NCBI RefSeq assembly: GCF_002234375.1
Contig: NZ_NMQV01000013.1
Coordinates: 124,001-188,000 of the forward strand
From: Pseudomonas fluvialis
GTDB lineage: Bacteria; Pseudomonadota; Gammaproteobacteria; Pseudomonadales; Pseudomonadaceae
Reading direction: 5' to 3'
Length of the DNA: 64,000 bases
In this document: positions 1-64,000 of the stretch, piece by piece
Position numbering within the stretch: position 1 is the first letter of the stretch
Layout of the letters: each line of letters begins with the position of its first letter
Notes under the pieces: model-generated
The model's input: only the letters and a program-made list of their open reading frames with translations
What the model was told of the DNA's origin: nothing
The model's database searches: none
Translations under genes and position numbers: made by a program

Positions 1-1700
1 CGGTAGGGGAACACATCGATCACCTTGCCGGCGCGAATGGCCTCCTGCAGACCCTGCCAGTATTCCGGGGTAAACAGGTCGCCATGCAGCTGATTGAACA
101 GCCGGCGCTGGCGTATATCGGCAAACAGGAAGGTCGGAAATTCCTCGGGGAACACATCGTTGGGCCCCACCGAGTACCAGGGTTCGCTGGACATCTCGTC
201 CTCCGGGTAACGGGCTGGCGGAATGCGCCGGAAGTTCACCTCGGTGAGGTAGCAGATCTCGTCGTAGTCGTAGAACACCACGCGGCCATGGCGAGTCACG
301 CCGAAGTTCTTCAGCAGCATGTCGCCCGGGAAGATATTCGCGGCAGCCAGTTGCTTGATGGCCAGCCCGTACTCTTCCAGTGCCGCCCGTACCTGCGCTT
401 CGTTGGCCTGCTCCAGATAGAGGTTAAGCGGCGTCATGCGTCGCTCCGTCCAGCAGTGACGCACCAACACCACATCACCCTCGACCTGCACCGTGGAAGG
501 CGCCACTTCGAGCAATTCGGCCAGGCATTCGGGTTCGAACTTGGAAAGCGGGAAGCGGAAGTCGGCAAACTCCTGGGTATCGGCCATGCGTCCGACACGG
601 TCAACGCTCTTCACCATGCGGTACTTCTCGATCACCGTAGCGCGGTCGACGTTCTTCGACGGCGAGAAACGATCCTTGATGATCTTGAACACCGTATTGA
701 AGCCCGGCAGGGTAAACACGCTCATGACCATGCCGCGCACCCCGGGCGCCATGATGAAGCGGTCATCGGTGCTGGCCAGATGGCGGATCAGCGCGCGATA
801 GAACTCCGACTTGCCGTGTTTGTAGAAGCCGATAGAGGTATACAGCTCGGCAATGTGCTTGCCGGGCATGATCTGCCGCAGGAAGCCGATGAACTCGGCC
901 GGGTAACCAACCCGCACCATGAAATAGGAGCGTGTGAAGGAGAAGATGATCGACACCTCCGCCTCGTCGGTGATCAGCGCATCGATGACGATGCCCTGCC
1001 CTTCGTGGTGCAGGAAGGGAATCACCAGCGGCCATTGCTCGTCGCGGGTGAACAGGCGACCTACCACATAGGCCCCCTTGTTGCGGTACAGCCGCGAGCT
1101 GTACAGCTCGATGGTCAGCTCAGGATCCTTGCACACCCAGTCTGGCAAGTTGTCCTGCAACTGCCGGGTCAGTCGCTCAAGATCCGCCGGCAGATCCACA
1201 TAGGCCACTTCAAACTTGTACTCCTCGAAGATCTGCGCCAGACAGCTCTTCAAATTACCCTGCGGGTGGTAAGTACGTACCTGTGGTGGCCGCTCGTTGA
1301 CCCGCAGTGCCGGGCGGGTGGTATGGATGAACATACAGCCGTCACTGATCTGGTCATGGCTGAACAGGCTGCAAAAGATCGAGTTGTACCAGGTCTCGGC
1401 CAGCTCATCATCGAAACGACTGTCGATCTGCGTGATGTAGGCGCTCTTGACCAGCGGCCAGTGCTGAACATCCAGTAACTGCTCGCCGGTAAAGGCCTGG
1501 CGCAGTGTCTGGATGGTCTGTTCGACCTTTTCCTCATAGAGGTTGATGCGGGCCGCCGACGCCTGCTGGATTTCCTGCCATTGCGCTTGCTGGAAGCGCG
1601 TGCGTCCGCCATTGGTGATCTGGCGGAACTGCTCACGATAGTCGTCGAAACCCTCGAGAATCTGTCGGGCGATTTCGCCCGCCGGCCACTGCTGCCCCAT
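1..1700 (-). CDS. aceK: Isocitrate dehydrogenase kinase/phosphatase AceK (C-terminus cut by window edge)
   Basis: AceK phosphorylates and dephosphorylates isocitrate dehydrogenase and so sets the split between the TCA cycle and the glyoxylate shunt; it is cytoplasmic. Translation of the complement from an ATG at 1700 runs open to the window edge for 566 codons, close to the usual length of roughly 570 residues, so only a few C-terminal residues are missing. The N-terminus starts [15 protein letters not shown]. The AceK nucleotide-binding signature [20 protein letters not shown] lies near residue 315, and the kinase-like [12 protein letters not shown] and [15 protein letters not shown] segments follow. 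The next gene upstream (the Sel1-repeat protein) reads the same way 93 bases off, but nothing suggests a shared function. Recognition is firm; the exact C-terminus cannot be seen. Confidence 0.95.
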
Positions 1701-1793
1701 GGAAAGCCCCTGCACTGCGTTGTTCGAAGGCATCAGAGTAGGGGCTGCGAGGGGCTGACCGCAACTGGCCGAAAGACTCAGGAACGGCCCGCC

Positions 1794-2369
1794 TCACTCA
1801 CCACAGGGCGGCTCGCCGGCCAACGGCGGCACCGCCAGCAACACATCACGACTACGCGCCTCCCCGGCATCACGCTGCTCGGCACTCAACTGCTCGCCCA
1901 GCTTGTCGCGTAGGGCCAGTACCTCCGCGTCACCGGCACTGGCCGCCAGGTTGAGCCAGGCATAGGCCTGCACACGATCCCTGGGCAAGCCATACCCTAC
2001 CACCTGTAGCGCACCGAGCCGGGCCTGTGCAGCGCTACTACCCTGGCGCGCGGCATGCAACCAGCATTGCGCCGCACGCCGGTATTGCTGGCTGTCGTAG
2101 TAACGCTGCGCCAGGCTCACGGCAGCCGGACGCGAGCCCTGGCGAACCGCGGCACGCAACCAGCGTTCACCGCGCTGACCGGGCAACAGCTCGCCAAGCC
2201 GCCATTGCGCGTCCATCAGCCCGGCGTTGGCAGCCTGCTCCAGCAGGTAGAGCGCCTGCTCGCCGTCACCCTGTTGCAGGGCACGCAGGCCGGCCAGGTA
2301 GTCATCGGTGCCGTCGGCCTGCGCCGTACCCGCCAGCATCAGGCCGGCAGCCAGGCACAGCCATTTCAC
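1794..2369 (-). CDS. Exported Sel1/TPR-like repeat protein
   Basis: A 191-residue protein with a signal peptide (about residues 1-18, cleavage near AQA-DG) followed by helical Sel1-like repeats. Recognisable units are [42 protein letters not shown] and [13 protein letters not shown], between about residues 40 and 150. Such repeats usually scaffold protein-protein contacts in the periplasm, so no enzymatic role is proposed. The start is a GTG at 2369 whose last bases overlap the cysK stop (GTGA), implying translational coupling to cysK. The C-terminus is short and Pro/Glu-rich. The partner is unknown; a link to cysteine synthesis is suggested only by the overlap. Confidence 0.8.
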
Positions 2370-3340
2370 TGCTGCAGCTCCTGCTCGGTGAACAGCCCGT
2401 CAAACAGCATCGACGACAGGTAACGCTCACCGGAATCCGGCAGGATCACCACCAGGGTCTTACCCTGCATGGCCGGCTCCGCCGCCAGGCGTACCGCCGC
2501 GGCCATGGCCGCCCCGCAGGAAATACCGCAGAGAATGCCTTCCTCACGCATCAGGCGCAGGGCCATGGCCTTGGCCTCGTCATCGCTGACCCGCTCGACC
2601 CGGTCGATCAGCGTCAGATCGAGGTTCTTCGGCACAAAACCAGCACCGATACCCTGGATCTTGTGCGGTGCCGGCTTGAGTTCCTGGCCGGCCAGCGCCT
2701 GGGTGATCACCGGCGAGCTTTCCGGCTCCACGGCCACGGTGAGAATGGCCTTGCCACGGGTGTGTTTGATGTAACGGGAAATGCCGGTCAGCGTACCGCC
2801 GGTGCCCACGCCGGAGACCAGTACATCGATAGCCCCGTCGGTGTCATTCCAGATCTCCGGCCCGGTGGTCCGCTCGTGGATGGTCGGGTTCGCCGGGTTC
2901 TCGAACTGCTGCAGCAACAGATACTGCTGCGGGTTGCTGGCAGCGATTTCCGCGGCTTTCTCGATAGCCCCCTTCATGCCCTTGGCCGGCTCGGTGAGCA
3001 CCAGTTCGGCACCCAGTGCCTTGAGTACCTTGCGCCGTTCCAGGCTCATCGAGGCCGGCATGGTCAGCATCAGCTTGTAGCCCCGTGCGGCGGCCACGAA
3101 GGCCAGGCCGATACCGGTATTGCCGGAAGTCGGCTCCACCAGGGTCATACCAGGCTTGAGCAGGCCTCGTTCTTCGGCATCCCAGATCATGCTGGCGCCA
3201 ATCCGGCATTTCACCGAATAAGCCGGGTTACGTCCTTCGATCTTGGCCAGCAAGGTGACACCCGACGGGCCAAGGCGGTTGATACGAACCAACGGGGTAT
3301 TACCGATAGCCTGGGCGTTGTCGGCATAGATACGGCTCAT
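2366..3340 (-). CDS. cysK: Cysteine synthase A (O-acetylserine sulfhydrylase)
   Basis: A PLP enzyme that makes cysteine from O-acetylserine and sulfide in the cytoplasm. The 324-residue protein begins [18 protein letters not shown]. Lys44 in SVKCRIG is the expected PLP Schiff-base lysine, [11 protein letters not shown] is the substrate loop, and [10 protein letters not shown] is the phosphate-binding loop. The C-terminal motif [10 protein letters not shown] is typical of CysK. The start at 3340 is set by a strong AAGGAG six bases upstream; an in-frame ATG eight codons earlier lacks such a site. The Pseudomonas CysK family has this length. CysM is the alternative name to consider, but the overall sequence reads as CysK. 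A Sel1-repeat gene overlaps its stop. Confidence 0.93.
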
Positions 3341-3430
3341 GCGATGCTCCTTGGGGCGATGCAAAAACCCAAGACTAAGTGCAGCCGCCGGCAGCGTCCA
3401 GTCGGCGCACAGCTATGGACGGGTTCGCCC

Positions 3431-3484
3431 ATAGCCTGACTGAATATCGCCACTGCGTTCACAGCCTAGCCGGCCTCAGGCTAT
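3431..3484. repeat. 9-bp inverted repeat in the cysK/moxR divergent region
   Basis: ATAGCCTGA at 3431-3439 is matched by its exact reverse complement TCAGGCTAT at 3476-3484. The right arm overlaps the proposed moxR -10. It could be an operator or a hairpin; nothing further can be said from one copy. Confidence 0.5.
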
Positions 3485-3487
3485 AGT
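3458..3487 (+). promoter_or_regulatory. Candidate sigma-70 promoter of the moxR gene
   Basis: TTCACA at 3458-3463 and TATAGT at 3482-3487 are separated by 18 bases and sit about 55 bases upstream of the moxR start. The -10 overlaps the right arm of an inverted repeat. This is a pattern match only. Confidence 0.4.
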
Positions 3488-3541
3488 TCGCGCTTTGCGC
3501 CAGTGGGCGCCGCCCCTGCATCACGTTGCGAGGAATCCCTG

Positions 3542-4387
3542 ATGAAGTTCGAAGGCACCCAGTCCTACGTCGCCACCGACGACCTGAAGTTGGCAGTGAA
3601 CGCCGCCATCACCCTGCAGCGCCCGCTGCTGGTCAAGGGCGAGCCGGGCACCGGCAAGACCATGCTGGCCGAGCAACTGGCCGACGCCTTCGGTGCTCGT
3701 CTGATCACCTGGCACATCAAATCCACCACCAAGGCGCATCAGGGTCTGTACGAGTACGATGCGGTCAGCCGCCTGCGTGACTCGCAACTGAACTCCGACA
3801 AGGTCCATGACGTTCGCAACTACATCAAGAAGGGCAAGCTGTGGGAGGCCTTCGAAGCCGATGAGCGGGTCATCCTGCTGATCGACGAAATCGACAAGGC
3901 CGACATCGAGTTCCCCAACGACCTGTTGCAGGAACTCGACAAGATGGAGTTCTACGTTTACGAGACCAACGAGACGATCAAGGCCAAGCAGCGCCCGATC
4001 ATCATCATCACCTCGAACAACGAGAAGGAACTGCCGGACGCCTTCCTGCGCCGCTGCTTCTTCCACTACATCGCCTTCCCGGACCGCGACACCCTGAAGA
4101 AAATCGTCGACGTGCATTACCCGGGCATCAGCAACGAACTGGTGGCCGAGGCGCTCGACGTATTCTTCGACGTGCGCAAGGTGCCGGGCCTGAAGAAGAA
4201 GCCCTCGACCAGCGAGCTGGTCGACTGGCTGAAGCTGCTGATGGCCGACAACATCGGCGAGGCCGTGCTGCGCGAGCGTGATCCGACCAAGGCCATCCCG
4301 CCGCTGGCCGGTGCTCTGGTGAAGAACGAGCAGGATGTGATGCTGCTTGAGCGCCTGGCCTTCATGGCCCGCCGCGCTTCCCGATAA
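3542..4387 (+). CDS. MoxR-family AAA+ ATPase
   Basis: A 281-residue cytoplasmic AAA+ ATPase of the MoxR type, a family whose members act as chaperones that help VWA-domain partners mature or insert metal or cofactor. Walker A is GEPGTGKT at residues 33-40. Walker B with acidic residues is LLIDEID (Asp115, Glu116). A sensor-1-like IIITSNNEKELPDAF and an arginine-finger-type LRRCFF follow. The start at 3542 is chosen because GAGGA lies at proper distance and because the family begins with MKFEGTQ-like residues. The VWA-domain gene directly downstream, on the same strand and separated only by a hairpin element, is the expected partner. The client of the pair is not visible here. Confidence 0.9.
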   Translation: MKFEGTQSYVATDDLKLAVNAAITLQRPLLVKGEPGTGKTMLAEQLADAFGARLITWHIKSTTKAHQGLYEYDAVSRLRDSQLNSDKVHDVRNYIKKGKLWEAFEADERVILLIDEIDKADIEFPNDLLQELDKMEFYVYETNETIKAKQRPIIIITSNNEKELPDAFLRRCFFHYIAFPDRDTLKKIVDVHYPGISNELVAEALDVFFDVRKVPGLKKKPSTSELVDWLKLLMADNIGEAVLRERDPTKAIPPLAGALVKNEQDVMLLERLAFMARRASR

Positions 4388-4407
4388 ATCGGGCTGGCTG
4401 CGCGTCG

Positions 4408-4490
4408 GCCAGGCGGTGTTGAGGAGCGGTTCGAAATGCTCACTTACAGGCGTAAGCTGCGCTTTCTCACCCCTCCTCGCCTTGCCTGGC
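4408..4490. repeat. 83-base concentric imperfect palindrome between moxR and the VWA gene
   Basis: Outer arms GCCAGGC (4408-4414) and GCCTGGC (4484-4490) and inner arms CTTAC (4443-4447) and GTAAG (4452-4456) share one centre near 4449. In between, GAGGAG on the left faces CTCCTC on the right. The whole element can fold into one long interrupted stem with a short apical loop. It resembles the structured intergenic elements scattered in Pseudomonas genomes, but this window holds only one clear copy. Confidence 0.6.
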
Positions 4491-4575
4491 TCTAGCTCGC
4501 TCAGCCCTCGCACCGTGCAGTCCAGGCCAGCCTTCTGGCCCTGTGGCAATCAATGACTCTCTCGGGGGCACGTCC

Positions 4576-5754
4576 ATGCTGCTCAACCTGTTCAATGAAA
4601 TGCGCGCGGCCAAGGTGCCGGTGTCGGTCCGCGAACTGCTCGACCTGCACGATGCGCTCAAGCACCATGTGGTGTTTGCCGACATGGACGAATTCTATTT
4701 CCTGGCCCGTGCCATCCTGGTCAAGGACGAACGCCATTTCGACAAGTTCGACCGCGCCTTTGCCGCCTATTTCAAGGGCCTGGAGAACCTCGACCAGCAT
4801 ATCGAGGCGCTGATCCCCGAAGAATGGCTGCGCAAGGAATTCGAACGCTCGCTGAGCGAGGAAGAGCGCGCCAGGATCGAGTCACTGGGCGGCCTGGACA
4901 AGCTGATCGAAGAATTCAAAAAACGCCTGGAAGAGCAGAAGGAAAAACACGCCGGCGGCAACAAGTGGATCGGTACCGGCGGCACCAGCCCGTTCGGCTC
5001 GGGCGGTTTCAATCCCGAGGGAATTCGCGTGGGCGATGCCGGCAAGCGCCAAGGCAAGGCAGTCAAGGTCTGGGACCAGCGCGAGTACAAGAACCTAGAT
5101 GATCAGGTCGAACTGGGCACACGCAACATCAAGGTTGCCCTGCGCCGCCTGCGCAAGTTTGCCCGCGAAGGGGCCGCCGATGAGTTCGATCTCGGTGGCA
5201 CTATCGACCACACGGCCAAGGACGGTGGCCTGCTGAACATCCAGATGCGCCCGGAACGACGCAATACCGTCAAGCTGCTCCTGCTCTTCGATATCGGCGG
5301 CTCGATGGATGCCCACGTCAAGGTGTGTGAAGAGCTGTTCTCGGCCTGCAAGACCGAGTTCAAGCACATGGAGTACTTCTACTTCCACAACTGCGTGTAT
5401 GAGTCGGTGTGGAAGAACAACCTGCGCCGTACCTCCGAGCGCTACTCCACCTTCGACCTGTTGCACAAGTATGGCGCCGACTACAAGGTGGTATTTGTCG
5501 GCGACGCCGCCATGGCGCCCTACGAGATCACCCAGCCTGGCGGCAGTGTCGAGCACTGGAACGACGAGGCCGGCTACGTATGGATCCGTCGTTTCATGGA
5601 GAAGTACAAGAAGCTTATCTGGATCAATCCCTACCCCAAGCACAGCTGGGACTACACGGCGTCCACCGGCCTGATCCGTGAGCTGATCAACGACCAGATG
5701 TACCCGCTGACCCTGCAGGGCCTGGAAGACGGCATGAAGTTCCTCTCCAAGTAA
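4576..5754 (+). CDS. VWA-domain protein, MoxR partner (CoxE-like)
   Basis: A 392-residue cytoplasmic protein with no signal peptide, starting MLLNLFNEMRAAKVPVSVREL. Residues about 100-150 form a charged linker (EEQKEKHAGG, then a Gly/Ser-rich stretch). The C-terminal half is a von Willebrand A domain whose metal site reads DIGGSM from Asp239, a variant of the usual DxSxS in which the first serine is glycine. It is encoded right after a MoxR ATPase, and MoxR/VWA pairs are known to work together in assembly or metal insertion. An upstream ATG at 4543 is possible, but the family N-terminus and a GGGGGC element favour 4576. The substrate is unknown. Confidence 0.85.
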   Translation: MLLNLFNEMRAAKVPVSVRELLDLHDALKHHVVFADMDEFYFLARAILVKDERHFDKFDRAFAAYFKGLENLDQHIEALIPEEWLRKEFERSLSEEERARIESLGGLDKLIEEFKKRLEEQKEKHAGGNKWIGTGGTSPFGSGGFNPEGIRVGDAGKRQGKAVKVWDQREYKNLDDQVELGTRNIKVALRRLRKFAREGAADEFDLGGTIDHTAKDGGLLNIQMRPERRNTVKLLLLFDIGGSMDAHVKVCEELFSACKTEFKHMEYFYFHNCVYESVWKNNLRRTSERYSTFDLLHKYGADYKVVFVGDAAMAPYEITQPGGSVEHWNDEAGYVWIRRFMEKYKKLIWINPYPKHSWDYTASTGLIRELINDQMYPLTLQGLEDGMKFLSK

Positions 5755-5788
5755 CCACTCGCCCAGCCGCCGGCCTGGCGGCAACAGC

Positions 5789-6562
5789 TTACAGCTGTCC
5801 TGTCGCCAGGCACTCGCCGCGCTGCCAGAGCCGCCACTCGCCCGGCTGGTAACACTGCCAGCGCTCATTGCTGGTCAGCGCTTCGGTGGCAATCACCGTC
5901 ACCACGTCATCGGGCGTGGTTTCGCTGCCAAAATCCACGCTGACATCCACATCGCGGAGACAGGCCGGGCCAAACGGAGCACGCCGGGTAATCCAGGCCA
6001 GCTTGCTGGTGCAGCAGGTAAACAGCCAGTCACCGTCGCTGAGCAGGCAGTTGAACACGCCATGCCGGCGATAGTGGCTGGCCGCCTCGACCAGCACAGG
6101 CAACAGCCGCCCCCAGGCAACCGGCTCGGCGAAAGCAGCACGCACACGGTTGAGCAAGTCGCAGAAGGCCGCTTCGCTGTCGGTATCGCCCACCGGCCGG
6201 TAGAAGCTGCCGAGCGGCGTAAAGTCGGACAACTGGCCGTTATGCGCGAAGCACCAGTTGCGCCCCCAGAGCTCACGACTGAAGGGATGGGTGTTGGCCA
6301 GGCACACCGTACCGACATTGGCCTGGCGCACATGGCCGATCACCACTTCGCTCTTGATCGGATAACGGGTCAGCAGACGCGCCACTTCCGAGTCGATACT
6401 GGCCTGCGGGTCCTGAAACAGGCGCAAGCCCCGTCCTTCGTAGAAACCCACGCCCCAACCATCGCGGTGCGGACCACTGCCCCCGCCGCGCTGCATCAGT
6501 CCGGTGAAGCTGAAGACGATATCGGTTGGCACGTTGGCACTCATGCCCAGCAGTTCGCACAT
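5789..6562 (-). CDS. YafJ-type class II glutamine amidotransferase
   Basis: A 257-residue protein beginning MCELLGMSANVP, with Cys2 positioned as the N-terminal nucleophile of an Ntn-type glutaminase after Met removal. The segments HRDGWGVGFYEGRGL, VIGHVRQANVGTVCLANTHPF and FAHNGQLSDF match the glutaminase fold (glutamine and ammonia-channel residues). It lacks a synthase domain, so the acceptor of the ammonia is unknown. It follows the HIT-protein gene with only four bases between, and its Shine-Dalgarno lies inside that gene's end. The pair, plus the small membrane protein further upstream, probably forms one operon. Confidence 0.85.
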   Translation of the reverse strand: MCELLGMSANVPTDIVFSFTGLMQRGGGSGPHRDGWGVGFYEGRGLRLFQDPQASIDSEVARLLTRYPIKSEVVIGHVRQANVGTVCLANTHPFSRELWGRNWCFAHNGQLSDFTPLGSFYRPVGDTDSEAAFCDLLNRVRAAFAEPVAWGRLLPVLVEAASHYRRHGVFNCLLSDGDWLFTCCTSKLAWITRRAPFGPACLRDVDVSVDFGSETTPDDVVTVIATEALTSNERWQCYQPGEWRLWQRGECLATGQL

Positions 6563-6566
6563 CGGC

Positions 6567-7013
6567 TCAACCCTCTTCAGCCAGCGCCTGGCGCAAGCAC
6601 TGCGTTTGCTCACGCAAGCGGCGCTGCAGACGCGCCCGCCCAAACGGCAGGAAACGCGTGAGAATGCGCCAGCACAGTGCGGGCAGGTCGCCGCGCCGGC
6701 GGGGAATCAGGTGCAGGTGCAGGTGCGCAATGTGCTGATTGGCCAGCGGACCATCATTGAGCAGCAGGTTGACCCCGGCGATACATGGATCGGCCCGCCG
6801 CAACGCCCGTCCCAGGCGCTCGGCCAACGCCAAAAGGCTGTCCCGCGCGGGCGCCTGCAGGTCACTGAGAAACGGCGCATGTTGGCGACTGACGATCAGT
6901 ACATGCCAGGGACGCAAGGGATAAATATCCAACAGCACCACATGCTGCGCATCGCTATACACGATATCTGCCGGCAGGCGCCCTTCCAGTAGCGCACAGA
7001 ACACGCAATCCAT
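6567..7013 (-). CDS. HIT-family nucleotide hydrolase/transferase
   Basis: A 148-residue cytoplasmic protein of the histidine-triad superfamily. The triad reads HIAHLHLHLIP with His94, His97, His99 and His101, and an N-terminal CVFC pair (Cys3, Cys6) matches the zinc-binding form. NLLLNDGPLANQ is the conserved strand before the triad. HIT proteins hydrolyse or transfer nucleoside phosphates such as AMP conjugates; the specific substrate is not predictable. It starts two bases after the stop of the upstream membrane-protein gene, with GAGG as ribosome site inside that gene, and ends four bases before the amidotransferase. The C-terminal 30 residues are unusually Arg/Gln-rich. Confidence 0.88.
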   Translation of the reverse strand: MDCVFCALLEGRLPADIVYSDAQHVVLLDIYPLRPWHVLIVSRQHAPFLSDLQAPARDSLLALAERLGRALRRADPCIAGVNLLLNDGPLANQHIAHLHLHLIPRRRGDLPALCWRILTRFLPFGRARLQRRLREQTQCLRQALAEEG

Positions 7014-7015
7014 GC

Positions 7016-7462
7016 CTAGATCCTCGGTTCACGGCGCTCGAAACGCGCCTGGTCATCCTCTTCGGCAAGCAGTTCGCGCAAGGTTCGCGGGTCTTCAGCG
7101 CGCGCAGCGGCCTGCGTGCGACGACGCTGCACACTGCGCTCAATCGGCCAGCGCAACAGGGCAAACACCAGGTAGGCAGCCAGCGCCAGCAGCGTGTAGA
7201 CACTCAGATCAGCCGCGGCGCGCCAGGCGTTGTTGCCGGTCTTGAGTAGCAGATCCATGGCGGTAATGGCGATAGAAGGGGCTAACAGCCCGCGTTCGGC
7301 ATCCACCACCGTGGGACTGGCCAGCAGTACCATGACCAGCACCCGCAATGGCTCACGCAGCCAACGCCACATCCAGCCGGTCAGCTTCAGCCATACCAGC
7401 AGGCAACCCAGCGCCGCCAGCGCATAGGCAGCCCAGGCAAGCAGATAGTCTTGTTCGGTCAT
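7016..7462 (-). CDS. Small conserved membrane protein of unknown function
   Basis: A 148-residue protein starting MTEQDYLLAW with three hydrophobic helices (roughly residues 8-28, 40-55 and 85-105). A hydrophilic, charged C-terminal tail (RRRTQAAARAEDPRTLRELLAEEDD) is presumably cytoplasmic. I do not recognise a functional family. It is divergent from the oligopeptidase gene and sits two bases before the HIT gene, so it leads a three-gene operon with HIT and the amidotransferase. A start 11 codons earlier is possible but weaker. Confidence 0.7.
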   Translation of the reverse strand: MTEQDYLLAWAAYALAALGCLLVWLKLTGWMWRWLREPLRVLVMVLLASPTVVDAERGLLAPSIAITAMDLLLKTGNNAWRAAADLSVYTLLALAAYLVFALLRWPIERSVQRRRTQAAARAEDPRTLRELLAEEDDQARFERREPRI

Positions 7463-7552
7463 GGTGCAATCGTGGTCTGGCGGCTGGAGGGGCACGTATC
7501 ATAACGGCTTTTCCGCCAGGCGGCTCGCCCGCCATGATGCCCGAGGTTACCC

Positions 7553-9598
7553 ATGCCCCTCCTTCCTCCCCAGGCCCGCCGTGCTCCGGGCAGCGATCCT
7601 TACCACTGGCTGCAGCAGCGCGACAGCCCTGAGGTACTGGCTTACCTGGAGGCGGAAAACCACTACTGGCAAACCGCCCTGGCCGGCCAGCAGGCTCTGC
7701 GCGAGCAGCTGTTCGAGGAAATCCGTAGCCGCATTCAGGAAACCGACCTTTCCTTGCCCAGCCCCTGGGGCCCCTGGCTGTACTACACACGTACCCAGGC
7801 CGGCGATGAATATCCACGCCATTACCGCTGCCGGCGCCCTGCCGACGACAGCCTGCAAACCGACCCTGACAGCGAGCAGTTGTTGCTCGACCCCAATCAA
7901 CTGGCAGGTGGCGGCTACCTGGCACTGGGCGCGTTCAGCGTCAGCCCCGACCAGCAATGGCTGGCCTATAGCCTGGATCGTAGCGGCGAGGAGATCTACC
8001 AGCTATTCGTCAGCAACCTGCTGGACGGCAGCCTGCACAGCCTGCCCAGCGAAGCGGCCGACGGCAGCCTGGTCTGGGCCAACGACAACCAGACGCTGTT
8101 CTATGTCAGCCTCGACGACTGCCATCGTCCCTGGCGCTTGCTCCGCCATCACCTGCCCAGCGGCCACAGCGAGGTGGTTTTCGAGGAGCCTGACGAGCGT
8201 TTTTTCCTACACTGCTACCGAAGCAGCTCGGAGCGTCAGCTGATCCTGCAACTGGCCAGCAAGACCTGCAGTGAGTGCTGGGTGCTGCCCGCCGACCAGC
8301 CTGCCGGCACCTGGCAATGCCTGGCCGCGCGCAGTCCCGAGCACGAATACGAGGTCGACCACGGCTGGCTGGATGGCCGCTGGCAATGGCTGATCCGCAG
8401 CAATCAGACGGGCATCAACTTCGCGCTCTACCGTGCCGAGGAACACGCTGCGCAGCGCCCGGACTGGCAACTGTTGCGCGCCCACGACCCCCAGGTGATG
8501 CTCGAAGGCCTGACCCTCAAGCGTGACGGCTACCTGCTATCGCTACGCGAGCAGGGCCTGCAAGTGCTCGAGCTGTGCCGATCCGGCCAGGTGCCATGCC
8601 GGCTAGAGATGCCGGATGCCGTGTACAGCCTGGCGATCTACGACAGCCTGGAATTCGACAGCCCTTATCTGCGCCTGCGCTATGAATCCTTGCAATGCCC
8701 GGCGCAGATTCGCCAACTGCACCTGCATGACACCACGCAACAGGTACTCAAACAGACCGTCGTACTCGGCGAGTTCAGCAGCGAGGAGTATGCCAGCCAA
8801 CGGCTCTGGGCCACGGCCCACGACGGCCAGCAGATCCCCATCAGCCTGGTAGCGCGCCGCGAGGTGCTGGCCGGCCAGCAACCGGCACCGCTGTACCTTT
8901 ATGGCTATGGAGCCTATGGCGAGTGTCTCGACCCCTGGTTCTCCCACGCCCGGCTAAGCCTGCTGCAGCGTGGCTTCATTTTCGCCATCGCCCATGTGCG
9001 CGGCGGTGGCGAGCTCGGCGAAGCCTGGTATCGCGCTGGCAAGCTGGCACACAAGGAAAACAGCTTCAGTGACTTCATTCACTGTGCTGAACAGTTGAGC
9101 GCCAGCGGCCTGACCTGTCCAGCGCAGCTGGTCATCAGCGGCGGCAGCGCAGGTGGCCTGCTGATCGGTACCGTGCTCAACCAGCGCCCCGAGCTGTTTG
9201 CCGCGGCCATCGCCGAGGTGCCGTTTGTCGACGTACTCAACACCATGCTCGACCCCGAGCTGCCGCTGACCATCACCGAGTACGAGGAATGGGGCAATCC
9301 GCAGGAGCCTGAGGTCTACCAGCGCCTACGCAACTATGCCCCCTATGAGAACGTCTGCGCCCAAGCCTACCCGGCACTACTGGTGGTAGCCGGCTACCAC
9401 GACACCCGCGTGCAGTACTGGGAAGCAGCGAAATGGGTGGCCAAACTGCGCCACTGCAAGACTGACCAGCATCTACTGCTGCTCAAGACCGACCTGGAAG
9501 CCGGCCATGGCGGTATGAGCGGACGCTACCAGGGCTTGCGGGATACCGCACTGGAGTATGCCTTCATCCTGCATGCGTTGAACCTGGCGCCGCACTGA
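7553..9598 (+). CDS. ptrB: S9 prolyl-oligopeptidase family peptidase (oligopeptidase B type)
   Basis: A 681-residue cytoplasmic serine peptidase that cleaves short peptides, probably after basic residues if it behaves as oligopeptidase B. The N-terminal two thirds form the beta-propeller gate. The C-terminal alpha/beta-hydrolase domain holds the catalytic triad Ser532 (SGGSAGG), Asp617 (AGYHDTRV) and His652 (EAGHGG). The RGGGELGEAWY segment is the typical S9 loop before the nucleophile. The length is standard and there is no signal peptide. GAGG just upstream supports the ATG at 7553. It is transcribed alone, divergent from the small membrane protein. Whether the specificity is tryptic (PtrB) or prolyl is the only doubt. 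Confidence 0.9.
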   Translation: MPLLPPQARRAPGSDPYHWLQQRDSPEVLAYLEAENHYWQTALAGQQALREQLFEEIRSRIQETDLSLPSPWGPWLYYTRTQAGDEYPRHYRCRRPADDSLQTDPDSEQLLLDPNQLAGGGYLALGAFSVSPDQQWLAYSLDRSGEEIYQLFVSNLLDGSLHSLPSEAADGSLVWANDNQTLFYVSLDDCHRPWRLLRHHLPSGHSEVVFEEPDERFFLHCYRSSSERQLILQLASKTCSECWVLPADQPAGTWQCLAARSPEHEYEVDHGWLDGRWQWLIRSNQTGINFALYRAEEHAAQRPDWQLLRAHDPQVMLEGLTLKRDGYLLSLREQGLQVLELCRSGQVPCRLEMPDAVYSLAIYDSLEFDSPYLRLRYESLQCPAQIRQLHLHDTTQQVLKQTVVLGEFSSEEYASQRLWATAHDGQQIPISLVARREVLAGQQPAPLYLYGYGAYGECLDPWFSHARLSLLQRGFIFAIAHVRGGGELGEAWYRAGKLAHKENSFSDFIHCAEQLSASGLTCPAQLVISGGSAGGLLIGTVLNQRPELFAAAIAEVPFVDVLNTMLDPELPLTITEYEEWGNPQEPEVYQRLRNYAPYENVCAQAYPALLVVAGYHDTRVQYWEAAKWVAKLRHCKTDQHLLLLKTDLEAGHGGMSGRYQGLRDTALEYAFILHALNLAPH

Positions 9599-9620
9599 AC
9601 CGCCGCCAGGCAAAGCACGC

Positions 9621-9650
9621 AAAAAAAAGGGCGACCAGAAGTCGCCCAAA
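9621..9650 (-). terminator. Rho-independent terminator of ccoM
   Basis: GGGCGAC (9629-9635) and GTCGCCC (9641-9647) form a 7-bp stem with a 5-base loop. On the minus strand it is followed by eight T residues (A-tract 9621-9628), so it terminates ccoM transcription. Confidence 0.85.
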
Positions 9651-9679
9651 TTGCCTTGCGTGCCTGTGAATCCGAAAGG

Positions 9680-9796
9680 TCAGCCCTGCTTGCGCTTGTG
9701 CGCGTCCTTCCAGATGAAATAGCCAAAGCCGCCCAAGAAAGCGACCATCAGTAGAACGGTGCCGATTCCAGCAAACACCACGGTATCCATGAACAT
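9680..9796 (-). CDS. ccoM: Small cbb3 cytochrome c oxidase subunit CcoM
   Basis: A 38-residue single-span membrane protein, too short for most gene finders. It starts MFMDTVVFAG, continues with a glycine-containing hydrophobic helix (about residues 5-28) and ends with the basic tail KDAHKRKQG. I recognise this as the CcoM type of small subunit found with the cbb3 oxidase of Pseudomonas stutzeri, which stabilises the complex in the inner membrane. GGAGGC lies four bases before the ATG, two ANR-type boxes lie upstream and a strong terminator lies downstream, so it is a free-standing single-gene unit. The ccoNOPQ operon is not in this window. I am confident the gene is real and fairly confident of the name. 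Confidence 0.85.
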   Translation of the reverse strand: MFMDTVVFAGIGTVLLMVAFLGGFGYFIWKDAHKRKQG

Positions 9797-9834
9797 GGCT
9801 GCCTCCTGCGGTTAGCCTGTGTGACATGGCTGCA

Positions 9835-9875
9835 GAGTAGGCGCAGGGTGGTCTGAGAAAATTGACGTTGATCAA
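9835..9875 (-). promoter_or_regulatory. ANR/FNR-dependent class II promoter of ccoM
   Basis: TTGAC-GTTG-ATCAA at 9862-9875 matches the ANR/FNR box (TTGAT-N4-ATCAA) with one mismatch. On the minus strand a -10-like TACTCT lies at 9840-9835, which puts a start near 9828. The box centre (9868.5) is then about 40 bases upstream, the classic spacing for activation by this regulator family. The predicted leader is about 30 bases. Low-oxygen induction fits a high-affinity oxidase subunit. Confidence 0.75.
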
Positions 9876-9911
9876 TCCACGACACCGCTGATGACATGGC
9901 CTGCCATTTGA

Positions 9912-9925
9912 TTGACCCAGATCAA
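9912..9925. promoter_or_regulatory. Second ANR/FNR-type box upstream of ccoM
   Basis: TTGAC-CCAG-ATCAA, again one mismatch from the consensus, is centred 50 bases upstream of the proximal box, about five helical turns. No other promoter nearby needs it, so it may assist or modulate the same promoter. Confidence 0.65.
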
Positions 9926-9980
9926 CCTTACAGAGAGCATGGTTAATAGCTGGCAGGGAAAATGCGTTAGCGCAGGTCTC

Positions 9981-10148
9981 TCAACGCTTCTTCTTCGGCT
10001 TGCCTTTCTTGCTGGTTGGCCGTGCCTTGGGAAGTGGCAAGGCACGCTCGAACGCCGCACGCACTTCGCCCAGGCGACGCTCATGCAGGTCATGAATGCG
10101 CTTGTCGCGCTCGGCAGCAAAGTCAATGGGCTGGCGGTCGTCACTCAT
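9981..10148 (-). CDS. 55-residue Lys/Arg-rich protein of unknown function
   Basis: A short protein starting MSDDRQPIDFAAERDKRIHD. It has a charged helix in its first 35 residues and an extremely basic tail (SKKGKPKKKR). The start ATG overlaps the alkB stop as ATGA, so translation is coupled to alkB. The tail suggests contact with nucleic acid or ribosomes, but that is only an inference from charge. I do not recognise a named family. The coupling and clean reading frame make it a likely real gene rather than a chance frame. Confidence 0.65.
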   Translation of the reverse strand: MSDDRQPIDFAAERDKRIHDLHERRLGEVRAAFERALPLPKARPTSKKGKPKKKR

Positions 10149-10741
10149 GGATTCACTCGGCGAAAAGTCAGATTGATGCGCGGCGCGCTGATCTTGCGAC
10201 TGCGCGCCACCTGATGTTGCCAATGATGCTGGGTTGATCCACGCATCACCAGCAGACTGCCATGCTCCAGCAGCACGGAGTGTTCGATACGCTGACTACC
10301 CCGTCGGCGCAGGTCGAAACGCCGTGCCTGCCCCAGGCTCAGCGAGGCAATGCAGGGCTGCGCACCCAGTTCGGCTTCATCATCGCTGTGCCAACCCATG
10401 CAGTCCTGGCCATCGCGATAGTAATTGAGCAGCACGGCATTGAAGGACGCACCGGCGGCCTGCTCAACCGCCTGGCGGATGCCCTGCAGCAAGGCCGTCC
10501 AGGCCAGCGGCTGATGACGCTGGCCCGAGTAGCCGTAGCTGGCTTGCGGGTCGCCGTACCAGGCAACCAGGCGTGGCACCCTGTGCCAACGACCAAACAG
10601 TTGTACCTGTGGTTGCGACCAGCTCACTTGCTCAATCAGCGCCTGCAACCAGGCATCGGCCTGCGCGCTCGGCAGCCAATGCGGATACCAGTCCAGTTCG
10701 GCATCCGGCAGATGCAGACGGTGATCGCCAAACAGTTCCAT
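10145..10741 (-). CDS. alkB: AlkB-type 2-oxoglutarate/Fe(II) dioxygenase
   Basis: A 198-residue enzyme of the AlkB family, which removes alkyl groups from nucleic-acid bases by oxidation using Fe(II) and 2-oxoglutarate. The iron ligands are His118 and Asp120 (GWHSDDE) and His176 (HHWQHQV), and the 2-oxoglutarate-binding arginines lie in PRINLTFRR near the C-terminus. NAVLLNYYRDGQD is the conserved strand before the HxD. I place the start at ATG 10741. A longer frame from a GTG at 10795 would begin upstream of a perfect TATAAT (complement of 10772-10777) that looks like this gene's own -10. Substrate (DNA, RNA or protein) is not determined. The last bases overlap a small basic-protein gene. 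Confidence 0.87.
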   Translation of the reverse strand: MELFGDHRLHLPDAELDWYPHWLPSAQADAWLQALIEQVSWSQPQVQLFGRWHRVPRLVAWYGDPQASYGYSGQRHQPLAWTALLQGIRQAVEQAAGASFNAVLLNYYRDGQDCMGWHSDDEAELGAQPCIASLSLGQARRFDLRRRGSQRIEHSVLLEHGSLLVMRGSTQHHWQHQVARSRKISAPRINLTFRRVNP

Positions 10742-10771
10742 GCACTGCCCCGACAGGCATAAAGATGGCTG

Positions 10772-10777
10772 ATTATA
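10772..10777 (-). promoter_or_regulatory. Candidate -10 element of alkB
   Basis: The minus strand reads a perfect TATAAT here, about 30 bases before the chosen alkB start. A matching -35 is weak. It decides against the upstream GTG start. Confidence 0.45.
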
Positions 10778-10825
10778 CCTGTCGTCCGCCGTCACACGGG
10801 TAACAGCGCCAGCCCGCCCCGCGCA

Positions 10826-11107
10826 CTAAACCTCGACATCAATCCATAGCCCCTGGCGCGGCAAGTCCTCGGGCAGCGCTGGCGACTCTTCGTCGTCCGT
10901 TTGCACCGCGCCCGACGGATGGCGGCGCCGGCGCTGCGCTTCGCGCCAGCGTTCCTGCACCTCCTGTGGATGACACCGATCCAGGCTGATGGCACTCTCG
11001 CTGGCACTTTCCTCGGTGGGCGTGACAGGCGGAATCTCCGGGCGCGGCTTGGGTGTGTCCTGCTGCGCCATGACCGGCACCAGGCTCTGAGGGATAGGTG
11101 GCAGCAT
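10826..11107 (-). CDS. 93-residue Pro/Glu-rich hypothetical protein
   Basis: Begins MLPPIPQSLVPVMAQQ. It is rich in proline, glutamate and arginine, with a basic patch REAQRRRRHPSG in the middle and an acidic C-terminus (TDDEESPALPEDLP). It looks largely disordered, has no membrane segment and has no recognised motif. AGGAG six bases upstream fixes the start at 11107. It reads away from rapA and precedes alkB on the same strand with an 84-base gap. The function is unknown. Confidence 0.6.
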   Translation of the reverse strand: MLPPIPQSLVPVMAQQDTPKPRPEIPPVTPTEESASESAISLDRCHPQEVQERWREAQRRRRHPSGAVQTDDEESPALPEDLPRQGLWIDVEV

Positions 11108-11300
11108 CTGCACTCCTCCGTGACGACAGGCCGGCAAGCCTTGTTCAGACTGTCGGCCAGGCGTACCACAACTTGACCGGCAACATACCCGCTACACTTT
11201 GCTGGCAGGGTATTGGACCCACAAATAGCCGTACAGTGCCGTCGCCCCGCCTGAAGGCATCGGTTACCATACGCGGCTTTTTTCACAGCGGGAGAGTCGC

Positions 11301-14147
11301 ATGTCGCAGCAGTATCAACCAGGTCAACGCTGGATCAGTGACAGCGAGGCGGAACTGGGCCTGGGCACCGTACTGACCAGTGACGGGCGCCTGCTCACCG
11401 TGCTCTATCCGGCGACCGGCGATACGCGTCAGTATGCGCTGCGCAACGCACCGCTGACCCGCGTGCGCTTCGCCCCGGGCGACGAGATCACCCATTTCGA
11501 AGGCTGGAAACTGACCGTACAGGAAGTCGAGGACATCGACGGCCTGCTGGTCTACCTCGGCTTCGACAGCCAGCACCAGCCACGCAGCCTGCCGGAAACC
11601 CAACTGTCGAACTTCATTCAGTTCCGCCTGGCCAGCGATCGCCTGTTCGCCGGACAGATCGACCCACTACCCTGGTTTGCCCTGCGCTATCACACTTACC
11701 AGCATCAGAACCGCCTGCTGCAGTCGCCTCTCTGGGGCCTCGGCGGCGTGCGTGCGCAACCTATTGCCCACCAGTTGCATATCGCCCGCGAAGTAGCCGA
11801 TCGCATCGCGCCGCGCGTTCTGCTCGCCGATGAAGTGGGCCTGGGCAAGACCATCGAAGCCGGCCTGGTGATTCATCGCCAACTGCTGAGCGGACGGGCC
11901 AGTCGGGTGCTGATCCTGGTTCCGGAAAACCTCCAGCATCAATGGCTGGTGGAAATGCGCCGGCGCTTCAACCTGCAGGTAGCGCTGTTCGATGCCGAAC
12001 GCTTCCTGGAAAGCGATGCCGACAATCCCTTCGAGGACTGCCAGCTGGCGCTGGTCGCACTGGAGTGGCTGGTCAGTGACGAACGCGCCCAGGATGCCCT
12101 GTTTGCCGCCGGCTGGGACCTGCTGGTGGTGGACGAAGCACACCACCTGGTCTGGCATGCTGAACGGGCCAGCGCCGAATACAACCTGGTGGAGCAACTG
12201 GCCGGGCATATTGCCGGCGTGCTGCTGCTCACCGCGACCCCCGAACAACTGGGTCAGGAAAGCCATTTCGCACGCCTGCGCCTGCTCGACCCGCATCGTT
12301 TCCACGACCTGCAGGCCTTCCGCGCGGAAAGCCAGCAATACCAGCCGGTTGCCGCCGCCGTGCAGGAGCTGCTTGACCATGGCCAGCTCAGCGAACAGGC
12401 CCGCCAGGCGATTGGCGGCTTCCTCGGCCAGTCTGGCACCACCCTGCTCGCAGCACTGGAGGCCGGCGACGAACAGGCCCGCGCACGCCTGGTACGCGAA
12501 CTGCTCGACCGCCACGGCACCGGTCGCCTGCTGTTTCGCAACACACGCGCAGCAGTACGCGGCTTCCCCGAGCGCGAACTGCATCCTTACCCGCTGCCCT
12601 GCCCCGAACAGTACCTGGCCTTACAGCCTGAAGAGCAGGCCGAGCTGTATCCCGAGGTGGCCTACCAGGCCCAGGACACCCAGGACGACGAACAACGCTG
12701 GTGGCGCTTTGATCCGCGCGTCGAATGGCTGATCGACACCCTGAAGATGCTCAAGAAATTCAAGGTACTGGTGATCTGCGCACATGCCGAGACCGCCCTC
12801 GACCTGGAAGACGCCCTGCGCGTACGCTCAGGCATTCCCGCCACGGTGTTCCACGAAGGCATGAGCATCCTCGAACGCGATCGTGCCGCCGCCTACTTCG
12901 CCGACGAAGAATTCGGCGCGCAGGTACTGATCTGTTCGGAAATCGGTTCCGAGGGACGCAACTTCCAGTTCAGTCATCATCTGGTGCTGTTCGATCTGCC
13001 GGCCCACCCGGATCTGCTCGAGCAGCGTATTGGCCGCCTGGATCGTATTGGCCAGCAACATCGTATCCAACTGCACGTTCCCTACCTGGAAGGCAGTGCA
13101 CAGGAGCGACTGTTCCACTGGTACCAGCAGGCGCTCAACGCCTTCCTGGCCACCTGCCCCACCGGCAATGCCCTGCAGCATCAGTTCGGCAGCCGCCTGC
13201 TCGAACAGTTGCCGGGCGGCCCGGCCGGCGCCTGGCAGGCCTTGCTGGAGGAAGCCCGCGCGCAACGCGAACGCCTGGAGCAGGATATGCAGCGCGGCCG
13301 CGACCGTCTGCTGGAACTCAACTCTGGTGGAGCTGGCGAAGGCGAGTCACTGGTTGAGGCGATCCACGAGCAGGACGACCAGTTTGCCTTGCCGATCTAC
13401 ATGGAAGAACTGTTCGAGGCCTTTGGCATCGACAGCGAGGATCACTCGGAAAATGCGCTGATCCTGCGCCCCAGCGAGAAAATGCTCGATGCCAGCTTCC
13501 CGCTCGGCGACGACGAAGCCGTCACTATCACCTATGACCGCCAACAGGCCCTGAGCCGCGAGGACATGCAATTCCTCACCTGGGAACACCCCATGGTGCA
13601 AGGCGGCATGGACCTGGTGCTGTCCGGCTCGATGGGTAATACCGCGGTGGCGCTGATCAAGAACAAGGCGCTCAAGCCAGGTACGGTACTCCTCGAACTG
13701 CTCTTCGTCAGCGAAGTCGTCGCGCCGCGCAGCCTGCAGCTGGGGCGCTTTTTCGCCCCACAAGCCATACGCAGCCTGCTCGACAGCAACGGCAACGACC
13801 TGGCAGGCAAGGTGGCCTTCGAAACCCTCAACGATCAACTGGAGAGCGTGCCGCGTGCCAGCGCCAACAAGTTTGTCCAGGCCCAGCGCGAAGTGCTGGC
13901 CCGGCAGATCAATGCGGCGCAGGCCAAGGTCGAGCCACACCACGCGCAACGTGTCGCGCAGGCCAGGCAGCGCCTGATCGACGAACGCGACGAAGAGCTG
14001 GCGCGCCTGCAGGCGCTGCGAGCCGTCAACCCCAACGTGCGCGACAGCGAACTGCAGGCCCTGCAGCGGCAGCGCGACGAAGGCCTGGCCTACCTGGAAA
14101 AAGCCGCCCTGCGCCTGGAAGCCATTCGCGTACTGGTGGCCGGCTAG
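11301..14147 (+). CDS. rapA: RNA polymerase-associated ATPase RapA (HepA)
   Basis: A 948-residue SWI2/SNF2-type ATPase that binds RNA polymerase and recycles it after termination. Residues 1-about 150 form the RapA-specific N-terminal domains. Walker A is [11 protein letters not shown] with Lys183, and the DEAH box is VVDEAHHLV with Asp278. Helicase motifs [24 protein letters not shown] and [11 protein letters not shown] follow. The C-terminal RapA domain and a coiled coil ([19 protein letters not shown], about residue 890) complete it. Length is standard for the family. GGGAGA before ATG 11301 supports the start. The last four bases overlap the convergent MFS gene. Confidence 0.96.
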
Positions 14148-15463
14148 CGCAGGCCTTCCTGCATACGCTGGGCGTCCGCACAAAACGTGCGTGACGCCTG
14201 CCACAGGGCCAGCATGGTCAGCAGCAAGGCCAGTGGAATCAGGTACAACGCATCGTGCAGGCCGATAGCGCGGAATTGCTCGGTCATCTGCGTCGCGCCG
14301 GCAGCCAGGCGTGCCGCTTCAGCAAAGTGATCGGACAGACCACCGACCACCAGCGGGCCAAGCCCGCCACCCAGCAGGTACAAGCCGGCGAAGAACAACG
14401 CCATGGCACTGGCACGCAGACGCGGCTCCACCACATCCTGAATCGCCGTATACACGCAGGTATAGAAATTGTAGGAAAACAGCCAGCCCAGGCTGAACAC
14501 CGCGACGAACACACCAATGGCAATCTGCCCGGCCAACAGCACATAGCCCGTACAGAGCGCAGCAATCAGCATGCTCACTGCGCCCAGCAGCAGGCGCCCA
14601 CGCGCCCAGCGCTGGTGAGCGCGATCCGCCAGCCAACCGCCAGCCGTCAGCCCCAGCAAGCCGGTCAGCCCGACCATGATGCCCACCGCCACCGCTGCCT
14701 GCTGCAACGACAAGGCAAAGTAGCGTTGCAGCATAGGCACCATGAAACTGTTGGCCGCATAGGCAGCGAAGTTGTAGGCAAGCCCGGCCAGGGTCAACCA
14801 CCAGAAGGTGCGGATCGCCAGCACCTTGCGCAACGGCTGAGCAATCTTCTCCTCGCTCACCTGCACCTGCTCGGCCGCGCCACGCCGCGGCTCACGGATG
14901 AAGAAGATGAACAGCGCCAAGATAATTCCCGGTACGGCGGCAATGAAGAAAGGCGCACGCCAACTGCCAAAGGCCTGGACCATCGCACCGATGGTGAAAT
15001 AAGCCAGCAGCAGGCCCAGCGGCAGGCCCAGCATGAACAGGCCCATCGCCCTGGAACGCTTTTCTGCTGGAAAAAGATCACCAATCAGCGAGTTGGCCGC
15101 CGGCGCATAACTCGCCTCACCGATGCCCACACCCATGCGAATGAGCAGGAAGCTCCAAAAGTTCCAGGCCATGCCGTTGAGTGCGGTCAGGCCACTCCAT
15201 ACCAGCAAACCACAGCCCATGATCTTGCGCCGCGCGCCTATGTCGGCAAGCCGCCCCAGCGGAATACCCGCCAGCGCATAGACAATGGTGAACGCCGTAC
15301 CCAGCAGGCCAATCTGCAAGTCCGTGAGATTCCACTCCAGACGGATCGGTTCGATGACAATGGACGGAATGGTTCGATCGAAGAAGTTGAACAGATTGGC
15401 CAGAAACAGCAGAAACAGAATGCGCCAGGCATTGGTAGCCTGGCGGGACGGCGGCTGCGACAT
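14144..15463 (-). CDS. MFS transporter, spinster-like
   Basis: A 439-residue inner-membrane protein with about 12 predicted helices. The first is preceded by a short cytoplasmic tail, and the motif [12 protein letters not shown] is typical of the spinster-type MFS subgroup. The MFS A-motif is seen as [14 protein letters not shown] between helices 2 and 3, and [21 protein letters not shown] follows. The substrate is unknown; relatives move lipids, sugar acids or other organic acids. GGGAG precedes the ATG. It follows the phnN-like gene with a 118-base gap. No regulator is adjacent. Confidence 0.88.
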
Positions 15464-15581
15464 GGCAAGCTCCCTCTCTTGTTATTGTGATGAACAGCGG
15501 CGCACCTTAGCAGTCAGCGCCCGGCAGGCCAATGAGCCATATCCCGCACGCGCTGTCAGCCAGGATAGACAGCCGTGATGC

Positions 15582-16145
15582 CTAGCTACAGGTTGGCTGC
15601 CCCGGCTCATCCAGGCAAGCGAGCAGCGCCTCCACGCTCTTTTCAAGACTGCCGCCCGCCTCCACCACGCAGTAAGCCCCAGCATCACGCAATGCTGCCT
15701 GCAGCTGCTGGTGACGAAGCAAACGCTCTTCGACCTGCCGAGCCGTCTCCCGACCGCGCTTCAACAGACGCTCACGCAGTTGCGGGGTGGGTGCTTCCAG
15801 GCAGATCGCTTGCAAGTTCGGATAACGTCGCCGTGCCTCACTCAGGTAGCCACGCGACCCGTTGACCAGCACCGCCTGCCCCGCCTGCAACCAATCATCA
15901 ATCTGGCGTGGCACACCATAGCTCAAGCCATTGGCCTGCCAACACAGGGCAAAGTCGCCTGCAGCCTGGCGCGCCGCAAACACCTCCTCACTGAGCCACT
16001 CTTCCAAAGGCTCGTTGCTCACCCCAACGCGCGTCACGCAACGTGGCGCCAAGTGATAGCCCCGCTCGGCAAGGGCTTGCGCGGCGGCCTGCAGAAGACT
16101 GTCTTTGCCAGCCCCCGAAGGCCCCATCAGGTAAACCAAGCGCAT
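15582..16145 (-). CDS. phnN: PhnN-like ribose 1,5-bisphosphate phosphokinase
   Basis: A 187-residue kinase of the guanylate-kinase-like PhnN family, which makes phosphoribosyl diphosphate from ribose 1,5-bisphosphate in phosphonate catabolism. The P-loop GPSGAGKDS is at residues 8-16. RCVTR follows at the place of the substrate-binding arginine, and an LLKRGRETARQVEERLLR helix resembles the lid. GGAGGT five bases before the ATG at 16145 fixes the start; a GTG two codons earlier abuts the ribosome site. It stands apart from any C-P lyase genes, so its role here may be broader or degenerate. A phosphonate-like ABC importer lies 43 kb away but is better explained by selenium. Confidence 0.8.
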   Translation of the reverse strand: MRLVYLMGPSGAGKDSLLQAAAQALAERGYHLAPRCVTRVGVSNEPLEEWLSEEVFAARQAAGDFALCWQANGLSYGVPRQIDDWLQAGQAVLVNGSRGYLSEARRRYPNLQAICLEAPTPQLRERLLKRGRETARQVEERLLRHQQLQAALRDAGAYCVVEAGGSLEKSVEALLACLDEPGQPTCS

Positions 16146-16285
16146 CGACACCTCCGCCCCGGCCTCACAGACTCGTTATGTCAGCCGAGTCGCATTTCTT
16201 CAGTTTAACGCTATGCAAAGGCAGCAGCTTGACTGAAAATTGACAACGTATTTTTGGCGAGCCTTTACCTGCCAACCCGCTGAAC

Positions 16286-16295
16286 GGCAGCTGCC
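16286..16295. promoter_or_regulatory. Perfect 10-bp palindrome in the amrZ upstream region
   Basis: GGCAGCTGCC lies about 75 bases before the amrZ start. AmrZ-type regulators bind GGCA/TGCC-containing operators and often control their own gene, so this is a plausible autoregulatory site. No clear -10/-35 pair was found around it. Confidence 0.35.
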
Positions 16296-16368
16296 AAACG
16301 CGGTCATATTGGCGACAATCGCATAGCTGATTGCCAGCATCGCTTTCCCAAACCAATCGGTTTACCTT

Positions 16369-16689
16369 ATGCGTCCTATGAAACAGGCACCCTACTCCAG
16401 CCGCACGGCTGACAAATTCGTGGTCCGTCTACCCGACGGCATGCGTGAACGCATCGGCGAAGTGGCACGCAGCCATCGTCGCAGTATGAACTCGGAGATC
16501 ATCGCCCGCCTGGAACAAAGCCTGTTCCAGGAGGAAGGTATGCAAACCGACACGTCTCTGTGCATCGACAGCCCGGAACTCAGCCTCAGCGAACGCGAAC
16601 TGCTGCAGCGCTTTCGCCAGCTCAGCCGCCGCCAGCAAAATGCCCTGGTAGCGCTGATCGATCATGACAGCGAACTGAGTGCCGAATAA
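16369..16689 (+). CDS. amrZ: Ribbon-helix-helix regulator AmrZ (AlgZ)
   Basis: A 106-residue Arc-type DNA-binding protein. In Pseudomonas AmrZ activates alginate genes and represses flagellar and other genes. Residues 13-60 are the ribbon-helix-helix: [17 protein letters not shown], then [18 protein letters not shown]. The C-terminal part ([21 protein letters not shown]) is the oligomerisation region. The sequence closely follows the P. aeruginosa protein as I recall it, with MRPMKQ at the start. It is followed at once by a strong terminator and is divergent from phnN. Identification is firm; targets in this organism are not visible. Confidence 0.92.
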
Positions 16690-16703
16690 CCGGGCAACCC
16701 CAT

Positions 16704-16732
16704 AAAAAAACCGGCTTTCAGCCGGTTTTTTT
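16704..16732. terminator. Bidirectional terminator between amrZ and oadB
   Basis: CCGGC-TTTCA-GCCGG flanked by seven A on the left and seven T on the right. It serves amrZ on the plus strand and the convergent oadB on the minus strand. Confidence 0.9.
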
Positions 16733-16778
16733 ATATCTGCATCTTTGGGGCCGACACATAGCCGACCCCAGGTACAGG

Positions 16779-17915
16779 CTAGCCAACAAAACTCAGCAAC
16801 ACGCCAGCTGCCACGGCCGAGCCAATAACCCCGGCCACATTCGGCCCCATGGCATGCATCAGCAGGAAGTTTTGCGGATTGGCTTCCAGGCCCACCTTGT
16901 TGGAAACCCGCGCAGCCATCGGCACCGCCGACACGCCAGCCGAACCAATCAACGGATTGATCTTGTTCTTGCTGAACATGTTCATGATCTTCGCCATGAT
17001 CACACCAGCAGCAGTCCCTGCACAGAAAGCCACCATACCCAGCATGATGATGCCCAGAGTCTTCACCTGCAGGAAGGAGTCTGCCGAAAGCTTGGAGCCC
17101 ACCACCAACCCCAGGAAGATGGTCACGATATTGATCAGGGCGTTCCGCGAGGTATCCGCCAGACGCTCCACCACACCGGCCTCACGCAGCAGATTGCCCA
17201 GCGCGAACATGCCGACCAATGGCGCCGCATCCGGCAACAACAAGCCAACCAGCACACACAGCACCAGCGGGAAGATGATCTTCTCGGTCTGGCTCACCGG
17301 ACGCAGCTGCGACATGACGATGGCACGCTCTTCCTTGGTGGTCAGCGCACGCATGATTGGCGGCTGGATCAACGGCACCAGCGCCATATAGGTATAGGCT
17401 GCCACAGCGATCGGGCCCAGTAGGTGGGGTGCCAGCTTGGACGTCACGAAGATCGAGGTCGGGCCATCCGCGCCACCAATGATGGCAATCGATGCCGCCT
17501 CTTTCAGGGTGAACTCCATACCGGGAATACCCAGTGAGCCAATCGCCAGAGCACCCAGCAAAGTACCAAAGATACCGAACTGAGCCGCAGCCCCTAACAG
17601 CAGGGTCTTCGGGTTGGCCAGCATCGGGCCGAAATCCGTCATGGCCCCCACACCCAGAAAGATCAGCAGCGGAAAGATACTGGTCGGCAGGCCTACCTCA
17701 TAAATCAGGTGCAGGAAGCCCGCGCCCTCGGCCATATTGGCTACCGGAATATTCGACAGCAAACCACCGAAGCCGATGGGAATCAGCAACAGCGGCTCGA
17801 AGCCTTTCTTGATAGCCAGGTAGATCAACCCGAGACAGACTGCAATCATCAGCAGCTGACCGGGCTCAATATGATAGAGACCGGTGCTCTGCCAAAGCTT
17901 TAACATTTTTTCCAT
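16779..17915 (-). CDS. oadB: Sodium-pumping decarboxylase beta subunit (OadB)
   Basis: A 378-residue integral membrane protein with about nine helices. It is the subunit that decarboxylates carboxybiotin and couples this to export of sodium ions. Family motifs include GADGPTSIF (after AIIGG), [11 protein letters not shown] and [13 protein letters not shown] with the conserved NxxxGxxG pattern. It lies ten bases after the oadA stop, with GAGGG as ribosome site, so it is co-translated with the carboxyltransferase. Related beta subunits of methylmalonyl-CoA or glutaconyl-CoA decarboxylases look the same; the OadA-type alpha subunit next door decides for oxaloacetate. Confidence 0.93.
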
Positions 17916-17925
17916 GTCAGAGCCC

Positions 17926-19698
17926 TCAGCCGATGGTCAGCAGGCTATCGCCCACCGCCACCGCGTCACCCACCTTGACGTTGACACTGCCGACCGTACC
18001 GCTTTTGAAAGCACGGATCTCGGTCTCCATCTTCATCGCCTCGAGGATCATGATCAGCCCACCTTCCTCAACCTGGTCACCGGCCTGCACCAGCACCTTG
18101 AAGATGTTGCCGGCCAGCGGCGCCTTCTGCGCTTCGCCAGCCCCCGCAGACGGCGCTGCTGCTGCACCCTGCACCACTGCCTGGCCACCCAGCGGCTTGA
18201 TGCCCTGCAAGTCGCCGCCTTCGCTGACCTGCACCACATAGGACTGGCCATTGACTTCCACGGTATAGACTTCGGGCTGTCCCGCCTCCCTGACCAGGCC
18301 TTCCTTGCCGGTCGGGACGGGTTCGAAGGCCGCCGGGTTACCGCGATTCTCCAGGAACTTCAGGCCGATCTGCGGGAAGAGTGCGTAGGTCAGCACATCG
18401 TCAATTTCTTCAGCCGCCAGCTTGATGCCCTTCTCTTTGGCTAGCTCACGCAACTCGGCGGTCAGCTTGTCCATTTCCGGTTGCAGCACGTCGGCCGGGC
18501 GACAGGTAATGGCCTGGCCACCATCCAGCACACGCTCCTGAAGCGCCTTGTTGAAAGGCGCCGGTGCCGCACCGTACTCACCCTTGAGCACGCCAGCCGT
18601 TTCCTTGGTAATCGACTTGTAGCGCTCACCCGTCAGCACATTGATCACGGCCTGGGTGCCGACGATCTGCGAAGTCGGTGTTACCAGCGGGATAAAACCG
18701 AGGTCTTCGCGCACGCGCGGAATCTCGGCGAGCACCTGATCGAATTTATCCTGGGCGCCCTGCTCCTTGAGCTGGCTTTCCATATTGGTGAGCATGCCTC
18801 CCGGCACCTGGGCGACCAGAATGCGCGAGTCCACCCCTTTGAGGTTGCCCTCGAACTTGGCGTATTTCTTCCGCACCTCGCGGAAATAGGCAGCAATTTC
18901 CTCCAGCAACTCAAGGTTCAGGCCAGTGTCACGCTCGGTACCCTGGAACATCGCCACCACCGATTCGGTCGGCGAATGACCGTAGGTCATGGACAGCGAG
19001 GAGATGGCCGTATCGACATTATCAATACCCGCCTCGACGGCCTTGAGGATAGCCACCGAAGACAGGCCAGCCGTGGCATGGCACTGCATATGGATCGGAA
19101 TGGCCAGGCTAGCTTTCAGGCGCGTGACCAACTCGAAGGCGGTATAGGGCGTGAGAATACCGGCCATGTCCTTGATGGCCACCGAGTCAGCGCCCATGTC
19201 TTCGATCTGCTTGGCCAGATCGACCCACATGTCCAGGGTATGTACTGGGCTGGTGGTGTAGGAAATGGTCCCCTGCGCATGCTTGCCAACCTGCTTGACC
19301 GCCTTGAGGGCGCGATCCAGATTGCGCGGGTCATTCATGGCATCGAAGACACGGAACACGTCGACACCATTGATCGCGGCCCGCTCGACGAACTTGTCCA
19401 CCACATCATCGGCATAATGCCGGTAACCCAACAGGTTCTGGCCACGCAGCAACATTTGTTGACGCGTGTTGGGCATGGCCTTCTTCAGGGCGCGGATACG
19501 CTCCCACGGATCTTCCCCGAGATAACGGATACAGGCATCAAAGGTCGCCCCACCCCATGACTCTACCGACCAGAAGCCCACCTGATCGAGTTTCGGGGCG
19601 ATCGGCAGCATATCTTCCAGACGAACGCGGGTAGCAAGAATGGACTGGTGCGCATCACGCAGCACCACATCGGTAATGCCGAGCGGTTTCTTGGTCAT
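17926..19698 (-). CDS. oadA: Oxaloacetate decarboxylase alpha subunit (carboxyltransferase + biotin domain)
   Basis: A 590-residue enzyme that transfers the carboxyl group of oxaloacetate to biotin. Residues 5-270 form the HMGL-like TIM barrel with [11 protein letters not shown] (metal ligand Asp15), SVAIKDMAG (active-site lysine) and the HMQCHATAG metal-binding histidines. A conserved carboxylase region follows. After an Ala/Pro-rich linker near residue 510 comes the biotinyl domain with EAMKM, biotin on Lys556. ATG 19698 has GGAG eight bases upstream; a TTG two codons earlier is less likely. The protein resembles PycB of pyruvate carboxylase, but OadG and OadB neighbours make the decarboxylase reading stronger. 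Confidence 0.92.
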
Positions 19699-19722
19699 CG
19701 TCAAAACTCCCTGGCGGAGACG

Positions 19723-19974
19723 TTAGCCGCGCTTGGCACGGTGCTGGTGGATGGCTGCCTGAATAGCGGCAATGACAAGCGGATCAACAGGCGCCGCAAC
19801 GGCGGTCTGCTTGCGAACAACAGGCGCCGCAAGCACCGGTGTCGGGACGAAACGCTCGATCAGGATGGACATGCCGCGGATGGCATAGATCAGAAGCGTG
19901 AGGAAAGCCAGAACACAGCCCATGCCAATCAGCATGAGTTCCACACCTTCCAGCAAAAGCTCAGTCGGGGTCAT
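19723..19974 (-). CDS. oadG: Oxaloacetate decarboxylase gamma subunit (OadG)
   Basis: An 83-residue small membrane protein starting [17 protein letters not shown]. It has one transmembrane helix (about residues 11-32) and a soluble tail with proline-rich segments, the architecture of OadG, which anchors alpha to beta and binds zinc in known cases. The C-terminal [13 protein letters not shown] segment matches the family's terminal helix, with two histidines. GGAG before 19974 fixes the start. It leads the oadGAB operon, 24 bases before oadA. The 213-base gap to mgtE upstream shows no strong hairpin, so read-through from mgtE is possible. Confidence 0.85.
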
Positions 19975-20187
19975 CGATAGGCTCCAAGTGATGCGGCTCT
20001 TGGCCGGCATTCGTTATGTCGGGCCTGACGGGCTTTTGACCCAGCCAAGCGGCGGAACATTAGCCTGAAAATCCAATCCGAAGCAATCAAAGCGCCAAAA
20101 TAGCGACATTATTTTCCAGACAAGCGTCAGTTTGCCGCAGCTGATAACGGGCAAAAACCCTACTTTACAGCCCACCAAAAAGGCGAC

Positions 20188-21630
20188 TTACAGCAGGAAC
20201 AGAGTAGCCAAGCCCAGGAAAATAAAGAATCCGCCACTGTCGGTCATTGCCGTGATCATCACACTGGCGCCCATGGCCGGATCACGCCCCAGACGCAACA
20301 GACTCATGGGAATCAACACCCCCATCAGCGCCGCCAGCAGTAAATTAAGCGTCATCGCCGCCGTCATCACCGCCCCCAGCGACCAGCTATCATAGAGCAC
20401 ACCCGCTACCACACCGATCACCCCGCCCCATAGCAGGCCATTGATCAGTGCTACGCCCAACTCCTTGCGCATCAGCCGGGCCGTGTTCCCCGTACCCACC
20501 TGATCCAGGGCAATCGCCCGGACAATCATGGTGATGCTCTGATTGCCGGAATTTCCGCCAATACCGGCGACGATTGGCATCAGCGCAGCCAACGCCACCA
20601 GCTTCTCAATGGAGCCTTCGAACAGGCCAATCACCCGAGAAGCCACAAAAGCCGTGACCAGATTGACAGCCAGCCAGGCCCAGCGGTTGCCCACCGACTT
20701 CCAGACCGAGGCGAAGATGTCTTCTTCTTCGCGCAAGCCGGCCATGTTGAGCACTTCGCTTTCGCTCTCTTCACGAATCAGGTCAACCATTTCGTCAATG
20801 GTCAGACGCCCAATCAGCTTGCCGTTGCGATCCACCACAGGCGCTGAAATCAGGTCATAGCGCTCGAAAGCCTGGGCCGCATCATAGGCATCCTCATCCG
20901 GATTGAAGGTCACCGGATCATCGGCCATGACCTCGCCAACCTGCTTATCCGGATCGTTGACCAGCAGGCGCTTGATCGGCAATACGCCCTTGAGAATGCC
21001 GTCATAGTCGACCACGAAGAGCTTGTCGGTGTGCCCCGGCAGCTCCTTCAGGCGCCGCAGGTAGCGCAACACGACTTCCAGGCTGACATCCTCGCGGATG
21101 GTGACCATCTCGAAGTCCATCAGTGCGCCGACCTGATCCTCGTCGTAGGACAAGGCCGAACGCACACGCTCACGCTGCTGCGCATCCAGGCTTTCCATCA
21201 ACTCATGGACGACATCACGCGGCAGCTCGGGGGCCAGGTCTGCCAGCTCATCGGCATCCATTTCCCGGGCAGCGGCGAGTATCTCGTGATCATCCATGTC
21301 AGCCAGCAGGGTTTCCCGCACGGCATCGGATACTTCCAGAAGAATGTCGCCATCACGCTCGGCACGCACCAGCTGCCAGACAGTCAGGCGATCGTGGAGC
21401 GGCAGAGCTTCCAGAATATGGGCCACGTCGGCCGAGTGCAGCTCATCAAGCTTGCGTTGCAGCTCGACGAGATTCTGACGATGTACCAGGTTTTCCACCC
21501 GGTCGTGGTGCTGACCTTCCTGACGATGGGTCAGCTCTTCCACCAGGCGATGGCGGTGCAGCAGTTCGACCACCTGAGCCAGGCGATCCTGCAGGTTTTC
21601 CTGCGGCTTTTTCGCTTCAACTTCGCTCAT
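20188..21630 (-). CDS. mgtE: Magnesium transporter MgtE
   Basis: A 480-residue Mg2+ channel. Residues 1-about 140 form the acidic N domain. Residues about 140-270 hold two CBS domains (DPVTFNPDEDAYDAAQAFER and SAPVVDRNGKLIGRLTIDEM). Five transmembrane helices fill the C-terminal part, with PIVAGIGGNSGNQSITMIVR as the pore signature. In the family, Mg2+ bound between the CBS and N domains closes the pore. The start at 21630 is set by GGAG six bases upstream. It stands between the tRNA cluster and oadG, all on the minus strand. Confidence 0.93.
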   Translation of the reverse strand: MSEVEAKKPQENLQDRLAQVVELLHRHRLVEELTHRQEGQHHDRVENLVHRQNLVELQRKLDELHSADVAHILEALPLHDRLTVWQLVRAERDGDILLEVSDAVRETLLADMDDHEILAAAREMDADELADLAPELPRDVVHELMESLDAQQRERVRSALSYDEDQVGALMDFEMVTIREDVSLEVVLRYLRRLKELPGHTDKLFVVDYDGILKGVLPIKRLLVNDPDKQVGEVMADDPVTFNPDEDAYDAAQAFERYDLISAPVVDRNGKLIGRLTIDEMVDLIREESESEVLNMAGLREEEDIFASVWKSVGNRWAWLAVNLVTAFVASRVIGLFEGSIEKLVALAALMPIVAGIGGNSGNQSITMIVRAIALDQVGTGNTARLMRKELGVALINGLLWGGVIGVVAGVLYDSWSLGAVMTAAMTLNLLLAALMGVLIPMSLLRLGRDPAMGASVMITAMTDSGGFFIFLGLATLFLL

Positions 21631-21927
21631 AGCGTGCTCCACCCCCAGCGGCAGGCACGCCTTGGGGGCTCAATCAGTCCGTATGCGATTGCGCAATCGA
21701 GGTTCTGAGTAACTACTGGGTACGTCCATTGCTGGGTTCCACAAGCCCCGGCGGGGCTGACCGCGCCATGATAACACCGCAGCACACCGATTCGCTTGAC
21801 AAAATCAGGAAATAACAAGTGCTTGCATGACGTTCCTGAAGCAGCCTGAAACGTCTGCGAGGCGCTTTGGGAGACGCGCCAACGGCGCCAGAAAACACAA
21901 TCCACCGAACTGACGGAGGCAGAAACG
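21631..21927 (-). promoter_or_regulatory. Long mgtE leader/upstream region with a GC hairpin and a 14-bp palindrome
   Basis: About 300 bases separate the tRNA terminator from mgtE with no convincing gene. It contains a strong stem AGCCCC-GGC-GGGGCT (21744-21758) and the perfect palindrome CGATTGCGCAATCG (21686-21699), both downstream of a -10-like TATCAT on the minus strand near 21770. It does not look like the known M-box magnesium riboswitch to me. It may hold an operator or leader control of mgtE. Confidence 0.4.
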
Positions 21928-21959
21928 ACAAAGCCCCGCTCGATTGAGCAGGGCTTTGT
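21928..21959 (-). terminator. Terminator of the tRNA-Val-Asp-Asp transcript
   Basis: A 14-base arm (ACAAAGCCCCGCTC) pairs with GAGCAGGGCTTTGT around a GATT loop with one mismatch. On the minus strand it lies five bases past the tRNA-Asp 3' end and is followed by a weak T-rich stretch. Confidence 0.75.
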
Positions 21960-21964
21960 GGATA

Positions 21965-22041
21965 TGGCGCAGCGGACGGGACTCGAACCCGCGACCCCCG
22001 GCGTGACAGGCCGGTATTCTAACCGACTGAACTACCGCTGC
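21965..22041 (-). tRNA. tRNA-Asp (GTC), copy 2
   Basis: A 77-base cloverleaf on the minus strand with encoded CCA end. The acceptor stem pairs GCAGCGG with CCGCTGC, the anticodon loop CTGTCAC gives GTC (Asp), and the T-arm contains GGTTCGAGTCC. It is identical to the copy at 22125-22201. Confidence 0.97.
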
Positions 22042-22124
22042 ATGTCGGTGGGCAAGATGCCCGAACAACTCTTTTTTCAGCAGTGAAAACCACTGAACAC
22101 AACGCAAAAACGCTGTGTGAAAAA

Positions 22125-22201
22125 TGGCGCAGCGGACGGGACTCGAACCCGCGACCCCCGGCGTGACAGGCCGGTATTCTAACCGACTGAACTACCGCTG
22201 C
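22125..22201 (-). tRNA. tRNA-Asp (GTC), copy 1
   Basis: A 77-base minus-strand tRNA identical base for base to the next copy, with anticodon GTC and encoded CCA. The spacer to the second copy is 83 bases and unrelated in sequence. Confidence 0.97.
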
Positions 22202-22234
22202 GCGTCGGCCGGGCTTACGCCCGATTCACAAGGA

Positions 22235-22310
22235 TGGTGGGTGATGACGGGATCGAACCGCCGACCCTCTGCTTGTAAGGCAGATGCTCTCCCGGCTGAG
22301 CTAATCACCC
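22235..22310 (-). tRNA. tRNA-Val (TAC)
   Basis: A 76-base minus-strand tRNA with encoded CCA. The acceptor stem is GGGTGAT/ATCACCC, the anticodon loop CTTACAA gives TAC (Val), and the T-loop is GGTTCGATCC. It is the first gene of the cluster. Confidence 0.97.
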
Positions 22311-22329
22311 TTCGCCTTGCGTGGCGCGC

Positions 22330-22358
22330 AATTTACGCAGAGGCACGCCACAAGTCAA
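22330..22358 (-). promoter_or_regulatory. Promoter of the tRNA cluster
   Basis: On the minus strand TTGACT (22358-22353) and TAAATT (22335-22330) are separated by exactly 17 bases. A GC-rich discriminator follows, as is typical of stringently controlled stable-RNA promoters. The tRNA-Val gene starts about 20 bases downstream. Confidence 0.8.
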
Positions 22359-22544
22359 CCCTCGCCTGAATTTTTTCTCTGCGAACAACATGTTGCGTCC
22401 CCTGACAAGCTTCACGCGTTCGGGGGATGGTATGCCCGCCAAGGACTGTTATGATCCGCCTCGACCTTCTGCGGTGATCGTACACACGACACTTGCCGTC
22501 ATGGACGCCAGCAAGCGCCGAAGGTAAGTAGCCAGCCAATAACA

Positions 22545-23210
22545 ATGAGATCGTCACACAGGTTGCAATACGTGCCACCATCCCGCTCAGACACCCCTGC
22601 CCAGCGCTGGCCGCTACTTGCCTGCCTGACACTCCTGCTAATCATGGGCGCCAGCTTTGCCTGGCAACTCCAGCAGCACCTGCAAACACTGCAGAGCCCA
22701 GCCAAACAGGCCATATCGCCACGCCTGCACAACGCCGCCGGCAACCCGGACATTACCTTTCTGGCGCGCTTGTTCGGCAATGCGCCAAACCCCGCCAGTA
22801 CGAGCCAACCGACCCGCCTCAACTTGCGCCTTGAAGGTAGCTTCGTACAGGCCGACCCCGCCGGTTCCAGCGCCATCATTCGCCACCAGGACAAGAGCCG
22901 TCGCTACCGGGTAGGCGATGAAATCACGCCCGGAGTGATCCTCCAGCACATTGCCCCCCTGGAAGTCCGGCTACTACGCCAAGGGCACCTGGAAACGCTG
23001 GCCTTCCGCCCTGCCGGCCACGCACTGCAAGCGGTAGCGGAACGACGCAGCGAGCCTTCCCCGGACAGCCCACCCGACACCGAGCAAGCGTTGCAAGACC
23101 TGCATGCGGACGACCTTGCGCGCCTGCAGGAGCGCATGAACAGCCTGCGCGAACAGCTGCAACTGGACAACTCCACGCCCCCTAACCAGCCCTCCACGGA
23201 CGCCCCCTGA
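22545..23210 (+). CDS. xcpP: Type II secretion protein GspC (XcpP-like)
   Basis: A 221-residue inner-membrane protein that links the type II secretion platform to the secretin. A short cytoplasmic N-terminus is followed by one membrane helix (about residues 22-41). The periplasmic homology region (FLARLFGNA, then LNLRLEGSFVQADP and YRVGDEITPGVILQHI) fills the middle. The C-terminus is a coiled coil (ADDLARLQERMNSLREQLQL) and no PDZ domain is seen, which is the XcpP form rather than the PDZ form. The stop is one base before the gspD start. There is no strong ribosome site for the ATG. The rest of the secretion operon is not adjacent. Confidence 0.85.
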   Translation: MRSSHRLQYVPPSRSDTPAQRWPLLACLTLLLIMGASFAWQLQQHLQTLQSPAKQAISPRLHNAAGNPDITFLARLFGNAPNPASTSQPTRLNLRLEGSFVQADPAGSSAIIRHQDKSRRYRVGDEITPGVILQHIAPLEVRLLRQGHLETLAFRPAGHALQAVAERRSEPSPDSPPDTEQALQDLHADDLARLQERMNSLREQLQLDNSTPPNQPSTDAP

Positions 23211-23211
23211 G

Positions 23212-25119
23212 ATGACGCTCAAGCCTGGCCTGCTTTCCCTTGCCCTTGCCGCCGCCCTCTGTCTGTCATTCCCCGCAGCAGCCAATACGGCCAGTAACGC
23301 AGACACCCCAGAGCGCTGGGTCATCAACCTGAAAAACGCTGAAATTGCTGATTTCATTGAGCAAGTCGCACAAATCAGCGGACAGACCTTCGTCGTTGAT
23401 CCGCGCGTCAAAGGCCAGGTCAGCGTTATTTCTCAAGCGTCCCTATCGCTCAGCGAGGTCTATCAACTGTTCCTCTCGGTCATGGCCAGCCACGGCTATA
23501 CCGTGATTGCCCAGGGCGAACAGGCACGCATCGTGCCCAATGCCGAAGCGAAAAGCGAAGCCAGCACGCTGCGTGGCAATGAAGCCATGGAGACACGCCT
23601 GCTAGTCGTGCAACACGCTCCAGTCGCCGACCTGATCCCGTTGATCCGCCCACTGGTTCCGCAGCATGGGCATCTGGCTGCGGTCACCTCGGCCAACGCC
23701 CTGATCGTTACCGACCGCGCCGCCAATATCGAACGCATCGCCCGCCTGCTGGAACAGGTCGACCATCAGGGCGAGCATGACTACAGCGTGATCAACCTGC
23801 AGCACGCCTGGGTCGAAGATGCTGCCAAAGTCCTGGAAAACGCTCTGCCACGCGGCCAGAGCAAAGGTTCAGGCAGCACCCAGATCATTGCCGACAGCCG
23901 CAGCAATCGGCTGATCCTGCTCGGCCCGGACAAGGCCCGCGCGCGCCTGGTACGCCTGGCACAAAGCCTCGACAACCCCAGCCAGCGTTCAGCCAATACG
24001 CGGGTTATTCGCTTGCGCCACAACGACGCCAAGAGCCTGGCGGAAACCCTCGGCGAATTTTCCGAGCAACTCAAGGAAAGCAGCGGCGAAAGCAGCAAGA
24101 GCCGGCAACTGATGATTCGCGCTGACGAGAGCCTCAACGCCCTCATCCTGCTGGCCGAACCTGACATGCTCAGTACGCTGGAGGGGATTGTCCAGCAACT
24201 GGATGTACCGCGCGCCCAGGTGCTGGTAGAGGCAGCTATCGTGGAGATTTCCGGTGATATCAGCGATGCCATCGGCGTGCAGTGGGCGATCGACGCTCGC
24301 GGGGATAAAGGCGGTCTCGGTGGCGTCAACTTCAGCAATACCGGCTTGTCGGTCGGCACAGTGATCGGCGCCATTGCCAACGACAAACTGCCCGACAACC
24401 TGAGCCTGCCCGACGGCGCCATCGTCGGCGTGGGCAGTGACAACTTCGGCGCACTCATCACCGCACTGTCGGCCAACAGCAAGAGCAACCTGCTGTCCAC
24501 CCCCAGCCTGCTGACCCTGGACAACCAGAAGGCGGAGATTCTGGTCGGACAGAACGTGCCCTTCCAGACCGGCTCCTACACCACGGATGCCGCCGGCGCC
24601 AACAACCCCTTCACCACCATCGAGCGCAAGGATATTGGCGTGACCCTCAAGGTCACCCCGCACATCAACGAAGGCGGCGCTCTTCGCCTGGAGATCGACC
24701 AGGAAATTTCCTCCATCGCACCGACCACTACGCTCAACTCAAGGGCCGTCGACCTGGTTACCAATAAACGCTCGATCAAAAGCACCATCCTCGCCGGCGA
24801 CGGACAGATCGTCGTGCTCGGCGGCCTGCTTCAGGACGATGTCACTCAGTCTGACTCCAAGGTACCTCTGCTGGGCGATATCCCGCTGCTTGGCCGGCTG
24901 TTTCGCTCCAGCAGCGAAAGCCACGTCAAGCGCAACCTGATGGTCTTCCTGCGACCCACCGTGGTTCGCGACAGCAACGGCCTGGCCGCGCTGGCCGAAC
25001 AAAAGTACGGCAGCATTCGCCTGTACGGCGGCGACCAGCCCGCCGGTCGTCACAACCTACTGCCCGAGCGCGCCGAACGGCTGTTCCAGCAAGGCCAGCC
25101 CATCGATCTGCGCCCCTAA
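23212..25119 (+). CDS. xcpQ: Type II secretion secretin GspD (XcpQ-like)
   Basis: A 635-residue outer-membrane secretin that forms the exit pore. The signal peptide spans residues 1-24 (PAAA-NTA). The N0 domain is WVINLKNAEIADFIEQVAQI, then N1-N3 KH-like repeats occupy about 120-340. The C-terminal secretin domain carries NLLSTPSLLTLDNQKAEI, VGQNVPFQTGSYTT and the late VPLLGDIPLLGRLF and RNLMVFLRPTVVRD motifs. Only about 50 residues remain for the S-domain that pilotins bind. It is preceded by gspC with one base between, and a symmetrical terminator follows. The family could also include type IV pilus PilQ, but the GspC partner and N0 layout say T2SS. Confidence 0.93.
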   Translation: MTLKPGLLSLALAAALCLSFPAAANTASNADTPERWVINLKNAEIADFIEQVAQISGQTFVVDPRVKGQVSVISQASLSLSEVYQLFLSVMASHGYTVIAQGEQARIVPNAEAKSEASTLRGNEAMETRLLVVQHAPVADLIPLIRPLVPQHGHLAAVTSANALIVTDRAANIERIARLLEQVDHQGEHDYSVINLQHAWVEDAAKVLENALPRGQSKGSGSTQIIADSRSNRLILLGPDKARARLVRLAQSLDNPSQRSANTRVIRLRHNDAKSLAETLGEFSEQLKESSGESSKSRQLMIRADESLNALILLAEPDMLSTLEGIVQQLDVPRAQVLVEAAIVEISGDISDAIGVQWAIDARGDKGGLGGVNFSNTGLSVGTVIGAIANDKLPDNLSLPDGAIVGVGSDNFGALITALSANSKSNLLSTPSLLTLDNQKAEILVGQNVPFQTGSYTTDAAGANNPFTTIERKDIGVTLKVTPHINEGGALRLEIDQEISSIAPTTTLNSRAVDLVTNKRSIKSTILAGDGQIVVLGGLLQDDVTQSDSKVPLLGDIPLLGRLFRSSSESHVKRNLMVFLRPTVVRDSNGLAALAEQKYGSIRLYGGDQPAGRHNLLPERAERLFQQGQPIDLRP

Positions 25120-25138
25120 CACGAGAACCCCAGATAGA

Positions 25139-25164
25139 CAAAAGGCAGCCTAGGCTGCCTTTTG
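25139..25164. terminator. Perfectly symmetrical bidirectional terminator between xcpQ and metZ
   Basis: A 26-base perfect palindrome (arms CAAAAGGCAGCCT and its complement) whose two edges give AAAA and TTTT. It serves both convergent genes. Confidence 0.85.
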
Positions 25165-25178
25165 CATCAGGAGAATAC

Positions 25179-26390
25179 TCAGACCTGCGCCAGCCCCCGC
25201 GCCAGATCGGCCTGGATATCTGCGATATCTTCCAGCCCCACGGCAATCCGCAGCAAACCATCGCTGATGCCGGCGCGCTGACGATCCTCGGCCGATAAAC
25301 GTCCGTGGGTAGTCGACGCCGGATGGGTGATGGTGGTCTTGCTGTCCCCCAGGTTGGCCGTGATGGAAATCATCCGTGTGGCATCCACGCAGCGCCAAGC
25401 CGCCGCCTTGCCGCCGCGCACCTCGAAACTGACCACCGCACCAAAGCCCGTCTGCTGCCGACAAGCCAACGCATGCTGCGGATGACTGGGCAGGCCGGCA
25501 TAGTAGACATGCTCAACCTGCGGCTGCTGCTCCAGCCACTCCGCCAACTGTTGAGCCGCGGCACAGTGAGCCTGCATGCGTAGACGCAGGGTTTCCAGGC
25601 CCTTGAGGAACACCCAGGCATTGAACGGACTGAGCGTCGGCCCGGCGGTACGCAGGAAGCCCACCACCTCTTTCATCTGCTCGGCACGCCCGGCCACCAC
25701 ACCGCCCAGGCAACGCCCCTGGCCATCGATGAACTTGGTCGCCGAATGAATGACGATATCCGCTCCCAGCGCCAAGGGCTTCTGCAATACCGGCGTACAG
25801 AAGCAGTTGTCGACGGCCAGCCAGGCACCCCCGGCATGGGCAATCTCCGCCAGCGCAGCGATGTCCACCAATTCCGCCAACGGGTTGGAAGGTGACTCGA
25901 CAAACAGCAGCCTGGTGTTGTCCCGCAACGCATCACGCCAGGCCTGCAGGTCGGTCAACGGCACGTAGTCGACCTGCACACCAAAACGCTTGAAGTACTT
26001 GTCGAACAGGCTGACCGTGGCACCGAATACGCTGCGCGAAACCAGCACATGGTCACCGGCACTGCACAGGCTCATGACCATCGCCAGGATCGCTGCCATG
26101 CCGGAGGCCGTCGCGACCGCCTGCTCGGCCCCTTCCAGCGCCGCAATACGCTCTTCGAAGGTGCGCACGGTCGGATTGGTGTAGCGCGAGTAGACATTGC
26201 CTGGCTGTTCACCAGCAAACACCGCGGCGGCCTCGGCCGCACTGCGAAACACATAGCTGGAACTGGTGAACAGCGCCTCGCCATGCTCACCTTCCGGGGT
26301 GCGCCGCTGCCCGGCACGCACTGCCAGGGTATCGAAACCCACGCCGTGCAGATCGCTGTCCAGGCGACCCGCCTGCCATTCTTGCGTCAT
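25179..26390 (-). CDS. metZ: O-succinylhomoserine sulfhydrylase
   Basis: A 403-residue PLP enzyme that makes homocysteine directly from O-succinylhomoserine and sulfide, the methionine route used by pseudomonads. Lys219 in HSATKFIDGQGR is the PLP lysine, YSRYTNPTV is the phosphate-binding segment and ATASGMAA is the aromatic/PLP loop. The length and N-terminus fit MetZ rather than MetB or MetC. GAGGT upstream of ATG 26390 is a good ribosome site. It follows purF by 56 bases on the same strand, the last gene of a long housekeeping run. Cystathionine gamma-synthase is the main alternative and less likely in this gene order. Confidence 0.92.
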   Translation of the reverse strand: MTQEWQAGRLDSDLHGVGFDTLAVRAGQRRTPEGEHGEALFTSSSYVFRSAAEAAAVFAGEQPGNVYSRYTNPTVRTFEERIAALEGAEQAVATASGMAAILAMVMSLCSAGDHVLVSRSVFGATVSLFDKYFKRFGVQVDYVPLTDLQAWRDALRDNTRLLFVESPSNPLAELVDIAALAEIAHAGGAWLAVDNCFCTPVLQKPLALGADIVIHSATKFIDGQGRCLGGVVAGRAEQMKEVVGFLRTAGPTLSPFNAWVFLKGLETLRLRMQAHCAAAQQLAEWLEQQPQVEHVYYAGLPSHPQHALACRQQTGFGAVVSFEVRGGKAAAWRCVDATRMISITANLGDSKTTITHPASTTHGRLSAEDRQRAGISDGLLRIAVGLEDIADIQADLARGLAQV

Positions 26391-26446
26391 GATGCTACCT
26401 CATTGGGGCGCTGGCCCAGTCCGGGCACAAAGCAAACAACGGCCGC

Positions 26447-27952
26447 TTAGTTGTTGTACAGGTCGATGATCGCACTGACCATCTGGCTGGCCACCTTGGC
26501 GCCATCGTTACGCGCTTGCTCGATACGCGCCAGGTAAGCCTCGTCGACATCACCCGTGACGTACTGGCCGTCGAAGACCGCACAGTCGAACTCATCGATC
26601 TTGATCTTGCCACCACCGACCGCTTCCTTGAGGTCATCGAGGTCCTGATAGACCAGCCAGTCGGCGCCAATCAGCTCAGCCACTTCCTCGGTACTGCGAC
26701 CATGAGCGATCAACTCGTGAGCGCTCGGCATGTCGATGCCGTAGACATTCGGGTAACGCACCGCCGGTGCCGCAGAGCAGAAGAACACGTTTTTCGCTCC
26801 GGCCTCGCGAGCCATCTGGATGATCTGCTTGCAGGTCGTGCCACGCACGATGGAATCATCCACCAGCATGACGTTCTTGCCACGGAACTCCAGATCAATG
26901 GCATTGAGCTTCTGCCGCACTGATTTCTTGCGTGCTGCCTGGCCAGGCATGATGAAGGTACGTCCGATATAGCGATTTTTCACGAAGCCCTCACGGAACT
27001 TCACGCCCAGCCGGTTGGCCAACTCCAATGCCGAGGTACGGCTAGTGTCGGGAATCGGGATGATCACGTCGATACCATGATCAGGACGCTCGCGAAGAAT
27101 CTTCTCGGCCAGTTTTTCGCCCATGCGCAAACGCGCCTTGTAGACCGACACACCGTCCATGATCGAATCCGGACGCGCCAGATAGACATGTTCGAAAATG
27201 CACGGCGAGAGACGTGCCTGCTGGGCACACTGACGGGTATGCAGTTTGCCGTCCTCGGTGATATAGACCGCCTCGCCGGGTGCCAGATCGCGGATCAGCG
27301 TGAAGCCGAGCACATCAAGCGCAACGCTCTCGGATGCAATCATGTACTCCACACCCTCATCGGTATGCCGCTGACCATACACGATGGGACGAATCCCCTG
27401 GGGATCGCGGAAGCCGACGATGCCATAACCGGTGATCATTGCCACCACCGCATAACCGCCACGGCAACGCTGGTGTACGCCCGCCACCGCGGCAAATACA
27501 TCCTCCTCATCGGGCTTCAGCTTGCCGCGTACCGCCAACTCGTGGGCGAATACGTTGAGCAGCACCTCCGAGTCGGAGTTGGTGTTCACATGGCGCAGAT
27601 CCGAGGCATAGATTTCCTGGGTCAACTGCTCGACGTTGGTCAGGTTGCCGTTGTGCGCCAGGGTGATGCCATAGGGCGAGTTGACATAGAACGGTTGCGC
27701 CTCAGCCGAACTGGAGCTGCCTGCGGTGGGATAGCGCACATGACCGATGCCGACATTGCCGAACAATTGCTGCATGTGGCGCTGCTGGAAGACATCGCGC
27801 ACCAGGCCGTTATCCTTGCGCAGGAACAGCTTGCCGCCATGACTGGTCACGATACCGGCAGCGTCCTGGCCACGATGTTGAAGCACGGTAAGCGCGTCAT
27901 ACAGCGCCTGATTGACGTTCGACTTACCGACCATACCGACGATGCCACACAT
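26447..27952 (-). CDS. purF: Amidophosphoribosyltransferase
   Basis: A 501-residue enzyme that commits PRPP to purine synthesis. Cys2 (MCGIVGMVG) becomes the N-terminal glutaminase nucleophile after Met removal. The glutaminase domain shows [22 protein letters not shown] and [11 protein letters not shown]. The PRTase domain carries the PRPP loop [14 protein letters not shown] near residue 365. The start at 27952 gives the required MCG N-terminus. It lies between cvpA and metZ, the usual cvpA-purF linkage. Confidence 0.96.
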
Positions 27953-28005
27953 GCGACGCAACCTCTATTCAGTGAAACAGGCTAATGAGCTAAGCATGAC
28001 CGACC

Positions 28006-28551
28006 TCAAGGGGTCGGCAGCTGCATGGAAAAAGGTAGGGAGGCGGGCTCGCTGACACCACTGGCCAGCCATTGGCTGCCCAGCCCCAGCACCAGGTTCT
28101 TTGACCAGTCGGCCACCAGCAGGAAATGCGGCAACAGTACCGACTGATGCCACCACAGGTCTTCCTGCACCGGCGCCAGGCTCAGCAAACCGACCAGTAC
28201 CACTACCAGCAGACCACCACGAGCGGCCCCGAACACCATGCCCAGAAAACGATCGGTACCCGAAAGCCCGGTGACCCGGATCAGCTCACCGATGAGAAAG
28301 TTGACCAGCGCCCCAACCAGCAGGGTCACCACGAAAAGTATTACGCAGGCACTGATCACCCGCGCCGAAGGCGTACTGATGTAGTCCTGCAGATGATGCG
28401 CCAGAGCGCCACCGAACAACCAGGCCACCGCACCGGCGATCACCCAGGTCAGCAGCGACAGGGCTTCCTTGACGAACCCTCGACGCAGGCTGATCAGGCT
28501 GGAAACCAGAATGATGGCGATGATCGCCCAATCGACCCAGGTGAATGTCAC
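28006..28551 (-). CDS. cvpA: CvpA-family inner-membrane protein
   Basis: A membrane protein of about 181 residues with four predicted helices, widely linked to purF and needed for colicin V production and membrane stress tolerance in E. coli. The first helix is WVDWAIIAIILVSSLISL, then RRGFVKEALSLLTW. LIGELIRVTGLSGTDRFLGMVFGAARG is the family signature. I chose the GTG at 28551 because the family normally begins a few residues before WVDWAI. A GTG at 28569 gives six more residues and cannot be excluded. It sits 53 bases before purF. Confidence 0.85.
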   Translation of the reverse strand: MTFTWVDWAIIAIILVSSLISLRRGFVKEALSLLTWVIAGAVAWLFGGALAHHLQDYISTPSARVISACVILFVVTLLVGALVNFLIGELIRVTGLSGTDRFLGMVFGAARGGLLVVVLVGLLSLAPVQEDLWWHQSVLLPHFLLVADWSKNLVLGLGSQWLASGVSEPASLPFSMQLPTP

Positions 28552-28621
28552 GGCAATGTCCGCATGCACAAGAGGTGCGGGATTTTAGCAGAGCCACTCC
28601 CCCGCTTAACAGCGCACTGCG

Positions 28622-29200
28622 TCAGTTCCGCTCCGGCTGGAAGCGTACGATGAAGCCATCCAGCTGCAACTGACGCTTGAGCTGCGCACGCAAGCGCTCC
28701 GCTTCCGTCTTCTCGATGACCGGGCCGACCAGCACCCGCGTCTTGCCCTCGAAGCTGCGCACATAGGCGTTGTAGCCCTGGGCACGCAGTTTCTGCTGCA
28801 AGGCCTCGGCGCCTTCGCGGCTGGCCAGACTGGCCAACTGCACAGACCAGCTACGCGGCAGGCCTGCCTCATCCAGCCCCGCCACAGGCGTATCGCTAGC
28901 CAGGGGAGCCTGACTCGACGGAACCTCTGCGACCACGGGCGGCTCCTGCTCGACTACCGGCACGACCGACTCGGCAGCGTGCTCGGGCATGGCCTGCAAC
29001 GGCGGAATGTCGAGTGGCTCGACCGGTTCCGGGGTCACAATGAGGCTGTCCGCTGGCTCCGGCATGGCAGGCGCTACAACCTGCACATCACGCGCCTCAT
29101 CCGGACGGGAAAACAGCATGGGCAGGAACACCACAGCCAGCGCCAACAGCACCAGCGCCCCGACAATACGTTGCCGCAATCCCCGATCGAGCAAAGCCAT
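28622..29200 (-). CDS. dedD: SPOR-domain cell-division protein (DedD-like)
   Basis: A 192-residue single-span inner-membrane protein. A basic N-terminus ([11 protein letters not shown]) and one helix (about 12-30, IVGALVLLALAVVFLPML) are followed by a long Pro/Glu-rich periplasmic linker. A C-terminal SPOR domain begins near residue 117 (SWSVQLASLASREGAEALQQ, TRVLVGP). SPOR domains bind denuded septal peptidoglycan and bring the protein to the division site. The start overlaps the folC stop (ATG shared with TGATG), showing translational coupling. Confidence 0.9.
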   Translation of the reverse strand: MALLDRGLRQRIVGALVLLALAVVFLPMLFSRPDEARDVQVVAPAMPEPADSLIVTPEPVEPLDIPPLQAMPEHAAESVVPVVEQEPPVVAEVPSSQAPLASDTPVAGLDEAGLPRSWSVQLASLASREGAEALQQKLRAQGYNAYVRSFEGKTRVLVGPVIEKTEAERLRAQLKRQLQLDGFIVRFQPERN

Positions 29201-30465
29201 CATCCTTCCCCTTGCGTCTGCAGCCAGGTCAGCGCCTCGGCCACACAGAAAAACGAGCCGAACACCAACACCTCGTCGCCTTCCTGTGCCTGGGCACATT
29301 GAATATCAAGCGCCGAGCATACGGAATCTGCCTGCCGCACCGAAACCCCGGCTTCGCGAAGATAGTCAGCCAACTCTGCGGCCGTTCGGCTCCGCGGGCT
29401 ATCAAGGGGCGCCACGCACCAGTCCTGACAGAGATCAAGCAGCGGCTGCAGGACGCCAGGCAAATCCTTATCGGCCAGTAAGCCGAACACCGCGAGGCGA
29501 CGACGCGGACGCTGCCGTAGACGCTGCGCCAAGTAGTGTGCGGCGTGCGGGTTATGCCCGACATCCAGCAATAACGCGACGCGCTTGCCACGCACGGTTA
29601 CCTGACAACGCTGCAAGCGCCCTGCCAGCTGGGTTTCAGCCAGTGACTGGCGCAACCGTTGAGCCTCCCAGGGCAACCCAAGTAACGCATATGCCTGCAA
29701 TGCCAGCGCGGCATTCTCCACGGGCAGATCAAGCTCAGGGAGGGCTTCCAGCTGCAGGGGATGCCCCTGGGCATCAACCCCATGCCAGTCGCGACCTGCC
29801 AGAGCAAAAGAGCGACCGCGCACATGCAACGGACAGCCCAGGCGCTGCGCCTCATCCAGCAACGGCTGCGGTACATCCTCATCACCGCACAGGGCGGCAT
29901 GACCAGCGCGCAGGATGCCAGCTTTCTCACGCGCCACCGATTCGCGACTGTCGCCCAACCACTCGACATGATCAACACCGATACTGGTAATCAACGCCAG
30001 ATCGGCATCCACCAGGTTGACCGCATCCAGCCGGCCACCCAGCCCTACCTCCAGCACCAGCGCATCCAGTTCCTGCTGTTGGAAAATCCAAAACGCCGCC
30101 AGCGTGCCCATTTCGAAATAGGTCAGGGGAATATCGCCGCGCCGCGCCTCCACAGCGGCAAAAGCTTCGCACAGCAGTTCGTCCGTCACCGGCTGGCCAT
30201 TGATCTGTACACGCTCGTTGTAACGCAACAGGTGGGGCGAAGCATACACACCAACCCGCAAACCCTGGCCGCGCAACAGACTGGCCAGAAAGGCACAGGT
30301 CGAGCCCTTGCCATTGGTGCCGGTAACGGTGATCACCCGGGGAGCCAGACGCCCCCGAGCAAGGCGCTGCCAAACCGCAGCAGCACGTTGCAACCCCATG
30401 TCGATAGCGACCGGATGCAGTTGTTCCAGGTAGCTCAACCAGCTGGCCAGGTCACGCTCCGTCAT
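29200..30465 (-). CDS. folC: Folylpolyglutamate synthase/dihydrofolate synthase
   Basis: A 421-residue Mur-ligase-type enzyme that adds glutamate to dihydropteroate and to folates. The P-loop [10 protein letters not shown] occupies residues 47-56. The omega-loop region [24 protein letters not shown] and the catalytic-lysine segment VAREKAGIL follow. The C-terminal domain has [12 protein letters not shown]. It overlaps accD by four bases (ATGA) and dedD by a base or so, so the three are translated as one unit. Length is typical. Confidence 0.95.
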
Positions 30466-31346
30466 GCACAGGCCGCCCCGGCAAAGGGCGAGGGCTGGCC
30501 GCCCAGCTGCGCCAGCAGACGAGCCAGGCGCTCACGCAACTCGGCACGCGGGATGATCATGTCAATCGCCCCATGCTCCAGAAGAAACTCACTGCGCTGG
30601 AAACCTTCCGGCAGTTTTTCGCGCACGGTCTGCTCAATGACTCGCGGCCCGGCAAAACCGATCAACGCGCGCGGCTCAGCGACGATGACATCACCGAGCA
30701 TGGCCAGGCTGGCCGACACGCCGCCATAGACCGGATCGGTCAGCACCGAGATGAACGGCACGCCCTCTTCGCGCAGGCGCGCCAGCACTGCCGACGTTTT
30801 GGCCATCTGCATCAGCGAGAGCAGGGCCTCCTGCATACGCGCGCCCCCCGAAGCAGAAAAACAGATCAGCGGGATGCGCTGCTGCAGGGCAACATTGGCG
30901 GCACGCACAAAGCGCTCGCCGACCACCGCGCCCATGGAACCGCCCATGAAGCTGAATTCAAAGGCACAAGCCACTACCGGCAAGCCATGCAAGGCCCCGC
31001 GCATGGCCACCAGGGCATCCTTCTCACCGGTATCTTTCTGCGCAGCCAGCAAGCGATCCTTGTACTTCTTGCTGTCACGAAACTTCAGACGATCAACCGG
31101 CTCCAGCTCGGCAGCGATTTCCTCGCGTCCACTTTCGTCGAGAAACATGTCCAGACGCGCCCGTGCACCGATACGCATGTGGTGCTGACACTTAGGGCAG
31201 ACATCCAGGGTTTTCTCCAGCTCCGGCTTGTACAGCACGGCATCACAGGAGGGACACTTGTGCCAGAGGCCTTCAGGGACCGAGCTTTTCTTTACCTCCG
31301 AACGCATGATCGACGGGATCAGCTTGTCTACCAGCCAGTTGCTCAT
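30462..31346 (-). CDS. accD: Acetyl-CoA carboxylase carboxyltransferase beta subunit
   Basis: A 294-residue subunit of the carboxyltransferase that makes malonyl-CoA with AccA. The N-terminal zinc ribbon has Cys31, Cys34, Cys50 and Cys53 (CPSC/CPKC). The crotonase-fold body contains [14 protein letters not shown] and [16 protein letters not shown], the oxyanion-hole region. In E. coli the zinc ribbon lets the enzyme bind its own mRNA. GGAGTTG lies upstream of the ATG at 31346. A 129-base gap without a clear hairpin separates it from trpF. Confidence 0.96.
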
Positions 31347-31475
31347 GCTTGCTCAACTCCTTCAGAAGCCAAATTCTTGTCAGGTCGCCAAGGGCGACGG
31401 CAATCACGCACTATGCAGTGCCATGTCAGGCTATGGACGGTTGCCTGGTACGCATCGTCACACCTGGCTGGGCAA

Positions 31476-32096
31476 TCAGGCACCGCGCACGGCCTGCACG
31501 AAGGCCGCCATCCGCATGGGGTCTTTGATGCCCTTGGCCAGCTCGACACCGCCACTCACATCCACCGCATAGGGTCGGGCACAGGCAATGGCCTGCGCGA
31601 CATTATCAGGATGCAACCCGCCCGCCAAAATGATCGGCAAACCATCCTCCTGCGGCACCTGCTTCCAGTCAAAGGCCGCCCCGGTGCCTCCCGGCACACC
31701 TTCGACATAGGTATCCAGCAGAATACCTCGCGCGTCGGCGTACTCTGCCATCTCAGCCTGCAGGTCGATGCCCGGACGCATGCGCAGTGCCTTGATATAC
31801 GGGCGCGCATAGCCACGACAGTCGTCGGCAGCCTCGTCACCATGAAACTGCAGCAAGTCCAGCGGCAGTTGATCAAGCAGGCTCTGCAGGTTTTTCCGCG
31901 GCATGTCGACAAACAAACCAACACTGCTCACGAAAGGCGGCAAGGCCGCAAGAATCGCGGCGGCTTGCTGGATGCTGACCGCACGCGGGCTAGGCGGATA
32001 AAACACCAGGCCAATGGCATCCGCTCCGGCGGCTACCGCAGCCAGGGCATCCTCCACACGGGTAATCCCGCAGATCTTGCTGCGCACACGCGCCAT
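31476..32096 (-). CDS. trpF: Phosphoribosylanthranilate isomerase
   Basis: A 206-residue TIM-barrel enzyme of tryptophan synthesis. The N-terminal KICGITR carries the catalytic cysteine (Cys9). [22 protein letters not shown] and the phosphate-binding [11 protein letters not shown] and VDVSGGVE segments are all present, and VDVSGGVE ends the active site. As in other pseudomonads it sits between truA and accD rather than with the other trp genes. AGGAG before the ATG is clear. Confidence 0.95.
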
Positions 32097-32169
32097 ATTC
32101 CATGCTCCTGGCTACTCATCAGCGAGCCACTTGATATCCGGCGCACACGCCGCTTCTTGTTCAAACGCC

Positions 32170-33033
32170 TCAGCGCCTGTGCACATCCTGCAGTCCCGAG
32201 AGAAAATGTGGCCCCAGGTAACGCTCAGGCAGGGCGAACTCCTCGGGATACTCCACGTTCACCAGGTACAAGCCGTAGGGGTGCGCGGTCACTCCAGCAT
32301 CGCGCCTGTTGCGACTGGCCAGCACCTCTTCGACCCAGACTACTGGACGCTCCCCGGCGCCAATAGTCATCAGCACCCCAGCCATATTACGCACCATGTG
32401 GTGGAGGAAGGCATTGGCTCGCACATCCAACACAATAAAGCGTCCCTGTTGCAAAACCTGAAAGTGATGGATGGTCTTGACGGGGGACTTGGCCTGGCAC
32501 TGTCCCGCCCGGAATGCACTGAAATCATGAGTACCCAAGAGCGCCTGGGCCGCCTCCTGCATGCGCTGGGCATCCAGCGGCCGGTGATTCCAGGTGACCT
32601 CTTCGGCCATGTGCGCTGGGCGCACCGGATCGTTATAGATCACATAGCGATAGCGCCGCGCCATAGCGCTGAAACGCGCATGGAAGTGGCGCGGCATGAC
32701 CTGTGCCCAGGTCACGCTGATATCCTTGGGCAGATACATATTGGCGCCCATGATCCAGGCATGCAGCGGACGCTCGACTTGCGTATCGAAATGCACCACC
32801 TGACCACTGGCATGCACGCCGGCATCGGTACGACCGGCACAATTGATCGTCAGTACCTCGCCCCCCGCTACCCTCGACAGAGCCTGCTCGAGGCAGGCCT
32901 GCACACTGGGCACGCCGGCATTCTGCCGTTGAAAACCATGATAACGACTACCCCGGTACTCAATACCCAGGGCAATTCTGGAAAAGCCAACGGCCGCCCA
33001 TTCGGCGGCCGTGGTGGTTACTGCATCAGTCAT
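32170..33033 (-). CDS. truA: tRNA pseudouridine(38-40) synthase TruA
   Basis: A 287-residue enzyme that converts uridines 38-40 of the anticodon arm to pseudouridine. Asp70 in CAGRTDAGVHA is the catalytic aspartate. YRGSRYHGFQRQ, FHARFSAMARRYRY and FLHHMVRNMAGVL are the other conserved motifs. The first 15 residues (MTDAVTTTAAEWAAV) are an extension relative to the E. coli form, and the ATG at 33033 lacks a strong ribosome site. It ends 15 bases after fimV on the same strand, so fimV read-through may feed it. Confidence 0.94.
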   Translation of the reverse strand: MTDAVTTTAAEWAAVGFSRIALGIEYRGSRYHGFQRQNAGVPSVQACLEQALSRVAGGEVLTINCAGRTDAGVHASGQVVHFDTQVERPLHAWIMGANMYLPKDISVTWAQVMPRHFHARFSAMARRYRYVIYNDPVRPAHMAEEVTWNHRPLDAQRMQEAAQALLGTHDFSAFRAGQCQAKSPVKTIHHFQVLQQGRFIVLDVRANAFLHHMVRNMAGVLMTIGAGERPVVWVEEVLASRNRRDAGVTAHPYGLYLVNVEYPEEFALPERYLGPHFLSGLQDVHRR

Positions 33034-33048
33034 GAAAAGGCATCGAAC

Positions 33049-35838
33049 TCAGGTCAGGCTGGCAATCAGCTCGCGTGCTTCCTGCTGTTGAGCTTCGGAA
33101 CCTTCCTGGACCACTTCTTCGAGGATGTCACGGGCGCCTTCAGCATCACCCATGTCGATGTAGGCACGGGCCAGATCCAGCTTGGTGGCTGTTTCGTCGG
33201 TACCGGAGAGGAAGTCGAACTCGTCGTCATCCAGCCCCGGGGTACTGGGCAGTGGCTCGGCTACTGGTTCCTGAGCTTCCAGGCTATCGCTAAGCTCACC
33301 CAGTTCGGCACTGACCTGATCCAGCTGGCTGGCAAAATCGGCCACTGCGGCTTCCGGCTGCATGTCGTCCTCCATGGACAGGTCGAAATCAGCCGGCAAA
33401 TCGAGGCCAGCCAGCTCATCATCACCAGCCGCAGGCAGCGCAGCGGGGGCCTCCTCCAGCGAGGCAGCGGAGACCGACAACTCGTCTTCCAGAGTCAGCA
33501 GGAAATCATCCTCATCCAGCACTGGCGTTTCAGCCTGGGCGGCAGCAGGCGCATCAAGCTCCAGGCTGAACTCATCCAAAGCACTGTCGGCAACACTACT
33601 GGGCTGCTCGTCAAGGGCCAGGGCAAAGTCCAGCTCACTATTGCTCAGCTCCGGAATGTCTGCCGAGGGAGCGCTCTGCGGCTGGTCAAGCTGCAGGTCG
33701 TCAAAGGCCAAATCATCCAGCGACAGCGCATCGACTGGCTCGTCAGCAGGTTTCGCCGCCGCCTGAATATCGGCTTCAAGATCAGCTTCAAGCTCATCAA
33801 GGCTGATGTCGAAGGCATCGTCAAGGTCGTCAGCCGCCGGTTGCGCGGCCGGTTCATCAAGCAGCAAATCATCCAGCCCGGCATCGAGACTGGCAGCACT
33901 CGCCGCTGCCACCGCAGCCAAGCCAACCGCCATGGCGGGGTACTTGTTACGCAGCTGTTCCAGTTCGCGCTGCACGCCACCAATTTCTTCCAGCTCGCCA
34001 TGCTGACGGGCAAAACCCTCACGGTCACCCAGCTCGGCCTGGACCTCCATCAGCTTCAAACGCAGATCGCTGCGCTGGGGCTCCTGATTGATGGCGTTGT
34101 GCAGCAGTTCAGCCGCCTGGGGGAAGCGACCGTAAGCGATGTAGATCTCCGCTTCGCCCAACGCATCAGCAGTTTGCGGGGTCAGCGGTGCTTCCTCGAA
34201 CGGCTTGTCAGTATCAGTTTCCGGCACGCCCTGATCGAAGGCATCGGCAAAGCTGCTTTCCGGCATGTCCAGATCGTTTTCCAGACTGCTGCTGTGTGCA
34301 TCCTGCTCCAGCTGGCTCTGCAGTTCAGCTTCCTTCTGCGCATTACGGCGCGACACTGCCATCAGGCCGAGCAACAGCAGCAACAGTGCGCCACCGCCAG
34401 CTGCACCCAGCAACATCTGGTTGGCCAACAGCTCGTCCAGCCAGCTTTGCTCTGCAACCGGTGCCGGAGACGGAGTCACTGGCTTGGCCGGTGCAGCCGG
34501 CTGCACCGGAGTAGCGGGCTTGACGACTTCGACAGGGCGCACAACCTCGGCAGCCGGGGCCTGCTCGGCGGGCTTCTCGGTGTAATTGAAATCAGGCTCG
34601 GCCGGCGCGACGGGAGCGGTCTCAACCGGAGCGGCGGGAGCAACCGGTGCAGCGGCCTTCTCTACAGCGGGCTGAGTAACCGCTGCCGGCGCGGAGGATG
34701 GCGTAGCGGCCGGCTGCTTGGCCAGATCAGCTTGCAGCTTGGCCAGTTGCTCATCCTTCAGCGCTACCAGCTTCTGCAACTTGTCGAGCTGGCTCTGCAG
34801 GTCGCCCAGGCGACCCGTCAGCTCCTGATTTTCACGGCGCGTTGAATCCAGGCTTTCCTGGGTCACCGCGAGTTTGTCTCGCAGAGCCTTGGCATCGGCA
34901 GCGCCCTTGTCGCTACCCGCAACGGCTTTACCACTGTCAGCGGATACCAGACGCAGATTGTCCTTGCTTGCCGACTGGCTGGGAGCTGCGTCCGCTACGC
35001 TACGCGGCGTGGCATCCAGCTGGCGCTGTGCCGGTGCGCTGCGCCCATCACGCCAGGCAGCATTCTGTTCGGCAACCTGAGCCACCGCCTGCCCCTGGGT
35101 ACGGCTGGCAACCTGGTCTGCCGAGGGCATGCGTAGTACCTGACCACGTTTCATGCGGTTGATGTTACCGCCCACGAAAGCATCGGGATTCAGCTCAAGA
35201 ATGGCCAGCATGGCCTGATGCACACTACCGCCCTGACGGTGACGCGAAGCAATTTCCCACAGGGTGTCGTTGGGCTGGGTGCGATATTCGCCAGGCGCAG
35301 CAGCGGGTGCGCTGCTGGCAGGTGCCGCACTGCGCGGAGCCGCGGCGGGTACACGCGCCTGCCCAGCACTGCGCGGGGCGGCAGCCACGGGGGCAGCAAC
35401 CGGAGCCTGCAAGGGCGCAGCGATCGGTTGCGGGTTATACAAGGGCGGATCGAGCAGCAGTGTGTACTCACGCAGCAACCGACCGTTTGGCCAGAGCACT
35501 TCCACCAGGAAATTCAAATAAGGCTCGCGTACCGGCTTGTTCGAGGTGACCTGGATGACACTCTTGCCGTTCGGCTTGACCACGGGAGTGAACTTCAGGC
35601 CGGTGAGGAAAAATTGTCGATCAACTCCGGCCTTGCTGAACTCTTCGGGAGATGCCAGGTTGGAAATCAACTCGCTGGCGGACAGATCGCGTGTATCCAG
35701 CAATTCGATCTCGGCGACCAGAGGCTGGTTGAGAGCAGACTTCAAGGTCACTTCGCCCAACCCCAGCGCATTGGCCATACCTGAACTCAGCGCCGAAGCA
35801 GCCGCAATTGCCAATGCCAGTTTGCGAACCCGAATCAT
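33049..35838 (-). CDS. fimV: FimV, LysM-containing polar hub protein
   Basis: A 929-residue inner-membrane protein that organises the cell pole for type IV pili and cyclic-AMP signalling. Layout: signal sequence 1-25; FimV N-terminal domain (LNQPLVAEIELLDTRDL); LysM peptidoglycan-binding domain near residues 185-240 (NDTLWEIASRHR); coiled coil about 310-370; Pro/Ala-rich linker; one membrane helix near 475 (GAAGGGALLLLLLGLMAV). Then come a long, very acidic cytoplasmic region with TPR-like segments and the C-terminal FimV domain (ATKLDLARAYIDMGDAEGAR). The start at 35838 is chosen for its AAGGGA site and signal peptide. FimL/TsaP-type partners are not in the window. Confidence 0.93.
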   Translation of the reverse strand: MIRVRKLALAIAAASALSSGMANALGLGEVTLKSALNQPLVAEIELLDTRDLSASELISNLASPEEFSKAGVDRQFFLTGLKFTPVVKPNGKSVIQVTSNKPVREPYLNFLVEVLWPNGRLLREYTLLLDPPLYNPQPIAAPLQAPVAAPVAAAPRSAGQARVPAAAPRSAAPASSAPAAAPGEYRTQPNDTLWEIASRHRQGGSVHQAMLAILELNPDAFVGGNINRMKRGQVLRMPSADQVASRTQGQAVAQVAEQNAAWRDGRSAPAQRQLDATPRSVADAAPSQSASKDNLRLVSADSGKAVAGSDKGAADAKALRDKLAVTQESLDSTRRENQELTGRLGDLQSQLDKLQKLVALKDEQLAKLQADLAKQPAATPSSAPAAVTQPAVEKAAAPVAPAAPVETAPVAPAEPDFNYTEKPAEQAPAAEVVRPVEVVKPATPVQPAAPAKPVTPSPAPVAEQSWLDELLANQMLLGAAGGGALLLLLLGLMAVSRRNAQKEAELQSQLEQDAHSSSLENDLDMPESSFADAFDQGVPETDTDKPFEEAPLTPQTADALGEAEIYIAYGRFPQAAELLHNAINQEPQRSDLRLKLMEVQAELGDREGFARQHGELEEIGGVQRELEQLRNKYPAMAVGLAAVAAASAASLDAGLDDLLLDEPAAQPAADDLDDAFDISLDELEADLEADIQAAAKPADEPVDALSLDDLAFDDLQLDQPQSAPSADIPELSNSELDFALALDEQPSSVADSALDEFSLELDAPAAAQAETPVLDEDDFLLTLEDELSVSAASLEEAPAALPAAGDDELAGLDLPADFDLSMEDDMQPEAAVADFASQLDQVSAELGELSDSLEAQEPVAEPLPSTPGLDDDEFDFLSGTDETATKLDLARAYIDMGDAEGARDILEEVVQEGSEAQQQEARELIASLT

Positions 35839-36148
35839 AGCGTAATCCCTTGTTTTATCTTTTATTCTCGTCAAGCGAGAGGGGTCTTGATGCTGCTGCC
35901 TACGCGCCCTGCAAGGGCGTATCCCCGCCAGCTGGCCACCAAGCCAGTATTGTCAAGCTAGAAAGAATCTTCAAATTTTCCGGTAAGTATCTTTGACAGA
36001 TAGTGTTTTATCAATAATTCGACAAACTGCACAGGCGCAGGGCCCATGCCTTTTACCGGATAACCGGAAACACCGCACACTTTGCGCCGGCACACATGCT
36101 GCCGGCAATCTGCGTCTATCGTCCAGCCCAAGTATTGACGCAGCGCAC
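35839..36148 (-). promoter_or_regulatory. fimV upstream region
   Basis: About 310 bases between the asd terminator and fimV without a convincing gene. On the minus strand a candidate promoter is TTGATA, 17 bases, GATACT (about 36012 down to 35984). A small stem CGCCCT-GCA-AGGGCG lies at 35905-35919 in the resulting leader. Both are pattern matches. Confidence 0.4.
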
Positions 36149-36177
36149 AAAAAACACGCCCCGGAAAACCGGGGCGT
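36149..36177 (-). terminator. Rho-independent terminator of asd
   Basis: ACGCCCCGG (36156-36164) pairs with CCGGGGCGT (36169-36177) around AAAA. On the minus strand it is followed by six T, about 30 bases after the asd stop. Confidence 0.9.
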
Positions 36178-36206
36178 ATTCAGCAGTCTAAGTACTCAAG
36201 GCACAC

Positions 36207-37319
36207 TCAACGTTCCAGCAGGATGCGCAGCATGCGCCGCAACGGCTCGGCCGCTCCCCACAGCAGTTGGTCACCCACAGTAAAGGCACCGAGGTACTGC
36301 GAGCCCATGTTGAGCTTGCGCAGACGCCCCACTGGCACAGTGAGGGTGCCAGTCACGGCGGTCGGCCCCAGCTCGCGCATACTAGCCTCGCGCTGGTTGG
36401 GCACCAGCTTGACCCAGGGATTGTGCTGACTGATCAGTTGTTCGATGTCCGCCATCGGCACATCCTTGTTCAGCTTGATGGTCAATGCCTGGCTGTGGCA
36501 ACGCATTGCGCCCACACGCACACACAGGCCATCCACGGGGATAGGATTCTTGTTGCGACCCAGAATCTTGTTGGTCTCGGCCTGGCCTTTCCACTCCTCG
36601 CGGCTTTGCCCGTTGGGCAACTCCTTGTCGATGTAGGGGATCAGGCTACCGGCCAGCGGCACGCCGAAGTTGTCCACCGGGAAGCCTTCGCCACGCATGG
36701 CTTCAGCCACCTTGCGATCGATATCGAGGATGGCGCTGGCCGGATTAGCCAGATCGTCAGCCACAGCGCCATGAATGGCCCCCATTTGCTTGATCAGCTC
36801 GCGCATGTTCTGCGCACCCGCGCCGGAGGCTGCCTGGTAGGTCATGGCACTCATCCACTCGACCAGACCGGCCTCGTACAGACCACCCAGCGCCATCAGC
36901 ATCAGGCTGACGGTGCAGTTGCCGCCGATGTAGTTCTTGGTGCCGGCGTCCAGCTGCTGGTCGATGACCTTGCGGTTGACCGGGTCCAGCACGATCACGG
37001 CGTCATCGGCCATGCGCAGGCTGGAGGCCGCATCGATCCAGTAGCCAGTCCAGCCGGCTTCGCGCAGCTTGGGGAAGACCTCACTGGTGTAGTCGCCACC
37101 CTGGCAGGTCAGGATCACATCGAGGCTCTTCAGCTCATCAATGCTGTAGGCATCCTTCAGCGGGGCAATCTCCTTGCCAATGGCAGGGCCCTGGCCACCG
37201 ACATTAGAGGTAGTGAAGAACACCGGCTCGATCAGGTCGAAGTCCCGCTCTTCCAGCATGCGCTGCATAAGCACGGAACCGACCATGCCACGCCAACCGA
37301 TCAGACCTACACGTTTCAT
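36207..37319 (-). CDS. asd: Aspartate-semialdehyde dehydrogenase
   Basis: A 370-residue NADPH enzyme that reduces aspartyl phosphate to the semialdehyde, feeding lysine, diaminopimelate, threonine and methionine. The N-terminal [17 protein letters not shown] is the nucleotide-binding loop. Cys135 in [10 protein letters not shown] is the catalytic cysteine, and the substrate-binding segment is [15 protein letters not shown]. This is the longer enterobacterial-type Asd. GGTGT upstream of 37319 serves as ribosome site. It lies 55 bases after leuB on the same strand; a strong terminator follows. Confidence 0.96.
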
Positions 37320-37374
37320 AACGACTACACCTATATAAGCAGCCCGCCGGAACCACCCCGGCGGGACTGGAAGA

Positions 37375-38457
37375 TTACAGACTACGCAGCGCTTCTACCA
37401 CCGCGTCGCCCATGGCGGCAGTGCCTACCTTGGTCTTGCCTTGCGACCAGATGTCGCCGGTACGCAGCCCCTGATCCAGTACGAGGCTGACGGCCTGCTC
37501 GATGGCATCGGCGGCTTTGACCTGACCGAAGCTGTAACGCAGCATCATCGACACCGAGAGGATGGTCGCTAGCGGGTTGGCAATGCCCTGGCCGGCGATG
37601 TCAGGCGCCGAGCCGTGGCACGGCTCGTACATGCCCTTGTTGTTGGCATCCAGGGAGGCCGAGGGCAGCATGCCGATGGAACCAGTGAGCATGGAGGCTT
37701 CGTCGGAGAGGATGTCGCCAAACATGTTGTCGGTAACCATCACGTCGAACTGCTTGGGTGCGCGCACCAGCTGCATCGCAGCGTTGTCGACGTACATGTG
37801 GCTCAATTCGACGTCTGGGTAATCCTTGGCCACTTCCTCGACCACGGCACGCCACAGCTGACTGGAGGCCAGGACGTTGGCCTTGTCCACCGAGCAGAGC
37901 TTCTTGTTGCGCACCATGGCCATGTCGAAGCCGACCTTGGCGATGCGGCGGATTTCGCTCTCGCTGTACGGCAGCGTGTCGTAAGCCATGCGCTCGCCGT
38001 TTTCCAGCACCTTGCTCTCGCGCGGCTGGCCGAAGTAGATGCCGCCGGTCAGCTCACGCACGATAAGGATATCCAGACCAGCGACCACTTCCGGCTTGAG
38101 GCTGGAGGCCTCGGCCAGTTGCGGATAGAGAATGGCCGGACGCAGGTTGCCGAACAGGCCCAGCTGCGAGCGGATCTTCAGCAGGCCACGCTCCGGGCGG
38201 ATGGCCGGATCAATGGTGTCCCACTTCGGCCCACCCACGGCGCCGAGCAGCACGGCGTCGGCGGCGCGGGCGCGCTCCAGGGTCTCGTCGGCCAGCGGCA
38301 CGCCATAACGGTCGATGGCCGCACCGCCCAGGTCATCGAAGCTCAGCTCGAAACCGAGGTTGTATTTCTCATTGGCCAGGTTCAGCACCTTGACCGCCTC
38401 GGCCATGATTTCCGGGCCGATACCGTCGCCCGGGAGGACCAGAATTTGCTTTGTCAT
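37375..38457 (-). CDS. leuB: 3-isopropylmalate dehydrogenase
   Basis: A 360-residue NAD enzyme that oxidatively decarboxylates 3-isopropylmalate in leucine synthesis. Motifs include [35 protein letters not shown] (substrate arginines), [10 protein letters not shown], and the metal site [20 protein letters not shown]. The C-terminal [15 protein letters not shown] binds the adenine of NAD. I chose [11 protein letters not shown] at 38457 from the family start; an ATG five codons upstream is possible. It follows leuD after a 107-base gap holding an inverted repeat. Confidence 0.95.
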
Positions 38458-38493
38458 ATTTCTATCCGTCATCTCGATAAATCTTTCGCTGGA

Positions 38494-38565
38494 GGCTGGA
38501 GGCTGAACGAAAGAGCCGCACGTTTTTCAGCTCAGCCTTCAGCCTAAAGCCGAAGGCTTCGGCTT
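38494..38565. repeat. Nested inverted repeats in the leuD-leuB gap
   Basis: GGCTGGAGGCTGA (38494-38506) faces TCAGCCTTCAGCC (38532-38544) with one mismatch in 13. Next to it AAGCCGAAG-G-CTTCGGCTT (38547-38565) is a 9-bp stem that touches the leuD stop codon. GGAGGCT is also directly repeated at 38491-38504. The elements could stabilise or attenuate the leuCD message, or be a dispersed repeat. Confidence 0.6.
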
Positions 38566-39215
38566 CACGCCTTGATCGCGCCGAACAGCCAGGGGCTGCT
38601 CTGCTGGTGTTTGGCCTCGAAGGCCTTGATCGCTTCCGCGTCCTGCAGGGTCAGGCCGATGTCGTCCAGACCATTGAGCAGGCAGTGCTTGCGGAAGGCA
38701 TCGATCTCGAAACTGTACTGCACGCCATCCGGACGGGTCACGGTCTGCGCCGCCAGGTCCACGGTCAGCTGGTAACCCTCGGTGGCCTCGGCCTGCTGGA
38801 ACAGCGCATCGACCTCTTCATCCTTGAGGATGATCGGCAGCAGGCCGTTCTTGAAGCTGTTGTTGAAGAAGATGTCGGCAAAGCTCGGCGCGATCACGGT
38901 GCGGAAGCCGTACTCGTCCAGCGCCCAAGGCGCGTGCTCGCGGCTCGACCCGCAGCCGAAGTTCTCGCGCGCCAGCAGCACGCTGGCACCCTGGTAGCGC
39001 GGGAAGTTCAGCACGAAGTCCTTGTTCAGCGGACGATTCGAGCAATCCTGGTTCGGCTGGCCGACATCCAGGTAGCGCCACTCGTCGAAGAGGTTCGGGC
39101 CGAAGCCGGTGCGCTTGATGGACTTCAGAAATTGCTTGGGAATGATCTGGTCGGTGTCGACGTTGGCACGATCCAGCGGAGCCACCAGACCAGTGTGTTG
39201 GGTAAAGGCTTTCAT
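38565..39215 (-). CDS. leuD: 3-isopropylmalate dehydratase small subunit
   Basis: A 216-residue swivel-domain subunit that works with LeuC to isomerise 2- to 3-isopropylmalate. It begins [39 protein letters not shown] and [16 protein letters not shown] are the signature segments; the latter binds substrate and the GCGSSR loop is invariant. An ATG one codon earlier (39218) is equally possible; GAGGAG lies ahead of both. It follows leuC by about ten bases. Confidence 0.95.
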
Positions 39216-39226
39216 CATCTGTCTCC

Positions 39227-40654
<1,428 letters not shown>

Positions 40655-40717
40655 CAGCTATCCCTCATCAGCGTCTTTATATGCCAGGGCGAATGCCCCT
40701 TTGGCTTATGTGGAGAG

Positions 40718-40746
40718 ATGCTATGATTGCGGAACAAATAACTCAA
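40718..40746 (-). promoter_or_regulatory. Candidate leuC promoter
   Basis: On the minus strand TTGAGT (40746-40741) and TAGCAT (40723-40718) are spaced 17 bases, about 65 bases from the leuC start. A divergent TATGAT (40722-40727) on the plus strand overlaps it and may serve the LysR gene. Confidence 0.5.
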
Positions 40747-40766
40747 ATTCATATTTTTTATCCCAA

Positions 40767-40785
40767 GCATTCCTTACAAGAATGC
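40767..40785. promoter_or_regulatory. Candidate LysR-type operator
   Basis: GCATTC-CTTACAA-GAATGC is a 6-bp inverted repeat of the T-N11-A kind bound by LysR-type regulators. It lies just upstream of the leuC -35 and about 90 bases before the regulator gene, the usual autoregulatory and activating position. Confidence 0.6.
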
Positions 40786-40874
40786 CTAGACACTTCAAGC
40801 GTCAAGTCACCAGCCGCTCGCCAAGACCCAGCGGTTCGACCTGTCGCTGGTGGCTTGCCGCTTGGAGCTATCCC

Positions 40875-41756
40875 ATGGATCTGGCCAATCTCAATGCCTT
40901 CATCACCGTGGCCGAACTGGGCGGTTTTTCCGTAGCAGCCGAACGCCTGCACCTGACCCAGCCAGCGGTGAGCAAACGTATCGCCGGCCTGGAGCAGCAA
41001 CTGGGAGTCAGGCTGTTCGATCGCCTGGGCCGCGAAATAAGCCTGACTGAGGCCGGGCGCGCCCTGTTACCGCGCGCTTACCAGATCCTCAACGCACTGG
41101 ACGACACGCGTCGCGCGCTGACCAACCTGTCCGGGGAAGTCAGTGGTCGACTGACCCTGGCCACCAGCCACCACATCGGCCTGCATCGCTTACCTGCCCT
41201 GCTACGCCGCTTTACCCACAGCCACCCCGACGTCGCCCTGGATATTCAGTTCCTCGATTCGGAGGTCGCCTATGAGCAGGTCGTGCATGGCCATAGCGAA
41301 CTGGCGGTCATCACCCTGGCGCCGCATACCGAGCCGCCCATCGCGGCCCGTGCAGTCTGGGACGATCCACTGGACTTCGTGGCCGCCCCCGAACACCCAC
41401 TGGCCCGTGCGCAGCAGATCAGTCTGGCGGACATTGCCGCCTATCCAGCGGTCTTTCCCGGCGACAACACCTTCACCCACCACATTGTGCGCCGTCTGTT
41501 CGAGGGGCAGCGGTTAAGCCCCAATATCGCCATGAGTACCAACTACCTGGAAACCATCAAGATGATGGTTTCCATCGGCCTGGCCTGGAGCGTACTGCCG
41601 CGCACCATGCTCGATGCCCAGGTGGTGCGCCTGCCACTTCCCGGCATCCAACTGACCCGCCAGCTCGGTTATATCCGTCACCAGGAACGCACACTGTCCA
41701 ATGCGGCGCAGGCTTTCATGCGCTTACTCGACCAACAGCGTGGCAATCTGCCCTGA
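40875..41756 (+). CDS. LysR-family transcriptional regulator, divergent from leuC
   Basis: A 293-residue regulator starting MDLANLNAFITVAELGGFS. Residues 1-60 are the winged helix-turn-helix (SVAAERLHLTQPAVSKRIAGLEQQLGVRLFDR). The rest is a periplasmic-binding-protein-like effector domain. The ATG at 40875 is fixed by GGAG eight bases upstream and by the family N-terminus; the frame stays open further upstream but codes nothing sensible. Its divergent position suggests it controls leuCD(B), perhaps sensing an isopropylmalate intermediate, but the effector is unknown. A clear T-N11-A site lies in between. Confidence 0.88.
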   Translation: MDLANLNAFITVAELGGFSVAAERLHLTQPAVSKRIAGLEQQLGVRLFDRLGREISLTEAGRALLPRAYQILNALDDTRRALTNLSGEVSGRLTLATSHHIGLHRLPALLRRFTHSHPDVALDIQFLDSEVAYEQVVHGHSELAVITLAPHTEPPIAARAVWDDPLDFVAAPEHPLARAQQISLADIAAYPAVFPGDNTFTHHIVRRLFEGQRLSPNIAMSTNYLETIKMMVSIGLAWSVLPRTMLDAQVVRLPLPGIQLTRQLGYIRHQERTLSNAAQAFMRLLDQQRGNLP

Positions 41757-41840
41757 GATCACTTGCGCACAGCAGTCAGGGCGAACTATGGTGCAGAAAA
41801 CAACAAAAGGCGCTGTCCGAATGCCGTGGAAAAGCCGCCC

Positions 41841-44800
41841 ATGATGCCCACTCCTGTCGTTGAAACGCAGCCTGCCAACCGTGTATCCGCCGCGTTGGAC
41901 AACCCGCTGCTGCAAGCTGCCTTACAGGCTGCAGGCTTGGGCCTGTGGATCTGGCATGTCGACGAAGATCGCCTGCACCTGTGCGACGCGGCGCTGAGTT
42001 TGCTGGATTGCGTACCCGAGCATCGGCCCACCAGCCTGGCGCATTACCTGCAACTGCTGCCGGTCGCGCAGCGTGAAGGTATCGCCGCGCAACTCCAGCT
42101 ACTGAGCGATGGCCAGCGCCAGCAACTGCAGCTGTCTCACGCAGTGCTGCACGGCACACAACGCTTGCAGCTGCAGATACAACGCCAACAGCTGCCTACA
42201 GAGTCCCTGCGGATCGTTGGCGTATTACAACGACTCAGCCCGACAGAGCAGCTCACCCCGACGCTCGGCGATGACCTGCTGTTCCAGCAAAGCCCTCAGG
42301 CCATGCTCCTGCTGCGCTATGACGACGGCTGCATTCGCGCCGCCAACCAACAGTTCTGCAGCCAGTTCGGCTGGCACGCACAACAGGTACTGGGAAGTAC
42401 CACCCTGCAACTGGGGCTCTGGGCCAACCCCGAAGAACGTGGCCTGGTACGCAAGCTGGATCCGGAAACCACCTCGGTACTCAAGCGCGAGATCACCCTG
42501 CGCAGCCACGATGGCAGCCTGCTGCAAGGCCTCCTGCTGTTGCGCCAACTGCCTATTGAGGGGCAGCGTCACCTGCTCTGTACCTTCATTGAAGATGGCC
42601 AGCGCCGTGCTAGCGAAGCCGCCTGGCACAACAGCGAGGAAAAGTTCGCGAAGATTTTCCGCAGCACGCCCAACACCGTAGTGATTACAGAAATGAGCAG
42701 CGGTCGCTTCATCGCGGCCAACCCAGCCTTTGAAGAGCAGTTCGGCTGGAGCGAAGTCGAAGTACTCGGCCGAACGTCCCTTGAGTTGGGTATCTGGATA
42801 GACCCTGTCGATCGTCAGCGCATGCTGGCCGCACTGCAGAGCAATGAGGGCTTGCAGCATCTGGAAGTGAACTTGCGCCATCGCGATGGCAGCACCAGCG
42901 TCAACCTGCTGTATGGCCGCCCCATGACGCTCGATGGCCTGCCCTGCCTGATCCTCAGCCTGCGCGACATCAGCCTGCAACGCCAACAGGAACAAGCCCT
43001 GCGCAATAGCGAGCAGCGTCTCAAACTGGCCCTCGAAGCCGCTCGCCTGGGCACCTGGGAGTGGCACGTACCCAGTGGCCAACTGTTTGCCTCGGCACGT
43101 ACCGCGGAGCTGCATGGCCTGCCCGCACAACCGTTCCACGACGTCTACCACAAACTGTTTCGTCATCTGCCAGAGCGCGATCAGCAACGCCTCACCGCGC
43201 AATACCGGGAGCTCCTCGCCCAGCCAGGACGATTGCACGCCGTGCATTATCAGGTACAAGCCGAGAACGGCCAGCTGTTCCAACTGGAGTCGCTGGCCAC
43301 GCTTTATCTGGATGCCGACGGCCAGCCGCTGCGCATGAGCGGCGTGGTGGCCGATATCAGCGAACGCATCGAGCGTCAGCGCCAGCTACAAGCCTCGGAG
43401 GCCAAGTTTGCCTCACTGTTCCAGTCCAGCCCCGAGCCAATCTGCGTCTCGCGCATGGAGGACGGACTGTTCATCGAAATCAACCCGAGCTTTACCCAGG
43501 TATTTGGCTGGGAACCCCATGAGTTCGTCGGCCGCAACGCCCAGCAACTACAATTCTGGGCCAACCCTGCGCAGCGCCAACAGTTGTTCGCCAAGATGCA
43601 GCGCCAGGGCCGACTCGACAACGAACTGATCGCTTTCCACCACCGCGCCGGTCAACTGCTCACCTGCGAGGTGTCGACCCGCTTGCTACCCGCCGCGCAT
43701 GAAGCACTGATTGTTTCCACCTTCCGCGACGTCACCGAAATTCAACGCGCCCAGGAAGCCCTGCGCATCAGTGAGGAGCGCTTTGCCAAGGCCTTCCACG
43801 CCTCACCGGATGCCATTAGCCTGAGCGAACGCGCCACCTCACGCTTCATTGAGGTCAACGAAGGCTTCTGCCGTCTGAGCGGCTACAGCAGCGAGCAGAT
43901 CGTTGGCTATACCGCTTATGAACTGGGGGTTTGGGCTGAGGGCCAGCGGGAACTTCTGCTGGAGCAGATGAGCCATTACGGTCATGTCCACAACCTTGAG
44001 CTGACCGCGCAGAATCGCAACGGCGAAGCCATTGCCATCAGCGTCTCGGTCGAGCCGTTGATCCTCGACGGCATGGAGTGTCTGTTGATGATCGCCCGCA
44101 ACATCAGCGAGCTGAAACAGGCACAGGCACAGATCTACCACCTGGCCTACCACGACCCGCTGACCAACCTGCCCAATCGCACCCTGTTGCTGGATCGTCT
44201 CAACCAGCAGATCGCCCTGCTGACTCGCCACGATCTGCGTGGCGCACTGCTCTATCTCGATCTGGATCATTTCAAGCACATCAACGACTCGCTCGGCCAT
44301 CCGGTCGGCGATGCGGTGCTGAAAATGCTCACGGCCCGCCTGGAGAGCTGCGTACGCCAGGAAGATACCGTGGCCCGCCTGGGCGGCGACGAGTTCGTAG
44401 TGCTGCTCACCGGCCTGGAGGGCGATTATCAACACGCCGTCGAGCAGGCCCAACAGGTCGCTGACAAACTGCGTGCACTGCTGGCCAAACCCATGCTGAT
44501 CGATGGTCACCGCCTGCAGGTGACCCCGAGCATCGGCATTGCCCTATTGCCCGATCACGGCCGCTGCCCGGCCGACCTGCTCAAACGCGCCGACATCGCC
44601 CTGTATCGCGCCAAGGACAGCGGGCGCAATGCCGTAACGCTGTTCCATGCCAGCATGCAGGCAGCAGCCAGTGAGCGCCTACGCCTGGAAAGCGAACTGC
44701 GCCAGGCGCTGGCTCGCGAAGAGTTCGAACTCTACTACCAGCCACAAGTGGATAGCCGTAGCGGTCGTATCATCGGTGCCGAAGCCCTGCTGCGCTGGCA

Positions 44801-45464
44801 ACATCCGCTGCTGGGCATGCAATCACCGGCCGTATTCATTCAGGTGCTTGAGGAATGTGCGCTGATCATCGAGGTCGGCGACTGGGTATTGCAACGCGCC
44901 TGCGAAGACACCGCTCGCCTGCTGGCCAGCGGGCATGTTCAGGGCAGCGACTTCTGTTTGAGCGTCAACATCAGTCCCAGGCAATTCCGCCAAAGCGACT
45001 TCGTCGACAAGGTCACCCGTTGCCTGCAACGCAGCCAGCTACCGGCACGCCTGCTCAAGCTGGAAATCACCGAAGGGATCGTCATCCAGAGTCTGGACGA
45101 CACCATTGCCAAGATGCAGCAATTGCGTCAGCTCGGCGTACGCTTTGCCATGGACGACTTCGGCACCGGCTACAGCTCACTGACCTACCTCAAACGTCTA
45201 CCCATGGATGTACTGAAAATCGACCAGTCATTCGTGCGCAATGCCAGTCACGACAGCAACGACGCCGAGATCATCCGTGCCATCGCCGCCATGGCCAAGA
45301 GCCTGGGCCTGGAACTGATTGCCGAAGGCGTGGAAACCGCCGAGCAACTAGCGATGATCCAGGAGCAGGGCTGCCATCTTTACCAGGGCTTCCTGTTCAG
45401 CCCGGCCCTGCCGCTGGGCGAATACCAGCGCCTGCTGGCCCGCCAGCTACGCCAGGTGCGTTAG
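41841..45464 (+). CDS. Multi-PAS diguanylate cyclase/phosphodiesterase (GGDEF-EAL)
   Basis: A 1207-residue cytoplasmic signalling protein without membrane segments. About six PAS-type sensor units fill residues 20-760; several share the pattern F-x-x-SP followed by a strand and FGW (for example [19 protein letters not shown] and [19 protein letters not shown]). The cyclase domain has an intact GGDEF (848-852) and an I-site RQED (839-842) five residues before it. The phosphodiesterase domain has EALLRW (EAL 981-983), [21 protein letters not shown] (from Asp1105), KIDQSFV and ETAEQL, so both activities may be real. The start is uncertain: ATG 41841 or 41844, or a TTG at 41763. Its stop overlaps dusC. 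Confidence 0.9.
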
Positions 45465-46417
45465 GCCGGCGGCGTGCTGGCCATCAGCAGCGCGTCGATA
45501 GCGGCACAGTCCTGCAGTCCGCGCAGCGCCACGAACAGCGCCTGCGCCTGCACATAGTTGCGGGTCAGCATGCCCAGCCACTGCTTCATGCGCCCAGGGG
45601 CGTAGCGCGGGCCGAGTTTGTCCTGCGCCAGCAGCCAGAAACGCATCAGCAGCGGCCATAACGCTTGCCACTGCAGGGCCGGCAACGCTTCGCCACGTCG
45701 TGCTGCCGCAATCTGCAGAGCCAGATCCGGACGCGAGACCAGACCACGGCCGAGCATCACATCGTCCACACCACTGATGGCCCGGCAACGCTGCCAGTCG
45801 TCTACCGACCACACCTCGCCATTGGCCAGCACCGGCACCGGCACCGCCTCATTGACCCGCGCCACCCACTCCCAGTGGGCCGGCGGCTTGTAGCCATCGA
45901 CCTTGGTACGCGCGTGTACCACCAGTTGTCCTGCCCCACCGGCTGCCAGCGCCCGAGCACAGTCCAATGCACCCTCCGGACTGTCGTAGCCCAGACGCAT
46001 CTTGGCGGTCAGGGGCACCGCAGCAGGCAAGGCGCGGCGCACGGTTTCAGCAATACGAAACAGCAACTCCGGCTCCTTGAGCAGCACCGCACCACCACGC
46101 GAGCGGTTCACGGTCTTGGCCGGGCAGCCAAAGTTGAGGTCAATCACCGGAGCGCCCAGCTCCACCGCCAACGCAGCGTTCTCGGCCAGACACTGTGGAT
46201 CAGAACCGAGCAACTGCAGGCGCATAGGCGTCCCCGCCGCCGTGCGCGAACCTTGCGCCAGCTCAGGTGCCAGTTTGTGAAAGCTGGCTGCCGGCAACAG
46301 ACGATCGTTGACCCGCACAAATTCGCTGACACACCAGTCAATACCACCCACGCCGGTCAGCAGTTCGCGCAGGATGTCGTCAACCAGACCTTCCATGGGT
46401 GCCAGGGCTATCTGCAC
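45461..46417 (-). CDS. dusC: tRNA-dihydrouridine(16) synthase DusC
   Basis: A 318-residue FMN enzyme that reduces uridine 16 in the tRNA D-loop. It begins (GTG) [14 protein letters not shown]. The motifs [28 protein letters not shown] (catalytic Cys in GCPA), KMRLGYD, VHARTK and ANGEVWS, then a C-terminal helical tRNA-binding domain, fit DusC. I chose GTG 46417, which gives the family start; another GTG four codons upstream is possible, and the long open frame upstream codes nothing sensible. It overlaps the convergent EAL gene by four bases. Confidence 0.88.
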
Positions 46418-46491
46418 GATATGTCTCACATAACAACGGGGGCGCGATTGTAGCCGGGCTGCCGGCATGGCCATAGCGCTGGCTGGCTGTT

Positions 46492-46959
46492 TCAGTCGTC
46501 TGTGCCGCGGGCGCCCCGCCACAGGCGATTGATCTGCTCGGCCGAGTACCCCCGATAAGCCAGGAAGCGTGCCTGTTTGGCACGCTCCCGGGCATCCGCA
46601 GGCCACTGTCCGAAGCGCTTTTGCCAAAGCGCGTGCAACAACCCCTGCCAATCCACTTCAGCCGCCTGCAGCGCCGCAGCGATGGCCTCACGCGGCAGGC
46701 CGCGCTGCGCCAACTCCTCACGAATACGCAACGCTCCATGGCCGGCTCGGGCACGACTGGCAATGAAGCTTTCCAGGTAACGCCCTTCGTCCAGTAAGCC
46801 TTCTTCAGCCAGACGCTGCACGGCCTGTTCGATCAACTCGGGCGCTGCACCGCGCCTGAGCAGCTTGCGACTCAGCTCGACCTGGCCATGTTCGCGTTGC
46901 GCGAGCAGATCCATGGCCGCCCGCCGCACCGCGGCGGGCGTATCGAGCGGGGTGCTCAT
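46492..46959 (-). CDS. recX: Recombination regulator RecX
   Basis: A 155-residue all-helical protein that binds RecA filaments and limits their growth. Three tandem three-helix repeats are visible: [39 protein letters not shown] with [22 protein letters not shown], and a last [15 protein letters not shown]. The start ATG shares a base with the recA stop (TGATG), so it is translated by reinitiation after recA at a low level, as is usual. There is no separate promoter. Confidence 0.93.
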
Positions 46960-48002
46960 CAGCTGTCCAGCTCGACCAGTTCATCCTGATCGACCGCACC
47001 TTTCTGGGCCGCGCCACTGACCAGCAGTTTCTCGCGGATCTGTTGCTCGATGGTCTTGGCCACCTCCGGGTTGTCCTCCAGGTACTTGGCGGCATTGGCC
47101 TTGCCCTGGCCGATCTTGCTGCCCTGGTAGCTGTACCAGGCACCGGATTTTTCCAGCAGACCCTGCTGCACGCCCAGGTCGATGACCTCACCACTGCGGT
47201 AGATGCCCTTGCCGTAAAGGATCTGGAATTCCGCCTGACGGAAGGGCGGCGCGACCTTGTTCTTGACCACTTTCACGCGGGTTTCGCTACCCACGACCTC
47301 ATCACCTTCCTTGACCGCGCCAATCCGGCGAATGTCCAGGCGTACCGAGGCGTAGAACTTCAGGGCATTACCCCCGGTCGTGGTTTCCGGGCTACCGAAC
47401 ATCACGCCGATCTTCATGCGGATCTGGTTGATGAAAATCACCAGGCAGTTGGCATTCTTGATGTTGCCGGTGATTTTGCGCAGGGCCTGGCTCATCAGGC
47501 GCGCCTGCAGGCCCACATGCGAATCACCCATTTCGCCTTCGATCTCCGCCTTGGGTACCAGGGCCGCCACCGAGTCGACGATGATCACGTCCACCGCATT
47601 GGAACGCACCAGCATGTCGGTGATTTCCAGCGCCTGCTCGCCGGTGTCTGGCTGCGAGACCAGCAGGTCGTCGACGTTAACCCCCAGCTTGCCGGCATAA
47701 TCCGGGTCAAGCGCGTGCTCAGCATCGACGAAGGCACAGGTTGCCCCGAGCTTCTGCGCCTCGGCAATGACCGAGAGGGTCAGGGTCGTCTTACCTGACG
47801 ATTCCGGACCGTAGATTTCGACAATACGCCCCTTGGGCAAACCGCCAATCCCCAGTGCGATATCCAGACCCAGCGAGCCGGTGGAAATGGCCGGAATGGC
47901 CTGACGCTCATGGTCGCCCATGCGCATCACCGCGCCCTTGCCAAACTGCTTCTCGATCTGGCCGAGGGCCGCCGCCAGTGCGCGTTTTTTATTGTCGTCC
48001 AT
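46959..48002 (-). CDS. recA: Recombinase RecA
   Basis: A 347-residue recombinase that pairs homologous DNA and activates LexA cleavage in the SOS response. Walker A GPESSGKT is at 65-72. [10 protein letters not shown] is Walker B, and the L1 and L2 loops (GEMGDSHVG, and [17 protein letters not shown] with the acting lysine) are intact. [17 protein letters not shown] is the N-terminal signature. The start at 48002 is set by AGGA at five bases; two in-frame ATGs lie just upstream. A LexA-type box sits in the promoter. The acidic C-terminal tail is shorter than in P. aeruginosa. Confidence 0.98.
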
Positions 48003-48045
48003 AGCCATCCTCATTCATCAGGGCCGGGGCAATGCCGGCAAACAA

Positions 48046-48061
48046 CTGTATATGTAGCCAG
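48046..48061. promoter_or_regulatory. LexA (SOS) box of recA
   Basis: CTG-N10-CAG (CTGTATATGTAGCCAG on the plus strand) lies 44 bases upstream of the recA start. It overlaps a -10-like TATACA on the minus strand, the position expected for LexA repression. Confidence 0.85.
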
Positions 48062-48094
48062 TAGTATTCCACAAGGCAAGGCACTCGCCTACCC

Positions 48095-48589
48095 CTACGG
48101 CAGATTTTCTCCGACCAGCAGCGCCAGCAACCCCTGCAAGGCCTGCTGTACGCTTTGCTGACGCACCGCCTGGCGCTCGCCACTGAAGCAGTAGCAACGC
48201 GCCTCGCAGCGCGCCCCATCAGCCCAGGCCAGCCATACCGTGCCCACCGGCTTTTCCGCCGAACCGCCACCCGGCCCGGCGATGCCGCTGACCGCCACCG
48301 CATAGCGCGCCCCACTGCGCCGTTGGGCACCACGCGCCATGGCCTCGACCACCGCCTGGCTGACGGCACCATGCTCGGCAAACAGCGCTTCCGGCACCCC
48401 CAACTGAGCGGTTTTCTGGCGGTTGGAATAGGTGACGAAACCCGCTTCGAACCAGGCCGAGCTACCTGCCACGCGGGTGATGGCCTCGGCAATGCCGCCG
48501 CCGGTACAGGATTCGGCACAACTGACCTGCTCACCTTGCGCCAGCAGCACCTTTCCCAGCCGCTCGGCCAGTTCGGTTAAATGATCCAT
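48095..48589 (-). CDS. CinA C-terminal-type nicotinamide-nucleotide amidohydrolase (PncC)
   Basis: A 164-residue enzyme that deamidates nicotinamide mononucleotide in the NAD salvage cycle. The family motifs CAESCTGGGIAEAIT (active-site serine region), FVTYSNRQKTAQLGV, VSGIAGPGGGS and KPVGTVWLAW are all present. The larger N-terminal CinA domain is absent, as in the E. coli PncC form. TGGAG before the ATG at 48589 fixes the start. It directly precedes recA on the same strand and is divergent from mutS, a conserved arrangement in pseudomonads. Confidence 0.92.
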   Translation of the reverse strand: MDHLTELAERLGKVLLAQGEQVSCAESCTGGGIAEAITRVAGSSAWFEAGFVTYSNRQKTAQLGVPEALFAEHGAVSQAVVEAMARGAQRRSGARYAVAVSGIAGPGGGSAEKPVGTVWLAWADGARCEARCYCFSGERQAVRQQSVQQALQGLLALLVGENLP

Positions 48590-48663
48590 ATGCACTCCAG
48601 GGTGAATCCACTTCGGTGGATACCCTACACTAGCGGCTTTTCCCGCTTCAGCCGGATTCACGC

Positions 48664-51231
48664 ATGACCGATCTCTCTGCACACACACCGATGATGCAGC
48701 AATACTGGAAACTCAAAAGCCAGTATCCCGAGCAATTGATGTTCTACCGCATGGGCGACTTCTACGAGCTGTTCTACGAAGACGCCAAGCGCGCTGCAGC
48801 CCTGCTCGACATCACCCTGACGGCTCGCGGGCAGTCCGCCGGCCAGGCCATCCCGATGGCCGGCATCCCCTTCCACTCGGCCGAAGGCTACCTGGCACGC
48901 CTGGTCAAGCTGGGCGAGTCGGTGGTGATCTGCGAGCAGATCGGTGACCCAGCCACCAGCAAGGGCCCGGTCGAGCGCCAGGTAGTACGCATCATCACCC
49001 CTGGCACGGTCAGCGACGAAGCGCTGCTCGATGAGCGCCGCGACAACCTGGTCGGCGCCGTGCTGGGCGATGAGCGGCTGTTCGGCCTGGCCATGCTGGA
49101 CATCACCAGCGGCCGCTTCAGCGTGCAGGAATTACGCGGCTGGGAGCACCTGCTGGCGGAGATCGAACGCCTCAACCCTGCCGAACTGCTGTTCCCCGAC
49201 GACTGGCCGGCCGGCCTGCCACTGGAAAAGCGCCGTGGCAGCCGGCGCCGTGCGCCCTGGGACTTCGAGCTGGACAGCGCGCACAAGAGCCTGCGCCAGC
49301 AGTTTGCCGTGCAGGACCTCAAGGGCTTTGGCTGTGAAGAACTGACCCTGGCGATTGGTGCGGCAGGCTGCCTGCTGGCCTATGCCAAGGAAACCCAGCG
49401 CACCGCCCTGCCGCATATCCGCAGCCTGCGCCATGAGCGCCTGGACGACACGGTCATTCTCGATGCTGCTACCCGGCGTAACCTGGAGCTGGACATCAAC
49501 CTGGCGGGCGGGCGCGACAACACCCTGCAGTCGGTCATCGATCGCAGCCAGACGGCCATGGGCTCGCGCCTGCTGACCCGCTGGCTGCATCGCCCGCTGC
49601 GTGACCGCGCACTGCTGGAGCGCCGCCAGCAGGCCATCGCCTGCCTGCTCGATGCCTACCGTTTTGAAAGCCTGCAACCGCAGCTCAAGGACATCGGCGA
49701 CCTAGAGCGCATCCTCGCGCGCATCGGCCTGCGCAATGCCCGGCCACGCGACCTGGCGCGCCTGCGCGACGCGCTGGCAGCCCTGCCACGCCTGCAGGAC
49801 GCCATGGCCGGGCTCGACACCCCGCACCTCGCCGAACTGGCCGTGAACATCCGCACCTACCCGGAGCTGGCGGATCTGCTGCAGCGCGCCATCATCGACA
49901 ACCCACCGGCGGTGATCCGTGACGGCGGCGTGCTGAAGACCGGCTACGACGCCGAACTGGACGAGTTGCAATCGATCAGCGAAAACGCCGGCCAGTACCT
50001 GATGGACCTGGAGGCCCGCGAGAAAGCCCGCACCGGCCTAGCCAACCTCAAGGTGGGCTACAACCGCGTACACGGCTATTTCATCGAACTGCCCAGCAAG
50101 CAGGCCGAGTCGGCACCTGCCGACTACATCCGCCGGCAAACCCTGAAAGGTGCCGAGCGCTTCATCACCCCGGAACTGAAAACCTTCGAGGACAAGGCGC
50201 TGTCGGCGAAAAGCCGCGCGCTGGCCCGCGAAAAGCAGCTCTACGAAGCCTTGCTGGAGCAGCTGATCGGCGAACTGGCGCCGCTGCAGGAAACCGCCGC
50301 GGCGCTCGCCGAACTGGACGTACTGAGCAACCTGGCCGAGCGTGCACTGACCCTGGACTTCAACTGCCCGCGCTTTACCGAGCAGCCCTGCCTGCAGATC
50401 GAGCAGGGTCGCCATCCGGTGGTCGAGCAGGTGCTCAGCAGCCCCTTCGTGGCCAACGACGTACGCCTGGACGATGACACGCGCATGCTGATCATCACCG
50501 GCCCGAACATGGGCGGTAAGTCCACCTATATGCGCCAGACTGCGCTGATCGTGCTGCTCGCGCACATCGGCAGCTATGTCCCGGCAGCCGCCTGCGAGCT
50601 GTCACTGGTCGACCGCATCTTCACCCGCATCGGCTCCTCCGACGACCTGGCTGGTGGCCGCTCGACTTTCATGGTGGAAATGAGCGAAACCGCCAACATC
50701 CTGCACAACGCCAGCGCACGCAGCCTGGTGCTGATGGACGAGGTCGGCCGCGGCACCAGCACCTTCGACGGCTTGTCGCTGGCCTGGGCCGCTGCCGAGC
50801 AGTTGGCCAAACTGCGCGCCTGGACGCTGTTCGCCACCCACTACTTCGAGCTGACGGTACTCCCGGAAAGCCAGCCCGGCGTAGCCAACGTGCATCTTTC
50901 CGCCACCGAGCACAAGGAACGCATCGTCTTCCTGCACCATGTCCTGCCAGGGCCCGCCAGCCAGAGCTATGGCCTGGCCGTGGCGCAGCTAGCCGGCGTG
51001 CCGCCGGCGGTCATCGCCCGCGCCCGCGAGCATCTGACACGTCTGGAAACCACCAGCCTGCCTCACGAGCTGCCACAAAATGTCGCAGCCAGCGGCCAGG
51101 CTCCGTTGCAAAGCGACCTGTTCGCCAGCCTGCCCCACCCGCTGCTGGACGAGCTGGCACGGGTCAGCCCGGACGACCTGACGCCACGCCAGGCACTCGA
51201 ACTGTTATATGCATGGAAGACGCGGTTCTAA
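48664..51231 (+). CDS. mutS: DNA mismatch repair protein MutS
   Basis: An 855-residue mismatch sensor. The N-terminal mismatch-binding domain has the Phe-x-Glu motif in FYELFYED (about residue 36-43). The connector, lever and clamp domains follow. The ABC-type ATPase domain has Walker [10 protein letters not shown] (613-621, Lys619), [14 protein letters not shown] (Walker B) and [10 protein letters not shown]. The C-terminus keeps the short helical tail ([17 protein letters not shown]). Length and motifs match a full-length, intact MutS, so this strain is not expected to be a mutS mutator. It is divergent from cinA-recA with 74 bases between. Confidence 0.97.
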
Positions 51232-51311
51232 CGCAGCCCGATGCAAGCTGTTAGAATCGCCGCCATTTTGTGAACTTGCCCTAGCCAGGCACTCAACTAT
51301 CTACGCCTGCA

Positions 51312-51331
51312 AGCCCCTCACAGAAGGGGCT
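51312..51331 (+). other. Hairpin in the fdxA leader
   Basis: AGCCCCT and AGGGGCT form a 7-bp stem with a 6-base loop, about 30 bases before the fdxA start. No T-tract follows, so it is more likely an mRNA-stability or operator element than a terminator. Confidence 0.4.
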
Positions 51332-51360
51332 GAGGCCATCGCCCGAGGAGAGAACCGACC

Positions 51361-51684
51361 ATGACCTTCGTCGTCACCGACAACTGCATCAAGTGCAAAT
51401 ACACCGACTGCGTGGAAGTCTGCCCGGTCGACTGCTTCTACGAAGGCCCCAACTTCCTGGTTATCCACCCGGACGAGTGCATCGACTGTGCGCTGTGCGA
51501 ACCGGAGTGCCCGGCCCAGGCGATCTTCTCCGAGGACGAGGTACCGGAAGATCAGCAGGAATTCATCGAGCTGAACGCCGACCTCGCCGAAGTCTGGCCG
51601 AACATCACCGAGAAGAAGGATGCGCTGGCCGATGCCGAAGAGTGGGACGGCGTGAAAGACAAGCTGCAATACCTGGAGCGGTAA
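51361..51684 (+). CDS. fdxA: Seven-iron ferredoxin FdxA
   Basis: A 107-residue soluble electron carrier with one [3Fe-4S] and one [4Fe-4S] cluster. Cys9, Cys17 and Cys50 match the three-iron ligands and Cys21, Cys40, Cys43 and Cys46 the four-iron ligands of the Azotobacter FdI family. The extra C-terminal helix region (residues 60-107) is typical of this class. AGGAG precedes the ATG. It follows mutS by 129 bases with a leader hairpin and is closed by a strong terminator, so it is a single-gene unit. Its redox partner is unknown. Confidence 0.95.
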
Positions 51685-51700
51685 TCCGCACCCTGTGCCC

Positions 51701-51727
51701 AAGCCGCTGCCTTGCAGCGGCTTTTTT
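51701..51727 (+). terminator. Rho-independent terminator of fdxA
   Basis: AAGCCGCTGC pairs with GCAGCGGCTT around CTT, followed by a run of T to 51727. Confidence 0.92.
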
Positions 51728-51788
51728 GTCTGCGCCACACCCCGCTACACTGCTGCCTACCCGCCACGTTCGACGCCACAGGCCCCGC

Positions 51789-52448
51789 ATGCCGAGCAGC
51801 CCCGCCCCGTCCACCACCGACCTGCAGGATGTCCCGCTGAGCAGCCTGCTGGCCTGCCATGAATGCGACCTGCTGTTGCGTCATGTCGATCTGCCACTGG
51901 AGCACAAGGCGTGCTGCCCACGCTGCGGCTACGAGTTGCAGACCCATCGTGCGCACATGAGCCGCCGCGCCCTGGCCCTGGTGCTGACCGCCCTGCTGCT
52001 GTACATCCCGGCCAACTTCCTGCCGATCATGCAACTCGACCTGCTCGGCCAGCGCAGCGAAGACACCGTATGGAGCGCAGTGCTCGCGCTGTACCAGAGC
52101 GAGATGGTGTTCATTGCCGTCCTGGTGTTCCTGTGCAGCATGGCCATTCCGCTGCTCAAACTGCTCTGCCAGCTGTGGGTCCTGTTGGCCATCACCCTGC
52201 GTCGCGGGCAGCGCCCGGCGCTGCAGGTCTATCGCCTGTATCACCACCTGCGCGAGTGGGGCATGCTCGAGGTGTATCTGATGGGCATCCTGGTGGCCAT
52301 CGTCAAGCTGGCCGACCTTGCCGACCTGCACCTGGGCGCGGGCATGGCCTGTTTCATCGCCCTGCTCCTCGCGCAGGTCTGGCTGGAGGTGAGCATGTCA
52401 CCCCATCAGGTATGGGACGCCCTGGAGGATGCCCATGCGCGCGCTTGA
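51789..52448 (+). CDS. PqiA-like membrane protein, first half
   Basis: A 219-residue inner-membrane protein. A cytoplasmic zinc ribbon (CHEC near residue 24 and CPRC near 45) is followed by four helices; PANFLPIMQLDLLGQRSEDT after the first is the PqiA/LetA signature. In E. coli PqiA and LetA both such modules sit in one protein; here they are split into two genes. These proteins partner with MCE tunnels to move lipids between membranes. The start at 51789 has no strong ribosome site but gives the full zinc ribbon. It overlaps the next gene by 14 bases. Confidence 0.87.
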   Translation: MPSSPAPSTTDLQDVPLSSLLACHECDLLLRHVDLPLEHKACCPRCGYELQTHRAHMSRRALALVLTALLLYIPANFLPIMQLDLLGQRSEDTVWSAVLALYQSEMVFIAVLVFLCSMAIPLLKLLCQLWVLLAITLRRGQRPALQVYRLYHHLREWGMLEVYLMGILVAIVKLADLADLHLGAGMACFIALLLAQVWLEVSMSPHQVWDALEDAHARA

Positions 52449-53052
52449 TGCCGGGCTGATCATCTGCGGCGAATGTCATCGTTTGCATCGCCGCAGCGCA
52501 GCCCATCTGCACTGCCAGCGCTGTGGTGCACGCCTGCATGCCCGTCGCCCACACAGCATCGCACGCACCTGGGCGCTGCTACTGGCAGCAGCCATTCTTT
52601 ATATACCGGCCAACCTGCTGCCGATCATGAGCGTCAACTTCCTCGGCAATGGCGCCCCCGCCACCATCATGGGCGGGGTGATCGAGCTGATCCATGCCGG
52701 CATGCTGCCGATTGCCAGCGTGGTGTTCATTGCCAGCATCCTGGTGCCCAGCTTCAAGCTGTGCGGCCTGGTCCTGCTGCTCTATTCGGTGCAACGCTAC
52801 CAGCGCCTGTCGCCTCGCCAGCGCATCCTCATGTATCGCTTCATCGAGTGGATCGGCCGCTGGTCGATGCTCGACATCTTCGTCATCGCCATTCTCGTGG
52901 CGCTGGTACGCTTCGGTAATCTGGCCAGCATCGAAGCCGGGCCGGGTGCCGCCGCCTTTGCTTTGGTGGTGGTGCTGACCATGCTTGCCGCCACCTCCTT
53001 CGACCCCCGGCTGATCTGGGACAACACTGACACGGACGCGGATCATGACTGA
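52435..53052 (+). CDS. PqiA-like membrane protein, second half
   Basis: A 205-residue companion of the previous gene. A second zinc ribbon (CGEC near residue 12, CQRC near 30) is followed by four helices, with PANLLPIMSVNFLGNGAPATI as the PqiA signature. GGAGG at six bases fixes the ATG at 52435; the ATG two codons upstream directly abuts that site. It overlaps both neighbours (14 bases before, 8 after), so the three genes are translated as a unit. Together the two half-proteins equal one E. coli PqiA or LetA. Confidence 0.87.
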   Translation: MRALDAGLIICGECHRLHRRSAAHLHCQRCGARLHARRPHSIARTWALLLAAAILYIPANLLPIMSVNFLGNGAPATIMGGVIELIHAGMLPIASVVFIASILVPSFKLCGLVLLLYSVQRYQRLSPRQRILMYRFIEWIGRWSMLDIFVIAILVALVRFGNLASIEAGPGAAAFALVVVLTMLAATSFDPRLIWDNTDTDADHD

Positions 53053-55351
53053 ACTGCCCTCGCCCAACCTGCGCCGCACCAGCAACTGGTCGGCCATCTG
53101 GATTCTGCCGCTGCTGGCCCTGCTGATCGGCGGCTGGCTGGGCTGGAAGGCCTACAACGAAGCTGGCATCGAGGTGCGGGTGCGCTTCGACAAGGGCGAT
53201 GGCATCCAGATCGGCAAGACCCAGTTGATCTACAAGGGTATTTCTGTCGGCAAGGTGGTCGATCTCAAGGTTACCCCCGATCTCCAGGGGGTCATCGCCA
53301 CCCTGGAAGTGATGAAGAAGGCCGAAGGCTATCTCAGCCAGGACACGCGCTTTTGGCTGGTTCGTCCGCAAGTCTCACTGGCCGGAGTAACCGGCCTGGA
53401 AACCCTGGTATCGGGTATCTATATCGGCGTCGAACCGGCCAGCGGCGAACCGCGGCGCGACTTTGTCGCCCTCAAGGAGCCGCCCAACCTCTCCGACAGC
53501 CAGCCTGGTCTGCACCTGACCCTGAAGGCCGAGCGACTCGGTTCGCTGGATAAGGACAGCCCGGTGTATTACCGGCAAATCCAGGTGGGCCGGGTGAAGA
53601 GCTACCAGCTCGGTGAAGACCAGCGCACTGTCGAGCTCAAGGTCTATATCGAACCTGCCTACAGCCATCTGGTGCGCAAACATACGCGTTTCTGGAATGC
53701 CAGCGGCCTCAATGTGCAAGCTGGCCTGGGTGGGGTAAAAATCCACAGCGAGTCATTGCTCAGCCTGCTCGCCGGCGGTATTGCCTTCGCTACCCCGGAG
53801 CACCGCCAGGACAGCCCGCCCACCGATCCTGCCCTGCCCTTCCGCCTCTATCCGGACTTCGATTCGGCGGAAGCCGGGGTGCGCGTGTGGCTCAAGCTGG
53901 ATGCGGTGGAAGGTCTGCAGAAAGGCACCCCGGTGCTGTTCAACGGTGTCCAGGTCGGCAGCCTGCGTGAGCTGAAGATGAGCCGCGACCTGACCGGCGC
54001 CACAGCCGAATTGACCATGGAACCGCGTACCGAAGACCTGCTGCTGGAAGGTAGCGAGTTCTGGGTGGTCAAACCGTCCATCTCGCTGGCCGGGGTGACC
54101 GGCATCGATGCACTGGTCAAGGGCAACTACATTGCCGTGCGCTTTGCCCAGGAGGGGCAGGCCAGCCGCAGCTTCCAGGCGCTGCGCAAAGCCCCGCCGC
54201 TCAACCTCAACAGCCCGGGCCTGCACCTGCAACTGGCCAGCAGTCGCCAGGGCTCGCTACAGGTCGGCAGCCCGTTGCTCTACCGGCAGATGCGCATCGG
54301 CAGCGTCAGCAGCGTGGAACTCAGCCAGGACCGCCAGCAGATTCTCTTTGGCGTACACGTCGAACCGGAGTATGCCCACCTGGTCAACAGCAGCAGTCGT
54401 TTCTGGAATGCCAGCGGCATTACCCTGAAAGGCAGCCTGTCCGGCATCGAGGTCAAGAGCGAGTCACTGCAAAGTCTGATCAGCGGCGGTATTGCCCTGC
54501 ATACCCCAAAAACCCAGGCGGCCGCACTGCGCCAGGGCCAGCGCCTGAATCTGTTCGACAACGAGGAACAGGCACTCAACCAGGGGCTGCTTGTGGAGTT
54601 GCTCAGCGACAGCGCCGAAGGCCTCCAGGTAGGCACCCTGCTGCGCTACAAGGGACTGGAGGTGGGCAAGGTGGAAGGCCTGCAGCTGCAGGATGACCTG
54701 CAGGCCGTGCGCATCCAGCTGCGCGTCCTGCAGGCCGGCGAGCGCATTGCCCGCCAGGGCAGTCGCTTCTGGCTGGTCAAACCCAAGCTGGGCCTGGCAC
54801 GCACCGCCAACCTCGACACCCTGGTCAGCGGCCAGTACCTGGAAGTTGCCCCCGGTCCCGCCCAAGCGCCGCGCCAGCTGCGTTTCCGCCTGCAGCCGCA
54901 ACCCGACGAGGCACCACTCAACAACAACCACAGCGAAGGCCTGCCGCTGGTGCTCAGCACCTCCCATCGAGGCTCACTGAAGGCCGATGTCGCGGTGACC
55001 TACCGCCAGGTGCCGGTGGGCAAGGTCACCCATGTCGAACTGGGGCCGAATGCCGACCGGGTACTGGTGCATGTACTGATCGAGCCGCGCTATGCCGCGC
55101 TGGTGCGCAGCGCCAGCCGGTTCTGGAATGCCAGCGGCATCGGCGTGGATTTTGGCCTGTTCAAGGGCGCCAAGCTGCGCGCCGAGTCACTGGAAGCCCT
55201 GCTCGAAGGCGGTATTGCCTTCGCCACCCCGGACAACCCGCAGATGGGCGGCCCGGCACAACCCGGGCAGACCTTCCTGCTCCACGACGAGGTCGATGAG
55301 CGCTGGCTGCAGTGGGCGCCAAAGATCAGCCTGCCGCCTGCGCCGCGCTGA
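53045..55351 (+). CDS. Six-MCE-domain lipid-transport tunnel protein (PqiB/LetB-like)
   Basis: A 768-residue inner-membrane-anchored periplasmic protein. One N-terminal helix lies at about residues 17-37. Six MCE domains then start near 42, 155, 275, 390, 513 and 630. Domains 1, 3 and 5 carry an FW-[LV]-V-[RK]P motif, and domains 2, 4 and 6 carry RFWNASG, so the protein is built from an alternating pair. E. coli PqiB has three MCE domains and LetB seven, so six is an intermediate size. MCE rings stack into a tube that carries phospholipids across the periplasm. It is the last gene of the PqiA-type operon. No PqiC lipoprotein gene follows. Confidence 0.88.
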   Translation: MTELPSPNLRRTSNWSAIWILPLLALLIGGWLGWKAYNEAGIEVRVRFDKGDGIQIGKTQLIYKGISVGKVVDLKVTPDLQGVIATLEVMKKAEGYLSQDTRFWLVRPQVSLAGVTGLETLVSGIYIGVEPASGEPRRDFVALKEPPNLSDSQPGLHLTLKAERLGSLDKDSPVYYRQIQVGRVKSYQLGEDQRTVELKVYIEPAYSHLVRKHTRFWNASGLNVQAGLGGVKIHSESLLSLLAGGIAFATPEHRQDSPPTDPALPFRLYPDFDSAEAGVRVWLKLDAVEGLQKGTPVLFNGVQVGSLRELKMSRDLTGATAELTMEPRTEDLLLEGSEFWVVKPSISLAGVTGIDALVKGNYIAVRFAQEGQASRSFQALRKAPPLNLNSPGLHLQLASSRQGSLQVGSPLLYRQMRIGSVSSVELSQDRQQILFGVHVEPEYAHLVNSSSRFWNASGITLKGSLSGIEVKSESLQSLISGGIALHTPKTQAAALRQGQRLNLFDNEEQALNQGLLVELLSDSAEGLQVGTLLRYKGLEVGKVEGLQLQDDLQAVRIQLRVLQAGERIARQGSRFWLVKPKLGLARTANLDTLVSGQYLEVAPGPAQAPRQLRFRLQPQPDEAPLNNNHSEGLPLVLSTSHRGSLKADVAVTYRQVPVGKVTHVELGPNADRVLVHVLIEPRYAALVRSASRFWNASGIGVDFGLFKGAKLRAESLEALLEGGIAFATPDNPQMGGPAQPGQTFLLHDEVDERWLQWAPKISLPPAPR

Positions 55352-55379
55352 GCACCGCGATCCGCGCAGCGCCCGGCGT

Positions 55380-55772
55380 TCAGTCGCCGCGCTGTGCGGA
55401 CAACAGCTCGATCTTGTAGCCGTCCGGATCTTCGACGAAGGCCAGGATGCTGTTGCCATGCTTCATCGGCCCTGGCTCGCGGGTAATCTTGCCACCGCGC
55501 GCCCGGATGTCTTCACAGGCCTTGTAGACGTCATCCACTTCCAGGGCGATGTGCCCATAGCCGTTGCCCAGTTCATAGCCACTGACGCCCCAGTTATGGG
55601 TCAGCTCGATGACGCTGTTGTGCGCCTCATCGCCATACCCCACGAAAGCCAGGGTGAACTGCCCCTCGGGGTAGTCCTTGCGACGCAGCAGGGTCATGCC
55701 CAGTACTTCGGTATAGAAGGCGATGGACCTGTCCAGATCGCCAACCCGCAACATGGTGTGCAACAAACGCAT
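55380..55772 (-). CDS. gloA: Lactoylglutathione lyase (glyoxalase I)
   Basis: A 130-residue metalloenzyme that converts the methylglyoxal-glutathione adduct to S-lactoylglutathione. The ligands His5, Glu56, His74 and Glu122 fall at exactly the positions known for the E. coli nickel-dependent enzyme. The size and absence of the insert typical of zinc forms also suggest the nickel class. AGGAG precedes the ATG at 55772. It is convergent with the MCE gene and 24 bases downstream of mnmH on the same strand, but no functional link is implied. Confidence 0.95.
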
Positions 55773-55796
55773 GGTGATGCTCCTGTACTAAGGGCG

Positions 55797-56894
55797 TCAG
55801 CGCGTCAGGCGCTGACGCAGATACTCAATGACCGCCGCCTGCTCGCCGGCGAATTCGATGCGCGCGGCCTTGCTCTCGCGCTGATAGACGTACATCGGGT
55901 CGTAGTACTCGTTGAGCAACGCCTCGATCCAGGCGCGGTGCAGCGCCACTGCGCCGCTGCGCGCCTGCTCGTCGAGCGCCTGCGCCAGGATGGCCCGCAG
56001 CCGTGCATGACGCTCGCCGCCCAGGCGTTTCTGGATATTGTCCATGCTCTGCAGCAGGCGCGCGGCGAACAGGGCAAAACCCTGCTCCTCGCCATGCACG
56101 GCGAGGAACTCGGCGGCCAGGTCGATCACGTAGTCGCGCAGAATGCGTTCGACGCGATCGGCGACGCTATCTTCCAGCCACACCAGCGGGTAGTCCTGCA
56201 TGCCCTGGTGCAGCGATAGCGGCAGCGAGCAGGTGCCAATCAGCCGGCTCTCGTCTTCCAGCACGAACTGCTGCTGACCACGCGCGCGGCGCTTGAGCAG
56301 GTCGATGGCCAACTGGTTCTCGAAGTCGATCTGCGAAGGCTGGCCGGTGGCACGCTTGCCGAAGCTGGAGCCCCGGTGATTGGCGTGGCCTTCCAGGTCG
56401 ATGCTGTGGTCGAGCGCGGCGATCACCTCGGTCTTGCCGGTGCCGGTCATGCCGCCGACGATGACGAAATCGCACTCGGCCACCGCGCTGTCGAGCGTCT
56501 CGATCAGGAAAGTACGCATGGCCTTGTAGCCACCGATCACCCGTGGGTAGTCGATGCCGGCGTCGGCAAGCCACTGCTGGACGATCTGCGAGCGCAGGCC
56601 ACCACGGAAGCAGTACAGGTAGCCGTTGGGGTTGGCCCTGGCGAAGGCCGCCCAGGCCTCGACCCGCGCAGCCTTGACCTTGCCGGAGACCAGCTGGTGG
56701 CCCAGCTCGATGGCCGCCTGCTGGCCCTTCTGCTTGTAGCAGGTACCGACCTTCTGTCGTTCGATGTCGGTCATCAGCGGCAGGCTGATGGCGTTGGGGA
56801 AGGCGCCCTTGGTGAATTCCACCGGGGCGCGCATGTCCATCATCGGCAGGTCGTTGAGGAAGATGTCGCGGTAGTCGGCCGTGTTGTCGCGCAT
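55797..56894 (-). CDS. mnmH: tRNA 2-selenouridine synthase
   Basis: A 365-residue enzyme (SelU/YbbB) that replaces the 2-thio group of U34 in tRNA-Lys, -Glu and -Gln with selenium from selenophosphate. The N-terminal rhodanese domain carries the catalytic Cys95 in [10 protein letters not shown]. The P-loop domain starts [11 protein letters not shown] at 147-157 and serves the geranylated intermediate in known enzymes. Its ATG shares a base with the selD stop, so it is coupled to the gene that makes its substrate. Confidence 0.95.
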
Positions 56895-57928
56895 CACAGC
56901 ACCTCTACCGCATGACGCTGTCGTGCGGTCAGCTGGCCAATGGGCGCGAGGGTCAGGCCCAGCTCGGCGGCCACGGCGAGGAACTCGGCCTCGCCCTCCG
57001 GCGTCACGGCGATCAGCAGGCCGCCGCTGGTCTGCGGGTCGCACAGCAGATTGCGCTGCTGCTCGGAAATCGGCGCGATCTTCTCGCCGTAGCTGTCGAA
57101 GTTACGCAGGGTGCCACCGGGCACGCAGCCCTCGGCCAGGTAATAGTCCACCCCCGGCAGGCGCGGCACGGCGGCGTAGTCCAGCTGGGCAGTGAGGTTC
57201 GCGCCATCGGCCATTTCCACCAGATGGCCGAGCAGGCCGAAGCCGGTGACGTCGGTCATCGCCGTGACCCCGGCCAGCTTGCCGAAGCGCGCACCGGGCT
57301 TGTTTAGGGTGCACATCCAGTCGCGCGCCAGACCGACGTCCTGCTCGCGCAGCTTGGCCTTCTTCTCGGCGGTAGTGAGGATGCCGATACCCAGCGGTTT
57401 GGAGAGATACAGCTTGCAGCCGGCCGTGGCGGTGTCGTTGCGCTTCATGTGCTTCTTCTCGACCACACCGGTCACCGCCAGGCCGAAAATCGGCTCCGGC
57501 GCGTCGATCGAGTGGCCGCCGGCCAGCGGGATGCCGGCGGCGTCGCACACGGCGCGGCCGCCGCGGATCACCTCGCGGGCCACTTCCGCCGGCAGCACAT
57601 TGACCGGCCAGCCGAGGATGGCGATGGCCATCAGCGGGTCACCGCCCATGGCGTAGATGTCGCTGATCGCGTTGGTCGCGGCAATCCGCCCGAAGTCATA
57701 GGGGTCATCGACGATCGGCATGAAGAAGTCGGTGGTCGACACCACCCCGCGCTCCTCGTCCAGCGCGTAGACCGCCGCGTCGTCACGCGAGGCGTTGCCG
57801 ACCCACAGCTTCGGGTCGAGGTTCTGTGCGCCACTGCCGGCGAGGATCACCTCCAGCACCTTGGGGGAAATCTTGCAGCCGCAGCCGGCACCATGGCTGT
57901 ACTGGGTCAGGCGGATCGGTTCGCTCAT
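56894..57928 (-). CDS. selD: Selenide, water dikinase (selenophosphate synthase)
   Basis: A 344-residue enzyme that makes selenophosphate from selenide and ATP, the donor for selenocysteine and selenouridine. The N-terminal glycine-rich [10 protein letters not shown] loop has Cys16 as the catalytic residue with Cys18 and Lys19; this is the cysteine rather than the selenocysteine form. [28 protein letters not shown] and [12 protein letters not shown] are the family motifs. It is followed by overlapping mnmH. An extended -10 promoter inside an inverted repeat lies upstream. No selA or selB is visible in the window. Confidence 0.95.
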
Positions 57929-57956
57929 CGCAGGCTCTCGGCAATCGGCAAAAAAC

Positions 57957-57982
57957 AGGCAGCGATTCTAGCAAAGCTGCCT
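57957..57982. promoter_or_regulatory. Inverted repeat centred on the selD -10
   Basis: AGGCAGC (57957-57963) and GCTGCCT (57976-57982) are exact inverted copies 12 bases apart. The spacer holds, on the minus strand, an extended -10 TGC-TAGAAT (57973-57965), about 35 bases before selD. An operator here would block the promoter. The sequence could also fold as a hairpin in a longer transcript from the gene upstream. Confidence 0.55.
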
Positions 57983-58025
57983 GCGCTTTCCTGAATCCCT
58001 GAGCCGCCCTGACTTTTGCCGGCAC

Positions 58026-58856
58026 TCACCGCACAGGCGTATCGCCAGGTGCCGGCTGATTGTCACGCCACCAGAAGGTGCTCACCTCCTCGACAGGGTA
58101 GCGTTGCCCGTCATAGCGCAGCCGCTGAGTGACCCGGCGCAGCAGCGGCTCCTGCGGCCCGAACTGGACGCTGGCGGTGAGCTGCAGATCGGCATAGCCG
58201 GCGGCGCGCAACGGCCCGACGCTCAGCGTGAGGCGGGCCTGCTCCATGGCAAAGTCGCTCTCCTGCACGCAGGCCGTACCCTGCACAGTGGTCCACAGGC
58301 GCAAATGGCTGGCAAACACCGGGCGCAACCGCGCACCTTCAGGCACCAGCAGCGTCAACAGGTCGTTGAAACCGCCCTCCGGGCAACTCGGGCCACGCGC
58401 CACACTGTTCAGCAGCAGACCGAAAGCCCGCACGCCCGGAGCCAGGTGATAGCGAGCGGTATCCAGCCACAGGCTGTCCGGACCGATCTCCAGCAGCACA
58501 TCTTCGCCAAGCGGGCTGTCGTAGCGCTCTCGCAAGCGCCCCTCGGGCATCGCCACCCGCCCCACCAGCAGCTGCAGGTTGCGCCCAGCGTCGGGCAGCA
58601 GTGCCTCGCTGTCTTGATAGGCCAGTGCCACTACAGCCAGCTGGGGATCATCAGGCCAGGGCTTGCAGGCCGCGGCCTGCAAGGGAGCCAAGTAGGGTGT
58701 GCTGGCGTCAGGCACGCGCCAGCCGGACTGCCCCAACTGCTTGGCCAGCGCATCCAGCAACGCCTGACTGCAGCGCTGCGCCTCACCGGCCGCCGCCGGC
58801 CCGATCAGCCACAGGCTCAGCCAGCCAATCGCCAGCCAACGACATCTAGCCTCCAT
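58026..58856 (-). CDS. Exported protein of unknown function next to selD
   Basis: A 276-residue protein with a clear signal peptide (MEARCRWLAIG..., cleavage after PAAA near residue 24) and four cysteines in the mature part (near residues 29, 64, 159 and 194) that may form disulfides. The body is mixed beta strand with aromatic and proline residues and no membrane helix. I do not recognise a family. AGGAGGT is an excellent ribosome site for ATG 58856. It lies 97 bases upstream of selD on the same strand and is divergent from the ABC importer, so a role in the selenium locus or envelope is possible, but this rests on position only. Confidence 0.7.
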   Translation of the reverse strand: MEARCRWLAIGWLSLWLIGPAAAGEAQRCSQALLDALAKQLGQSGWRVPDASTPYLAPLQAAACKPWPDDPQLAVVALAYQDSEALLPDAGRNLQLLVGRVAMPEGRLRERYDSPLGEDVLLEIGPDSLWLDTARYHLAPGVRAFGLLLNSVARGPSCPEGGFNDLLTLLVPEGARLRPVFASHLRLWTTVQGTACVQESDFAMEQARLTLSVGPLRAAGYADLQLTASVQFGPQEPLLRRVTQRLRYDGQRYPVEEVSTFWWRDNQPAPGDTPVR

Positions 58857-58951
58857 TGCCCTACCTCCTGATGCGTCGCGCAGCCGCACATACTACAAGC
58901 CAAGGCCCGGCGCCTGCTGTCGATCAGCTATCAGCCCGCGCACAGCCCTCG

Positions 58952-58957
58952 TATAAT
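58952..58957 (+). promoter_or_regulatory. -10 element of the ABC importer operon
   Basis: A perfect TATAAT lies 92 bases before the binding-protein gene. The best -35 (TATCAG, 17 bases upstream) is weak, so an activator may be needed. The start would be near 58964, giving a leader of about 85 bases. Confidence 0.6.
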
Positions 58958-58981
58958 GTCGGCGCTCTTTACCCTACCGAA

Positions 58982-59024
58982 CAAAAGGTCATGGCCCATG
59001 CGACCGTGACCTTTTGAATTTTTT
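58982..59024 (+). promoter_or_regulatory. Terminator-like hairpin with alternative pairing in the importer leader
   Basis: CAAAAGGTCA (58982-58991) and TGACCTTTTG (59007-59016) are perfect complements (10 bp) followed by AA and six T (59019-59024), the shape of an intrinsic terminator. The left arm can instead pair within GGTCATGG...CCATG-CG-ACC (58987-59005), which would break the terminator. This is an attenuator layout; it may also be a DNA operator. Confidence 0.6.
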
Positions 59025-59049
59025 CCGCTATTGAACCGGAGAACTTTCC

Positions 59050-59901
59050 ATGCTCAAGCGCACGCTCGCGTTAGCCAGTGCCATGGCGCTGTCCCTGTCC
59101 GCCACACTCGCCCAGGCCGCCGATGTATTGAAAGTCAGCGCCATCCCCGATGAAGCACCCACCGAACTGCTGCGCAAGTTCCAGCCGCTGGGGGCCTATC
59201 TGGAACAGCAACTGGGCATGCCTGTCGAGTTCACGCCGGTCGCCGACTACCCTGCGGTGGTCGAAGCACTGGCCAGCGACCGCATCGATCTGGCCTGGCT
59301 GGGTGGCTTTACCTTCGTCCAGGCGCGCCTGAAGACCGGTAATGCCCTGCCGCTGGTACAGCGTGCCGAGGATGCCCGTTTCACCAGCAAGTTCATCACC
59401 GCCAACCCGGACGTGCAGTCGCTGGCCGACCTCAAGGGCAAGAGCTTTGCCTTCGGCTCGGTGTCCTCGACCTCCGGCAGCCTGATGCCGCGTTATTTCA
59501 TGCTGCAGGACGGCATCAAGCCGGAAAGCCATTTCAGCCGCGTCGGCTATTCCGGTGCACACGACGCCACCGCCGCCTGGGTGCAGGCCGGCAAGGTGGA
59601 TGGTGGGGTGCTCAATGCCAGCGTGTGGGACAAGCTGGTCGCCAACGGCACCATCGACAGCAACAAGGTACGGGTCTTTGCCACTACCCCGACCTACTTC
59701 GATTACAACTGGACCGTGCGCGGCACCCTCGACCCGGCGCTGACCGCGAAGATCAAGGCCGCCTTCCTGGCACTCGATCCGGCGATTGCCGAACACAAAG
59801 CGATCCTCGACCTGCAGGCAGCCAGCCGCTTCATCGAAACCGCCCCGGAAAACTACCAGGGCATCGAAGAAGCCGCGCGCGCCGCCGACCTGCTGAAATG
59901 A
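59050..59901 (+). CDS. PhnD-type ABC binding protein, putative selenium oxyanion importer
   Basis: A 283-residue periplasmic protein with a signal peptide (1-23, cleaved after LAQA) and a phosphonate/phosphite-binding-type fold: [58 protein letters not shown]. The SSTSG loop is where this family holds its oxyanion. Next to selD such proteins have been annotated as putative selenate-binding; I rely on memory and context for this. GGAG lies upstream of ATG 59050. Its stop overlaps the ATPase start (ATGA). Phosphonate or phosphite remain alternatives. Confidence 0.85.
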
Positions 59902-60695
59902 GCCTGCGCCTGAGCGGCGCGCACCTGCAGCACAGCCACAGCGTCCACGCCCTGCGCGGCGTGGACCTGACTATTGCGCGCGGTGAACGCGTCGCCATCA
60001 TTGGTCCTTCCGGGGCCGGCAAGTCGAGCCTGCTCAACCTGCTGGCCACCGCGCTGCCGCCCAGCGCAGGCCAGGTCGAGGTGCTTGGCAGGGCGCCCTG
60101 GCGCCTGTCTGCCCGCCAGCGCCAGCAACTGCGTACCCAGATCGGCCTGATCCATCAGGCACCTCCCCTGCCAGCGCGCCAACGCGTGGTGACCGCCGTA
60201 CTGGCCGGCAAGCTCGGCCAGTGGAGTCTGCTGCGCAGCCTGGTCAGCCTGCTCTACCCACTGGATATTCCCGGTGCCCGCGCCGCTCTCGCACGCCTGG
60301 ACCTGGCCGACAAGCTGTTTGCCCAGTGCCAGCAACTGTCCGGCGGACAACTGCAGCGGGTGGGCATTGCCCGCGTGCTGTACCAGGCGCCACAACTGCT
60401 GCTGGCCGACGAGCCGGTGTCGGCCATGGACCCGGTCTTGGCCGGGCACACCCTGAGCGTGCTCTGCCAGCATGCACAGCGCGAGGGCATCACCCTGGTC
60501 GCCAGCCTGCATGCGGTGGAGCTGGCCCTGGCGCATTTCCCGCGGATCATCGGCGTGCGTGAGGGGCGGATTGCCTTCGACTGCCCCGCTGCGGAAGTCG
60601 ACCAGCCGCGCCTCGACGCCCTGTACGCCAACCAGCAACTGCTCACCCCAACCCCGCCCAGCCCGGCGCCGAGTCTGCAGATTCCACGATGCTGA
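59898..60695 (+). CDS. ABC importer ATPase (PhnC-like)
   Basis: A 265-residue cytoplasmic ATPase. Walker A is GPSGAGKSS near residues 35-43, the signature is [15 protein letters not shown], and Walker B is [12 protein letters not shown]. The H-loop is SLHAVELA. It begins [22 protein letters not shown]; the long upstream extension of the frame overlaps the binding protein and is not coding. Overlaps of four bases before and seven after bind it tightly to its operon. It energises the two permeases downstream. Confidence 0.92.
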
Positions 60696-61516
60696 GCCCG
60701 CACCCGCGTGATCCGGCGGCCATGCCGCGCCTGCTCCTCAGTGTGCTGGCGATTGCCCTGCTGTGGCCCGGCGTGCAGCTCAGCGAGCTGGATCTCGGCG
60801 TGCTGCTGGCCGCCGACAGCCAGAGCGAAATGGGTCGTTTCGTCGCCGCCTTCTGGCCGCCTGCGCATCAGGACGAGTTCCTGCAACTGCTCGCCCAGGC
60901 CACCCTGCAGACCCTGGCCATCGCCACCGCCGGCATGGTCCTGGCGCTGCTCCTGGCCATTCCGGCGGCGCTGCTGGCCAGTCGCGCGCTGTCGCTGTCT
61001 GCCGCCAGTCGTGGCGGGCAGCCCAGCTGGCTTGGCCAGGCCGTACGTTGGCCGGTACGCGGGCTGCTGATCTTTCTGCGCAGCGTGCCGGAAATCGTCT
61101 GGGCGCTGCTGTTCGTGCGCGCCGTGGGCCTGGGACCGACCGCCGGCGTACTGGCCATCGCCATTACCTATGCCGGCATGCTCGGCAAGGTCTATGCGGA
61201 AATCTTCGAGTCGGTCGAGCAGCGCCCCATGCATGCCCTGCTGCAGGCCGGCAGCGGCCGCCTGAGCGCCTTTGCCTACGGCATCCTGCCCAATGCCGCC
61301 GCGGAGTTGACCTCCTACACCCTATACCGCTGGGAATGCGCCATCCGCGCTTCGGTGGTAATGGGCTTCGTCGGTGCCGGCGGCCTGGGCCAGCAGCTTG
61401 ACCTGTCGATGCGCATGTTCGCCGGCGGCGAAGTGGCCAGCATGCTGCTCACCTTCCTGCTGCTGGTCTTGCTGGCCGATGCGCTGAGCCGCCTGTTGCG
61501 CGGGAGGCTGGCATGA
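60689..61516 (+). CDS. ABC importer permease 1 (PhnE-like)
   Basis: A 275-residue inner-membrane protein with about six helices. Motifs [22 protein letters not shown] and the EAA-type coupling segment [20 protein letters not shown] are those of PhnE-type permeases. The helix after [17 protein letters not shown] is the first membrane span. It overlaps the ATPase by seven bases and the second permease by four (ATGA). Confidence 0.9.
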
Positions 61517-62280
61517 AGCGCCTGGGCAACCTGGCCCTGCTACTGGCCCTGGGCCTGGGCATCTGGGCGTCGTTTGCCTACCTGGGCCTGCAACTGGGCA
61601 GTCTGTTCAGCGAGCAAAGCCTGACCCAGATGTCCCGCTATGCAGTGCGTTTCCTGCAACCGGACCTGAGCAGCACGCACCTGCAGGCAATTGCCCGCGG
61701 CACCCTGGAAACCCTGGCCATGTCGGCACTCGGCACCCTGCTGGCGGCGCTGCTCGGCCTGCTCCTGGCACTGCCAGCTGCCGGGCGCTGCGGTGGCCTG
61801 GCCGAGGCCCTGGCGCGCCTGCTGCTCAATGCCCTGCGAGCGATTCCCGAACTGGTCTGGGCCGCGCTGATGGTACTGGCCGCCGGCCTGGGGCCGAACG
61901 CCGGCACCCTGGCGCTGGCCCTGCACACGGCCGGCGTACTCGGCCGGCTGTTTGCCGAAGCACTGGAAAATACCCCGGCGGCCCCCGCCGAGGCGATTCG
62001 CCTGCAAGGCGGCGGTCAGCTGGCGGCGTTCTGCTATGGCACCCTGCCCAATCTCTGGCCGCAGTTGCTGGCCTACACCCTGTATCGCTGGGAAAACAAC
62101 ATCCGCATGGCCAGCGTGCTCGGCTTCGTCGGCGCAGGCGGCCTGGGGCAGATGCTCTATGTCAGCCTCAGCCTGTTCCAGGAGGCGCAAGCCAGCACGG
62201 TAATCCTCGCCATGCTGGCACTGGTGCTGGCGGTGGATGCCCTCAGCAGCTGGAGTCGCCAGCGCTGGGTGCGCCAGTAG
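61513..62280 (+). CDS. ABC importer permease 2 (PhnE-like)
   Basis: A 255-residue inner-membrane protein, paralogous to permease 1: ALRAIPELVWAALMVLAAGLGP and GGGQLAAFCYGTLPNLWPQL correspond to the same segments. The pair presumably forms a heterodimeric channel, as in PhnE1/PhnE2 systems. It is the last gene of the operon; a short hairpin lies just beyond its stop. Confidence 0.9.
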   Translation: MKRLGNLALLLALGLGIWASFAYLGLQLGSLFSEQSLTQMSRYAVRFLQPDLSSTHLQAIARGTLETLAMSALGTLLAALLGLLLALPAAGRCGGLAEALARLLLNALRAIPELVWAALMVLAAGLGPNAGTLALALHTAGVLGRLFAEALENTPAAPAEAIRLQGGGQLAAFCYGTLPNLWPQLLAYTLYRWENNIRMASVLGFVGAGGLGQMLYVSLSLFQEAQASTVILAMLALVLAVDALSSWSRQRWVRQ

Positions 62281-62298
62281 CTGAGCGCGGCCGCTCAG
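62281..62298. terminator. Short hairpin between convergent genes
   Basis: CTGAGCG-CGGC-CGCTCAG, a 7-bp perfect stem that starts right after the permease stop and covers the stop of the convergent acyltransferase gene. There is no T-tract on either side, so termination is unsure. Confidence 0.35.
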
Positions 62299-64000
62299 GC
62301 CCGTTCGCCCCGCAAGGCCTGCACTTCGGCCTGCAGACGGGCGCAACTGGCTTCACTGGCCGGCAGCGGCTGCCCGGCGACCAGCCCGATGCGTGACCAC
62401 AGGCGGCGGAACAACCCGCGCTGCGGGGCCCGGCTGAAGAAACTGCCCCACAACCCCTGCAGCGCCACGGGAATGACCGGCACCGGATTGTCCTCGAGGA
62501 TGCGTTCGATTCCGCCCCTGAAGGTGTTGATCTGGCCATCGCTGGTCAGCTTGCCTTCCGGGAAGATGCACACCAGCTCACCGCACTGCAGGTACTGACT
62601 GATCCGCTCGAAGGCCTGCGCATAAATCCGCTCGTCCTCGTGCCGGGCGGCAATCGGCACCGCGCCGGCCGTACGGAAGATGAAATTAAGCACCGGCAGG
62701 TTGTAGATCTTGTAGTACATGACGAAGCGCATGGGCCGGCGCACCGCGCCGGCCAGCAGCAGGGCATCGACAAACGACACGTGGTTGCACACCACCACGG
62801 CGGCGCCTTCGTCGGGGATCACCTGCAGGCCACGCGCCTCGACGCGGTACATGGAGTGGCCGAGCAGCCACACCAGGAAGCGCATGCTGAATTCCGGGAC
62901 GATCTTGAAGATGTAGCAGTTCACTGCCACGTTCATCAGCGACACGACGAGGAACAGCTCGGGCACCGAGAGACCCGCCACGCTGAGAAAGAGGATCGAC
63001 AGCAGCGCCGAGGCCACCATGAACAAGGCATTGAGGATGTTGTTGGCGGCCACCACGCGAGCACGTTCCTGCTCGGCGGTACGCGACTGGATCAGCGCAT
63101 ACAGCGGCACGATATAGAAGCCGCCAAACAGCCCGAGGCCCACCACGCAGCCCAGCAACGTCAGACTACCCGGCTGGGCCAGCAGGCTCAGCCAGTCATA
63201 GGCGCTGTCCGCCGGTGCCAGCTGCCCGGAGCCGGCCCACAGCAGAATGCCGAACAGGCTCAGGCCGATCGAACCGAACGGCACCAGACCGATCTCCACC
63301 TTGCCGCCCGACAGCCGCTCGCAAAGCATCGAGCCGAGGCCGATGCCCAGCGAGAACAGGGTAAGGATCAGCGTCACCACACTTTCATCGCCATGCAGCC
63401 AGTCCTTGGCAAAGGCCGGAATCTGCGTGAGGTATACCGCGCCGAGGAACCAGAACCAGGAATTGCCGATCAGCGAACGTGACACCGCCGGACGCTGCCC
63501 CAGCCCCATGCGCATGATTTGCCAGGACTGGCGGAGGATATTCCAGTCCAGTGCCAGCTGCGGCAGCGAGGCATGGGCAAAGGGAATGAAGCGGCTGGCC
63601 AGGTAGCCGAGCACCGCCACCCCCACCACACTGCCCGCCACCAGCGCGGCATAGTCGCTGCTGGCCATGAGCAGGCCAGCGCCAATGGTGCCACCAAGAA
63701 TCGCCAGGAAGGTGCCGGTTTCCACCAGCGCATTGCCGCCCACCAGCTCGTCCTCGCGCAATGCCTGGGGCAGGATTGAGTATTTCACCGGGCCGAACAG
63801 TGCCGACTGGCTGCCCATCAGGAACAGCACCAGCAGCATCAGCGGCAGGTTGCCAAGCAGCACCCCCACGGCCCCGGCCAGCATGATCAGCACCTCGCCC
63901 AACTTGATGGCGCGGATCAACGCATCCTTGGCGAACTTCTCGCCAAACTGCCCGCCCAGCGCCGAGAACAGAAAGAACGGCAGGATGAACAGCAGCGCAC
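62295..64000 (-). CDS. MFS transporter-acyltransferase fusion (N-terminus cut by window edge)
   Basis: The frame runs open from the right edge, so the N-terminus is missing. The upstream part is an MFS lysophospholipid-transporter (LplT-like) domain with many helices. The C-terminal about 220 residues are a PlsC-type acyltransferase with HVSFVD (HX4D: NHVSFVDALLLAG) and FPEGKLTSDG (substrate-binding). The protein ends soon after the acyltransferase (QAEVQALRGERA), without the AMP-ligase domain of the larger Aas-type fusions. It likely imports and reacylates lysophospholipids at the inner membrane. The true start is outside the window. Confidence 0.88.
   Translation of the reverse strand, partial: ALLFILPFFLFSALGGQFGEKFAKDALIRAIKLGEVLIMLAGAVGVLLGNLPLMLLVLFLMGSQSALFGPVKYSILPQALREDELVGGNALVETGTFLAILGGTIGAGLLMASSDYAALVAGSVVGVAVLGYLASRFIPFAHASLPQLALDWNILRQSWQIMRMGLGQRPAVSRSLIGNSWFWFLGAVYLTQIPAFAKDWLHGDESVVTLILTLFSLGIGLGSMLCERLSGGKVEIGLVPFGSIGLSLFGILLWAGSGQLAPADSAYDWLSLLAQPGSLTLLGCVVGLGLFGGFYIVPLYALIQSRTAEQERARVVAANNILNALFMVASALLSILFLSVAGLSVPELFLVVSLMNVAVNCYIFKIVPEFSMRFLVWLLGHSMYRVEARGLQVIPDEGAAVVVCNHVSFVDALLLAGAVRRPMRFVMYYKIYNLPVLNFIFRTAGAVPIAARHEDERIYAQAFERISQYLQCGELVCIFPEGKLTSDGQINTFRGGIERILEDNPVPVIPVALQGLWGSFFSRAPQRGLFRRLWSRIGLVAGQPLPASEASCARLQAEVQALRGERA

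Follow-up and report, generated by a model that had tools for sequence, protein, structure and literature searches.

The four-gene operon that diverges from the selD-mnmH side of this locus is probably an ABC importer dedicated to a small oxyanion of selenium, with hydrogen selenite (HSeO3-) as the most likely cargo, and would feed SelD and MnmH. We put the probability of this reading at roughly 0.6. Judged from gene context, selenium is very likely to be the cargo and, given selenium, there is a good chance that selenite is the form taken up. The locus lies in a window of 64,000 nucleotides, the whole stretch of Pseudomonas fluvialis DNA that was analysed.

The genes are arranged as the original prediction described them. 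On the minus strand, mnmH (tRNA 2-selenouridine synthase) runs from 55797 to 56894 and scored 587.6 bits against NCBIfam NF008751 (cut-off 361). Its ORF spans 55797-57044, opening at 57044; the MnmH family match begins only at residue 51, and the start was set there for that reason. The selenophosphate synthetase gene selD (56894-57928, minus strand) scored 586.2 bits against NF002098 (cut-off 299) and overlaps mnmH by one base, at the junction TGATG. With both genes over their cut-offs, the locus has the selenouridine (SeU) trait. By alignment, Cys16 and Lys19 of the window SelD coincide with the active-site pair of SelD.

The importer genes lie on the plus strand, and every gene overlaps the next, also as predicted. 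The first, at 59050-59901, encodes the periplasmic binding protein (SBP), which scored 361.4 bits against TIGR04553 (cut-off 250) and contains the predicted SSTSG loop. It overlaps by four bases (ATGA) a PhnC-like ABC ATPase gene (59898-60695; PF00005; 198.9 bits against TIGR02315, below the cut-off of 266.1), which in turn overlaps by seven bases the gene for a PhnE-like permease (60689-61516). This permease fell slightly below the TIGR01097 cut-off of 216.7 bits (213.2), whereas the second PhnE-like permease (61513-62280, overlapping the first by four bases) exceeded it (243.9). Two long ORFs overlapping both permease matches had no Pfam match, and an argument from fused permeases was dropped. 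No ptxD was found among the ORFs scanned at 55380-63920, and tblastn gave no match to SenA, SenB or EgtD in the window.

An upstream region shared by all of these genes had also been proposed. This holds for the SBP gene and a gene for an exported protein, with 193 bp between their starts; selD sits behind the exported-protein gene, across a 97-bp gap. On inspection, the divergent intergenic region (58857-59049) contains a -10-like TATAAT at 58952-58957, recognised by eye, a conserved leader at 59019-59043 and a perfect inverted repeat at 58983-59015. The repeat was considered as a conserved operator and rejected, as by eye it is absent from 12 upstream regions of relatives.

The link to selenium comes chiefly from the distribution of the SBP family. 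In NCBIfam, TIGR04553 is named 'putative selenate ABC transporter', a database label that already contains the link to selenium and for which we found no supporting experiment in the open-licence PMC literature. In a sample of 249 Pseudomonadota genomes, selD was present in 20/21 genomes with TIGR04553 (carriers) compared to 45/228 non-carriers, and mnmH in 20/21 compared to 35/228; Fisher tests on these and the following co-occurrence counts ignore kinship. One carrier (G143) had neither gene. Among 117 Cyanobacteriota genomes, mnmH was found in all 10 carriers and in 1 of the 107 non-carriers. When the 49 cyanobacterial genomes with psaAB were taken separately, TIGR04553 was present in 10 of the 11 with mnmH and in none of the 38 without it. 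The family was also found in two further genomes, presumably Chloroflexota to judge by their classes. As TIGR04553 tracks selenium metabolism in such different bacteria and takes in a marine cyanobacterial transporter whose purpose is debated, the window operon is probably a dedicated importer of a selenium salt. The importer was absent from 33 of the 53 Pseudomonadota genomes that have both selD and mnmH, and is therefore not required for selenouridine.

Gene neighbourhoods tell a similar story for a minority of the relatives. In 8 of the 21 Pseudomonadota carriers selD lies within about 10 kb of the SBP gene; none lies so near in the other 13. A SelD fusion and/or mnmH is linked to the SBP gene in 5/77 cyanobacterial loci, and the remaining 72 showed neither SelD nor mnmH within the flanks covered, many of which were short. 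One step used 48 of 80 loci (46 of the 48 cyanobacterial), those omitted being for the most part contigs of Prochlorococcus single cells or short ones. The importer of G202 is part of a selenoneine (sen) cluster, between SenA-like/SelD and EgtD/SenB genes, where the window has mnmH instead; SenB (374.2 bits, cut-off 300) and EgtD (340.7, cut-off 290.9) exceeded their thresholds and the SenA-like protein (379.4) fell below its cut-off of 420. In three other genomes (G070, G138 and G174) the importer follows a SelD fusion and SenB. The identities of SenA and SenB are taken from NCBIfam names, and NCBIfam describes the picocyanobacterial SelD fusion as 'not SelD'.

The choice between selenium oxyanions depends on the binding pocket. 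Picocyanobacterial PhnD1 proteins (PDB 7s6g, 5lq5 and 5lq8) pass TIGR04553 like the window SBP (333.9 and 302.4 bits), and their structures are its best fold matches, with 7s6g the best of all. The pocket of the window SBP is that of 7s6g at all 14 positions compared, and the published ligand contacts of PhnD1 (Tyr, Ser-Thr-Ser, His, Asp and the capping Tyr), together with the residues that hold the cap, are identical in it. Phe85 was present in 101/101 TIGR04553 sequences and missing from three PtxB proteins and from nine sub-threshold relatives with loci, while position 200 was Asn in place of Asp in 6/101. A pocket signature of Phe85 with Asp or Asn200, which was found in the present analysis and lies outside the curated TIGR04553 definition, is present in the window SBP, with Asp at position 200. 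The phosphite-binding PtxB proteins (5o2j, 5jvb and 5lv1) share the fold, the Tyr, the Ser-Thr-Ser, the His and the capping Tyr at about 31% identity to the window SBP, but differ in having Ser or Ala for its Asn171 and, as the signature of all three solved structures, Tyr85 and Gln200 for its Phe and Asp.

Selenate, the cargo named by the NCBIfam label and by the original prediction, would be reduced in the cell and feed SelD, and every contextual argument for selenium applies to it equally. The chemistry that separates it from selenite is based on pKa values and geometry; at a pH near neutral, selenate carries no proton. In PhnD1, three hydrogen bonds reach each of three ligand oxygens and only one the fourth position, the affinity for phosphite is at least ten times that for phosphate, and the pocket Asp, which the window SBP keeps, suggests a mono-anionic ligand (PMC10284923, PMC5700983). 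A PhnD1-type pocket accommodates a pyramidal, probably mono-protonated XO3 anion, a description that hydrogen selenite would fit better than selenate. On the other side, 7s6g was crystallised with phosphate, so the fold accepts a tetrahedral XO4 anion (PMC10284923), and the Asn200 of six family members removes the acid. On balance we consider selenate unlikely. Of the proposed uptake of selenate or a related oxyanion, the link to selenium has stood, and selenate as the ligand has given way to selenite. Selenite may nevertheless fit the pocket worse than its shape suggests, because selenite offers a lone pair at the place of the P-H...pi contact between phosphite and the capping Tyr. A small, capped pocket, as published for PhnD1, makes a large organoselenium cargo seem unlikely.

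For selenite import, the periplasmic SBP would close on the pyramidal XO3 anion through Tyr, Ser-Thr-Ser, His and an Asp acceptor, with a second Tyr as cap, and the PhnC-like ATPase and the two PhnE-like permeases would move the anion inward. Inside the cell selenite would be reduced to selenide, from which SelD would make selenophosphate, and MnmH would place the selenium in the tRNA wobble uridine.

Could the operon instead import phosphite, phosphate or a small phosphonate, with its selenium-gene company incidental? PhnD1, of the same family and with identical pocket contacts, binds phosphite at 0.05-4.3 uM, and its transporter PhnDCE1, published as phosphite-binding, has tentatively been proposed as a constitutive phosphate transporter (PMC10284923). 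This affinity is partial evidence against a selenium role and is among the results that the original prediction named as refuting it, although it was measured on homologues, in studies whose main texts include no selenium ligand. PhnDCE1 differs from the window operon, which has two permease genes and adjoins selD-mnmH. Furthermore, phosphorus starvation does not induce the PhnD1 genes, and two strains are unable to grow on phosphite (PMC10284923). That the family accompanies mnmH and selD in two phyla, and has SenB and SelD among its neighbours, also argues against a phosphorus cargo. The original prediction had set C-P lyase against selD as the company to look for, and the survey favours selenium: phnJ occurred in 1/21 Pseudomonadota carriers, G190, where a further SBP with a lower score lies close to the phnJ gene. 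A phosphorus cargo is thus quite improbable. A PhnD-type phosphonate role was rejected, as the window SBP scored 171.3 bits against the PhnD family TIGR03431 (cut-off 261.1) and phnJ had no match in the window's own genome.

The exported protein (58026-58856, minus strand; likely start the ATG at 58856, signal peptide judged by eye) was rightly called one of unknown function: NF052451, 'PA3715 family protein' (113.4 bits, cut-off 70), was its sole NCBIfam match, and it had no Pfam family match and no significant match among solved structures. That it works within the selenium unit, perhaps in periplasmic selenium handling, is suggested by its place between selD and the importer but is highly improbable, because in 30 of 35 listed places surveyed, at one locus per carrying genome, only the window's own has selD or the SBP gene within about 1.5 kb, three selD+ mnmH+ genomes of the same genus (G054, G130 and G237) have no PA3715 match, and in G058, G146 and G190 both are present but widely separated or not on the same contig. 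The selD and SBP genes of G054 are directly divergent without it. We judge it to be a passenger outside the unit and not, as had been suggested, a new selenium component.

What is new here is that TIGR04553 goes together with mnmH and selD in two phyla and repeatedly adjoins selenium genes, that PhnD1, with its identical ligand contacts, joins the family, and that the PA3715-family protein falls outside the unit; we found no report in the open-licence PMC literature linking PhnD1 or TIGR04553 to selenite import. YedE has likewise been put forward, on the basis of its genome context, as a candidate selenium transporter; by its description it is an unrelated membrane protein rather than an ABC importer (PMC5322559). 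A genome paper uses the TIGR04553 selenate label, read there as selenite export (PMC13077682). According to reviews of 2022 and 2026, a (specific) high-affinity transport system for selenium is still to be identified (PMC9312934, PMC13188914).

The TIGR04553 family is a concrete, testable candidate for this missing high-affinity bacterial selenium uptake. More tentatively, and at somewhat less than even odds, the whole family, including the PhnDCE1 reported in 97/97 sequenced picocyanobacteria, may be devoted to selenite import, for tRNA selenouridine and, in selenoneine producers, for that compound too. If so, the 'selenate' label would need correcting, and the nanomolar to micromolar binding of phosphite by PhnD1 would be shape mimicry of hydrogen selenite. 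It would also settle a published paradox, that cells unable to use phosphite have a constitutive transporter which binds it, and give marine picocyanobacterial PhnDCE1, whose published assignment is tentative, a physiological role.

ORF coordinates and family matches bore out the arrangement in the original prediction, an overlapping selD-mnmH pair with a divergent importer operon whose genes all overlap. In this 3.29 Mb, Pseudomonas-like genome, mnmH (55797-56894, minus strand) and selD (56894-57928, minus) share one base at a TGATG junction, and a PA3715-family exported protein is encoded upstream of them (58026-58856, minus). Divergent from selD-mnmH, the gene for the binding protein (SBP, 59050-59901) overlaps that of the ATPase (59898-60695), which overlaps permease 1 (PhnE-like, 60689-61516), which in turn overlaps permease 2 (PhnE-like, 61513-62280). 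The ATPase scored below the PhnC cut-off and permease 1 below that for PhnE, which permease 2 exceeded. By these matches the window holds a genuine selenium locus that includes one member of an annotated, putative importer family, TIGR04553 ('putative selenate ABC transporter'). Elsewhere it carries a full-length PhrS (9620-9835, minus; Rfam, 170.3 bits, gathering threshold 37), a Pseudomonas small RNA.

The exported protein had been put forward as a possible new selenium component. This is not supported: among 198 genomes searched within the same bacterial family, 30 carried members of its protein family, and selD or SBP lay within ~1.5 kb on each side in 1 of the 30 loci, that of the window alone (one locus per genome was compared, five second copies being left out). 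The PA3715-family protein is a passenger in this layout.

The importer was expected to accompany selD rather than C-P lyase, and it does. Across 249 evenly sampled Pseudomonadota genomes, TIGR04553 (counted over its cut-off) was found in 21, selD in 65, mnmH in 55 and the C-P lyase marker phnJ in 34. The carriers, spread over eight families by the tool's labels, had selD in 20/21, mnmH in 20/21 and phnJ in 1/21, compared to 45, 35 and 33 of the 228 non-carriers (Fisher p = 3e-12, 6e-14 and 0.33, respectively, in tests that count genomes as independent, which kinship makes untrue). The importer was present in 20 of 53 genomes with both selD and mnmH, and in 0 of 12 with selD and no mnmH (p = 0.012). 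As it was absent from 33 of those 53, other selenium routes must exist.

The co-occurrence test was cleaner in Cyanobacteriota than in Pseudomonadota. Among 117 genomes, TIGR04553 was found in 10, mnmH in 11 and a SelD match in 20, and all 10 carriers had mnmH and SelD. Within the 49 genomes with photosystem I genes, the importer occurred in 10 of 11 with mnmH and 0 of 38 without (p = 1.3e-9); eight more genomes had selD and lacked photosystem I, mnmH and the importer. For 48 genomes chosen from 80 importer loci gathered for relatives, several being single-cell or metagenome assemblies of unstated completeness, 45 had mnmH and 39 a SelD match (44 and 37 of the 46 cyanobacterial ones).

A selenouridine pathway in picocyanobacteria is plausible on these gene matches. 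Their mnmH matches were over cut-off, and the oxidoreductase-SelD fusions of RCC307, a Prochlorococcus and a Cyanobium scored 171.5, 132.5 and 185.2 bits (SelD cut-off 125). The same three scored 841.5, 969.5 and 866.8 bits for NCBIfam 'fusion_not_SelD', whose cut-off of 700 the Moorena and Picosynechococcus fusions did not reach. The Cys and Lys aligning with C16 and K19 of the window's SelD, its active-site pair, were kept in 14/14 aligned cyanobacterial fusions. Picocyanobacterial oxidoreductase-SelD fusions at loci L132, L133 and L135 are labelled 'fusion_not_SelD' despite the kept Cys and Lys, and this label may deserve review.

Gene neighbourhoods also tie the importer to selenium. selD lay within ~10 kb of SBP in 8 of the 21 Pseudomonadota carriers (genomes G000, G054, G070, G138, G174, G202, G207 and G019), and was absent from that range in the remaining 13. 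G054 and G207 have selD (then mnmH) and SBP next to each other in divergent orientation, the window's arrangement minus the exported gene; in G202 SBP and selD are co-directional. Three genomes of one genus (G070, G138, G174) have the order oxidoreductase-SelD fusion, SenB, importer, with SenB scoring 390.1 bits in G070 and 415.6 in G174 (cut-off 300) and found by tblastn only in G138 (81% identical). G202 starts with a SenA-like protein (379.4 bits, short of its cut-off of 420) and continues with SelD, the SBP, the ATPase, both permeases and EgtD (340.7 bits, cut-off 290.9); SenB (374.2) follows on the opposite strand. In G019, EgtD (345.8 bits), SenA-like (34%) and SenB-like (38%) matches, the latter two by tblastn only, and selD all fall within 9.5 kb; tblastn also placed SenA-like (29%) and SenB-like (40%) matches upstream of the importer in an uncultured bacterium (L097). 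A SelD fusion and/or mnmH lay near the importer in 5 of 77 cyanobacterial loci, four Cyanobium- or Synechococcus-like (L058, L071, L075, L077) and one from Moorena bouillonii (L089); neither was found in the other 72 within the available flanks, many contigs being short. Neighbours belonging to two selenium pathways, SelD/mnmH and Sen, thus converge on one importer.

Single long ORFs at L033:11429-12895 and L035:5796-7427 overlap the matches to both permeases, a hint of possible fused permease pairs in relatives; Pfam gave no match for either ORF.

The solved structures closest to SBP, both in sequence and when its AlphaFold-predicted fold (mean pLDDT 89.5) is compared, are picocyanobacterial PhnD1 (7s6g, 5lq5/5lq8), whose sequences pass TIGR04553 at 333.9 and 302.4 bits. 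According to PMC10284923, PhnD1 is present in each of the 97 sequenced picocyanobacteria that one database contains, was not induced by phosphorus starvation in cited studies, and binds phosphite and phosphate with dissociation constants of 0.05-4.3 uM and 7-182 uM; two strains did not grow on phosphite, and PhnDCE1 is proposed as a constitutive phosphate transporter. PMC5700983 calls the in vivo function of PhnD1 unknown. The main texts of both papers contain no word beginning with 'selen'.

SBP and 7s6g are identical at the ligand contacts described in print for PhnD1 (Tyr, Ser-Thr-Ser, His, Asp and the capping Tyr) and at the Asp and Asn holding the cap, 14 of 14 compared positions being the same. 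Across 101 sequences (21 Pseudomonadota plus the 80-locus set), Tyr41, STS, His153 and Phe85 were invariant, and position 200 held Asp in 95 of them and Asn in the other 6. Phe85 was absent from three solved PtxB (phosphite-binding) proteins and nine sub-threshold relatives with loci. The capping Tyr was lost only in L051 from G143 (G143:C1:24000-41000), where Thr replaces it; this sole carrier without selD and mnmH showed no ATPase or permease match beside SBP, and possibly has a different ligand or role.

This pocket speaks against selenate, which was originally suggested together with related oxyanions. Near neutral pH, selenate is tetrahedral and fully deprotonated; selenite has a pyramidal shape and is present mainly as HSeO3-. 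The PhnD1 pocket gives three hydrogen bonds to each of three oxygens and one to the fourth position (PMC10284923), and its Asp suggests a mono-anionic ligand (PMC5700983). The bonding pattern and the Asp, taken with selenite chemistry, therefore favour selenite over selenate. Two points count against selenite: its lone pair would face the Tyr that forms a P-H...pi contact with phosphite, and no ligand measured binds more tightly than phosphite. Selenite rather than selenate is nonetheless the ligand we prefer for SBP, by inference.

A perfect inverted repeat, AAAAGGTCA-N15-TGACCTTTT (58983-59015), lies downstream of a -10-like TATAAT and ahead of the SBP start, with a T run close behind. It matched once in the window and in 0 of 100 shuffles, the RNA of the region folds better than shuffles (z -2.5), and it was not seen upstream of SBP in 12 relatives; it is possibly an attenuator or an inserted palindrome. 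Just before the SBP start, a leader resembling TTTTTTCCGCTATTGAACCGGAGAA (59019-59043) is, by eye, well kept among Pseudomonadaceae relatives, and a similar one precedes SBP at L039, L040, L042-L044 and L046; it is kept beyond the needs of a ribosome-binding site alone. In G130 (L045:6979-7845), a LysR-type regulator directly before SBP on the same strand might respond to the importer ligand.

The selenium idea for SBP is already present as a database label. The label's phrase turned up in one paper, used in passing and read as selenite export. In the open-licence literature, we found no paper for the TIGR04553 accession and none joining PhnD1 or TIGR04553 proteins to selenium. The window locus itself is ordinary for the TIGR04553 family; what is of interest is the co-occurrence across two phyla, the selenoneine genes beside some relatives, a pocket that argues against the selenate label, and a family held in common with picocyanobacterial PhnD1.
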